From the NCBI RefSeq assembly GCF_023511815.1, contig NZ_JAIMAV010000016.1, forward strand, positions 1 through 42,698: 42,698 nucleotides of DNA, in the 5' to 3' direction. Shown in pieces: positions 1 through 42,698 of the stretch. Origin of the DNA: Alicyclobacillus sp. (lineage in GTDB: Bacteria > Bacillota > Bacilli > Alicyclobacillales > Alicyclobacillaceae). The position numbers and the translations under genes are program-made. Each line of letters begins with the position of its first letter. The first letter of the stretch is position 1. The notes under the pieces were generated by a model. That model saw only the letters and a program-made list of their open reading frames with translations. It was not told the DNA's origin and made no database searches.

Positions 1-2
1 GC

Positions 3-396
3 CTGGAAATGTCGGCGGCCCAGCTCGTGCAGCGGATGGTGTGCGCGGAATCGAACGTCGACGCGGGGCGGATGCGCACGGGTCATCTCGAGGGCGACGA
101 CTGGGAGAAGCTGACGATGGCGATCGGCGCCCTCTCGGAAGCCCAGGTGTATATCGACGACACGCCGGGCATCACCGTCTCCGAAATTCGCGCCAAGTGC
201 AGGCGGCTGAAGAAGGAGCGGGGGCTCGGGATGATCGTGATCGACTACTTGCAGCTCATCCAGGGCCGGGGCAAGCCGGGCGAGAGCCGGCAGCAGGAAG
301 TGTCCGAGATTTCCCGGACGCTCAAGCAGATCGCGCGCGAGCTCGAGGTGCCCGTCATCGCGCTGTCGCAGCTGTCGCGGGGCGTCGAGCAGCGGC
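3..396 (+). pseudogene. dnaB: Replicative DNA helicase DnaB, internal C-terminal-domain fragment
   Basis: The reading frame is open from the window edge and encodes the RecA-like motor domain of the replicative helicase. It starts in the conserved [12 protein letters not shown] stretch, continues through AESNVD and the Walker B region [12 protein letters not shown], and reaches [10 protein letters not shown]. In intact DnaB this is followed by QDKRP and the DLRESG arginine-finger region. Here homology stops abruptly at about 396 and the frame runs on into unrelated sequence ([11 protein letters not shown]) to a stop at 462-464. The arginine finger and the last 100 or so residues are therefore missing. 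The N-terminal half lies outside the window. Either the gene is truly broken by rearrangement and an intact copy exists elsewhere, or this is an assembly join. In Bacillales dnaB usually precedes purA on the same strand; here purA is 1.5 kb away and inverted. Confidence 0.85.
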
Positions 397-423
397 GATC
401 GCCCTTGCATCGGCCGCATATTG

Positions 424-452
424 GCCGCTGCCTGACAGAGCTTTGCAGCGGC
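424..452 (-). terminator. Hairpin downstream of the TPR fragment
   Basis: Perfect 8-bp inverted repeat GCCGCTGC (424-431) and GCAGCGGC (445-452) with a 13-nt loop. It lies just past the stop codon of the minus-strand TPR fragment. There is no clear U-tract, so termination is only plausible. Confidence 0.35.
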
Positions 453-460
453 ACGGGCGG

Positions 461-808
461 CTAGGGTTGCTGGCGTGCCTGCTTTTGGAGCCATTTTTCC
501 CACTGCTCGGCGGTCTGCGCGCCGAGTTCCATCCGCGTCTTGGAGACCACGAAATCCAGCAACCGCCGCATTTGGTCGCTGCGCAGTTTGTCGCGGATGG
601 GCATGAGTTGACCGAGCATTTGGGCGGCTTCCCGATAGTGCCCCTCCAGCGCCAGCACGCCGCAGCGGCCGGCCAGCCCGAATGCCAGCGACTCTTCGTT
701 CTCGCTGCCTTCCTCAGCGAACTTGTCGAACAGTGCTCTTGCCCGAACGTAATCTCCCTGGCGCAAGTAGAGTTGGGCCAGTTGTTCCTCGGCGCGGCGG
801 ACGGATAC
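461..808 (-). pseudogene. C-terminal fragment of a TPR-like helical protein
   Basis: Reading leftward from about 808, the minus strand encodes roughly 115 residues ending in EKWLQKQARQQP and a TAG at 461-463. The pattern AEEQLAQLYLRQGDYVRARALF followed by AGRCGVLALEGHYREAAQML looks like two tetratricopeptide-type helix pairs (alternating small and aromatic residues, about 35-residue spacing). A conserved-looking C-terminal tail follows. No start codon or ribosome binding site precedes it. Further upstream the frame is simply the antisense of the methyltransferase, so the N-terminal part has been lost. The parent protein could be a TPR-carrying regulator or anti-sigma-like protein, but nothing left in the fragment identifies it. 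Confidence 0.6.
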
Positions 809-1321
809 GAGGCCATGCAGCTGTGGGCGATGTATCCGGGCGGCGAGGCGGTGATGGTGGACTACGACGCCTTCTGCGCCACGGATCGGTTCGGCAAATT
901 CCCGGAACACTACCCGTTTCTCGGCCTCAATCCGGAGACGGGAAATCCCCGGGTGTGGTACAAGGATCAGATGAATCTGTCCTTTGTGGTGGAGGACATC
1001 CGGAACCTTCCGTTTGGCCGCGAGTTCGACGTGGTGTTGAGCGTCGGGCTCCTCGAGCACTTCCCGGATGAGTTCAAGCCGGAGTGCGTCGATTTTCACC
1101 GCCGGTTTCTGAAGCCGGGTGGCGTGGCCATCCTCACCACGCCGCGCCTGCAGTGGAAGTCCCGCCTGTTCTACCACGTGATGGCGGAGGCGATGAACTA
1201 CACCTACCGCGAGCTGATGACCGTGCAACAGATGGGGCTGTATCTGTACGAGAACGGATTTGAAATCCTGCGCCACGGCATCATCAAGGCGCACAACGGC
1301 ATCATCGCCCGGCCGCGGTGA
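806..1321 (+). pseudogene. SAM-dependent class I methyltransferase, N-terminally truncated
   Basis: Homology begins within what looks like the SAM-binding motif I (ADGYEAMQLWAMYPGGEAVMVDYD, where VDYD would be the acidic end of strand beta-2). It continues through FDVVLSVGLLEHFPDEFK (motif IV/post-I region of methyltransferase family 11/12) and FLKPGGVAILTTPR (motif VI) to a natural TGA at 1319-1321. The residues before motif I, including the first glycines, are missing, and no start codon with a ribosome binding site is present. The frame stays open further upstream only by chance, because it runs antisense to the TPR fragment. Function of the parent is unknown beyond methyl transfer. The fragment is unlikely to be active. 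Confidence 0.7.
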
Positions 1322-1406
1322 GTGGTGCCGACGCGTCCACAGGCGACGCGTCCACGGGCGTGGTGTGCTAGGATGGAGGCAGACGCCCTGCACAGGGGGA
1401 TGTTCC

Positions 1407-1820
1407 ATGAGCTACACCGCCAGTTGGATTGGGCACATTCTCGCGGGCCTCTTGGGGACTCTGCTGAGCGTCTCCATCTTCTACAAGACCCTGGAACGCT
1501 GGTTCGCCGTCCATCGGAAGCTGGATGGCGCCCGGGTGAAGACCGTGATCGATCCCGCCGGCCGCCCCCTGACCCCCGCCGAGTTGGAGACCTTCATCCG
1601 CCAATTCAATGAGGCGCCGTTTTTGGGGGTGAATCGCCGGGAGGCGGGTCCCCTCACCGACGCCTGGCGGGTGGAGCTGACCGATGGGCAGACGCTGTGG
1701 GTGGCGTCCGGGGATCGGTTTGTGGAGGTCAAGCGCGTCGGCGGGCGCGGGAAAACCCGCCGGTACTGGCTGCTCGACATGCCGATGGTGACGGGCCGCG
1801 AGTCCGGCGGGGCGAGATGA
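1407..1820 (+). CDS. Small membrane-anchored protein of unknown function
   Basis: 137 residues. The ATG at 1407 is preceded by an AGGGGG ribosome binding site, which decides the start over a longer upstream frame. An N-terminal hydrophobic segment (about residues 5-22, GHILAGLLGTLLSVSIFYK) would anchor it in the membrane as a single span. The rest is a soluble, charged domain with a short beta-rich part (WRVELTDGQTLWVASGDRFVEVKRV) and a basic stretch near the C-terminus. I do not recognise the family. It stands alone, preceded by the broken methyltransferase and followed by a strong hairpin terminator shared with convergent purA. Confidence 0.7.
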   Translation: MSYTASWIGHILAGLLGTLLSVSIFYKTLERWFAVHRKLDGARVKTVIDPAGRPLTPAELETFIRQFNEAPFLGVNRREAGPLTDAWRVELTDGQTLWVASGDRFVEVKRVGGRGKTRRYWLLDMPMVTGRESGGAR

Positions 1821-1822
1821 GC

Positions 1823-1860
1823 GAGGCCGGATCCGCCCCCATGCGGGCGAATCCGGCCTC
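1823..1860. terminator. Bidirectional terminator between the small membrane protein gene and purA
   Basis: Perfect 10-bp arms GAGGCCGGAT (1823-1832) and ATCCGGCCTC (1851-1860), with an extra inner GCC/GGC pairing. It sits between two convergent genes. T-tracts are weak on both sides. Confidence 0.7.
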
Positions 1861-1870
1861 CCGTATTCAC

Positions 1871-3139
1871 TTATGAACGGACGATGGTCTGGCTGCGTTC
1901 CGGTCCCACCGACACGTACTTCACCGGGACGCCGACCTGCCGCTCGACGTATTGGACATAGGCCTGCGCGTTGGCGGGCAGGTCGTGAAACGATCGGCAG
2001 TTCGACACATCCTCGTGCCAACCGGGGAGGGTGTCGTACACCGGGACGGCTTTCTCCAGCCGGTGGGCCGGCAGCGGCAGGTCGTGCACCTGCCCGTCCA
2101 GCGCATACCCGGTGCACACCCGAATTTCCTCGAGACCGCTCAGCACGTCCAGTTTCATCAGGGCCAGATCCGTGTATCCGTTCAACCAGGCGCCGTACCG
2201 CAGCGACGGGAGATCCAGCCATCCGCATCGCCGCGGCCGCCCCGTGGTGGCCCCGTATTCACCGCCCCGATCCCTGAGGTGCTCTCCCACCGCGTCGTGC
2301 AACTCCGTCGGGAAAGGACCCTCGCCCACCGCCGTGGTGTAGGCCTTGGTGATCCCGGTGACGCGCCGGATGGCCGTCGGCGGGATGCCCGCGCCCACGC
2401 TGGTGAACCCGCTGATGGGATTGGAGGAGGTCACGAACGGGTACACGCCCCAATCCAGGTCGCGCATCACGCCGAGCTGGCCCTCCAAGAGCACGTTCTG
2501 CCGGGACTCCACCGCCTGCCGGACGAGCGGCAGGGTGTCGCGGATGTGCGGCAAAAGCACCTCCCGGGCCGCCATCAGCTCCTCCCACATCTCCTCGAAC
2601 GATCCGCTGGTCTCCCGCATCCCCGGCATCTTCTCCAACTTCAGGCGGAACGCCTCCTCGAGGCGGCGGCGGAAATGCTCCAGGTCGAGCATCTCGCCCA
2701 TCTGGATTCCAAAGCGTCCCGTCTTATCCTGGTACGCGGGTCCAATGCCCTGCAGGGTGGTGCCGACCTTCGCGAAGCGAACCTGCTCCTCGTACCGGTC
2801 CTGCCAGACGTGATAGGGCAACACCAGGTGAGCCCGCTCCGAGATGACCAACTGGTCCGTCGAGATGCCCGCCTCCTGAAGTGTCCGCAGCTCCTTGACC
2901 AGGTTCATCGGATGGATGACCACACCCGTTCCGAGCACGCAAACCGTCTTTGGGTTGAAGATCCCCGACGGCACCAGGTGCAGCGCGAACTTTCCATATT
3001 CATTCACGATGGTGTGACCGGCGTTGCCCCCGCCCTGGTAGCGGATCACCATGTCCGCCTGAACCGCGAAATAGTCCACCATCTTGCCCTTGCCTTCATC
3101 GCCGAACTGAGCTCCCACCACGGCGTGAACCACGGCCAT
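1871..3139 (-). CDS. purA: Adenylosuccinate synthetase
   Basis: 422 residues, normal family length. It catalyses IMP + aspartate + GTP to adenylosuccinate, the first committed step from IMP to AMP, in the cytosol. The GTP-binding loop GDEGKGK is at residues 13-19, the catalytic-site histidine motif GNAGHT at about 38-43, and later come FVTSSNP and the IMP-contacting TTTGRPRRCGW. Start choice: the ATG at 3137-3139 is only 1-2 nt from a strong AGGAGG, which is too close. The GTG at 3131-3133 (codon 3) is 7 nt away and gives an N-terminus matching other PurA proteins, so translation probably begins there. It is transcribed alone from a promoter at 3176-3204 and is divergent from the LysR gene. 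Confidence 0.97.
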   Translation of the reverse strand: MAVVHAVVGAQFGDEGKGKMVDYFAVQADMVIRYQGGGNAGHTIVNEYGKFALHLVPSGIFNPKTVCVLGTGVVIHPMNLVKELRTLQEAGISTDQLVISERAHLVLPYHVWQDRYEEQVRFAKVGTTLQGIGPAYQDKTGRFGIQMGEMLDLEHFRRRLEEAFRLKLEKMPGMRETSGSFEEMWEELMAAREVLLPHIRDTLPLVRQAVESRQNVLLEGQLGVMRDLDWGVYPFVTSSNPISGFTSVGAGIPPTAIRRVTGITKAYTTAVGEGPFPTELHDAVGEHLRDRGGEYGATTGRPRRCGWLDLPSLRYGAWLNGYTDLALMKLDVLSGLEEIRVCTGYALDGQVHDLPLPAHRLEKAVPVYDTLPGWHEDVSNCRSFHDLPANAQAYVQYVERQVGVPVKYVSVGPERSQTIVRS

Positions 3140-3175
3140 TCCTCCTCTGTGCCGAAACCGATCCTCTACGACAGC

Positions 3176-3204
3176 AGTGTACGCCCGTGGTATTTATGTG
3201 TAAA
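3176..3204 (-). promoter_or_regulatory. Sigma-A promoter of purA
   Basis: On the minus strand, -35 TTTACA (3199-3204), a 17-nt spacer and -10 TACACT (3176-3181). It lies about 40 bp upstream of the start codon. The match to consensus and the ideal spacing make this one of the clearer promoters in the window. Confidence 0.7.
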
Positions 3205-3214
3205 ATTGAAAACG

Positions 3215-3302
3215 CGCATACTCGCTATGCGGATTTCGTATAAGCGGCGCCGCAAGGCGCGCACACGCGTGCCGCCGGAAGGCGCGGGCAAGGTGCTTCC
3301 GG
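3215..3302 (+). promoter_or_regulatory. Inverted repeats between purA and the LysR gene
   Basis: A perfect interrupted palindrome CGCATA-ctcgc-TATGCG lies at 3215-3231, a plausible LysR-type autoregulatory site in the divergent region. A second inverted repeat, CCGGAAG (3275-3281) with CTTCCGG (3296-3302), would form a hairpin in the leader of the LysR transcript about 36 nt before its start. No convincing plus-strand promoter is visible. Confidence 0.35.
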
Positions 3303-3338
3303 AAGACGGCGCCAAAACGGCCCCGGGAGGCGTGCCGA

Positions 3339-4253
3339 TTGCATCCCTTGTACGAGACGTTCGTCCAGGTCGTGGAACAGGAGACGATGGTCAAGGCGGC
3401 CGAGGCGCTGCACCTGACCCAGCCGACGCTGACGCGGCAGGTGCGGCAACTGGAGGCCGAACTGGGGATGCCCTTGTTCGATCGCGTCGGCAAACGCCTG
3501 GTCCTCAACCGGGCGGGCGAGCTGGTCTACCGCTACGCGAAGCGGTGCCTGAACGAGGACCGGCGCATGCGGGAGGAACTCTCGACGCTGGCCGATCCGG
3601 AGGCGGGCCTGGTGCAGCTCGGGGCGGGGCTCACGCCCTCCATCTACCTGCTGCCTCCCATCCTGTCGGCGTACCGGCGCGCGCACCCGCGCGTGCGCTT
3701 CGCGGTGCGCACCGGATCGTCCCGGCAGGTGCTGGGGTGGCTGGAGGCCCGCGAGATTGATCTCGCCGTCGTCACCACCGCTCCGGCCGAGGGGGACGAG
3801 TGGATCGTCCGCCCGCTGTGGCGGGACGACCTGCTGCCGGTGGCCGCTCCGGACAGCGACCTGGCGCAATCCGGCAGCACACGGTTCGCGGAGCTGGCGC
3901 AGCGGCCGGCCGTCCTGATGGGCGCCGGATCCGGGCTGCGCGCGTGGATGAATGAGCTGGCGCGGCGGCACGGGGTGACCCTGGAGATGGCCATGGAGAC
4001 GGACAGCCTCGAGAGCATCAGCCGCCTGGTGCAGCTCGGGGTGGGTTGGTCGGTGCTGCCCCGTTCCTGCGCGGAGGCGGATGTGGCCTCCGGGCGCTTG
4101 GCGGTCGTGTCCCTGACCGATGTCGATCTCGGCGCGCGCACCATCACCCTGGTGACGCGGCGCGACAGCCTGCTGCCGGCCTGTGTGGCGCGCTTTATGG
4201 GCGCGTTGCCCGGCCTGTGGCCTGGACCCTTGGGAGAGGAGACTGCGCAATGA
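3339..4253 (+). CDS. LysR-family transcriptional regulator
   Basis: 304 residues, typical LTTR length. The N-terminal winged helix-turn-helix spans about residues 4-62 (MVKAAEALHLTQPTLTRQVRQLE, then FDRVGKRLVLNRAG). The C-terminal periplasmic-binding-protein-like effector domain spans about 90-295. The start is TTG at 3339, with GGGAGG 8 nt upstream. Its stop overlaps the ATG of the threonine ammonia-lyase gene (ATGA at 4250-4253), so the regulator is co-translated with the two metabolic genes it probably controls. It may also act on the divergent intergenic region. The inducer is unknown; threonine, serine or a 2-oxo acid would fit the operon. Confidence 0.93.
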   Translation: MHPLYETFVQVVEQETMVKAAEALHLTQPTLTRQVRQLEAELGMPLFDRVGKRLVLNRAGELVYRYAKRCLNEDRRMREELSTLADPEAGLVQLGAGLTPSIYLLPPILSAYRRAHPRVRFAVRTGSSRQVLGWLEAREIDLAVVTTAPAEGDEWIVRPLWRDDLLPVAAPDSDLAQSGSTRFAELAQRPAVLMGAGSGLRAWMNELARRHGVTLEMAMETDSLESISRLVQLGVGWSVLPRSCAEADVASGRLAVVSLTDVDLGARTITLVTRRDSLLPACVARFMGALPGLWPGPLGEETAQ

Positions 4254-5239
4254 CACAGCGACAGGAAGTCCCGTTTGAACCCGTGACGTATGAGGACATC
4301 CAGGCGGCGGCCCGGCGCATCCAGCCGTATGTGGTGCGCACGCCGCTTTTACATGCCGAGAATCTGTCCCGCCGGCTCGGCGCGGATGTGTATCTGAAGT
4401 GTGAGAACCTGCAGCGCACCGGAGCGTTCAAGGCGCGCGGCGCGCTGAACATGGTGCTGTCGCTCATGGCGTCGGCGAATCCGCCGAAGGGCGTCATCAC
4501 GGCGTCCTCGGGAAATCACGGGCAGGCGGTGGCGTACGCCGCGAGTCTCGTCGGGGTCCCGTGCACGGTGGTGGTGCCGAAGACGGTGCTGCCCGTCAAG
4601 GAGCGCGCCATCCAGGCGTACGGCGCGCGCGTGATTCGGTGTGGAACGATGTCGTCCCAGCGGATTGAGCGGGCGCAGGAGCTGGCCCAACAAGAGGATC
4701 TGGCGTTCGTCCCGCCCTACGACCACCCGTGGGTGGCCGCCGGGCAGGGCACCGCGGGGCTGGAGATCGCCCTGGATCTGCCGACGGTGCGGACGGTGTA
4801 CGTGCCGGTCGGGGGCGGCGGCCTGATCTCCGGCGTGGCGACGGCCCTCAAGTCGGCCGTGCCGGGTGTGCGCGTCATCGGCGTCGAACCGGAGCTGGCG
4901 AACGACACCCACCTGTCGCTCAGGGCGGGCCACCCGGTGGACATCGGGGAGACCCGGACCATCGCGGACGGGCTGCGCACGAATCATCCGGGCCACTACA
5001 CCTTCCCCATCGTGCAGCGCAACGTCGATGACATCGACCTGGTGAGCGAGGGCGCCATCCGGCAGGCCGTCATCGAGCTGCTCGGCGCGAACAAGCTCTT
5101 GGTCGAACCCTCCGGCGCCACCTCGGTGGCGGCTGCGCTGGCGGCGGCAGAACGGGGCGAGGCGCCGGAGGGACCGGTGGTGTGCGTGCTCAGCGGCGGA
5201 AACATGGAGCTCGGCATGCTGGCCGAGTGGCTCCGGTGA
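4250..5239 (+). CDS. Threonine ammonia-lyase (catabolic type, no ACT domain)
   Basis: 329 residues, fold type II PLP enzyme. It converts threonine to 2-oxobutyrate and ammonia; related enzymes also act on serine or racemise it. The PLP lysine is K61 in GAFKARGA, the phosphate- and substrate-binding loop is SSGNHGQAVAYA (about 87-98), and the glycine-rich cofactor loop is VGGGGLISG (about 185-193). The C-terminal ACT-like regulatory region of biosynthetic IlvA is absent, so it is not expected to be isoleucine-inhibited and resembles TdcB or short IlvA forms. The ATG overlaps the LysR stop, and GGGAGAGGAG lies upstream. The lipoate/octanoate transferase gene follows after 15 nt. Confidence 0.9.
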   Translation: MTQRQEVPFEPVTYEDIQAAARRIQPYVVRTPLLHAENLSRRLGADVYLKCENLQRTGAFKARGALNMVLSLMASANPPKGVITASSGNHGQAVAYAASLVGVPCTVVVPKTVLPVKERAIQAYGARVIRCGTMSSQRIERAQELAQQEDLAFVPPYDHPWVAAGQGTAGLEIALDLPTVRTVYVPVGGGGLISGVATALKSAVPGVRVIGVEPELANDTHLSLRAGHPVDIGETRTIADGLRTNHPGHYTFPIVQRNVDDIDLVSEGAIRQAVIELLGANKLLVEPSGATSVAAALAAAERGEAPEGPVVCVLSGGNMELGMLAEWLR

Positions 5240-5254
5240 ATCGGGGGTGAAGGT

Positions 5255-6028
5255 GTGTCGGATGCGGCGCTCTGGCCGGATGGGATTGAGGTGACGTGGC
5301 TCGATGACATCGACGACGGCCAGCACAACATGGATTTGGATGTCGCCATCGGGGAGGCGGTCGGGCGGGGGGAACGTCCCCCGACCATCCGGATCTGGCG
5401 GGGGCCGCTCCAAACGGGCATCGGCCTGAGCCGGAAGGACGTGGCGACGGAGGCGGGCCGTGCGGCTCAGGACGCCCTGCGGGCCGACGGGTGTGCCGTG
5501 GTGGTGCGCCAGACGGGCGGAACGGCGGTTCCGCAGGGCCCGGGGGTGGTGCAGGTGTCCTATCTGTTCCCGCGGCCTGCCGGGCCCGCGACCACGGACG
5601 CCTTCTATCGCCTGCTGTGCAACCCTCTGATGGCCTGGCTGGGTTCCCTCGGCCTGGAGGCACAGACGGGCGAGCTGCCGGGGAGTTACTGCGACGGCCG
5701 CTACAACGTCCTCGTCGGCGGGCGCAAGTTGATTGGGACGGCGCAGGCGTGGCGCGGCGGCCTCGCGGGCATGGTGTCCCATCGTCCGGGTTATGTGCTG
5801 GCCCACGGGTGCATCGCCGTCGACGCGGACCTGGATTGGACCGTCGCGCAGATGAATCGGTTTTACCAGTTGGCCGACAACCCGTACCGGGTGGAGCGGG
5901 GGACGGCGGTGACGCTGCGCGAGCTGTTGCCGGAGTCGTTTCGGGGGTTGGACGCGCTGGCCGCCGGGACATGGGCGGCGCAGTCGCTGCTGTCGTTCTT
6001 CCGGGCGTGGCGCCCGGCCGGGGCGTGA
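5255..6028 (+). CDS. Lipoate/octanoate transferase family protein (LipL-like)
   Basis: 257 residues, biotin/lipoate A/B ligase fold. The substrate pocket RQTGGTAVPQGPG is at about 85-97. GSYCDGRYNV (C146) is followed 12 residues later by GGRKLIGTAQ (K158). In Bacillus LipL a cysteine in a similar SYC-x-G motif forms the acyl intermediate and moves octanoate from GcvH to E2 subunits; LplA ligases lack this cysteine. The cysteine and its spacing favour an amidotransferase or LipM-type transferase over an ATP-dependent ligase. The GTG start at 5255 has GGGGGTGAAGG upstream. Being in an operon with threonine ammonia-lyase fits a role in lipoylating the 2-oxoacid dehydrogenase that would consume 2-oxobutyrate (inference). 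Confidence 0.8.
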   Translation: MSDAALWPDGIEVTWLDDIDDGQHNMDLDVAIGEAVGRGERPPTIRIWRGPLQTGIGLSRKDVATEAGRAAQDALRADGCAVVVRQTGGTAVPQGPGVVQVSYLFPRPAGPATTDAFYRLLCNPLMAWLGSLGLEAQTGELPGSYCDGRYNVLVGGRKLIGTAQAWRGGLAGMVSHRPGYVLAHGCIAVDADLDWTVAQMNRFYQLADNPYRVERGTAVTLRELLPESFRGLDALAAGTWAAQSLLSFFRAWRPAGA

Positions 6029-6043
6029 GGGACCGCCCCGGCG

Positions 6044-6143
6044 CCCGGCGGCCCCCTGCACCATCCGGGGCGTTGCGGCATCCGGAGCGGTGCGGTGCGG
6101 TACGCGGCACCCGGCGGCCCCCTGCGCCATCCGGGGCGCTGCG
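6044..6143. repeat. Direct repeat, 34 bp with 66-bp period
   Basis: A 34-bp unit at 6044-6077 recurs at 6110-6143 with two mismatches, separated by 32 bp. It begins CCCGGCGGCCCCCTG and ends CATCCGGGGCG(T/C)TGCG, and fills the gap between the lipoyl transferase and histidine kinase 3' ends. It looks like a local tandem duplication. Each unit also contains partly self-complementary CCCGG/CCGGG segments that could act as weak terminators. Confidence 0.85.
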
Positions 6144-6153
6144 AGGCCCGGCA

Positions 6154-7392
6154 TCAGCCCGCGGCCGGGAGCTGGATGGTGAAGGTCGTCCCCTCGCCGA
6201 CGCGGCTGCTGACGCTGATCTTGCCGCGGTGCGCCTCGACGATCCAGCGGGCGATGGACAGGCCCAACCCGTGCCCGTGGGACCCGTCGCGGGCGCGGGC
6301 GGGGTCCACCTGGAAGAACCGGTCGAAGATGCGCTTGAGATGGGCCTCCTCGATGCCGATGCCGGTGTCGGACACCTCGAGCAGGACGGTGTTCTTCTGG
6401 CGGCGGGTGCGCAGGGTGACGGTGCCTCCTTCGGGCGTGAATTTGCACGCGTTGTCGACGAGGATGACGAGCAACTGATGCAACCGGTCCGGGTCGCCCG
6501 TGACCACCGCGTCCGGCTGGCAATCCGACACCAGGTGCAGGCCGCGCATGGCCGCCACCGGATCGAACAGCTCCACCACCTTGTCCACCAGTTCCGCGGT
6601 GGACACCGGCTGCAGCGACAGCGGGACCGCCTCCGCGTCCCCGCGGGCCAGGGTCAACAGGTCCCGCACCAATTTGGACAGGCGTCGGGCCTCCCCGCGG
6701 GCGTTGTGGATCCATTCCAGGTTGTCGGCCACCGATTCGTTGGTGTGCTCGAGGACCACGTCCAGATTGGACTGGATCACGGCCAAGGGTGTGCGCAGCT
6801 CGTGCGAAGCGTCGGCGACGAACTCCAACTGCCGCCGCCAGGCCTCGCGGATGGGGCGCAGCACCCGTTCCGCCAGGAAGAACCCGGCGACGCCCCCGGC
6901 AACCAAACCGCCCGCCCCGACCAGGAGCAGAACCAGCCGCAGGCGTTCGAGCACCTCCATCTCGCGCTCGATGTCGATGGCGATCACGATGTACCCGTCC
7001 GGACCGCCGCCGTCGGGGCCGGAGGCGCCAAGCGGCAGATAGAGGACGCGCCACACCATGCCCGCCTTGGGGCGCCAGTTCGCGCGCCAGGCCTGTCCCG
7101 CCGGCCGGCGGGCGATCCACCTGTCGAGGGCGGGCTCCACGTCCGGCGTCAGGTTGGTGATGTCGCCGACGGCCGTGTGGACCTCCATCCAGGTCCCCGG
7201 CGGCAGGGTGGTGACGATGTGGGCGATGTTGCCGTGGTCGGTGGCGTGAACCGTGGACAGAAGGCGGGCGTCGACGTCCCGCAGGACGAACTGGCGGGCG
7301 ATGCTGTACACCGCGATGGACGAGACGACGTACAGGCACATCACGATGGCGAGGGCGAGCAGGGTGATGCGGATGCGGACGCGCCGGAACAC
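6154..7392 (-). CDS. Sensor histidine kinase
   Basis: 412 residues. Two transmembrane segments (about 9-30 and 153-174) enclose an extracytoplasmic sensor of about 120 residues. After TM2 only about 20 residues separate the membrane from the phosphoacceptor motif FVADASHELRTPL with H197, so a full HAMP linker is absent or strongly shortened. The ATP-binding part has the N-box LVDNACKFTPEGG, the G1 box SDTGIGI, the F-box RFFQVD and the G2 box GHGLGLSIARWIVEAH. The start is GTG at 7392, with its ribosome binding site overlapping the last codons of the response regulator gene (9-nt gap). The two are therefore coupled. The ligand is unknown. Confidence 0.93.
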   Translation of the reverse strand: MFRRVRIRITLLALAIVMCLYVVSSIAVYSIARQFVLRDVDARLLSTVHATDHGNIAHIVTTLPPGTWMEVHTAVGDITNLTPDVEPALDRWIARRPAGQAWRANWRPKAGMVWRVLYLPLGASGPDGGGPDGYIVIAIDIEREMEVLERLRLVLLLVGAGGLVAGGVAGFFLAERVLRPIREAWRRQLEFVADASHELRTPLAVIQSNLDVVLEHTNESVADNLEWIHNARGEARRLSKLVRDLLTLARGDAEAVPLSLQPVSTAELVDKVVELFDPVAAMRGLHLVSDCQPDAVVTGDPDRLHQLLVILVDNACKFTPEGGTVTLRTRRQKNTVLLEVSDTGIGIEEAHLKRIFDRFFQVDPARARDGSHGHGLGLSIARWIVEAHRGKISVSSRVGEGTTFTIQLPAAG

Positions 7393-7401
7393 GGCGGCGG
7401 G

Positions 7402-8094
7402 TCACCTCTCCTCCTTGGTGTCCCGAACCCGGAACACGTACCCGACGCCCCGCACCGTCTCGATGTACGAGGGCTGGCCCGGCACGTCGATCTTCTTGCG
7501 CAGGAAATGGACGTAGTTCTCGACCGCGTTGCCGATCACCTCGGCGTCCGGGCCCCAGACGCGATCCAGGATCAGCTCCTTGGACATCACCTTGCCGTGG
7601 TTGCGCATGAGCAGCTCCAGCAGTTGAAATTCCTTGGCGGTGAGGTTGAGCGGCTGGCCGTTGCGAAAGATGGTGCGTTCGGCCAGATGCATGGAGAACG
7701 GGCCGACGGTCAGGGTGTCGGGGCCGCTGACGGTGCCGGTGCGGCGCGTCAAGGCCCGGATGCGCGCGAGCAGCTCCTTGGTCGCGAACGGCTTGACCAG
7801 GTAGTCGTCGGCGCCGGCGTCCAGGCCGGTGACGCGATCGTCCACGGTGTCCTTGGCGGTCAACAGCAGGATGGGCACATCGAGTCCGGCCCGCCGGACC
7901 TGCCGGACGATGTCAAGACCGCTCTGGCCCGGGAGCATCACGTCCAGCACCAGGACGTCGTAGCAGTCCATCAGGGCGAGGTCGAGGCCGGTGTTGCCGT
8001 CGTGCGCGACGTCGACCGCGTACTGGTGTTCTTTGAGCAGTTGCGCCAAGGCGGCGGCCAAGCGTTGCTCATCTTCCACAATCAGGATTCTCAC
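7402..8094 (-). CDS. OmpR/PhoB-family response regulator
   Basis: 230 residues from the preferred start. The receiver domain has acidic pocket residues in IVEDEQ, phosphoacceptor D51 (VLVLDVMLPG), a conserved T in LLLTAKD and K in DDYLVKPF. The C-terminal winged-helix DNA-binding domain covers about residues 125-225 (LNLTAKEFQLLELLMRN, then NYVHFLRKKI and VRGVGYVF). An ATG exists 21 nt further upstream (8113-8115), but GGAGGGAG sits 6 nt before the GTG at 8092-8094, and that start gives the usual VRILIVEDE N-terminus. It is the first gene of a two-gene operon with the kinase, divergent from selD. Confidence 0.93.
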   Translation of the reverse strand: MRILIVEDEQRLAAALAQLLKEHQYAVDVAHDGNTGLDLALMDCYDVLVLDVMLPGQSGLDIVRQVRRAGLDVPILLLTAKDTVDDRVTGLDAGADDYLVKPFATKELLARIRALTRRTGTVSGPDTLTVGPFSMHLAERTIFRNGQPLNLTAKEFQLLELLMRNHGKVMSKELILDRVWGPDAEVIGNAVENYVHFLRKKIDVPGQPSYIETVRGVGYVFRVRDTKEER

Positions 8095-8188
8095 GGGTCT
8101 CCCTCCGTCCTCCATTCTACAACAGCCTCACCCAGGGGCCCAGGCGCGCCACCCGGTCCTGTCCGTAAAAAGTCTATCCCGCGTCCCT

Positions 8189-8218
8189 TGAAAGCGGCTT
8201 GAGGGCATGTGTAGAGTG
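8189..8218 (+). promoter_or_regulatory. Sigma-A promoter of selD
   Basis: -35 TTGAAA (8189-8194), an 18-nt spacer and -10 TAGAGT (8213-8218) preceded by TG (extended -10 element). It lies about 38 bp before the selD start. Confidence 0.55.
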
Positions 8219-8255
8219 AAGGCAGCGGCATCCATGCCGCCGGGAGGTGAGCGGG

Positions 8256-9317
8256 ATGGCGGACGACGTCGTGCTGCGTCTGACGCAGATGACCGGCAAG
8301 GCCGGGTGAGGGTGCAAGATCGGTCCGGGGGACCTTGCACAGGTGATGCAGCGGGTGGATCTGGCGACCCCGCATCCGGATCTGTTGGTGGGAATGGACA
8401 CCCTGGACGACGCGGGGGTGTTCCGCCTGTCGCCGGATCTGGCGTTGGTGCAGACGATTGACTTTTTCACACCGATTGTGGACGATCCGTACGCGTTCGG
8501 GCAGATTGCGGCGGCCAACGCGCTCTCCGATGTGTACGCGATGGGCGCGCGGCCGCTGACGGTGCTCAACGTGGTGGGCTACCCCATCACGAAGCTGCCC
8601 GCGGACGTGTTGGCGCGCATCCTGCAGGGCGGGGCCGACAAGGTCCGCGAGGCCGGCGCGGTGATTGTGGGCGGACATTCCATCGACGACCCGGAGCCGA
8701 AGTACGGGATGGCGGTGACGGGGGTGTGCCGCCCGGACGAGGTGTGGACCAACGCGGGCGCTCGGCCGGGCGACGCCCTGGTGTTGACCAAGCCCATCGG
8801 GTCGGGGGTCCTCACGACGGCCATCAAGCGCGGCCTCGCGACGCCGAGGGACATCGAGCGGGTGACCGCGGTCATGGCGGCGCTCAATCGGAGTGCGGCC
8901 GAGTTGGGCCGCGAATTTTCGGTGCACGCCTGCACGGACGTCACCGGGTTTGGCCTGCTCGGCCACGCGCTGGAGATGGCTCGTGCCAGCGGAGTTCGCG
9001 TCGTCCTCGACGCAGGCTCGGTGCCCATCCTGGAAGGGGCCATCGATTACGCGGCCCAGGGGGCGGTCCCGGGCGGCAGCCGGAAAAACGCGGCGCACGT
9101 GGCTCCGCACGTCTCGTACCGGGGCGAGGTGCCGGAGGAGATCCGGGTGCTCCTCGCGGACGCGGTCACATCCGGGGGGCTCCTGATGGCGTTGCCAGGC
9201 GGTGAGGCGGACGCGCTGGTCGAGCGCTTGCGCGAGGCCGGGGTGACGGACGCGCGCGTGATCGGCCGCGCGGAGGCGGGCCAGGCGGGCATCGTGGTAG
9301 AATCGGGAAACGCCTGA
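8256..9317 (+). CDS. selD: Selenide, water dikinase with selenocysteine in the active site (in-frame UGA)
   Basis: 353 residues when the UGA at 8307-8309 is read as selenocysteine (Sec18). It makes selenophosphate from selenide and ATP. The ATG at 8256 has GGGAGGTGA 6 nt upstream. The N-terminus reads LRLTQMTGKAG-Sec-GCK, aligning with the E. coli catalytic segment RLTQYSHGAG-Cys-GCK (Cys17, Lys20). Downstream, in the same frame, come VGMDTLDDAGVF, QTIDFFTPIVDDP, AAANALSDVYAMGA and VGGHSIDDPEP, all SelD signatures. A conventional gene call would begin at the ATG at 8343 and lose the catalytic residues. The total length matches the family (E. coli 347). A SECIS-like hairpin directly follows the UGA. 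The gene is monocistronic between a promoter and a terminator. Confidence 0.95.
8310..8340 (+). promoter_or_regulatory. Bacterial SECIS-like hairpin inside selD
   Basis: The lower stem is GTGCAA (8312-8317) with TTGCAC (8335-8340), followed by a 4-nt bulge GATC on the 5' side that contains a bulged U. The apical stem is GGTCC (8322-8326) with GGACC (8330-8334), closed by GGG. The apical loop starts 17 nt after the UGA, within the spacing known for SelB-dependent bacterial SECIS elements. Stem, bulged U and spacing are read directly; SelB binding is inferred. Confidence 0.8.
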
Positions 9318-9350
9318 GGCCCGTCGCTGTGGTATACTTTCCGTTTGGCG

Positions 9351-9380
9351 GGCGTGCGCCGGATGGCGCACGCCTCATTT
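9351..9380 (+). terminator. Rho-independent terminator after selD
   Basis: Perfect 10-bp stem GGCGTGCGCC (9351-9360) and GGCGCACGCC (9365-9374) with loop GGAT, followed by TCATTT. Confidence 0.75.
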
Positions 9381-9460
9381 CTGGCCTCGGCCGGCCGCGC
9401 GGTGTGACGGGGGACGCCGGGCACCGCTAGGTGGCGGCGAGGCGGGAGAGGACGGATACG

Positions 9461-10744
9461 ATGGAGGCGGTCTTCGCGCGCGGAGGCGGCTGGATCCGGG
9501 GCATACCGCCGGTGGTCTGGTTGTTGATGACCGCGAGCTTTCTCAACATCACGGGGTTGTCCTTTCTGTGGCCGGTGAACGCCATCTACATCCACGAGAT
9601 CCTGGGGCAGCCGATGACCATCGCCGGGACGGTGCTGTTGGTCTACTCCGGCGCGGGGCTGGTGGGGAGTTTTCTCGCCGGCGCGGGCTATGACCGCATC
9701 GGGGCGCTGCCGGTGTTGACGGCGGCGTTCGCATTGTGCGCAATCAGCATTCTGGTGCCGCTGTGGATCGGCGGTTGGGTGGCGTACATGGCGGTCATGG
9801 CCGTCTTCGGGCTCGCCTGCGCGATGCCCTTTCCGGTGTTCAACGCCCTCGTCGGCCATGCCTGGCCGGAGGGCGGCCGGCGCGCCTACAACCTGATGTA
9901 CGTCGCCAACAACATCGGGGTCGCGGTGGGTACGGCGCTCGGCGGAATTCTGGCGCAGCACAGCTTCGTCTGGGTCTTCGGCGGGATTTCCCTGGCCAAC
10001 GCCCTTCTGTTGGGGTTCACGTGGATGGGGCTTGGCGGGCCGCTCCGTCGTATCGGCCGCGGGAAGGCCTCAAGCCTCCGGCCCGCGGATGAAACGGCGG
10101 CGCCGGCGGATGGGCCCGGCGCCGGCGGGGCGGCGGCGCGGGTGCCGTGGCAGCCCATCGGGTTTGTCCTCGCCGGATTCACGGTCGGCTGGTGCATCTA
10201 CGTCCAGTGGCAGAGCGCCATCTCGGTGTACATGCAGCAGCTCGGGTACCCCCTGTCCGCCTACAGCGTCCTGTGGACGCTCAACGGACTGCTGATCTTC
10301 GGGTTGCAGCCGGCGGTGTCGGTCATCGTGCGCCGCCTGCCCCGCCTGGAGGGCCTGATGGCCCTCGGTGTGGCGCTGTACGCGGTGGCGTTCGTCGCCA
10401 TCGCGGTGCGGCCGGTGTACCCGGTGTTTGTCGCGGCGATGGCGGTGATGACCTTTGGCGAGGTGCTCGCCTGGCCGAGCGTGCCCGCGGCCATCGGGCA
10501 GCTCGCCCCGCCGGAACGGCTGGGATTTCTGCAGGGCTTGGTCGGCAGCACCGCGACGCTGGGGCGGATGATCGGGCCCATCGCGGGCGGTTGGCTGTTC
10601 GATCACGCCGGCGCCCCGCCGCTCCTGTGGGCGGCGGCGGCCCTGTGCGCGGTGCCGGTGGCCCTGTTCCTGGCTTCCCGAGCGAGCATCGGGGATCTTC
10701 CAACTGTCACCGATTGTCAGTCGGCGAAAAGTTTCATAGAATAA
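9461..10744 (+). CDS. MFS transporter
   Basis: 427 residues, about 12 predicted membrane segments in two halves separated by a hydrophilic central loop (about residues 196-225, rich in A, G, P and charged residues). Residues such as GAGYDRIGALPVL in the loop between TM2 and TM3 match the MFS signature G-x3-D-R-x-G. The C-terminal half contains the related FLQGLVGSTATLGRMIGPIAGG segment. This suggests a drug/proton-antiporter-like exporter, but the substrate cannot be read from sequence. A GTG at 9431 would add 10 residues; the ATG at 9461 is preferred because GGGAGAGG lies 9 nt upstream. Confidence 0.88.
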   Translation: MEAVFARGGGWIRGIPPVVWLLMTASFLNITGLSFLWPVNAIYIHEILGQPMTIAGTVLLVYSGAGLVGSFLAGAGYDRIGALPVLTAAFALCAISILVPLWIGGWVAYMAVMAVFGLACAMPFPVFNALVGHAWPEGGRRAYNLMYVANNIGVAVGTALGGILAQHSFVWVFGGISLANALLLGFTWMGLGGPLRRIGRGKASSLRPADETAAPADGPGAGGAAARVPWQPIGFVLAGFTVGWCIYVQWQSAISVYMQQLGYPLSAYSVLWTLNGLLIFGLQPAVSVIVRRLPRLEGLMALGVALYAVAFVAIAVRPVYPVFVAAMAVMTFGEVLAWPSVPAAIGQLAPPERLGFLQGLVGSTATLGRMIGPIAGGWLFDHAGAPPLLWAAAALCAVPVALFLASRASIGDLPTVTDCQSAKSFIE

Positions 10745-10752
10745 ACCTCGAC

Positions 10753-10775
10753 GGATGCCCCATCGCGGGGCGTCC
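10753..10775 (+). terminator. Hairpin after the MFS gene
   Basis: Stem GGATGCCCC (10753-10761) with GGGGCGTCC (10767-10775), one G-U pair, loop ATCGC. No U-tract follows, so it is a weak terminator candidate. Confidence 0.45.
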
Positions 10776-10974
10776 GGACGCCGACACCTTGTCTGTGAGA
10801 CTGAATATTCCGTCGAACGGCGGCGTTTCGTGGGCCGGTGCACGCATGGCCGGTGTGCGCGCATGACCGGTGCGCGACGAGGCGAGTCCGCCCCGCGGGC
10901 CGAAGGAGGCCCGGGGCCGCGGCGGGCCGCGGCAGACGTGTAAACTGACAACACTACCAATTCTCGCAGTCAGC
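10776..10974. other. Non-coding stretch upstream of the opp promoter
   Basis: No credible gene is visible. It contains three imperfect copies of a short motif, GGCCGGTG-N7, GGCCGGTG-N9 and GACCGGTG, at 10833-10872. A G+C-rich run follows, then an abrupt AT-rich change near 10940 where the promoter begins. Confidence 0.4.
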
Positions 10975-11004
10975 TTTACAACCTGCGAGGGTCAACGCTA
11001 CAAT
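10975..11004 (+). promoter_or_regulatory. Sigma-A promoter of the oligopeptide transporter operon
   Basis: -35 TTTACA (10975-10980), an 18-nt spacer and -10 TACAAT (10999-11004). The predicted leader to oppD is about 170 nt, long enough for regulation, but I see no clear riboswitch fold in it. Confidence 0.7.
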
Positions 11005-11184
11005 GAGAGCACTGTGTCACGTGTCGAATGAGGTCGACGGTCGACGGCGGTTCAGCCCCGCCACCCACCGATTTCGCCACGGATGCGACGAAGAGAGCAC
11101 TTTCATACGTGTGCCGGGCATACGTCATCCGTCCGGACGGCCGACGACGGGGAGCGGAATACACGAGGAGGGGGAGGTTTTGCG

Positions 11185-12150
11185 GTGGCTGAACCACTCT
11201 TGGCCATTAAAAACCTGAAGACGTATTTCATCAGCAAGGACGCGGAGGTCCGGGCCGTGGACGGCATCGACATCGAGGTGCAGCCGCGCCAGGTGGTGTG
11301 CATCGTCGGCGAATCCGGCTGCGGCAAGAGCATGACCTCGCTGTCCATCATGCGCCTGGTGCCGAAACCGAAGGGTAAAATCGTCGACGGGGAGATTTGG
11401 TTCAACGGCCGTGACCTGCTCAAGCTCTCCGAGGACGAGATGACGGACGTGCGCGGCAACGAGATCTCGATGATCTTCCAGGAGCCGATGACGGCGCTCA
11501 ACCCGGTGCTGACCATCGGCGAGCAGATCACCGAGGTGCTGTTGCGCCACCGGAAGATGACGAAGCGCCAGGCGCTGGCCAAGGCGATTGAGATGCTGCA
11601 GTTCGTCGGGGTGCCGCGCGCCAGCGAGATCGTCCATGAGTATCCCCACCAGCTGTCGGGCGGTATGCGCCAGCGCGTGATGATCGCCATGGCGATGGTG
11701 TGCGAGCCGAAGCTGTTGATTGCGGACGAGCCCACCACCGCGCTCGACGTGACCATCCAGGCGCAGGTGCTCGAGCTGATGAAAAAGATGCGGGAGGACT
11801 TCAACACCTCCATCATTCTGATCACGCACGATTTGGGCGTCGTGGCGGACATGGCGGACCACGTGGTCGTGATGTACGCCGGCCAGGTCGTCGAGTCGAC
11901 GGACGCGGACAGCCTGTTCGCGGAGCCGACGCACCCGTACACCAAGGGCCTGTTGGCATCCATTCCCTCTTTGGAAGAGGAGAAGGACGTGCTGTATTCC
12001 ATCCCGGGCACGGTGCCGGATGCGGCCGCCTTCCCGAAGGGATGCCGGTTCGCCGATCGCTGCCCGATTGCGCAGCCGAGTTGCCGTGAAAAGATGCCGG
12101 AGCTGCGCGAAGTGAAGCCTGGGCACCTGGTCCGCTGCGATCTCGTATGA
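11185..12150 (+). CDS. oppD: Oligopeptide/dipeptide ABC transporter ATP-binding protein (OppD/DppD type)
   Basis: 321 residues. Walker A GESGCGKS is at about 42-49, the Q-loop is in [12 protein letters not shown], the signature is LSGGMRQR, Walker B is [12 protein letters not shown] and the switch histidine is in LITHDLG. The C-terminal oligopeptide-transporter extension has [13 protein letters not shown]-like sequence and four cysteines (CRFADRC, SC, and a final RCDLV), as in family members reported to carry an iron-sulfur cluster. It energises peptide import at the inner face of the membrane together with OppF. The start is GTG at 11185 behind GAGGAGGGGGAGG. It is the first gene of a D-F-B-C operon. 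Confidence 0.93.
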
Positions 12151-12163
12151 AGGGACGGTTGAC

Positions 12164-13129
12164 ATGAGCGAGAACTTGCTGGAAGTGCGCAACCTGAAGA
12201 AATACTTCCCCATCACGGCTGGGTTGTTGCGCCGGACGGTTGGCCACGTGAAGGCGGTCGACGACGTCTCCTTCACGGTCAGGACGGGCGAGACGCTCGG
12301 CATCGTGGGCGAATCGGGCTGCGGCAAGTCGACCACGGGGCGCATGATCATGCGCGTGCTCGAGCCCACGTCCGGCGAGATTGTGTTCGACGGCCAGGAC
12401 ATCACGAAGCTGCGCGGCAAGGAGCTGCGGGCGGTCCGGCCGAAGTTTCAGATGGTGTTCCAGGACCCGTACGCGTCGCTCAACCCGAAGATGGGGATTG
12501 AGGAGATCATCGCGGAGCCGCTGATTGTCAACGGGGTGAACCGCAAGCAGGCCACGGAGCGCGTCATCCACCTGCTGGAGCGCGTGGGTCTGCGCGCGGA
12601 CGACCGCAACCGCTATCCGCACGAGTTCTCCGGCGGTCAGCGGCAGCGCATCGGGATCGCCCGGGCGCTCGCGCTCAACCCGAAGCTGATTGTCGCCGAC
12701 GAGGCGGTCTCGGCCCTGGACGTGTCGATTCAGTCCCAGATCCTCAATCTGATGATGGATCTGAAAAAGGAGTTCAATCTGTCTTATATTTTCATCTCGC
12801 ACAACCTGGCGGTCGTTCGGCACATCAGCGATCGCGTCGGCGTCATGTACCTCGGCCACATGGTGGAGCTGGCTGACAAACGCTCCCTGTACGCGGACCC
12901 GCGCCACCCGTATACGGAGGCGCTGTTGTCCGCGGCGCCGGAGCCCAAACGGCAGGGGCGGCGGGAGCGGATCATCCTGCAGGGGGATGTCCCCAGCCCG
13001 GCAAACCCGCCGAAGGGTTGCCCGTTCCACACGCGGTGCCCGAAGGTGATGGACATCTGCAAAGTGGAGCGCCCGGCGCTCAAGCAGGTCGCGCCCAACC
13101 ACCTGGTGGCGTGCCACCTGTACAACTGA
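12164..13129 (+). CDS. oppF: Oligopeptide/dipeptide ABC transporter ATP-binding protein (OppF/DppF type)
   Basis: 321 residues, the partner ATPase of OppD. N-terminal [13 protein letters not shown] is typical of OppF. Walker A is GESGCGKST, the Q-loop is [12 protein letters not shown], the signature is FSGGQRQR, Walker B is [12 protein letters not shown] and the H-loop is FISHNLAV. The C-terminus again has the peptide-family cysteine pattern ([22 protein letters not shown]). The Walker B region reads DEAVSALD as in most OppF/DppF proteins. It begins 13 nt after oppD and is followed by an 82-nt gap with a stable hairpin before the permeases. Confidence 0.93.
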
Positions 13130-13168
13130 GACTCGTCCGCCAAAGCCAAACGGAACGGACAGGAATGC

Positions 13169-13192
13169 CGGGGCGGCCAAGAGGCCGCCTCG
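13169..13192 (+). other. Intercistronic hairpin between oppF and oppB
   Basis: Stem CGGGGCGGCC (13169-13178) with GGCCGCCTCG (13183-13192), 10 bp with one G-U pair and loop AAGA, no U-tract. It may be an mRNA-stability or processing hairpin that sets ATPase-to-permease ratios, rather than a terminator. Confidence 0.5.
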
Positions 13193-13211
13193 CGACAGGA
13201 GGAGGGGTTAC

Positions 13212-14171
13212 ATGGGGACCTATGTCGTCCGGCGCGTGCTCGGCATGATTCCGATGATGTTTCTCATCACGGTCTTCGTGTTCCTGATCATGCACGCGGC
13301 TCCCGGGAACGCCTTTGACGCGATCATGAACCCGGCCATCAAAGACATCGAGCAGTTGAAGCAGCAGTTGGAGCACAACGCGGGGTTGGACAAGCCGCTG
13401 TGGTGGCAGTACGTGCATTGGCTCGGCCTGTTCGTGACCGGGAACTGGGGCTTCAGCTTCAACCACCACGTCCCGGTGACGCAGCTCATCGGCCCGGCCA
13501 TCCGCAACACCCTGATCCTCGGCATCCTCGCGGAGGTGCTGACGATTGCGGTGGGCGTGCCGTTCGGCATCGTGCAGGCGCGCAATCCGTACGGGAAGTT
13601 CGACTACACCTCGAACGTGGTGCTGTTCTGTCTGTACTCGGTGCCGTTCTTCGTGTTCGCCATCTTCATGATCTACTTTTTCGCCATCGACCTGCAGTGG
13701 TTCCCGGCGCAGGGTTCCACGGGGACGGGGCCGGGTGCCGGGAGCATCGGCGATCACCTGTATCACGCCCTGCTGCCCGCGCTCTCGTTGGCGCTGGTCA
13801 ACAGCACGGTGTACAGCCGCTACACGCGCGGCTCGATGCTGGATGTCTCCCGCAAGGACTATGTCCGGACGGCCCGGGCCAAAGGCCTGGATGAGGGGCG
13901 CGTGTTCACCAAGCACGTGTTTCGCAACGGCATGATCCCGATTGTGACGCAGTTCGGCCTGGACTTCGGAAGCTTGGTCGGCGGCCTCATCATCACCGAA
14001 GGCATCTTCCAGTATCAGGGCATGGGTCAGCTGGTGATTGACGCCGTCAACGGGCGTGACTACAACGTGATCATGGCGACCACCGTGCTCATCGCGTTCG
14101 GCGTGCTCATCGGCAACCTGTTGGCGGACATCCTGTATGCCGTGGTCGATCCACGCATCCGGTACGACTGA
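13212..14171 (+). CDS. oppB: Oligopeptide ABC transporter permease (OppB/DppB type)
   Basis: 319 residues with about 6 transmembrane segments. The N-terminus YVVRRVLGMIPMMFLITVFVF is a hallmark of the DppB/OppB permeases. The EAA loop near the C-terminal third reads DYVRTARAKGLDEGRVFTKHVFRNGMIP in several pieces and contacts the ATPases. The region before it (STVYSRYTRGSMLDV) is also family-typical. A strong AGGAGGAGG precedes the ATG. It forms the pore with OppC. Confidence 0.92.
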   Translation: MGTYVVRRVLGMIPMMFLITVFVFLIMHAAPGNAFDAIMNPAIKDIEQLKQQLEHNAGLDKPLWWQYVHWLGLFVTGNWGFSFNHHVPVTQLIGPAIRNTLILGILAEVLTIAVGVPFGIVQARNPYGKFDYTSNVVLFCLYSVPFFVFAIFMIYFFAIDLQWFPAQGSTGTGPGAGSIGDHLYHALLPALSLALVNSTVYSRYTRGSMLDVSRKDYVRTARAKGLDEGRVFTKHVFRNGMIPIVTQFGLDFGSLVGGLIITEGIFQYQGMGQLVIDAVNGRDYNVIMATTVLIAFGVLIGNLLADILYAVVDPRIRYD

Positions 14172-14184
14172 GGGAGGTGATCCG

Positions 14185-15093
14185 ATGTCTGCAAACACTG
14201 CAACCGCGACGGAGACCCAGGCGCAGCCGCGCGGCCGGGTGAGCAAGAGCCCGACGCGTCTGGCGTTCGAACGATTCATGTACAACAAGGCGGCGGTGGT
14301 CAGCGTCATCGTGCTTCTGCTGATCATCTTCATCTCCATCGGCGCGCCGTTGTTCACGCATCTGGATCCCACCCATCAGTACCTGATGGAGACGGATGCT
14401 CCGCCGGGCGGCGTGCACGTGCTTGGCACGGACAAGAACGGGTTCGACCTGTTCTCGCGTGACCTGTACGGCGGCCGCAACGACCTGTTGATCGGGTTTG
14501 TCGACACCATCATCGTCATGGCCATCGGAATTCTTCTCGGCGGGCTCGCCGGTTACTACGGCGGGTGGGTGGACAGCCTGATCATGCGGTTCTGCGATTT
14601 CATGCTGAACTTCCCGTTCCTGCTGTTGATCATCGTGCTGACGTCCATCTTCAACTCGTCCGGCGTCTGGCTGTTGATCGTCGTGATCGCCATCGTCTTC
14701 TGGCCGCCGACCACGCGGTTGGTGCGCGGTCTGTTCCTGAACCTGCGCGAATCGGAGTTCGTCCTGGCCGCCAAGATGGCCGGAGCGGGTCCGTGGCGCA
14801 TCATGTTCCGGCACATGCTGCCGAACATCATGGGCACCATCGTCGTGAACGCGACGTTCACGATGGCCAACCTGATTGCGTCCGAAGCGGCCCTGGCGGT
14901 CATCGGGTTCGGCGTGCAGCCGCCCAACCCGTCCTGGGGGAACGTGCTGTACGACGCGCTCGACTACTTCACGCTCAAAGGCGAACCGTGGGTATGGTTG
15001 CCGCCTGCGGCCCTGCTGACCATCACCATTCTGTGCATCAACTTCATCGGTGACGGTCTGCGCGACGCGTTTGATCCGAGCTTCGAAAAGTGA
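14185..15093 (+). CDS. oppC: Oligopeptide ABC transporter permease (OppC/DppC type)
   Basis: 302 residues. The cytosolic N-terminus of about 35 residues (RVSKSPTRLAFERFMYNKAA) is the OppC_N domain and leads into the first membrane span. LGTDKNGFDLFSRDLYGGRNDLLIG is the typical OppC/DppC periplasmic stretch. The EAA loop is in SEFVLAAKMAGAGPWRIMFRHMLPN. The ATG at 14185 has GGGAGGTGA upstream and follows oppB by 13 nt. It ends the operon before a strong terminator. No substrate-binding lipoprotein gene is present next to this transporter. Confidence 0.92.
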   Translation: MSANTATATETQAQPRGRVSKSPTRLAFERFMYNKAAVVSVIVLLLIIFISIGAPLFTHLDPTHQYLMETDAPPGGVHVLGTDKNGFDLFSRDLYGGRNDLLIGFVDTIIVMAIGILLGGLAGYYGGWVDSLIMRFCDFMLNFPFLLLIIVLTSIFNSSGVWLLIVVIAIVFWPPTTRLVRGLFLNLRESEFVLAAKMAGAGPWRIMFRHMLPNIMGTIVVNATFTMANLIASEAALAVIGFGVQPPNPSWGNVLYDALDYFTLKGEPWVWLPPAALLTITILCINFIGDGLRDAFDPSFEK

Positions 15094-15161
15094 CGCGCAG
15101 GGCGGCCGGCCGGGCCGATGGGCGATTTCGCCCGCCCCGCCCACTGCGCGTGATGCGATAG

Positions 15162-15187
15162 AGGGACCCCGTGCGGGTCCCTTTTTC
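15162..15187 (+). terminator. Rho-independent terminator of the opp operon
   Basis: Perfect stem AGGGACCC (15162-15169) with GGGTCCCT (15175-15182), loop CGTGC, followed by TTTTCATT. Confidence 0.9.
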
Positions 15188-15295
15188 ATTCCCTTTCTCG
15201 TTTTGACGATTCGCACCGGGTTCGGTAACGTAGAGTCATGCGTGACGCGCCCCGCGGGGTGGGGCGATTGCGACGCGGGGGAGGTCGGGGGACGG

Positions 15296-15781
15296 ATGCC
15301 GACGGGAGAGGCACAGGTGAGGGCGCGGGTGCGGCGAAACCGCATTTGGTTTGTGGCCGGTGCGGCGCTCGTCCTGGTGCTCGCCGGGTTGTTCGCTCAT
15401 CTGACGCTGCGGGCGTTGACGGTCCGGGCGACGACGAGCAGCGAGTTCAGCCAGTACGTCGTGGATCACGGCATCGGGCGGGTGGAGCTGATGCACGATG
15501 CGTCCGGATTCGATGAGGACTTCATGGTCCTGCATCTTTCCCATCCGGTGGCCGAGGACCAACTCCAGGCCCAGGCCACGGCCTGGATGAAACTGTACTA
15601 TCAGCTGGATGGCGGAACCACCCTGACGATGGACTACGTGGATGCGGCGACGGGGAAACGGGTGGTGCAGGCCGACGCGGTGTACGATCCGCAAAAACAG
15701 ACGCTGAGCCTCACCCTCAACGAGGGCGGCGAACGGAGGTTGGTGCGGATCCCCGCCGCGTGGCAGCGCGGCGGGAATTGA
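15296..15781 (+). CDS. Single-pass membrane protein of unknown function
   Basis: 161 residues. A basic N-terminus (RARVRRNR) precedes one hydrophobic segment at about residues 20-36 (WFVAGAALVLVLAGLFA), then an extracytoplasmic-type domain of about 120 residues with alternating strands (GGTTLTMDYVDAATGKRVVQADAVYD, KQTLSLTLNEGGERRLV in pieces). This resembles small secreted beta-rich domains, but no family is recognised. The ATG at 15296 has GGGGGA 4 nt upstream and a second GGAGG further back. It is isolated between the opp terminator and a convergent permease gene. Confidence 0.6.
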   Translation: MPTGEAQVRARVRRNRIWFVAGAALVLVLAGLFAHLTLRALTVRATTSSEFSQYVVDHGIGRVELMHDASGFDEDFMVLHLSHPVAEDQLQAQATAWMKLYYQLDGGTTLTMDYVDAATGKRVVQADAVYDPQKQTLSLTLNEGGERRLVRIPAAWQRGGN

Positions 15782-15874
15782 CCGAGCGAGCCCGGGGCGG
15801 GGGCGTGAAACCGGATGGGCCCTGGGAGCGGCCGCACCCGGAATGGCGAAGCCTGGGGTGCGCCCCTGGGGGAA

Positions 15875-17176
15875 TCACCGCAGGCGGTCCCAGGGGACGA
15901 GGGCTTCCAGCAACACCGCCGTGAGGATGCCCATCAGCATTCCGTTGCCGGCGATGGTCTGGATGAAGCCGGGCAGAGAGGTGAACGCCGCTGCGGGGGT
16001 CGCCAGGATGGCGAGGCCCAACAGGGTGGGCGCGGCCACCCGGAAGATGGTGCGGAAATTGAACACGATGCCCTCCAGGTTCTGCAACGCCGAGCCGAAC
16101 AGCTGCAGATACGCCACGAACAGCACCGAATCCCCGACGCTGACCGGGAGGGTGCTGAAAAACCCGGTCACCGGCGGAATGGCGCCGATCAGCAGGAACA
16201 GGGCCGCGCCGATGATGAACGAACCGCGATCCAACAGCCGGGTCGTCCGCAGAAACCCGATGCTCGAGGTGTACGGGGCGTAGGGCACCTGCGCGAGAGG
16301 GCCCGAGGCGGCGGTGAACAGTCCGGTGACGACGAATGAGCGGCGGTACCGGCGGTCGTCGGCCGCAAGGTCGAACAGCGGCTCGGCCGCGCGCAGCGTG
16401 GCGATGGTGTTGGTGCTGTTGATGAGCGCCGTGACCACGCAGGCGATGATGATGCCGGTGTGCCAGACGGGATGCCCCCAGGTGAAGACATCGGCGATTT
16501 GCGTCCAGTGCGGCGAGACCACCGCGGTGGCCGTGCCGAAGCAGAGCACGTACGCCGCCCACCCCACGGCGAGCCCGATGAGGATCGCGAAGTTGCTCAA
16601 CAGGCCGCGCCCGGCGATGGTCAGGGCGCTGACGCCGATGACCAGGAGGATGGACAGAGCGGCCACGCCCGGCCGGATGACCGGCCCCTGCGCCAGGCCG
16701 ACCATCCCGTGAAAGAAGATGTCAATCAGTTGGCTGGCGAGCAAAAACAAAAGGACCGCCATCACGACGGGGGTGAACAGGCGATTGAGCCATCGGTGGA
16801 TGCCGACAAGGCCGCACACGGCGACCAGCACGCCGCCCAGGGTGACCCCCAGCGCGATGCTGCCGCCGATGTCCGCCAGCGTCAGGCCGGATTCGCTGGC
16901 GGTCGCGCACAGGTTGAGGATGACCCCCCACCACATTCCGGATTGCCCTTCCATCAACGGCAGGCGGTGTCCGAACAGCGCCTGCGCAAGGCAGGCGATC
17001 CCGGTGAGCATGAAGGCGCGCGACAGGGCGCCGGCCATCTGACCCGGGTCCAGATGGAAGGCGGAGCCGACCGACAGCGGAATGACGACGATGTTGGCAA
17101 ACATGAAGACGAGCCACTGGATCCCGGCGAACCCCTGTACCAGGGCGGTCTTTCGAATCCCCTCCGGGGATGGCAT
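15875..17176 (-). CDS. NCS2-family nucleobase permease (uracil/xanthine permease type)
   Basis: 433 residues, about 12-14 membrane segments. Family features include the N-terminal GFAGIQWLVFMFANIVVIPLSVG, PLMEGQSGMWWG in the TM3 region, a QVPYAPYTSSIGFLRTT segment corresponding to the NAT/NCS2 substrate-site helix, and GNGMLMGILTAVLLEALVP at the C-terminus. The usual NCS2 signature Q-N-x-G is not obvious, so this is a divergent member and the substrate (xanthine, uracil or another base) is open. The ATG at 17174-17176 follows AAGGAGGG by 7 nt, which is better than the longer frame beginning at 17230. Confidence 0.8.
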   Translation of the reverse strand: MPSPEGIRKTALVQGFAGIQWLVFMFANIVVIPLSVGSAFHLDPGQMAGALSRAFMLTGIACLAQALFGHRLPLMEGQSGMWWGVILNLCATASESGLTLADIGGSIALGVTLGGVLVAVCGLVGIHRWLNRLFTPVVMAVLLFLLASQLIDIFFHGMVGLAQGPVIRPGVAALSILLVIGVSALTIAGRGLLSNFAILIGLAVGWAAYVLCFGTATAVVSPHWTQIADVFTWGHPVWHTGIIIACVVTALINSTNTIATLRAAEPLFDLAADDRRYRRSFVVTGLFTAASGPLAQVPYAPYTSSIGFLRTTRLLDRGSFIIGAALFLLIGAIPPVTGFFSTLPVSVGDSVLFVAYLQLFGSALQNLEGIVFNFRTIFRVAAPTLLGLAILATPAAAFTSLPGFIQTIAGNGMLMGILTAVLLEALVPWDRLR

Positions 17177-17200
17177 ACCGTGTCCCTCCTTGCGTGATGC

Positions 17201-17216
17201 GCCCGTTTGAACGGGC
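17201..17216 (-). promoter_or_regulatory. Palindrome in the permease 5' region
   Basis: GCCCGTT-TG-AACGGGC, a perfect 7-bp inverted repeat 25 bp upstream of the permease start and just before its ribosome binding site. It could be an operator or leader hairpin. No purine-riboswitch core is visible. Confidence 0.4.
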
Positions 17217-17307
17217 CATCCCGGCGCCACGGGGAACCGGGCGGTCTTTTCCTATCCTATCACGGTTCGGGTGAGAGAACCGAGTCCATCCAAGGTGAGG
17301 TGTCCGC

Positions 17308-18036
17308 ATGCGCGCATACGACGTGATCTTCTTCGACCTCGACCACACCCTGGTCGACACCCGGCAGCAGTATCATCTGGGGGTGCCGAGAGCGATGCGG
17401 GCCCTGTACGGCGAGGACTGGCCCAAGGACTTTCTGGAGCGGTTTTTGCATCACCATGAGTCGCTCTGGCCGTACTACGATCAGCGCGTGATGACGATGG
17501 AGACGCTGCGGCGCGAACGCTTTGTCCGCGCGTGGCGGGATTTCGGAGTCGAGAAGGACGAGGCGGAGGCCCGGCGGTTTCACGAGGCCTACATGGCGGC
17601 GTTCGCGGAGACGCTGCGGCCGTATCCGGAGACCCACGCCTTGCTCGAGGCGTTGGCGCCCGGGCACCGATTGGCGCTGTTGACCAACGGATCGCCCGAC
17701 ATGCAGTGGGACAAGGTTCGCATCTGCGAGCTGGACCGCTACTTCGGCGAAGGGGAGCTCTTCATCTCGGAGCGCATCGGCCATGCGAAACCGCATCCGA
17801 GTGTCTATCAGGCCGCGCTCGAGGGGATGGGGGTGCAGGCGAGGGACGCTCTGATGATCGGCGACAACCACCGGGCCGACATCGAAGGGGCCAGGGCGTG
17901 CGGGCTGGACGCCATCTGGTACGTGCCGGACCCGGCCATGTACGCGTCATTGGCAGCGCAGGGACCGGAAAAGCCGCTGCATCGGGCGCAGGAGGTGGTG
18001 GATCGGGTGCGGCAACTGGAAGCCGCGCGCGGGTGA
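17308..18036 (+). CDS. HAD-superfamily hydrolase (YjjG-like phosphatase)
   Basis: 242 residues, cytosolic. Motif I is FFDLDHTLVDT with nucleophile D10 and acid/base D12, motif II is LLTNGSP, the motif III lysine is in GHAKPHPSVYQ and motif IV is MIGDNHRADIEGA. The alpha-helical cap is of the C1 type between motifs I and II. Relatives of this subfamily hydrolyse nucleoside monophosphates or sugar phosphates, and the exact substrate is not readable. The ATG at 17308 has AAGGTGAGG upstream. Confidence 0.88.
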   Translation: MRAYDVIFFDLDHTLVDTRQQYHLGVPRAMRALYGEDWPKDFLERFLHHHESLWPYYDQRVMTMETLRRERFVRAWRDFGVEKDEAEARRFHEAYMAAFAETLRPYPETHALLEALAPGHRLALLTNGSPDMQWDKVRICELDRYFGEGELFISERIGHAKPHPSVYQAALEGMGVQARDALMIGDNHRADIEGARACGLDAIWYVPDPAMYASLAAQGPEKPLHRAQEVVDRVRQLEAARG

Positions 18037-18131
18037 AGACGGCGACGGCCGGGCGGACGAAGGTCCGCTGCATGAAGCCTCGGGCGGGTGAGAACGCGAC
18101 GAGGGTCTGGTGGACGAAGGCCGGTGCATGA
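18031..18131. repeat. Imperfect direct repeat of about 46 bp
   Basis: 18031-18075 and 18086-18131 both begin GGGTGA, share the central GGACGAAGG and end in TGCATGA. About three quarters of positions match with small gaps. The repeat fills the gap between the HAD gene and the antiporter gene. Confidence 0.55.
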
Positions 18132-18195
18132 TGGCGGCGCTTCCGGTGACATCCTAAGCGGCGTGCAAACTTCCAAGCGGTATGGGGGTGACGCC

Positions 18196-19851
18196 GTGAG
18201 CGCCGGCGTGTGGTCGCTGGTTCCGTTTTTGGTGGTGATCCCGATTGCGGTGTGGACGCGCCAGGTCCTGCCCGGCCTGATGGCCGGATTGTTGGTCGGG
18301 GCGTACATGCAGCATCCGACGGTGCTCGGCGGGATTGACGGTGCACTGGCGTATCTCGTGAAGGAACTCGCGGTCCCCGACAACCTCCGGTTGGTGGTGT
18401 TCCTGTACGGGTTCGGCGCGTTCGTCGGCCTGGTGCGGGTGACCGGAGGCGTGTCGGGGTTCGCGCAGTGGATGGCCGAGCGCGTGCACTCCGTGCGCGG
18501 CGCGTTCGCGGTGACGTGGGTGTCGTCCCTCGTGACCTTCATGGCGCCCGACTTTCGGATCATCACCGTCGCGCCGGTCATGCGCCGCATCTTCGAACGC
18601 CTGCGCGTTCCGGCCGAGCGGGTGGCGTTCACCATCGACGCCACGTCGACCCCGGTGTGTGCCCTGGTGCCCATCGGCACGGCGTTTGTCGGCTACATGG
18701 TGGGTCTCATCGCGACCTCCGCGCGGCATCAGGTGCTGCCGGGATCGCCCTATCACCTGTATCTGTTGAGCATTCCCCTGAACTTCTTCTCCTGGCTGAT
18801 CCTCGCGTATGCCCTCGTCATCTCCTTTCGCGCGTCGCCTGCGGCCGAGGTGCGCGAGGCGGCCGAACGAAAGGCGGAAGACCGGAGGGTGCGCGAACAG
18901 GCGCGCGCCGGCGTCATCCCGTTTCCGCGCCCGGCGCGCCTGAGCGCCGAGACGCGGTTGAAGATGGCTTCCCAGTTTGCGAAGGCCGAGTTCGGCGAGG
19001 AACCGGTTCCCGACGTGCGGGCGGGGCGGGCCCGGGATGGCGCGACGGAGGCCGGGGTAAACCCGGATGCGACCGGCGGGGGGCCGCGCGATGGCCAAAA
19101 GGGGGGTGGACCCGGGACCGGGGAGCGCATTGAACCGCCGGATCCGGTGGAGTTCGTCTCCGAGCACATCCCGCCGCGCCTGGCGAACCTGGCGATCCCC
19201 TTGGCGCTTTTGCTCATCCTGACGCTGTTTCTCACCTGGTGGGATGGACGCGGCAAGGCGCCCACGCTGTGGGGCGCCCTGGCGCAGGCGAACGCCGCGA
19301 AGGCCATGCTGGAGGCGCTGCTCATCACCCTGTTGGTCGCATTCGTATGGTACACGGTGCAGCGTGTGCCGGTGGAACGCACGGTGTTCGGCGTGCTCGC
19401 CGGTGGCAACGAGATGATGGGCGTCATCGTCCTGTTGGCCCTGGTGTGGGCGGTGTCCGCCGTCTCCACCGACCTCGGATTCGCCGATTACGTGGAGCGG
19501 GCCATCGGCCGCACGGTCCCGCCGGCGTTCGTCGCGCCCGCGCTGTTCCTGTTCGGGTGCGCCATTTCGTACGTGATCGGGTCCTCGTTCGGGACCTGGG
19601 GCATGCTGCTGCCGCTCGGGTTCTCCCTGGCCGCGAGCACCCACACGCCCCTGCCGCTCATCGCCGGGGCGGTCTTCGCCAGCGGCACCTTCGGCGGATT
19701 CGCGTCCCCGCTGAGCGACAACACGGTGGCGATGGCGACCGTGATGAAGTTGTCCGTGATGGACTACGCCCGCCACAAGTTGAAACCGGCGCTGTGGGCC
19801 GTCGGGGGCAGCGCCCTGCTGTACGGGATCGCCGGGTGGGTGGTATCCTAG
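18196..19851 (+). CDS. NhaC-family Na+/H+ antiporter-like membrane protein
   Basis: 551 residues, about 11-12 membrane segments in two clusters (1-215 and 335-551). They are separated by a cytosolic, low-complexity linker of about 115 residues rich in R, E, A and G (AERKAEDRRVREQARAG, and a glycine/proline-rich part). Transport-domain motifs include TFMAPDFRIITVAPVMRR, DATSTPVCALVPIGTAFVGY and, near the end, FGGFASPLSDNTVAMATVM. The last is typical of the NhaC group, where SPLSDTT-like sequence lines the ion pathway. The GTG at 18196 has GGGGGTGA upstream. pgi follows after 23 nt. The cation and any co-substrate are uncertain. Confidence 0.8.
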   Translation: MSAGVWSLVPFLVVIPIAVWTRQVLPGLMAGLLVGAYMQHPTVLGGIDGALAYLVKELAVPDNLRLVVFLYGFGAFVGLVRVTGGVSGFAQWMAERVHSVRGAFAVTWVSSLVTFMAPDFRIITVAPVMRRIFERLRVPAERVAFTIDATSTPVCALVPIGTAFVGYMVGLIATSARHQVLPGSPYHLYLLSIPLNFFSWLILAYALVISFRASPAAEVREAAERKAEDRRVREQARAGVIPFPRPARLSAETRLKMASQFAKAEFGEEPVPDVRAGRARDGATEAGVNPDATGGGPRDGQKGGGPGTGERIEPPDPVEFVSEHIPPRLANLAIPLALLLILTLFLTWWDGRGKAPTLWGALAQANAAKAMLEALLITLLVAFVWYTVQRVPVERTVFGVLAGGNEMMGVIVLLALVWAVSAVSTDLGFADYVERAIGRTVPPAFVAPALFLFGCAISYVIGSSFGTWGMLLPLGFSLAASTHTPLPLIAGAVFASGTFGGFASPLSDNTVAMATVMKLSVMDYARHKLKPALWAVGGSALLYGIAGWVVS

Positions 19852-19874
19852 GCCGTGGAAACGGAGGGGACATC

Positions 19875-21224
19875 ATGGTGGAGTTGGATCTGCGCTTCGC
19901 GCAACAGGCGGTGCCGGAAGCGGAGTGGCGGCAGCTGCAGCCGTTTGTGTCGGACATCCACCGCCGGCTGCACGCGGGTGAGGTGCCGGGGGCGGACTTT
20001 CTCGGGTGGCTGCATCTGCCCAGCCGGACGCTGGCCGACGGGATTCAACCACTTCTGGATGCGGCGGCCGCCATCCAGGAGCAGGCGGACGCGCTGGTGG
20101 TGGTGGGCATCGGCGGCTCGTACCTGGGCGCGCGGGCGGCGTTGGAGTGGTGCCTGCCGGAGTACTTCAACCAACTGCCGCGCTCCGTCCGCGGGGGCCC
20201 GGAGGTGTATTTCGCGGGCAATCACCTGAGCGCGCCCGGGTTGCAGGACCTCCTGCGGGTGCTGGAGGGCAAGCGGGTCTGTCTCAACGTGATCTCGAAG
20301 TCGGGGACCACGACGGAGCCGGCGGTGGCGTTTCGGGTGCTGCGGACGTGGCTGGAGGAGCGGGTCGGGGCACAGGAGGCGCGCCGGCGCATCTGGGTGA
20401 CGACGGACGCCTCGCGGGGTGCGCTGCGCCGGTTTGCGGAGGCGGAGGGACTGAGGACCTTCGTCATTCCGGATGACGTGGGCGGGCGTTACTCCGTCCT
20501 GACGCCCGTGGGGCTTTTGCCTCTGGCCGCCGCGGGGGTGTCCATCCAGGACCTGCTCGAGGGGGCGCACGACGCGGAGGAGGCGCTGGCGACGGACCGG
20601 CTGGAGGACAACCCTGCGTACCGCTACGCGGCGGTCCGCAACGCGCTCCATCGCAAGGGCAAGGCCATCGAGCTGCTCGCCTTTTACGAACCGGCCCTGC
20701 GGAGTTTCGCGGAATGGTGGAAGCAGCTGTTCGGGGAGAGCGAGGGCAAGGACCTCAAGGGCCTGTTCCCGGCCTCGGCGGCGTACACGACGGACCTGCA
20801 CTCGCTCGGCCAGTTCGTCCAGGAGGGGGCGCGCAACCTGTTCGAGACGGTGATCACGGTGGACCGGGCGGGCGAGCCTCTCTCACTCCCATCCATCTCG
20901 GGGGTGGAGGACGGGCTCGAGTACATCGCCGGCCGGGACCTGTCCTGGGTGGGCGACCAGGCGCGCATCGCGACGCAGTTGGCGCACGCGGACGGGGGGG
21001 TGCCGAATCTTCGGATCGGCGTGAAGGACAGAAGCGCGCGCTCTGTTGGCGAGCTGTTTTACTTCTTCGAGCTGGCGTGCGCGGCCAGCGGGCTTCTGCT
21101 CGGGGTCAACCCGTTCAATCAACCCGGCGTCGAGGCGTACAAACAGAACATGTTCGCGCTGCTCGGCAAGCCGGGATATGAGGAGGCGCGCGCGGCGTTG
21201 CGGGAACGGTTGGGCGAAGGCTGA
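19875..21224 (+). CDS. pgi: Glucose-6-phosphate isomerase
   Basis: 449 residues, the bacterial/Bacillus size class. It interconverts glucose-6-phosphate and fructose-6-phosphate in glycolysis and gluconeogenesis. Sugar-phosphate binding: VGIGGSYLGARAA (about 77-89) and ISKSGTTTEPAVAFR (about 140-154). The PGI signature is DVGGRYSVLTPVG and the C-terminal signature is PFNQPGVEAYKQNM with the catalytic lysine. The ATG at 19875 has GGAGGGGA 4 nt upstream. The terminator hairpin overlaps the stop codon. Confidence 0.97.
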   Translation: MVELDLRFAQQAVPEAEWRQLQPFVSDIHRRLHAGEVPGADFLGWLHLPSRTLADGIQPLLDAAAAIQEQADALVVVGIGGSYLGARAALEWCLPEYFNQLPRSVRGGPEVYFAGNHLSAPGLQDLLRVLEGKRVCLNVISKSGTTTEPAVAFRVLRTWLEERVGAQEARRRIWVTTDASRGALRRFAEAEGLRTFVIPDDVGGRYSVLTPVGLLPLAAAGVSIQDLLEGAHDAEEALATDRLEDNPAYRYAAVRNALHRKGKAIELLAFYEPALRSFAEWWKQLFGESEGKDLKGLFPASAAYTTDLHSLGQFVQEGARNLFETVITVDRAGEPLSLPSISGVEDGLEYIAGRDLSWVGDQARIATQLAHADGGVPNLRIGVKDRSARSVGELFYFFELACAASGLLLGVNPFNQPGVEAYKQNMFALLGKPGYEEARAALRERLGEG

Positions 21225-21240
21225 TCCTTCGCCCGCCTTT
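21212..21240 (+). terminator. Terminator overlapping the pgi stop codon
   Basis: Perfect 9-bp stem GGGCGAAGG (21212-21220) and CCTTCGCCC (21226-21234), with loop CTGAT containing the TGA stop, followed by GCCTTT. Confidence 0.75.
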
Positions 21241-21347
21241 CCCGAAATTGTTTCCGCTGATAAAATACATAGGGTAACGAAATGACATCCCACGCGCACG
21301 GGCGGTGGTGCGCGGGCATCCTCGGGTTCGCGGGGAGGGGGCCTTCT

Positions 21348-23096
21348 GTGGACAATCCGCGCCAGTTGCTCAAGCGGTACTTTCTCCGTCACCGCTGGTC
21401 GTACGCCCTGTCGATTCTCTCCATCGTGGCCTCCGAAATCGTGATGGTGCAATTCCCCCATCTGCTCGGCGCGTTCACCGACGCACTCCAGGCGGGGCGG
21501 GTGAACGGCCCGGCGTTGCTGCGGTACACCCTCTGGCTCGCCGCCGTCGGCATCGGGTACGTGGCGCTCTACGGCTTTGGTCAGATGCGCAATGGCACGC
21601 TCGGCCGGAAGTTCGAGTACGAGCTGCGGCGGACGCTGTTTTTGCATTGGGAGACCCTGTCGACGTCGTATTTTCGCCAGCGCAGCGTCGGGGATCTGCT
21701 CAACCACGCCCTGAACGACGTGCGTTCCGTGCGCGACGCCCTGTCGGGGGGGCTGAACATCCTGACGAACGCGGTGTTCCTGCTCGCCTCGACGCTCGTG
21801 ATGACCTTTCGCACCGTCAGCGTCCGGCTGACCTTGGTCAGCATGATCCCCATCGTGGTGGTGCCGTTTCTGGTCGGCTGGCTGGGACCGCGCATCCGGC
21901 AGGCGACGCGCCAGGCGCAGGAGGCCCTCTCGGACATGGCCGACCTGACCGAGGAGAGCATCACCGCCATCCGTCTCATCAAAGCGACCGCCAACGAGGC
22001 GGTGGAACAGCGCCGGTTCACCGATCGCGTCGATGCCATCGTCCGCCGGCAGATGGGGGTCTTTCGCCGCAGCGCTCTGATGCAGTCTCTCATCCCGTTC
22101 ATGGGATCGCTCGCGTTCGTCGTGGCGCTGACCTACGGCGGGTACCTCACCATCACCCGTCAAATCCCGCTCGGCGCGTTCGTCGCGTTCACCCTGTACC
22201 TGGCCATGCTGATCACGCCGCTGCAGGAGATGGGCTTCGTCTTCAACTACTTCCAGCGCGCTTCGGCGTCCTTGCAGCGCCTGGAGGTGCTTCTGACCGA
22301 GATGCCGGACATCCATGATGAAAGGGACGCCGTCGCGCTGCCGCCGGTGCGGGGGGAAGTGCGCATTCGGCTGAACGCTTTCACCTACCCGGATGGCACC
22401 CGCCCGGCGCTGCACGATGTCGACATCCGGGTGGAGGCCGGGAAGACCCTCGGGATTGTCGGCCGGACCGGATCCGGAAAGACGACGCTCGTCAACCTGC
22501 TGCCGCGCATCTTCGATCCGCCGCCCGGCACCGTCTTCATCGACGGCCACGACGTGCGGTCCGTCACCCTCCGCAGCCTGCGCCAGGCCATCTCCTATGT
22601 CCCGCAGGACGGATTTCTGTTCTCCACGACCATCGGCGAGAACATCGGGTTCTCGAAGGAAGGCGCGACGGAGGCGGAGATCCTCGAGGCGGCGCGGCTC
22701 GCGGCCTTCGACGAGGTGATTGAGACGTTTCCCGAGGGGCTGGACACGGTGGTCGGCGAGCGGGGGGTCACGCTGTCGGGAGGCCAGCGGCAGCGGGCGG
22801 CCATCGCCCGGGCGCTGCTCAAGGACGCGCCAATCCTCATCCTGGACGACAGCCTGTCCGCGGTGGACATGAACACCGAGAAGACCATCATCGCAAACCT
22901 TCAGCGCGCCCGCCGGGGCCGGACGACGATTGTCATCGCGCATCGGCTGTCGGCTGTGCGGCATGCGGATCATATCGTGGTGCTGGACCGCGGGACCGTG
23001 GTGGAGGCGGGGACCCACGAGGAGCTCATCCGCCGCGGCGGACTCTATGCCGAGATCTACCGCCTCCAGGAGACGGAACAGGGGGTGACGGCGTGA
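21348..23096 (+). CDS. ABC exporter half-transporter, subunit with degenerate Walker B (BmrC/YheI-like)
   Basis: 582 residues. The N-terminal six-helix type IV exporter domain (about 1-320) is followed by an ATPase domain. Walker A GRTGSGKTT is at about 372-380, the signature LSGGQRQR is canonical (about 476), and Walker B reads ILILDDSLSAVD. Aspartate therefore replaces the catalytic glutamate, and the switch region is IVIAHRLSAVRHADH. The same substitution occurs in BmrC-type subunits of heterodimeric multidrug exporters. The start is GTG at 21348 with GGGGAGGGG 7 nt upstream. The stop overlaps the next start (GTGA), so both halves are made together. Confidence 0.92.
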   Translation: MDNPRQLLKRYFLRHRWSYALSILSIVASEIVMVQFPHLLGAFTDALQAGRVNGPALLRYTLWLAAVGIGYVALYGFGQMRNGTLGRKFEYELRRTLFLHWETLSTSYFRQRSVGDLLNHALNDVRSVRDALSGGLNILTNAVFLLASTLVMTFRTVSVRLTLVSMIPIVVVPFLVGWLGPRIRQATRQAQEALSDMADLTEESITAIRLIKATANEAVEQRRFTDRVDAIVRRQMGVFRRSALMQSLIPFMGSLAFVVALTYGGYLTITRQIPLGAFVAFTLYLAMLITPLQEMGFVFNYFQRASASLQRLEVLLTEMPDIHDERDAVALPPVRGEVRIRLNAFTYPDGTRPALHDVDIRVEAGKTLGIVGRTGSGKTTLVNLLPRIFDPPPGTVFIDGHDVRSVTLRSLRQAISYVPQDGFLFSTTIGENIGFSKEGATEAEILEAARLAAFDEVIETFPEGLDTVVGERGVTLSGGQRQRAAIARALLKDAPILILDDSLSAVDMNTEKTIIANLQRARRGRTTIVIAHRLSAVRHADHIVVLDRGTVVEAGTHEELIRRGGLYAEIYRLQETEQGVTA

Positions 23097-24838
23097 ACAG
23101 CCTGCTGCGCCTGCTGCCGTACGCCAGGCCGTACGTGTGGCATTTCGCCGGCGTCATTGTCCTGGTCCTGCTCTACAACGGGACGAGCGTGTTGCAACCC
23201 TACCTGGTGAAGATCGCGATCGACGAGGACATCACGGGGCCGCACCCCAGCGTCCACGGGCTGTTCGTCATCGCCGGGCTGTACCTCGGGGTCTCGCTGG
23301 TCGGACTTGTCGCCAACTACACGCAGGTGCAGGTGCTCCAGTACGCCGGCCAGAGCGTGATCCGCAAGATCCGCGTGGCGCTGTTCACCCATATCGAACG
23401 GCAGTCGATGCGCTTTTTTGACACCAACGCCGTCGGCCGCCTGGTGACCAACGTCTCCAGCGACACCGAGACCGTCAGCCAGTTTTTCACCAACTTCTTT
23501 CTCAGCATGGTGCGCGACGGTCTGTCGCTGGTGCTGATCATCGCCGCCATGTACCGGCTGGACGTTCGCATCGCGACGTACTCGATGGTGCTGTTGCCGA
23601 TTCTGTTCGGGATCTCGCTTGTCTTCCGAAGGCGGTTGCGGGAGCGCTACCAGGCCACCCGCACGCGGCTGTCGAACATCATCGCTTTTCTCGCCGAGAA
23701 CCTGGCCGGCATGCGCATCATCCAGATCTTTCATCAGGAGCAGCGTCAGGCCCGCGCGTTCGGTGAACTGAACGACGCGCATCGGCAGGCCAGCGTGCGC
23801 GAGTACCGCCTGTCGGTGATGTTCAACCGAACCTTTGAGCTGTTGGGGAACGTGGCGGTGGCCGCCGTGGTCTGGGTGGGCGGCTGGGCGGTGCTCCGGC
23901 ACGCCATCCCGTTCGGGACCCTGTACGCGTTCATCACCTACATTCGGCAGTTCTTTCAACCCATCAACAGCATCACGCAGCAGTGGAACACGCTGCAGTC
24001 GACCATTGTCGCCGCCGATCGCATCGGGAAGGTGCTCGCCGTCGAACCGGACGTGAGGGACCCGGAGGACCCCGTGGACCTGACGGCCCGAGGTCCGATT
24101 CGGGGGGAGGTGGCGTTCGAGCACGTCTCGTTCGCCTACATCCCCGGACGGACGGTGTTGCACGACGTGTCGTTTCGGGTGCCGGCGGGATCGTTCGTCG
24201 GATTCGTCGGGGCGACGGGGGCGGGCAAGAGCTCGCTGATGAGCCTGCTGACCCGGTTTTACGATCCGCAGGAAGGCCAGATCACCATCGACGGCGTGGA
24301 CATCCGTCGCCTGCGCCTGGAGGACCTGCACCGGGTCATCGGGCTGGTGCAGCAGGAGGTGCACCTGTTCACCGGTACGGTGGCGGACAATATCCGGCTG
24401 TTCCGGGAGGAGATCTCGGACGAGGCGGTCAGAGCGGCGGCGCGCGCCGTGGGCGCGGACGAGGTCATTGAACGTCTGCCGGAGGGGTATCAGACCCGGC
24501 TCTTCGCCAAGGGGGCAAACCTGTCGATGGGCGAGCGGCAGCTGATTGCGTTCGCGCGCATCGTGGCGCTCAATCCGCGCGTGCTCATCCTGGACGAGGC
24601 GACGGCCAACCTCGACAGCAAGACGGAGGCGCTGGTGCAACGCGGACTGGAGGCGGTGGCCAAGAACCGGACGACGCTGGTCATCGCGCACCGGCTCTCC
24701 ACCATCCGGCATGCGGATGAGATTGTGGTCCTCGACCACGGGCGCATCGTCGAGACGGGCACGCACGAAGCTCTGCTCGAGCGAGGCGGCCTGTACGCAC
24801 AGCTGCATCGGAAATCGTCGGTGGAGGCCGTCGGTTGA
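23093..24838 (+). CDS. ABC exporter half-transporter, catalytic subunit (BmrD/YheH-like)
   Basis: 581 residues. Membrane domain about 1-320, with the NBD following. Walker A GATGAGKSS is at about 373-381, Walker B VLILDEATANLDS has the catalytic glutamate, and the H-loop is LVIAHRLSTIRHADE. The signature reads LSMGERQ rather than LSGGQRQ. Combined with its partner, the dimer has one consensus ATP site (this Walker A/B with the partner LSGGQ) and one degenerate site (the partner's Asp Walker B with this LSMGE). That is the arrangement known from BmrCD and TM287/288. The GTG start overlaps the upstream stop by 4 nt. It is a probable multidrug or lipid exporter. Confidence 0.92.
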   Translation: MNSLLRLLPYARPYVWHFAGVIVLVLLYNGTSVLQPYLVKIAIDEDITGPHPSVHGLFVIAGLYLGVSLVGLVANYTQVQVLQYAGQSVIRKIRVALFTHIERQSMRFFDTNAVGRLVTNVSSDTETVSQFFTNFFLSMVRDGLSLVLIIAAMYRLDVRIATYSMVLLPILFGISLVFRRRLRERYQATRTRLSNIIAFLAENLAGMRIIQIFHQEQRQARAFGELNDAHRQASVREYRLSVMFNRTFELLGNVAVAAVVWVGGWAVLRHAIPFGTLYAFITYIRQFFQPINSITQQWNTLQSTIVAADRIGKVLAVEPDVRDPEDPVDLTARGPIRGEVAFEHVSFAYIPGRTVLHDVSFRVPAGSFVGFVGATGAGKSSLMSLLTRFYDPQEGQITIDGVDIRRLRLEDLHRVIGLVQQEVHLFTGTVADNIRLFREEISDEAVRAAARAVGADEVIERLPEGYQTRLFAKGANLSMGERQLIAFARIVALNPRVLILDEATANLDSKTEALVQRGLEAVAKNRTTLVIAHRLSTIRHADEIVVLDHGRIVETGTHEALLERGGLYAQLHRKSSVEAVG

Positions 24839-25025
24839 AGGCGAGGCCCCGGATGGGCGAGGGTTGTGCGGAGGGGTGTTTGCAGCGCGTCCGTGCCGTC
24901 GACCGCCGCATAGAGGATGGGTATTTTTTCAATGAATAGGACGCGGTGGGAATGCGCATCCTAACCTCGGGGCTCGGTGACATTCCGGGCCGAACGCAAG
25001 CCGCCCGGATGGGCAGAGACGGGGG

Positions 25026-25481
25026 ATGGGGATGCGTGAGGGTGTGAGCCATCGGACTGCGAGTCGTCGGACCCTGGTGCGTGTTGCGACCGTGGTCGCC
25101 TGCGTGTGGGTGGGCGCGGCCGCGTTGCCGCAGGCCGCGGTGCGGGCGGCGACGGTGACGTATCGGGTGGTGACGAACGAAATTGCCGCCAAACAGGCGG
25201 ATGGGTCCGAAAAAGAGGTGTACCGGTTCGATCCCGCCGTCTACGTGGCGAACGAGGGGGATGACGTCGAACTGCACCTGTACGGACTGCGGGGGCACGA
25301 TCACCCGTTCGTGCTCGAGGGATACAACGTCCGCGGGGTGATCCACCGCAATCAGGAAACGGTCGTCCGCGTCCACGCCGACAGGCCCGGTTACTTCCGC
25401 CTCGTCTGCACCTCCCACGCGGACGCGGCCCACGAGGGGCCGATGGAGGCGTACCTGATTGTGATCCCGAGACAACGGTGA
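25026..25481 (+). CDS. Secreted cupredoxin-like protein
   Basis: 151 residues. A basic N-terminus followed by VATVVACVWVGAAALPQAAVRA is a Sec signal, with a likely cleavage at about residue 41. The mature part of about 110 residues is a beta-sandwich of the cupredoxin_1 type. Candidate copper ligands are H93 (GHDHPF), C128 (YFRLVCTSH), H131 or H136, and M140 (HEGPM), the His-Cys-His-Met set of blue-copper and NosZ/CoxII-like domains. There is no second cysteine as in CuA sites, so a mononuclear site is likelier. A second ATG at 25032 is an equally good start. The gene stands alone and ends at a strong terminator. Confidence 0.75.
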   Translation: MGMREGVSHRTASRRTLVRVATVVACVWVGAAALPQAAVRAATVTYRVVTNEIAAKQADGSEKEVYRFDPAVYVANEGDDVELHLYGLRGHDHPFVLEGYNVRGVIHRNQETVVRVHADRPGYFRLVCTSHADAAHEGPMEAYLIVIPRQR

Positions 25482-25515
25482 GGAGCCGGCTCGCCCGCGC
25501 AAAGGCGGGCTTCCG

Positions 25516-25551
25516 ATGGGGCATGGCGGTCAGGGCCGTGCCCATTTTTTC
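25516..25551 (+). terminator. Rho-independent terminator after the cupredoxin gene
   Basis: 11-bp stem with one bulged G between ATGGGGCATGGC (25516-25527) and GGCCGTGCCCAT (25533-25544), followed by TTTTTTC. Confidence 0.85.
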
Positions 25552-25564
25552 TTCCCCCGGGTCC

Positions 25565-25595
25565 TGTCGGATCGATTAGAATGTTCGATAGGACA
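25565..25595 (+). promoter_or_regulatory. Operator-like inverted repeat over a -10 element before the dehydrogenase
   Basis: TGTCGGATCGA (25565-25575) and TCGATAGGACA (25585-25595) match as an inverted repeat at 9 of 11 positions, with a 9-nt spacer containing TAGAAT (25577-25582). A repressor bound here would block the promoter of the gene starting at 25610. No good -35 is visible. Confidence 0.45.
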
Positions 25596-25609
25596 AAGGG
25601 GGAAACCAC

Positions 25610-26665
25610 ATGAAGCAAATCGTCTGCCATGAACCGGGCACCTTCCGCCGGGTGGAGGTGCCCGCCCCGACGCGCAGGCCGGGGTGCGCTCTGGTCCGCA
25701 TCCGCCGCATCGGCATCTGCGGGACGGACATTCACGCGTTTCACGGTCGTCAACCGTACTTCACCTATCCGCGCGTTTTGGGGCATGAACTGGCCGGTGA
25801 GATCCTCGACATCGCCCCCGAGGACGCCAACGCGCCGCACATCCAACCCGGGGCCTTGGTGTCCGTGATCCCGTATCTCCACTGTGGCGAGTGCGCCGCC
25901 TGCCGCGCCGGGCGGACGAACTGTTGCAGCCGGCTTCAGGTGCTCGGCGTACACACGGACGGCGGCATGGCGGAGATCCTCTCCGTCCCCGTGACCCACC
26001 TTTTCCCCGCCGCGGGGCTCGGACCGGACCAGGCCGCGGTCATCGAGCCGTTGGCCATCGGGGCGCACGCGGTCCGGCGTTCGGAGATCTCCAGCGGCCA
26101 GACGGCGCTCGTCATCGGCGCCGGGCCCATCGGGCTCGGGGTGATGGCGTTCGCCAAGCGCCGCGGCGCCCGCGTCGTGGCCATGGACATCTCCGAGGAG
26201 CGGCTGGAGGCGGCGCGCCGTTTTGTCGCGGTCGATGCCGTGGTCAACTCCGGAGCGTTGGCGGCCGAGGGGGCAGGCGACCCCATCTCGGCGGTGCAGG
26301 CGCGGCTGGCGGCGCTGACCGACGGCCGGATGCCCGAGGTGGTGTTTGACGCGACGGGCAACGCGGCCTCCATGGCGCAGGCCGTCCACTATCCGGGCCA
26401 CGGCGGCAAGCTGGTGTATGTGGGCCTGGTCAACGGCGATGTGGCGCTGCCGGATCCGGAGTTCCACAAGCGTGAGCTGACGCTGCTGAGCAGCCGGAAC
26501 GCGACGCGTGAGGATTTCAACACCGTGTACACCGCGATCCGCGACGGCGGCGTGGATGTCGGGCGATACGTGACACACCACATCGCGTTCGACGATGTGC
26601 CCGAGGCCTTCCTGGCGGTGACGCGCCCCGAGGCGCGCGCCATCAAAGCGGTGATTGAAGCGTAA
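25610..26665 (+). CDS. Zinc-dependent alcohol/polyol dehydrogenase
   Basis: 351 residues, medium-chain dehydrogenase family. The catalytic zinc site has C37 (GICGTDIH) and H59-E60 (LGHELAGE). The structural zinc site has four cysteines C92, C95, C98 and C106. The Rossmann loop VIGAGPIGLGV lies at about 163-173. The sequence resembles sorbitol, threonine and L-galactonate/idonate-type dehydrogenases that oxidise a secondary alcohol with NAD+. It is monocistronic behind an operator-like palindrome and a good GGGGGAAACC ribosome binding region. The substrate is not determinable. Confidence 0.88.
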   Translation: MKQIVCHEPGTFRRVEVPAPTRRPGCALVRIRRIGICGTDIHAFHGRQPYFTYPRVLGHELAGEILDIAPEDANAPHIQPGALVSVIPYLHCGECAACRAGRTNCCSRLQVLGVHTDGGMAEILSVPVTHLFPAAGLGPDQAAVIEPLAIGAHAVRRSEISSGQTALVIGAGPIGLGVMAFAKRRGARVVAMDISEERLEAARRFVAVDAVVNSGALAAEGAGDPISAVQARLAALTDGRMPEVVFDATGNAASMAQAVHYPGHGGKLVYVGLVNGDVALPDPEFHKRELTLLSSRNATREDFNTVYTAIRDGGVDVGRYVTHHIAFDDVPEAFLAVTRPEARAIKAVIEA

Positions 26666-26678
26666 ACGCACTTTCCAT

Positions 26679-26711
26679 GGGCGGGGTGCGCAGCGAGCGG
26701 CCACCCCGCCC
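26679..26711 (+). terminator. Hairpin after the dehydrogenase gene
   Basis: Perfect 10-bp arms GGGCGGGGTG (26679-26688) and CACCCCGCCC (26702-26711), without a U-tract. Confidence 0.5.
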
Positions 26712-26789
26712 GGTCCCACCTGTGGTATGATGATCCTGCTTTGTCCCGATGGCACCGGCGCGGTGCCCACCGGACGGAGGAGGATGATC

Positions 26790-28253
26790 ATGCGACGCGG
26801 GCAGCCCTGGTTCACCATCGAGCACCTGGCGCTGTGGATGTGGCTCGTCGGATTCGCCGTCTATCAAATGCATCCTTACAACGATCCCGACACCCCCTGG
26901 CACCTCGGCGCGGGCCGCTACATTCTCCAGCAACACGTGGTGCCGACCACCGATCCGTTCTCCTGGTCGGCGCACGGTCAGCCGTGGGTCACGCAGGAGT
27001 GGCTGTTCGAGGTGGTGTTCGCGTGGTTGGCGGATCATCTCGGGTTCAAGGGCCCCTGGCTGCTTCAGACGGGCATTCACACCGTGACCGTGCTCGTCCT
27101 CTACCGGCTGTGCACGCGGGTGAGCGGGGGACACCGCGTGATGGCGGCCTTGGCGGCCATCGCGGCCACGTTGGTGCCGCTCATCTTCTGGACGATGCGC
27201 CCGCAGATGGTCTCGTACATGATGTTCGCGGTGTTTCTGTGGTTGTTGCAGCGGGTGCGCGACGGTTCCACCCGCCTGTTGTGGTTGGTGCCGCCCCTGA
27301 TGTGGGTGTGGGCGAACGCGCACGGATCGTCGAGCATCGGCATCGCGATGCTTCTGCTGGAGTTTCTCCTCAGTTTTCTGCCGCCCGTCGGGCGATTCAC
27401 CGGTTTTTTGTTGCCCAGAGGGGGGCGCTGGAAACTTCTTCTCGCCGCCCTGGGCGGGTTTTGCGCCGGCCTCGTCAATCCCAACGGCATCCGGGCCTAC
27501 ACATACGCCCTGTTGTCCACCAACGCGCTGATGACCGACAACATCATGGAGTGGCATTCCCCGAATTTTCACATGGAATCGTTCAAGTACGGCCTGCTGC
27601 CGTTTCTCATCGTCTGCTTCCTCGTTCTGCTCGGTCGATCCCGCACCATCCCCTGGCGCGAGACGCTCTACTTCGGAGGCTGTTTTGCGGTGGCCCTGGT
27701 GTACCAGCGTTTCATCCCGTACCTGTGCATTGCGGCCGCTCCGCTGATGGCGCGGATGCTCGGCGACTGGTTGCGGTCCCTGTTGCGGCCGTCGCGGTGG
27801 CTGCGCGCCTTCAATGGCGTGGTGATGGCCGGGACACTCCTGTATTTGCTGTGGTTTTTGCCGGACGTGCGCGGTGATGTGGATCAGCACATGGATGCGG
27901 GTGCCTATCCGGTGGCGGCGGTGAACTGGATGTTGTCGCACGGCATCCACGGCAAGCTCGTCAATGGGTACGAGTACGGCGGGTACCTGATCTACCGGGG
28001 CATCCCCACCTTCATCGACGGGCGCACGGACATCTACCTGCAGAACTCCATCTTCTCGGACTACCTGGCGATCCGAAACGTGTGGTGGAACTGCCCGGAT
28101 CTTCTCAAGCAGTACGGGTTCCAGGTCGCCCTGTTCCCGAGCGGATTCCCCGTGGTCACCTACCTCGAGCATGACCCCGAGTGGCACGTCGAGTTTCGCG
28201 GCGGCGGCGCGGAGCTTCTGGTGCGCAATGACGCCCGCCCCGCCGGTGCGTGA
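26790..28253 (+). CDS. Polytopic membrane protein, glycosyltransferase GT-C-like
   Basis: 487 residues with about 9-10 membrane segments and a soluble C-terminal domain of about 110 residues. After TM1 comes the loop HPYNDPDTPWHLGAGRYILQ with two acidic residues, as in the first extracytoplasmic loop of GT-C glycosyltransferases, then PTTDPFSWSAHGQPWVTQEW. The C-terminal soluble part (NGYEYGGYLIYRGIPTFIDG) recurs in similar uncharacterised proteins. A lipid-linked-sugar transferase is possible, but donor and acceptor are unknown. Two in-frame ATGs (26784, 26790) follow GGAGGAGG; the second has the better spacing. Confidence 0.6.
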   Translation: MRRGQPWFTIEHLALWMWLVGFAVYQMHPYNDPDTPWHLGAGRYILQQHVVPTTDPFSWSAHGQPWVTQEWLFEVVFAWLADHLGFKGPWLLQTGIHTVTVLVLYRLCTRVSGGHRVMAALAAIAATLVPLIFWTMRPQMVSYMMFAVFLWLLQRVRDGSTRLLWLVPPLMWVWANAHGSSSIGIAMLLLEFLLSFLPPVGRFTGFLLPRGGRWKLLLAALGGFCAGLVNPNGIRAYTYALLSTNALMTDNIMEWHSPNFHMESFKYGLLPFLIVCFLVLLGRSRTIPWRETLYFGGCFAVALVYQRFIPYLCIAAAPLMARMLGDWLRSLLRPSRWLRAFNGVVMAGTLLYLLWFLPDVRGDVDQHMDAGAYPVAAVNWMLSHGIHGKLVNGYEYGGYLIYRGIPTFIDGRTDIYLQNSIFSDYLAIRNVWWNCPDLLKQYGFQVALFPSGFPVVTYLEHDPEWHVEFRGGGAELLVRNDARPAGA

Positions 28254-28484
28254 TCCGGCCGACGTTCGCACGTGCGCGCGGCGGGTTTGTGGGCGCCGCC
28301 GCGCGACGTCCGCTTCCCGTATGAGTTGCCGCGCGCCACGCCGAGGACATCGTCACCCTCCACTCCCCTCCCGCGTACCCTAGCTCAGGACAGATGCCAC
28401 GGGTGGGTGTGTCCGGCGGCGCAGATTTCGCGGCGCCTGACGCGCGATACGCAGGCACCCGCGGCCACGGGAGGGGGATTGTTC

Positions 28485-29780
28485 ATGCGTGTGTACACCG
28501 TGGTGGAGGGCGACGAGTTGCGCCTCATCGCCGATCGGTTCGGCACCACCACGCGGGATCTGGTGCGGTGGAACGAGCTGCCCGGAGAGGAGGTGCTGGT
28601 GCCCGGGCTGCACCTTTTGGTGCCGGGGCCCGCGACCCTCGCGCAGACCTACCGCGTCCGGCGCGGGGAGGATCTGCCGCAGGCGGCCCGGCGTCTCGGG
28701 GTGACGCTGGAGGAGCTGGAGAGCTACAGCCAGTTTCGGCAGACGGCCGGGCCCGAGTGGCAGGCCGGCCAGACGGTGCTGGTGCCGCGCCGGGTGGACC
28801 AGAAGCGGACCATCGAGGTCAATGGCTACCTGCTGCCGCAGGGGACCGCGACCGACGCCCGGATTCTGCAGGACGTGGGCCAGCAGTTGACGTATCTGTC
28901 CATCTTCAGCTACCAGGCGCGCGCGGACGGCAGCCTGGTTGAGCCGAGAGACGACATGGCCCTCGAGGCCGCCGGGCGCTATGGCATTGCTCCGCTGATG
29001 ACGGTGACCAACTTCGACGGGGACACGTTCAACACTGAGCTCGCGCACACCATCCTCGCCAACGGCAGCATCCGGCGGCGGCTGTACGACCACATCATGC
29101 GGCTGGCGCGTGCCCACGGCTTTCGCGGGATCAACGTCGACTTTGAGCACATGCGCCCGACCGACCGGCCGTTGTACAACCAGTTCATCCGCGAGCTCGG
29201 GCGAATCGTTCGGCAGGCGGGGATGTCGCTGTCCATCGCGCTCGGGCCCAAAACCCGCGATGAACCGATGGCGCAGTGGATGGGGGCGTTCGATTACCGA
29301 ACCCTCGGCGCCGAGGTCGATTTCCTGATGCTCATGACCTACGAATGGGGATGGGTCGGCGGGCCGCCGATGGCCGTGGCGCCCCTCAACCAGGTGCGCG
29401 CGGTGCTCGATTACGCCACCTCCGTCATCCCGCCGCAGAAGATCCTGATGGGCATGTCCCTGTACGGGTACGACTGGCCCCTGCCATATCCGGCGGGCGG
29501 GCGCGCCTCCGGGATCGCCAACAACACGGCCCAGAACCTCGCCATCCGGGAACAGGTGCCCATTCGTTGGGATCATCCGTCCGCGTCACCGTTCTTCCAT
29601 TACCGGACTCGCAATCTGGAGGAGCGGGTGGTGTGGTTTGACGACGCCCTGTCCGCGTCGGCCAAGCTGAACCTGGTCTACGAGTACAACCTGCGCGGGG
29701 TCAGCTACTGGGTCCTGGGAAACTCCTTCCCGCAGAACTGGTTTTTGTTGGATGACAGCTTCGAGGTGCGAAAGGTGTGA
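28485..29780 (+). CDS. LysM-GH18 spore cortex/germination glycosidase (YaaH/SleL type)
   Basis: 431 residues. LysM 1 is at about 2-47 (YTVVEGDELRLIADRFGTT), LysM 2 at about 56-105 (YRVRRGEDLPQAARRLGVT), and a GH18 TIM barrel at about 112-425. The barrel's catalytic strand reads FRGINVDFEHM, equivalent to the DxxDxDxE motif of GH18, with the glutamate as the proton donor. There is no signal peptide, as in SleL/YaaH proteins that are assembled onto the spore from the mother cell. Family members act as N-acetylglucosaminidases on cortex fragments. The start ATG at 28485 follows GGGAGGGGGA. It supports a sporulating host. Confidence 0.9.
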   Translation: MRVYTVVEGDELRLIADRFGTTTRDLVRWNELPGEEVLVPGLHLLVPGPATLAQTYRVRRGEDLPQAARRLGVTLEELESYSQFRQTAGPEWQAGQTVLVPRRVDQKRTIEVNGYLLPQGTATDARILQDVGQQLTYLSIFSYQARADGSLVEPRDDMALEAAGRYGIAPLMTVTNFDGDTFNTELAHTILANGSIRRRLYDHIMRLARAHGFRGINVDFEHMRPTDRPLYNQFIRELGRIVRQAGMSLSIALGPKTRDEPMAQWMGAFDYRTLGAEVDFLMLMTYEWGWVGGPPMAVAPLNQVRAVLDYATSVIPPQKILMGMSLYGYDWPLPYPAGGRASGIANNTAQNLAIREQVPIRWDHPSASPFFHYRTRNLEERVVWFDDALSASAKLNLVYEYNLRGVSYWVLGNSFPQNWFLLDDSFEVRKV

Positions 29781-29806
29781 TGGCGTGGGCGGTGGTTTCG
29801 CGGGCG

Positions 29807-29838
29807 GGGCGCCTCACCGATTGGAAGGTGAGGCGCCC
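29807..29838. terminator. Bidirectional terminator between the glycosidase and isocitrate lyase genes
   Basis: Perfect 12-bp arms GGGCGCCTCACC (29807-29818) and GGTGAGGCGCCC (29827-29838), loop of 8 nt. It lies between convergent genes. Confidence 0.8.
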
Positions 29839-29859
29839 ACCCGTATGTGTGGAACGCGG

Positions 29860-31188
29860 TCAGTGAAACTGCGCCATTTCCGTCGATTCGTCGAGCGCGG
29901 TGGTGGACGTCAGACCCCCCGAGACGACGCGGGCCACCTCGTCGAAGTACCCGGTGCCGACTTCCCGCTGGTGCTTGGTGGCCGTGTAACCGTACGGTTC
30001 GCTGGCAAACTCCGCCTCCTGCAGCTCGGCGTAAGCGGCCATGCCCCGCTCCCGGTAGCCGCGGGCGAGGGTAAACATGCTGTGGTTGAGGGCGTGGAAT
30101 CCGGCCAGGGTGACGAATTGGAACCGGTAGCCCATCTCGCCGAGCGCCTCCTGGAACCGCTCGATGGTCGGCGCATCGAGCTTGCGCTTCCAGTTGAACG
30201 AGGGTGAGCAGTTGTACGCCAGCGGTTTGCCGGGGTATTCGGCGTGGATCGCCTCGGCGAAAGCGCGCGCCTCCTCCAGGTCCGGCTCCGACGTCTCGCA
30301 CCAGATCAGATCCGCGTATGGAGCGTACGCGAGCCCGCGCGCGATGGCCATCTCCAGCCCGCCTCGGATGCGGAAGAAGCCTTCGACCGTGCGCTCGCCC
30401 GTGAGGAAGGGTCTGTCGCGATGATCCACATCGCTGGTGATGAGCTTGGCGGAGTTGGCGTCCGTGCGGGCGATGAGCACCGTCGGCACGCCGCACACGT
30501 CCGCCGCCAGGCGCGCCGCGACCAGATTGCGGATGGCGTGCGACGTCGGGATCAACACCTTGCCCCCCATGTGTCCGCACTTTTTCTCGGAGGACAGCTG
30601 GTCCTCGAGGTGCACACCGGATGCGCCCGCCTCAATCATCCACTGCGTCAGCTCGTACACGTTCAGCGGCCCGCCGAATCCGGCCTCCGCGTCGGCCACG
30701 ATGGGCGCGAACCAGTCCACATCGCCGCCTCCCTCGCACGTCTGGATCTGGTCCGCGCGCCGCAGCGCCCGGTTGATGCGCCGGACGAGCTCCGGCACGC
30801 TGTTGGACGGGTACAGGCTCTGATCCGGGTACATGCCGCCGGCGAGGTTGGCGTCGGCCGCCACCTGCCAGCCGCTGACGTAGATGGCGCGCAGGCCCGC
30901 CTTGACCTGCTGCACCGCCTGGTTGCCGGTCAGCGCCCCGAGCGCGCGGACGAACGGCTCCTCCTGAATCAACCGCCACAGCTTCTCTGCACCGCGCCGG
31001 GCCAGGGTGTGTTCCACGGCGAAGGACCCGCGCAGGCGCAGGACGTCCTCGGGCGTGTACGGGCGTTCAATCCCGCGCCACCGCTCCTCCTCGCGCCACG
31101 CCTTCGCCATCTGCTCGAGCTCGGTCCCCGCCCGGCTTGGCGTGAGCGCCATCGCCCGGCGTCCGTCCGCGTTCCCCGTCTGCGTCAT
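29860..31188 (-). CDS. aceA: Isocitrate lyase
   Basis: 442 residues. It cleaves isocitrate to glyoxylate and succinate, the first glyoxylate-shunt step, needed for growth on acetyl-CoA sources. The catalytic motif KKCGHM contains C204. Other family segments are [38 protein letters not shown] and, near the C-terminus, [11 protein letters not shown]. Three nearby ATGs exist (31195, 31192 and 31186 as left ends); the last follows GGAGAGG by 9 nt and is used here. The gene is under a promoter overlapped by two perfect palindromes. Malate synthase is not adjacent. Confidence 0.96.
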
Positions 31189-31272
31189 GTCCATCATCCT
31201 CTCCACAGAATGAGGTGTTCGCACGCCTCTGCTGTCGACCCGGTGTTTCAATTGCGTGCGATGTATGTATAT

Positions 31273-31303
31273 TGTTATATAACACGATGTGTTATATAAC
31301 ACA
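31273..31303. promoter_or_regulatory. Two palindromic operators upstream of isocitrate lyase
   Basis: TGTTATATAACA at 31273-31284 and the longer perfect 16-bp palindrome TGTGTTATATAACACA at 31288-31303, with centres 17 bp apart. A third, near-identical copy TGTTGTATAACA lies at 31356-31367 over the start of the divergent transcript. These are strikingly AT-rich in a G+C-rich genome. The regulator is not in the window or is not identifiable. Confidence 0.75.
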
Positions 31304-31304
31304 A
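31276..31304 (-). promoter_or_regulatory. Promoter of isocitrate lyase gene with embedded operators
   Basis: On the minus strand, -35 TTGTGT (31299-31304), a 17-nt spacer and -10 TATATA (31276-31281). The -10 lies inside the palindrome at 31273-31284 and the -35 overlaps the palindrome at 31288-31303, so a dimeric repressor would mask both. Confidence 0.6.
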
Positions 31305-31327
31305 GAGAAAAATTTCGATTTGTTGTG

Positions 31328-31367
31328 TTGACGCAACGGCGATTGGACAGTACATTGTTGTATAACA
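31328..31367 (+). promoter_or_regulatory. Promoter and operator of the zinc-ribbon gene
   Basis: -35 TTGACG (31328-31333), a 17-nt spacer and -10 TACATT (31351-31356), immediately followed by the operator copy TGTTGTATAACA (31356-31367) at the expected transcription start. Confidence 0.6.
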
Positions 31368-31418
31368 CACCGCAGGAAGAATCTGAAAACGGTGAATCCG
31401 GATGGGGAGAGGATGCAT

Positions 31419-31649
31419 ATGACCATGAAGGGGATGCGGGTGGACGGGATGACGTGCGGGATGGAAGAGTGGACGAACGGACCCACCGGCTTGTGGGCGT
31501 TTTCATGCGGCGTCTGCGGGGCCGAGATCCACGCCCAGCGGCCGGGGGCGCTGTACACGTGCGACCACTGCCACGAGACGGAGGACATGGAAGAGCCGCC
31601 CGCCGGGGTCCGAGGGGATTTCGCCAAGCTTCCGAATCCGCTACCATAG
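31419..31649 (+). CDS. Small zinc-ribbon-like protein
   Basis: About 76 residues. [12 protein letters not shown] and YTCDHCHE give two CxxC pairs 16 residues apart, a treble-clef or rubredoxin-like zinc-ribbon pattern. An earlier single Cys lies in GMTCGMEEW. No other domain is visible. GGGGAGAGG is followed by ATGs at 31413, 31419 and 31425; 31419 has the best spacing. It is divergent from isocitrate lyase under the same operator sequence and lies 39 bp upstream of the SDR/acyl-CoA synthetase pair. A role in regulation or in a protein complex for acid catabolism is possible but unproven. Confidence 0.55.
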
Positions 31650-31688
31650 AATTGTGAATCGTTCAATGAATTTGAGGGTGGTGGACGG

Positions 31689-32456
31689 ATGCCGGAGTTT
31701 CCGAGTTTCTCCCTCGACGGGCGGCTGGCGCTGGTGACGGGCGGCACGCGCGGCATCGGGTTGGCGATGGCGCGCGGTCTGGCGCACGCGGGCAGCGACG
31801 TGGTGGTGTTGGGCCGGGACGCCGAGAGCGGGGCGAGGGCGGTCGAGGAGATTCAACACCTCGGTCGGCGGGGGGTGTACGTGCAGGCGGATGTGACCCA
31901 GGAAGACCAGGTGGTGGCCGCGGTCGCGCGAATTGAGCGGGACATCGGGCCGATTGACATCCTCATCAACAACGCCGGAAAGAACATTCGCAAACCGCTC
32001 CTGGAGTACGGGGCGGGGGATTGGGACGATGTGCTTTGCACCAATCTGCGCGGGATCTTTCTCGTCGGCCGCGAGGTGATCCGGCACATGGCGGGGCGAG
32101 GGCGCGGCAAGGTGATCAACATCGCGTCCATCTTCGGCGGCGTCGGCATGCCGTACCAGACGGCGTACGCGGCATCCAAGGGCGGCATCGTGCAACTGAC
32201 GAAGGTGTGGGCGACGGAGTTCGCAAGCCGGGGGATCAACGTCAACTGCCTGGCGCCGGCGTACATTCGAACGCCGATGACGGCCGGGTGGCTGGAGGAC
32301 CCGGATCGGCTGCGGGACATCTTGTCGAGGACGCCGGCGGGGCGGCTCGGGGAGCCAAAGGACGTGATGGGGGCGGCGGTGTTCCTGGCGTCGGACGCGT
32401 CCGATTTCATCCACGGCCACGTGCTGTACGTCGACGGGGGGTGGCTGGCGCAATGA
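31689..32456 (+). CDS. Short-chain dehydrogenase/reductase
   Basis: 255 residues, classical SDR. The cofactor loop TGGTRGIG is at 17-24, then NNAG (94-97), the catalytic S147 in NIASIFG, Y160 and K164 in YAASK, and the C-terminal YVDGGW. D70-V71 (QADVT) follows the usual pattern. It resembles gluconate 5-dehydrogenase/3-oxoacyl reductase-like enzymes. The ATG at 31689 follows a GGGTGGTGG stretch. The stop overlaps the start of the acyl-CoA synthetase (ATGA), indicating coupled synthesis. A short inverted repeat TGAA-TCG-TTCA at 31655-31665 and a TAGAAT element lie just upstream. Confidence 0.9.
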   Translation: MPEFPSFSLDGRLALVTGGTRGIGLAMARGLAHAGSDVVVLGRDAESGARAVEEIQHLGRRGVYVQADVTQEDQVVAAVARIERDIGPIDILINNAGKNIRKPLLEYGAGDWDDVLCTNLRGIFLVGREVIRHMAGRGRGKVINIASIFGGVGMPYQTAYAASKGGIVQLTKVWATEFASRGINVNCLAPAYIRTPMTAGWLEDPDRLRDILSRTPAGRLGEPKDVMGAAVFLASDASDFIHGHVLYVDGGWLAQ

Positions 32457-34114
32457 CGGATCGACCCTGGACGAAGCTGTACACCGCCGGGATTGGAGCC
32501 GAACTTCGAGTGGCACAGGAGGCGATGATCGACGTCTTCGAGGCCACCGCCCACCGCTTGCCGCAGGCGCCGGCGGTCCTGTACTTCGACGAGGTGATCA
32601 CGTTTGGCGAGTTGAATGACCGGGCGGATCGATTGGCCGCGCGGCTGGCGGCGTGGGGAGTGGGGCCGGGCGACCGGGTGGGGTTGTACCTGCAGAACGA
32701 TCCGGCGTTTTTGATCGCCCAGTACGCCGCGTGGAAGCGCGGTGCCATCGTGGTGCCGCTCAACCCGATGTTCAAGGAGAAGGAGCTGTTGTACCACCTG
32801 ACCGACGCGGGCGTCACGGTGCTGGTGGCGCTCGATTCGCTGTACACAGAGGCGGTGCATCGTGTCGCGGCGGAGGCCGGGGTGAAGTACACGGTGATGG
32901 CGGGCGGTCCCGCGCCTGGGGCGGATGGGGCTGGGGAGACGGCGGGATGGACCGGGGTTCGCGCCGGGGACGGCGGCCCGGCCGTGGTGCGGCTCAGCGA
33001 GATACTGCGGGAGGAGGCGCCGCACACGGATGTGCGCGTGCTGGTGCGGCCGGACGACGTGGCGTATCTCATCTACACCTCCGGGACGACGGGGCAGCCC
33101 AAGGGCGCGATGAATCTGCATCGCAACGTCGCCTACAACGCGCGCGTGTACCAGGCGTGGATGGAGATCGGGTCGAGCGACGTCATTCTCGGCATCGCGC
33201 CTTTGTTTCACGTGACCGGCATTGTGGGGCACATCGCACTGTCCGCCTGCACGGGAGCGCCGCTGGTGTTGTTCCACCGTTTCGATCCCGCCGTCGCCCT
33301 CCACATGCTCCGCCGCTGGCGCCCGACGATGACGGTCGGGGCCATCACGGCCTACATCGCGCTTCTCAACCACCCGGACAGCCGCCGCGAGGATTTCTCG
33401 TCGATGCGCCGCTGCTACAGTGGCGGCGCGCCGATTCCGGAGCGGGTGGTCGAGCAGTTTGAAGAGGCCTTCGGGGTGTACATCCACAACATCTACGGGC
33501 TGACGGAGACCAACTCGCCGAGTCATGCGGTGCCGTTCGGCCGCCGGGCGCCGGTGGACGCCGAGAGCGGCGCGCTGTCCATCGGGGTGCCGGTGCCCGG
33601 ATGCGATGCGAAGGTGGTTTCGCTGGACGATCCGCACACCGAGGTGCCCCCGGGTGAACTGGGGGAGCTGGCCCTGCGAGGGCCGATGGTGTTCGCGGGG
33701 TACTGGAACCGGCCGGAGGCGACGGCGCAGTCGTTCTGCGACGGGTACTTTTTGACCGGCGACGTGGTGCGGCGCGACGAGGACGGGTGGTTTTACGTCG
33801 TGGACCGCAAGAAGGACGTCATCATCGCGTCGGGCTTCAAGGTGTGGCCGCGCGAGGTGGAGGACGTATTGTATCAGCACCCGGCCGTGCGGGAAGCGGC
33901 GGTCGTCGGCGTTCCGGACGCGTACCGCGGCGAGACGGTGAAGGCGTTTGTGGCATTGAAGCCGGGCTTCGAAGGCACCGTGTCGCCCGAGGAGCTAGTG
34001 GCGTTCTGTCGGGATCGGATGGCGGTGTACAAGTACCCGCGTCAGGTGGAGATCCTGCCGGAATTGCCAAAGACGGCGACGGGGAAGTTCCTGCGGCGGG
34101 CGCTGCGGGGGTAG
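32453..34114 (+). CDS. Acyl-CoA synthetase (AMP-forming)
   Basis: 553 residues, ANL superfamily. The phosphate-binding loop YTSGTTGQPKG is at about 206-216, then IYGLTETNS (motif A5), LTGDVVRRDEDGW (about 435, motif A7), the hinge DRKKDVIIASGFKVWPREVE (A8), and the catalytic lysine in KTATGKFLRR (about 540, A10). It activates a carboxylic acid to its CoA thioester with ATP via an acyl-adenylate. The N-terminal part resembles medium- and long-chain fatty acid ligases. It is coupled to the preceding SDR, which suggests a shared substrate such as a hydroxy- or keto-acid (inference). A hairpin terminator follows. Confidence 0.92.
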   Translation: MTDRPWTKLYTAGIGAELRVAQEAMIDVFEATAHRLPQAPAVLYFDEVITFGELNDRADRLAARLAAWGVGPGDRVGLYLQNDPAFLIAQYAAWKRGAIVVPLNPMFKEKELLYHLTDAGVTVLVALDSLYTEAVHRVAAEAGVKYTVMAGGPAPGADGAGETAGWTGVRAGDGGPAVVRLSEILREEAPHTDVRVLVRPDDVAYLIYTSGTTGQPKGAMNLHRNVAYNARVYQAWMEIGSSDVILGIAPLFHVTGIVGHIALSACTGAPLVLFHRFDPAVALHMLRRWRPTMTVGAITAYIALLNHPDSRREDFSSMRRCYSGGAPIPERVVEQFEEAFGVYIHNIYGLTETNSPSHAVPFGRRAPVDAESGALSIGVPVPGCDAKVVSLDDPHTEVPPGELGELALRGPMVFAGYWNRPEATAQSFCDGYFLTGDVVRRDEDGWFYVVDRKKDVIIASGFKVWPREVEDVLYQHPAVREAAVVGVPDAYRGETVKAFVALKPGFEGTVSPEELVAFCRDRMAVYKYPRQVEILPELPKTATGKFLRRALRG

Positions 34115-34270
34115 GAAGTATTGGGGAAGGGGGCCCGGGTGGAGGGCGAAGAAGCGGGGACAAGGGCACCGTCTGCCGCCAGTTGAGTGGCCGACTTCGC
34201 TCCGAATCGGAGGCCATCCGCGAAGGGCCTGGGCGGTCTTCCAATTGGCAACTATCGAAAGGGCGGCTGT

Positions 34271-34308
34271 CGCCATCGCCTCCCCGGCACGACCGAGGGG
34301 CGATGGCG
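34271..34308. terminator. Terminator between acyl-CoA synthetase and the convergent CMD-domain gene
   Basis: CGCCATCG (34271-34278) pairs with CGATGGCG (34301-34308), and inner CCCC (34282-34285) with GGGG (34297-34300). It lies between convergent transcripts. Only a short ATCATTT tail follows on the plus strand. Confidence 0.6.
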
Positions 34309-34314
34309 GATCAT

Positions 34315-35067
34315 TTACGCGTCTGGACCAGCCAGGAAACTGTATCCCGTGAACCACGCCGGAATCCCCGCGGTCAACACGGCGGTCAGGAGGCATTCCG
34401 CCAGTTCCGCTCGCGTGGCTCCTTTTTCCAAGGCGCCACGGGCGTGGATCTCCACGCCAAGAGGATATCGTTCGGCCGCGTTGATGCCGGTTAACACCAA
34501 CTCTTTCACCTTCGGCGACAGCGTGCCTGGACGAAGACACGCACTCCGGAGATTCGTGTAGGAGATGAAGATGTCTGGTTGCACATCGCGCATCAGGGAC
34601 GCCCATCCCGGAATGTCTCCAAACGCGTGTCGATAGTAGGCTTCGCATTCCTCGACGGTGGTCATCTGGCGCTGAGCGGGCGCCGGCGAGGGCGCGACGA
34701 CCGTCGTCTGGCCCGACATTTGTCTTTCGCGCTCCACCGCGAAGGCCACGGCTTTACGGCCCTCCAGCCAAGCGGGCAGTCCGCGCGAGATCACTGCGGT
34801 GAGCACGGTTTCCGCGACCTCTGCCGCCGTGGCACCTGCGTCGTGCGCGCCCTGAGTGTGGTACAGCATACTGGTCTCGTACCGGCGCGCCGCGTTGATG
34901 CCGACGAGGATCAGCTCTTTGTCTTTGCGCGCAAGCGCCCCGTCTTCGAGCACGGCCATTCTCAGGGCCGTGTAGTGCCGCAGGGCCTCCGGCGCCCATT
35001 CGTGCATGACCTCGGCCCAATCCGGGACCTGACCGTAAATGCGGCGAAACGTCTCCAGGGGATCCAT
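34315..35067 (-). CDS. Double carboxymuconolactone decarboxylase (CMD/AhpD-like) domain protein
   Basis: 250 residues made of two homologous halves joined by a proline/alanine-rich linker (about 118-135). Each half has the CMD core: ELILVGINAARRYETSMLYH then GATAAEVAETVLTAV in the first, ELVLTGINAAERYPLGVEIH then GATRAELAECLLTAV in the second. The histidine of the AhpD CxxC-x-x-H motif is kept, but both cysteines are replaced in both halves, so a peroxidase/thiol role is unlikely. The start has AAGGAGGAAACTTC upstream. The gene follows atoE by 80 nt in the same direction, so it probably belongs with acid uptake and catabolism. Confidence 0.8.
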   Translation of the reverse strand: MDPLETFRRIYGQVPDWAEVMHEWAPEALRHYTALRMAVLEDGALARKDKELILVGINAARRYETSMLYHTQGAHDAGATAAEVAETVLTAVISRGLPAWLEGRKAVAFAVERERQMSGQTTVVAPSPAPAQRQMTTVEECEAYYRHAFGDIPGWASLMRDVQPDIFISYTNLRSACLRPGTLSPKVKELVLTGINAAERYPLGVEIHARGALEKGATRAELAECLLTAVLTAGIPAWFTGYSFLAGPDA

Positions 35068-35147
35068 GAAGTTTCCTCCTTATCGACCGTTTTCAACCCC
35101 GCCTCGATGGCGACGCAATTCGTTCCAGGTACCCGTCCCTGCACCCC

Positions 35148-36503
35148 TCACACCACGGGAATAAGCAGTAATGCCGCTCCGAAGACGACGATCCCGGCGA
35201 TGAGCGCCATCACGCAGTACCCCATCACATCGCGGATGGACAGGCGGGCGATGGCGAGCAGCGGGAGCACCCAGAACGGCTGGACCATGTTCGCGACCTG
35301 TTCGCCGAAGGCGACGGACATGGAGACCTTGCCCAGGTAGGCCGCCGAGTGGGTGAATTGCGTCGCGGCCTGGATGGCGATCGGGCCTTGCACCGTCCAG
35401 TGCCCCCCGCCAGACGGGACGAACAGCGTAATCACCATCGATGCCACGAAGTTCATGAACGGCAGGGTGGCCTGGTTCGAACCGTGGACCATCGCGGTGG
35501 CCAGTTGCGTCGCGAGTGAGGGGTGGTGACCCGGTGAAAATGTCATGAGGGCCATGAGGCCTCCATACAAAGGATACTGCAGGATGAGCGGTCCAGAGGC
35601 GCGGGCGGCGTGGTTGAATGCCCGAATGAAGCGGATCGGCGTCCAATGTAAGAGCATACCGATCACGGTGAACAACATGATCACCGAACTCAGGTTGATC
35701 GTGCCGTGCAGGACGAACAGGAATTCGTACAGCCCGACGACAGCGAACAAAACGTTGATAACCCACGCGTTTTCCAGCCGGGTGGCGAACGTCTTGCGGG
35801 TTGGGACAGCATCTGGCTCGGGGTCCTCGAGTGCAACAGGGTCCAATTCCGTCGTCTCAGAGGGCGAGATGAAGCGCAACAGGATCGGGATCACGATGAG
35901 GATGGCGAGCACCGGCACCCAGTTGTACGGTTGGAAGATGGTCTGGGACAAGGGCACCGTTTGGTGCGTGACGCTGTAGATGATGTTCACCACGGGATCC
36001 TTTTGGGTGTTAACGAGCGCGATGGAGCTCGAAAAACCTGAGGCCCAAGTGATGAACCCCATATACGCGGCGGCGACCAGAAATCCGAAGTGTACGTTTT
36101 GCAGACGCTTCGCGACTTGCTTCGCCAAGAGCGTCCCGATGACAAGGCCCAATCCCCAATTCAGGATGGACGCAATGGCCCCGATCAGATAGACGAGGAT
36201 GGCCGCCTGTACTTGTGTCTTTGGTTTTTCAGCCAACCAGGTCAAGAACCGGCGGATCAACGGAGCTTCGGCGAGGGTGTAGCCGGTGACAAGGATAAGG
36301 ATCATCTGCAGCGAGAAGGTGAAAATGCCGCCGCCCCATACCCCCGTGAACCACGTGCTGACGAGACTGTTCCAGGTAGTACCTTCTACAAAAATGAAAT
36401 CCAGAATGATGACCAGTCCGGTCAAAACCGCTACGAACAAGAATGGATCCGGAACGAACCGCTGCGTGTAGCGCACGAACACACTCGTGAGCGCTCTGAC
36501 CAT
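35148..36503 (-). CDS. atoE: Short-chain fatty acid transporter, AtoE family
   Basis: 451 residues, about 11-12 membrane segments. The opening RYTQRFVPDPFLFVAVLTGLV, the WGLGLVIGTLLAKQVAKR segment, LQYPLYGGLMALM, VPSGGGHWTVQGPI and FWVLPLLAIARLSIRDVMGYC are characteristic of AtoE proteins. The family takes up acetoacetate and short-chain fatty acids. The ATG at 36501-36503 has GGGAGGG 7 nt upstream. A leader of about 220 nt with a terminator/antiterminator-like structure precedes it. It is divergent from the CoA-transferase operon, which would use the imported acid. Confidence 0.92.
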   Translation of the reverse strand: MVRALTSVFVRYTQRFVPDPFLFVAVLTGLVIILDFIFVEGTTWNSLVSTWFTGVWGGGIFTFSLQMILILVTGYTLAEAPLIRRFLTWLAEKPKTQVQAAILVYLIGAIASILNWGLGLVIGTLLAKQVAKRLQNVHFGFLVAAAYMGFITWASGFSSSIALVNTQKDPVVNIIYSVTHQTVPLSQTIFQPYNWVPVLAILIVIPILLRFISPSETTELDPVALEDPEPDAVPTRKTFATRLENAWVINVLFAVVGLYEFLFVLHGTINLSSVIMLFTVIGMLLHWTPIRFIRAFNHAARASGPLILQYPLYGGLMALMTFSPGHHPSLATQLATAMVHGSNQATLPFMNFVASMVITLFVPSGGGHWTVQGPIAIQAATQFTHSAAYLGKVSMSVAFGEQVANMVQPFWVLPLLAIARLSIRDVMGYCVMALIAGIVVFGAALLLIPVV

Positions 36504-36550
36504 GGTGTACCCTCCCTGTAAAAATTTTTTCCTGTTCGTGGTGTTCTGAA

Positions 36551-36657
36551 GACAACAAAAACCCAAGCCATCCCTGCACCTAAACAGGAGTCCACACAAA
36601 CTTTGACGGGCTCCCGTTTCAGATGACAGATTGCTTGGGTTGCGCTGCTTTCCCAGC
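36551..36657 (-). promoter_or_regulatory. Terminator/antiterminator-like switch in the atoE leader
   Basis: On the minus strand, AACCCAAGC (36641-36633) pairs with GCTTGGGTT (36568-36560), followed by TTTGTTGTC, so the 3' arm runs straight into a U-tract. The 64 nt enclosed contain ACGG-GAGC-CCGT (36617-36606) and CAGG/CCTG (36588-36573) hairpins. The 5' arm can instead pair with GCTGGG (36657-36652) as GCTGGG with CCC-A-AGC, one bulged A. The two pairings exclude each other. The same design appears in the divergent atoD leader. Confidence 0.55.
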
Positions 36658-36734
36658 CGCGTTCTGAGCGCGCCTGGCACAGCGTAAGGACAATCCGTCC
36701 CGGTGTTGCAGTTGTCTCACCACGTTGCCATTGA

Positions 36735-36764
36735 TGTTATCTGAAATGTGGCCAGTATTGCAAG
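36735..36764 (-). promoter_or_regulatory. Promoter of atoE
   Basis: Minus strand -35 TTGCAA (36759-36764), an 18-nt spacer and -10 TAACAT (36735-36740). It implies an atoE leader of about 220 nt. Confidence 0.5.
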
Positions 36765-36826
36765 CCCTTTCAATCGAACAACGTTTTTACGCATAATAGG
36801 GACGGAATAGATTCTAAAAATTCTGG

Positions 36827-36855
36827 TTGCGAAGTGTCTGTGAAACCGCTATACT
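36827..36855 (+). promoter_or_regulatory. Promoter of the CoA-transferase operon
   Basis: -35 TTGCGA (36827-36832), a 17-nt spacer and -10 TATACT (36850-36855). It implies a leader of about 155 nt before the first start codon. Confidence 0.65.
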
Positions 36856-36901
36856 GAGACCGAATACGAAAAACCGTTTCTTCGTTTCACGACAGTCAGA
36901 T

Positions 36902-36987
36902 AACTGGCGTGAGCAAGCGGGGAAAGCCAAGTTTTCGTTCATTCGGCACAGGGAGTGTGGTGCAGAGAGCGGGGACTTGGCTTTTTT
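36902..36987 (+). promoter_or_regulatory. Terminator/antiterminator-like switch in the atoD leader
   Basis: AAAGCCAAGT (36923-36932) pairs with ACTTGGCTTT (36975-36984) and the 3' arm continues as a T-run to 36987. Inside, CGTTC (36936-36940) pairs with GAGCG (36967-36971), and GCAC (36946-36949) with GTGC (36960-36963). This makes a long hairpin that should terminate before the ribosome binding site (36997-37005). Upstream ACTGGC (36903-36908) can pair with the terminator 5' arm as ACTGGC with GCC-A-AGT, one bulged A, giving an alternative antiterminator hairpin. Confidence 0.6.
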
Positions 36988-37018
36988 GTGTCTTTCAAGG
37001 AGGTGCTCGGGAACCGCG

Positions 37019-37681
37019 ATGAAAGAGAAGGTGGTGTCGAAACCCGAGGCCATTGCGCACATCCGCGATGGCATGTCCATCATGGTCGGCGGATTCGGGC
37101 TGGTGGGAGCGCCCCTGGAGCTCATCGATGAGCTGTTCCGCCAGGGACAGCGGGATCTGACAGTCATCAGCAACAATGTCGGGGAGCCAGGCAAGGGTTT
37201 GAGCCGCCTGCTGGAGGCGGGGCGGATCCGAAAGGCCATCGGATCCTACTTCACCAGCAACCCGGTGGTCGGAGAGCACGCGCTCGCAGGAAAACTCGAG
37301 GTCGAGCTGATGCCGCAGGGGACGTTCACCGAGGCCATCCGGGCGGGCGGCGCGGGCATCGGGGGCTTTTACACCCGAGCGTCGGCGGGGACCCAGCTCG
37401 GCGTAGGAAAGGAGACGAAGGTGATTGGCGGGCAGACCTACGTGCTCGAATACGCCCTGACGGCGGATGTCGCCCTCATCCGAGCGCACAAGGCGGACCG
37501 GTTGGGCAATTTGGTCTACCGCAAGACCGCGCGCAATTTCAATCCGGTGATGGCAACCGCGGCGAAGCTGGTGATCGCAGAGGTGGACGAGATCGTTGAG
37601 GTGGGCGAGATGGATCCGGAGGTCATCGTGACCCCTCACTTGTACGTGGATTTCATCGTGCAGCGGGGAGGTGTCGCGTGA
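37019..37681 (+). CDS. atoD: 3-oxoacid CoA-transferase subunit A
   Basis: 220 residues, the alpha subunit of a heteromeric class I CoA-transferase (ScoA/AtoD). Family features are [55 protein letters not shown] and [10 protein letters not shown]. With AtoA it moves CoA from a donor such as succinyl- or acetyl-CoA to acetoacetate or another keto acid. The ATG at 37019 is 13 nt from AAGGAGGTG, a longer than ideal spacing, and no alternative in-frame start fits. It is the first gene of a seven-gene operon behind a conditional-terminator-like leader. Confidence 0.94.
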
Positions 37682-38316
37682 TGGACATCAAACACCGCAT
37701 CGCCGCGCGAGCGGCCCAGGAGCTTCGGGACGGCGACGTGGTCAATCTCGGGATCGGGATCCCGACGCTGGTCGCGGACCACCTGCCACCTGGCGTGGAC
37801 GTGTATCTGCACACCGAGAACGGCCTGCTCGGCGTCGGGCCGGCACCGGAGGAGTGGGCGGTCGATCCAGACCTGGTCAACGCCAGCAAACGGCCGGTCA
37901 CCCAGACCCCGGGGTGCAGCTATTTCGCGAGTGACCAGTCCTTCGCCATGATCCGCGGCGGCCACGTCGACGTGGCCATCCTCGGGGCGCTGCAGGTGGA
38001 CGCCCAGGGCCGGGTGGCGAATTGGTCGGTGCCCGGAGAGACGGTGCTCGGCGTAGGCGGCGCGATGGACCTGTTGGTGGGGGCGCGCCGCGTGATTGTG
38101 ACGATGAGTCACATCACCCGTGACGGCCAGCCGAAGATTGTGCAGAACTGCTCGCTGCCACTGACCGCTGACCGACCCGTGGATCTGGTCATCACAGACC
38201 TGGCTGTGTTCCGGGTGATGGAGACCGGGCTGGTGCTGACGGAGCTGATGCCGGGCGCCACGCTGGAGCAGGTCCGGCGGCGGACGGCGGCCCAGTTCGA
38301 AGTGCAGCTGGCCTGA
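37681..38316 (+). CDS. atoA: 3-oxoacid CoA-transferase subunit B
   Basis: 211 residues, the beta subunit. The catalytic glutamate is E46 in [12 protein letters not shown], which forms the glutamyl-CoA thioester intermediate. [19 protein letters not shown] and [15 protein letters not shown] are typical. The ATG at 37681 overlaps the last base of the atoD stop (TGATG), and a GTG 3 nt earlier is also possible; GGGGAGGTG precedes both. It works as a complex with subunit A. Confidence 0.95.
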
Positions 38317-38415
38317 CGCGCGAGTCGCAACCGGGAGTTCGTCGCCAGCGCGGTGTGCGTGCGTGTGCGAAGGGATCGCAGGTTGACATTTAGATGGCGA
38401 AAGGAGAGGTCTGAG

Positions 38416-39108
38416 ATGGAGATCATCGATCTGACGCTGCAACTGCAGGATGGGCTGAAAACATTCGCATCGCATCCGAAATTCACGTTGCTCGACCAGG
38501 TGACCTACGAGTTCTCCGCACCCCGCTACCAGCCGCCGTGCGAAGGATTCGCGTCAAAGCTGCTCATCGCCTCCGATCACGGTGGGACCCACGTGGACGC
38601 CCCGTCGCACTTCATCAAGGGCGGCAAGGACATCCACGAGGTGCCGCTTCAGCAACTCATCGGTCCGGCGGTGTGCATCGATGTGTCGGAGAAGGCAAGG
38701 GATGCCGTCATCGACAGCCGGATGCTGGCCAGCCGATGCCGGGAGCAAAGTGTCGACATTCGGCCTGGGGACATTGTCCTGCTGCGGGCGTTCCCGGGAC
38801 GCTGGGGGGAGCCGGGATTTTACGAGTGGCAGGGCATCAACGACGACGGGGCGGCGTGGCTGCAGGAGAAGGGCATCCGGGTGCTCGGCATGGATCTTCC
38901 GATGGTGGACGAGATCGGCAACCCGACACGGCCGGTGCACATGCGGATGCTCGGGGCTGAGATCCTGCTGATTGAGAATCTGGTGAACCTCGACCAGGTG
39001 GCGGGTCGGCGGTTCTTGTTCATCGGCCTGCCGCTCAACGTCAAGGGGGCGACGGCCTCGCCCATCCGCGCCATCGCGATCCCGGGCAAGGAGGATGCCC
39101 TGTCGTGA
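38416..39108 (+). CDS. Cyclase-family metal-dependent hydrolase (kynurenine formamidase-like)
   Basis: 230 residues, cyclase family. The metal-binding signature HGGTHVDAPSHF is at 55-66, followed by IRPGDIVLLR and LGMDLPMVDE as in formamidase and ring-opening hydrolases. Known relatives hydrolyse N-formylkynurenine, isatin or cyclic carbonyl compounds. Here it sits between CoA-transferase and two alcohol dehydrogenases, so opening of a cyclic diketone or lactone-type ring to a keto acid is a reasonable inference. The ATG at 38416 follows GGAGAGG. Its stop overlaps the next start (GTGA). Confidence 0.85.
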   Translation: MEIIDLTLQLQDGLKTFASHPKFTLLDQVTYEFSAPRYQPPCEGFASKLLIASDHGGTHVDAPSHFIKGGKDIHEVPLQQLIGPAVCIDVSEKARDAVIDSRMLASRCREQSVDIRPGDIVLLRAFPGRWGEPGFYEWQGINDDGAAWLQEKGIRVLGMDLPMVDEIGNPTRPVHMRMLGAEILLIENLVNLDQVAGRRFLFIGLPLNVKGATASPIRAIAIPGKEDALS

Positions 39109-39881
39109 ACGAGCTCATGGTCGGGCGACTGTTTGACTGGACGGACAAAAACGTGATCATCACCGGCGCCGGAGGGAGCATCGGCTCCACCTTGGCGCAC
39201 GCCTTCGCCACCTACCAGGCGAATGTCGTACTGGTGGACAAGAATGCGGAGTCGTTGACGAACTTGCACCGGATGATTGAGGAGATGGGCCGGACGTGCC
39301 TGACCTTCGCCGTGGACGTGACGGACGTCGAAGCGATTCACGGGATGGTCCATGAGGTGCAGGAACGGCTGGGATCCATTGATGTGTTGATCAACCACGC
39401 GGGCATGAACATCCGCAAGCAGGCGCTTGATTTGGAGTTGGCGGAGTGGGACCGGGTGCTGTCCGTCAATCTGCGCGGCATGTTCGCCGTGGCGCAGGCG
39501 GTCGGCCGGGTGATGGTGGCGCAGCGGGCCGGCAAAATTGTCAACACCGCATCAGTGTCGGCGGTGCGGGGGCACAAGCACCTCGTGGCGTACGCGGCGA
39601 GCAAAGGCGGCGTGCAGCAGATGACCAAGGTCTTGGCTCACGAGTGGGCCCCGTATGGCGTCAACGTCAATGCGGTGGGCCCGGGGTACATCTACACCCA
39701 CCAAACGGAGGACCTTTTGGCGGATCCGGCGGCCCGCCAGTCCATCGCGGCGAAGATCCCGATGGGCCGCATCGGGGAGCCCGCGGATCTGGTCGGCGCC
39801 TACCTGTTCCTGGCATCCCCAGCCGCGAACTACATCACGGGCCAGACGCTGTTCGTCGACGGGGGCCGGACGGTGGATTAG
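39105..39881 (+). CDS. Short-chain dehydrogenase/reductase
   Basis: 258 residues, classical SDR. The cofactor loop TGAGGSIG is at 20-27, then a modified NHAG (97-100, usual NNAG), catalytic S150 (NTASVSA), Y163 and K167 (YAASK) and the C-terminal FVDGGRTVD. D45 after beta-2 (VVLVDKN) favours NAD(H). The GTG start at 39105 overlaps the cyclase stop, with GGAGGAT upstream. It probably oxidises an alcohol on the way to the keto substrate of the cyclase or CoA-transferase. It is not a close duplicate of the SDR at 31689, although both share NIRK near residue 100. Confidence 0.9.
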   Translation: MNELMVGRLFDWTDKNVIITGAGGSIGSTLAHAFATYQANVVLVDKNAESLTNLHRMIEEMGRTCLTFAVDVTDVEAIHGMVHEVQERLGSIDVLINHAGMNIRKQALDLELAEWDRVLSVNLRGMFAVAQAVGRVMVAQRAGKIVNTASVSAVRGHKHLVAYAASKGGVQQMTKVLAHEWAPYGVNVNAVGPGYIYTHQTEDLLADPAARQSIAAKIPMGRIGEPADLVGAYLFLASPAANYITGQTLFVDGGRTVD

Positions 39882-39905
39882 TGCGAAATGGGGGAGAGAC
39901 GAGGC

Positions 39906-40967
39906 ATGAAGGCGCTCTGCAAACAGACATGGCAACCGGGGATGGCGTTGGTAGACGTGCCCGTGCCGGAGCCGGCGGCTGGGGCGGTGCGGTTGCGGGT
40001 GGTCGGATCCGCCATCTGCGGCAGCGATCTGCACATCTACGAGAGTGCGCCGGGATACGAATGGCTGTCCCTGCCGGTGACGCCAGGGCATGAGGTCGCC
40101 GGGGTGGTGGATGCCGTGGGACCTGGGGTCAATCCCGCCTGGATTGGCCGCCGGGCGGTGGTCAACCCGTACATCCCGTGTGGCGACTGCCGCCAGTGCC
40201 GAGCGGGCCGCCCCAACCTGTGTGACGGAGGACGTGCGACCCTGGAGAAGGTGCCGTCCCAGGCGTTGCAGATTGGGTTCCGGCGGCCGGGCGGCATGGC
40301 GGAGTATGTGACGGCACCGGTGGAGAACCTCCTGCCGCTCGCCGAATCCATCCCGGACGATGTGGCGGCGATGCTCGAGTCGTTCGCGGTCAGCGCCCAT
40401 GCCACGGAGCGCGTGCCGCTCCGGGAGGACGATGTGGCCCTCGTCATCGGCCCGGGGCCGATTGGCCTCGGCGTGGTGGCGGCCCTCAAGGCGCGCGGCG
40501 TGCATCGCATCCTGGTCTCCGGGCTGGCGCAGGACGCAGGCCGGATGCGGATCGCGAAGGCGCTCGGGGCGTCGCGGGTGTTCGACGCGGGGGAAGCGGG
40601 ATATGCCGACGTGATGGAAGAGGAGACCGGCGGGGCTGGGGTGGACGTGGTGTTCGACTGCAGCGGCCACCCAAAGGCGCTGGCGGACGCGGTGTTCTCC
40701 GTGCGGCGCGGGGGCGCGGTGGTTTTGGTCGGCATCTACGGCCGACCTGCCGAGTTGCCGGCCAACGCGGTGGTAAGAGGAGAGGTCAGCGTCGTCGGCA
40801 CCTACGGGACCACGCCGGAGGCGTTCCGGTGGGCGGTGGAACAGGTGGAGCAGGGCATCGTGGACTTGCGGCCGATGATCACCCACGTCGTACAATTGGA
40901 GCAAGCGGATGCGGGCTTTCACCACGCCCTGAGCAAGGAGGGGTGCAAGGTGGTGCTGAAGCCCTGA
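39906..40967 (+). CDS. Zinc-dependent alcohol dehydrogenase
   Basis: 353 residues, medium-chain family. The catalytic zinc ligands are C38 (AICGSDLH) and H62-E63 (PGHEVAG). Structural zinc cysteines are C92, C95, C98 and C106. The Rossmann loop is VIGPGPIGLGVVAALKARG. It is similar in layout to the dehydrogenase at 25610 but divergent in sequence. The ATG at 39906 has GGAGAGACGAGG upstream. It is the fifth gene of the catabolic operon and would oxidise a secondary alcohol in the same pathway as the SDR. Confidence 0.9.
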   Translation: MKALCKQTWQPGMALVDVPVPEPAAGAVRLRVVGSAICGSDLHIYESAPGYEWLSLPVTPGHEVAGVVDAVGPGVNPAWIGRRAVVNPYIPCGDCRQCRAGRPNLCDGGRATLEKVPSQALQIGFRRPGGMAEYVTAPVENLLPLAESIPDDVAAMLESFAVSAHATERVPLREDDVALVIGPGPIGLGVVAALKARGVHRILVSGLAQDAGRMRIAKALGASRVFDAGEAGYADVMEEETGGAGVDVVFDCSGHPKALADAVFSVRRGGAVVLVGIYGRPAELPANAVVRGEVSVVGTYGTTPEAFRWAVEQVEQGIVDLRPMITHVVQLEQADAGFHHALSKEGCKVVLKP

Positions 40968-40973
40968 GGGGGG

Positions 40974-41315
40974 ATGGCCGTGGACACGATTCTGGTGACG
41001 GGCTATGCGCCCGCGCCGAAGGGCAGCTCCATGTACGAGGCGTATAAGACGGCCGGTGTGGTCCTCGAGATCAACCCGGAGACGAACATCCTGGTGCGGG
41101 CGGAGTTCACGTTTGTGACCGACTTGGCGAAGGACTACGTATCGAGGCTGGTGAACGGGTACGACCTGTCCAAGGGCATTGAGCCGCTGGTGGAGCGGAT
41201 TCAGATGCACTACTTCACGCCGTCCACGGAGGCCGTGATCATGGCGCTGCGGGTGGCGTATCAGCGGTACCAGCAGGCCGCTCTGCCCAAGCTGGCGCAG
41301 CGGCGGGGCCGGTGA
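40974..41315 (+). CDS. DUF3870-like protein
   Basis: 113 residues. The pattern [32 protein letters not shown], then [19 protein letters not shown] and [14 protein letters not shown] matches my recollection of the small DUF3870 family, which has no known activity and tends to occur near CoA and ketone metabolism genes. The ATG at 40974 sits directly on the purine-rich GAGGGGGG. The GTG at 40980 is better spaced and is a likely real start. It lies 6 nt after the dehydrogenase, so it belongs to the operon and is probably a small accessory or enzyme subunit of the pathway. Confidence 0.75.
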
Positions 41316-41413
41316 GTGGCCGGGACCGGGCCGCTGATTGCATCAGGATGTGGTGGACGTCAAGTGGTGATGCGATGGGCGGTCCGATTGGCCGCCGGAA
41401 AGGGGATCGGCGA

Positions 41414-42613
<1,200 letters not shown>

Positions 42614-42642
42614 CGGGACGGGTGTGGCGGGTTGGGGACCTG

Positions 42643-42673
42643 GGGCCACGGAGGTTTCTCCGTGGTCCTTTTC
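42643..42673 (+). terminator. Rho-independent terminator of the catabolic operon
   Basis: 11-bp stem GGGCCACGGAG (42643-42653) with CTCCGTGGTCC (42658-42668), one G-U pair, loop GTTT, followed by TTTTCTC. Confidence 0.9.
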
Positions 42674-42698
42674 TCATGTGTGTGCGATTTTAAAACAT

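Follow-up and report, generated by a model that had tools for sequence, protein, structure and literature searches.

The RAT targets of the BglG-family proteins LicT and SacY are about 30 nt long, and small riboswitches with a transcriptional expression platform combine a short cis-acting RNA with an intrinsic terminator in a metabolic operon. According to PMC7430163, LicT reads two bulges in its target, and T-box riboswitches oppose an antiterminator to a terminator in Firmicutes leaders; PMC8934654 describes the targets of ANTAR proteins (EutV/NasR) as hexaloop hairpins whose positions 1 and 4 are conserved, the first hairpin remaining in place and a second structure overlapping with the terminator. 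As a kind of regulator the transcription attenuator is well known, and it is as an RNA family that the element described here appears to be new.

We find this element in both leaders of a divergent acid-catabolism locus of Alicyclobacillus sp., within a stretch of 42,698 nucleotides of contig NZ_JAIMAV010000016.1 that we refer to as the window. Like a RAT, it is an antiterminator hairpin competing with a terminator, here with two asymmetric loops flanking one helix; unlike a RAT, it spans about 75 nt, serves acid genes rather than PTS sugar genes, and occurs in six genomes of which three give no match to the CAT_RBD domain (PF03123). The T-box shares the contest between antiterminator and terminator, but the present element is not attached to an amino-acid gene, matches no T-box covariance model and has no room upstream for a stem I with a specifier loop, the antiterminator beginning some 4–30 nt after the inferred start sites. 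With ANTAR targets it has in common the persisting first hairpin and the second structure overlapping the terminator, but there is no conserved hexaloop: the apical loops are 4–8 nt long and vary in sequence, and only that of the window's atoDA leader has 6 nt. The resemblance to small riboswitches lies in the short cis RNA, the intrinsic terminator and the metabolic operon, against which stand the scarcity of invariant unpaired bases and the lack of any matching Rfam class. The first-pass annotation of this DNA had likewise recognised no known riboswitch class, and the 4227 families of Rfam 15 gave no match in the whole window at gathering scores, nor in 36500–37020 at E values up to 5.

In the open-licence literature, searched at the level of titles and the opening lines of abstracts, no description of the element was found and no RNA sensor for acetoacetate was evident. 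Passages of PMC8632094, PMC11109978 and PMC6429828 mention a CoA-transferase in connection with the odc1 motif, and an antiterminator that has a leader ORF and relates to branched-chain amino acids; the present element resembles neither.

The divergent leaders and their terminators

The locus is formed by atoE (35148–36503, minus strand), a short-chain fatty acid transporter (SCFA_trans) whose start codon was picked by eye inside a longer open frame, and by the divergent pair atoD/atoA (37019–38316, plus strand), the two CoA-transferase subunits (CoA_trans; atoD 37019–37681, atoA 37678–38316). On the plus strand atoDA is followed by genes for a cyclase, an SDR protein, a Zn-dehydrogenase, a DUF3870 protein and a thiolase (38413–42613), which by their spacing probably form an operon, and atoE is followed by a carboxymuconolactone decarboxylase-like gene. 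The DUF3870 protein (40974–41315, plus) sits within the atoDA gene cluster. An isocitrate lyase family gene nearby (29863–31647, minus) suggests growth on C2 units, and the same genome (G000) holds a second, partial atoE-like gene near a contig end (C128:72-734; L132), with 59% identity over query residues 2–220.

The entire stretch between the divergent genes, 36504–37018, was analysed. A likely atoDA promoter, TTGCGA-17-TATACT (36827–36855, plus), is listed by a promoter scan, and its -10 hexamer is kept in A. contaminans. The likely atoE promoter, TTGCAA-16-GATAAC (36736–36763, minus), was read by eye and is not listed by the scan; similar hexamers are visible by eye in related loci (L004/L117 and L116). 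The start sites of the leaders were likewise placed by eye from the promoter-like hexamers, that of the atoE leader near 36730. Repeats resembling TGTYATCTGA occur at the atoE promoter (36735, plus), in the atoE leader (36619, minus) and, in a shorter form, in the atoDA leader near 36896 (plus) as TCAGATAAC. Other atoE copies (L130, L131) carry CTGTCATCTG just after a promoter-like sequence. These repeats are possibly a DNA operator.

It had been claimed from the letters alone that each leader contains a terminator stem running into a U-tract, and long predicted hairpins of this kind are indeed found at 36556–36641 (minus, atoE) and 36923–36988 (plus, atoDA). Both leaders fold more stably than their dinucleotide shuffles (z of -3.82 for the minus and -5.07 for the plus leader), none of 200 shuffles being equally stable in either case. 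A simple terminator scan that allows loops of 3–8 nt lists neither hairpin. In a nine-pair core with hand-picked arms, all pairs are standard in each of seven leaders, with compensating pair types at positions 3, 8 and 9; the compensating differences noticed earlier between the window's own two stems are borne out as C-G/G-C and C-G/U-A at positions 3 and 9. The atoE terminator and the antiterminator's outer helix are predicted to exclude one another.

The conserved antiterminator

The first-pass annotation had proposed as antiterminator an upstream segment, GCUGGG in one leader and ACUGGC in the other, which pairs with the terminator 5' arm leaving one bulged A. Such pairing does exist in the window's two leaders, but over the stretch tested the other five of the seven offer neither a one-bulge 6-bp nor a full 7-bp partner for the terminator arm; the pairing is not kept in these related leaders. 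If all bases are taken as equally frequent, our own arithmetic predicts roughly one 6-bp match of this kind per leader by chance alone, and both segments fall for the most part within the 3' strand of the conserved fold's apical hairpin, a covarying helix. That this pairing constitutes the switch is scarcely credible. The earlier interpretation holds in that both divergent leaders carry terminator/antiterminator switches of one RNA family; the specific pairing is replaced by another, strongly covarying antiterminator.

This conserved antiterminator is a rod of about 75 nt, composed of an outer helix, an asymmetric loop, a 9-bp helix P1, a second asymmetric loop and an apical helix. The first loop holds the 5' arm of the terminator (NYCAAR), and the second consists of GRRNAANC opposite GYNYC. 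In the atoE leader the rod lies at 36625–36699 on the minus strand (model match 36622–36702; sub-coordinates counted by hand on the covarying fold), with the 9-bp outer helix at 36691–36699/36625–36633, the 3' loop CCCAAG at 36634–36639, P1 at 36679–36687/36640–36648 and the apical hairpin at 36653–36677. The corresponding rod of the atoDA leader occupies 36866–36938 on the plus strand (model match 36862–36943), with the outer helix ACGAAAA/UUUUCGU, P1, the apical hairpin and the 3' loop GCCAAG at 36926–36931. Read by eye from the alignment, the internal-loop motif is GGGAAAGC in the atoE leader (36647–36654, minus) and GAGCAAGC in the atoDA leader (36911–36918, plus). The string GGGAAAGC had earlier been placed between the arms in both leaders; it is present in both, but at different structural places, since in the plus leader it belongs to the 3' strand of P1 and the terminator arm.

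The rod was drawn by hand from the sequences of A. contaminans (G015), a second relative (G024) and the window before any alignment existed. When five leaders (the atoE leaders of three genomes and the atoD leaders of two) were aligned with MAFFT without structure, RNAalifold returned the rod unguided, with double changes in 15 of 29 pairs. The written structure is paired in 90.4% of 135 cells in these leaders, against a shuffled mean of 73.7% and 40–45% when slid along the alignment, and 14 of its 27 pairs show double changes, in 27 cells (shuffled means 7.8 and 10.3). Over seven distinct rows the pairing is 88.9% of 189 cells, with double changes affecting 18 of the 27 pairs and 43 cells (shuffled means 10.4 and 14.5), in an alignment of eight rows (seven distinct, two of these nearly identical) that was fitted to a covariance model and is hence biased towards the rod. 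Single-sequence folds of the copies from a distant genus (G260, G420 and G418) give the same rod.

Column for column, the elements of atoE and atoD can be aligned with each other, save that the outer helix is shifted by one base in the window's atoD element; they thus look like copies of one element, which may have arisen by duplication. Few unpaired bases are invariant. The constancy of the UU/AA at the foot of P1 and of the loop YCAA can be ascribed to their double duty in antiterminator and terminator. GRRNAANC opposite GYNYC, a short motif read by eye between P1 and the apical helix, is present in all seven distinct rows and is not explained by pairing.

A different source of conservation would be a DNA operator, the conserved TGTCATCTGA of the atoE leader being a protein-binding site and the RNA pairing incidental. 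Within the window TGTYATCTGA is confined to 36619 (minus) and 36735 (plus), and CTGTCATCTG is also found upstream of other atoE genes in the closest relatives (G001 and G002), as an operator would lead one to expect; the atoDA leader, however, keeps the fold without this sequence at that position, and UCUGUC/GACGGA is changed to UCUAUC/GAUAGA in G260 with the pairing retained. We regard this reading, with the RNA pairing incidental, as very unlikely.

Two mutually exclusive folds

Two-state folding was carried out on seven leaders, the eighth (G420) being omitted as its element is identical to that of G260. In a nascent RNA ending 10 nt past the antiterminator, the outer helix forms with a pair probability of 0.70–1.0 in all seven, while the full leaders, again all seven, favour the terminator by 9.9, 11.2, 4.6, 15.0, 11.0, 10.0 and 10.6 kcal/mol. 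The apical hairpin is retained in every terminator fold; P1 is partly retained in three (the atoE leaders of the window and G024 and the atoD leader of A. contaminans) and replaced in four, so the switch is mainly one between outer helix and terminator. Two conserved predicted folds that exclude each other and share one strand, one of them an intrinsic terminator, are what a transcription attenuator consists of.

Such an attenuator might be unregulated or dependent on growth rate, with the competing folds merely fixing the level of read-through. The terminator is thermodynamically favoured in each leader and no factor was found, as this reading would have it; but the loop motif is not needed for pairing, and both folds are kept over AtoD identities of 55–76%, which suggests a binding partner. 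A fixed attenuator is therefore distinctly unlikely in our estimation.

In our reading of the predicted folds, both leaders probably carry one cis-acting RNA family that works by regulated transcription antitermination and is switched by a trans-acting factor, most likely as an inducible antitermination element of a new family. Soon after leaving the promoter, the nascent RNA would fold into the rod, whose outer helix would take up the 5' arm of the following terminator. In the uninduced state the terminator would form, and the atoE and atoDA messages would end in the leader. A trans-acting factor, most likely a hypothetical RNA-binding protein and less likely a small metabolite, would hold the outer helix together; such a protein would recognise the two asymmetric loops around P1, much as LicT does with two bulges. 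The factor would act in the presence of the acid substrate or of its CoA ester, turning on uptake and CoA transfer together. The earlier proposal that a related RNA element controls atoE and atoDA jointly is upheld as to the common family, and joint control is plausible.

Distribution of the element

Eight sites in six genomes, with seven distinct sequences, were accepted: three before atoE and five before atoD. When 61 genomes were searched at the DNA level, the only further one with both leaders was that of A. contaminans (G015; 69% and 71% identity), where the gene order around atoE and atoDA is the same as in the window. An AtoE search of the 61 genomes added G024, in which the atoE leader is kept and the divergent gene is, by eye, a thiolase. 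In this genome (L116, within the 450 bases preceding atoE, minus strand) the leader of the divergent thiolase gene has, by eye, what resembles the 3' half of a terminator of the atoDA type (CTTGGCTTTTTGTG), the 5' arm being absent; it is possibly a relic of rearrangement.

A covariance model of the five sites in these three Alicyclobacillaceae genomes (R1) returned from 61 relatives the training sites plus noise. Among 398 genomes of the class its only new strong match was in G260, of another family (40.8 bits, E 3.8e-6 per genome). This copy lies directly upstream of an atoD-atoA pair, with its own terminator; the AtoD is 55% identical to the window's, and genes named from their translations, by eye, as TAXI/TRAP-type transporters follow. 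The custom model suggested at the outset thus does recover a new copy, upstream of a distant atoDA operon. Three further genomes of the G260 genus yielded the element at atoD in G418 and G420 and no match in G419; the G418 match (3.8e-4) was accepted on DNA nearly that of G260 and its position before atoD. In G260 and G418 (L146 and L154), the terminator part contains a GTG with a weak Shine-Dalgarno sequence, from which an open frame continues in phase into atoD.

The second model (R2; eight rows, seven distinct) found no further credible site in 397 genomes of the order of G260, 398 of the phylum, 59 of the window's order and 12 chosen ones, draws that overlap and that, above 40 genomes, were filtered strictly enough to miss weak matches. 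No further member emerged from 46 sources with R1 or from 79 other atoD loci with R2 (79 of 80, A. contaminans L038 being left out as a known carrier), and only the three known carriers turned up when 41 genomes of the family were searched by pattern for an element of the atoE type. Matches rejected with R1 lay inside a flavoprotein-like gene (G406, E 0.018) or across the start of a permease-like gene, by eye (G404, 0.354), had many broken pairs (G048, 0.185, or 0.125 with R2), were dismissed from the alignment (G008, 3.7) or were judged chance (G443 and G339, 0.144 and 0.156); two R2 matches (G669 and G964) fell inside long open frames, and opposite-strand matches in the window (36622–36700, plus) and in L004 (3480–3537, plus, E 1.1) were discarded. 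The R1 match in G453 (E 0.001), upstream of a FAD-dependent dehydrogenase-like frame (by eye), was rejected as well, having a weak fold and no terminator and not being reported by R2 at E ≤ 0.1; in view of such cases, R1 matches near E 0.001 are unreliable by themselves.

The closest relatives of the window genome, G001 and G002, belong to the same genus (the window genome being placed with G002) and have AtoD proteins 94% and 92% identical to its own, with a different upstream region and no element. It is also absent from G010, G011, G019 and G022 (AtoD 66–78% identical). These absences, together with those in G419 and at the 79 atoD loci, indicate that the element is dispensable for the pathway.

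Candidate triggers

No conserved leader ORF with a Shine-Dalgarno sequence lies over the antiterminator in the seven leaders, whose 5' limits were set approximately; start codons preceded by such a sequence are confined to the terminator part and the gene start, and vary from leader to leader. A search of 12 genomes for the PRD RNA-binding domain CAT_RBD (PF03123, E ≤ 0.001) gave no match in the carriers G260, G418 and G420, and found the domain in the carriers G000, G015 and G024 and in the non-carrier G002; on this evidence a PRD protein would not be the common partner, unless the search missed it. No RNA-binding regulator turned up among 30 scanned proteins, encoded in the window beyond roughly its first 16 kb and on the downstream side of the A. 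contaminans locus. In A. contaminans, genes for a histidine kinase and for a regulator of the LuxR type lie some 15 kb downstream of the element.

Could the RNA sense its inducer directly? If the element were a metabolite-binding riboswitch, the ligand of the antiterminator's internal loops would be acetoacetate, a short-chain acid related to it or a CoA ester. All eight accepted sites stand at transport or CoA-transferase genes, and no regulator gene was seen, partly by eye, to accompany the element at the loci inspected, both of which would suit direct sensing; against it speak the few invariant unpaired bases, the simple rod without a junction and, in our own reading, the short space upstream of the rod, which would hardly accommodate a separate aptamer. 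We consider a riboswitch possible but doubtful. Its more specific form, an undescribed class whose antiterminator rod would itself serve as aptamer for a short-chain (keto) acid or its CoA ester, duplicated on divergent transcripts to serve uptake and activation, seems rather unlikely.

We favour an antiterminator protein, as yet hypothetical, as the trigger, because a helix between two asymmetric loops resembles the way LicT recognises its target (PMC7430163); a direct metabolite switch would be the second choice.

Conclusions

The divergent ato leaders of Alicyclobacillus bring forward a rare RNA family, apparently duplicated in one intergenic region and common to two distant families of one class, in both of which it accompanies the same pathway. 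With covariation in both states, the two-state model makes the search for its trigger, be it a protein or a metabolite in short-chain acid metabolism, directly testable.
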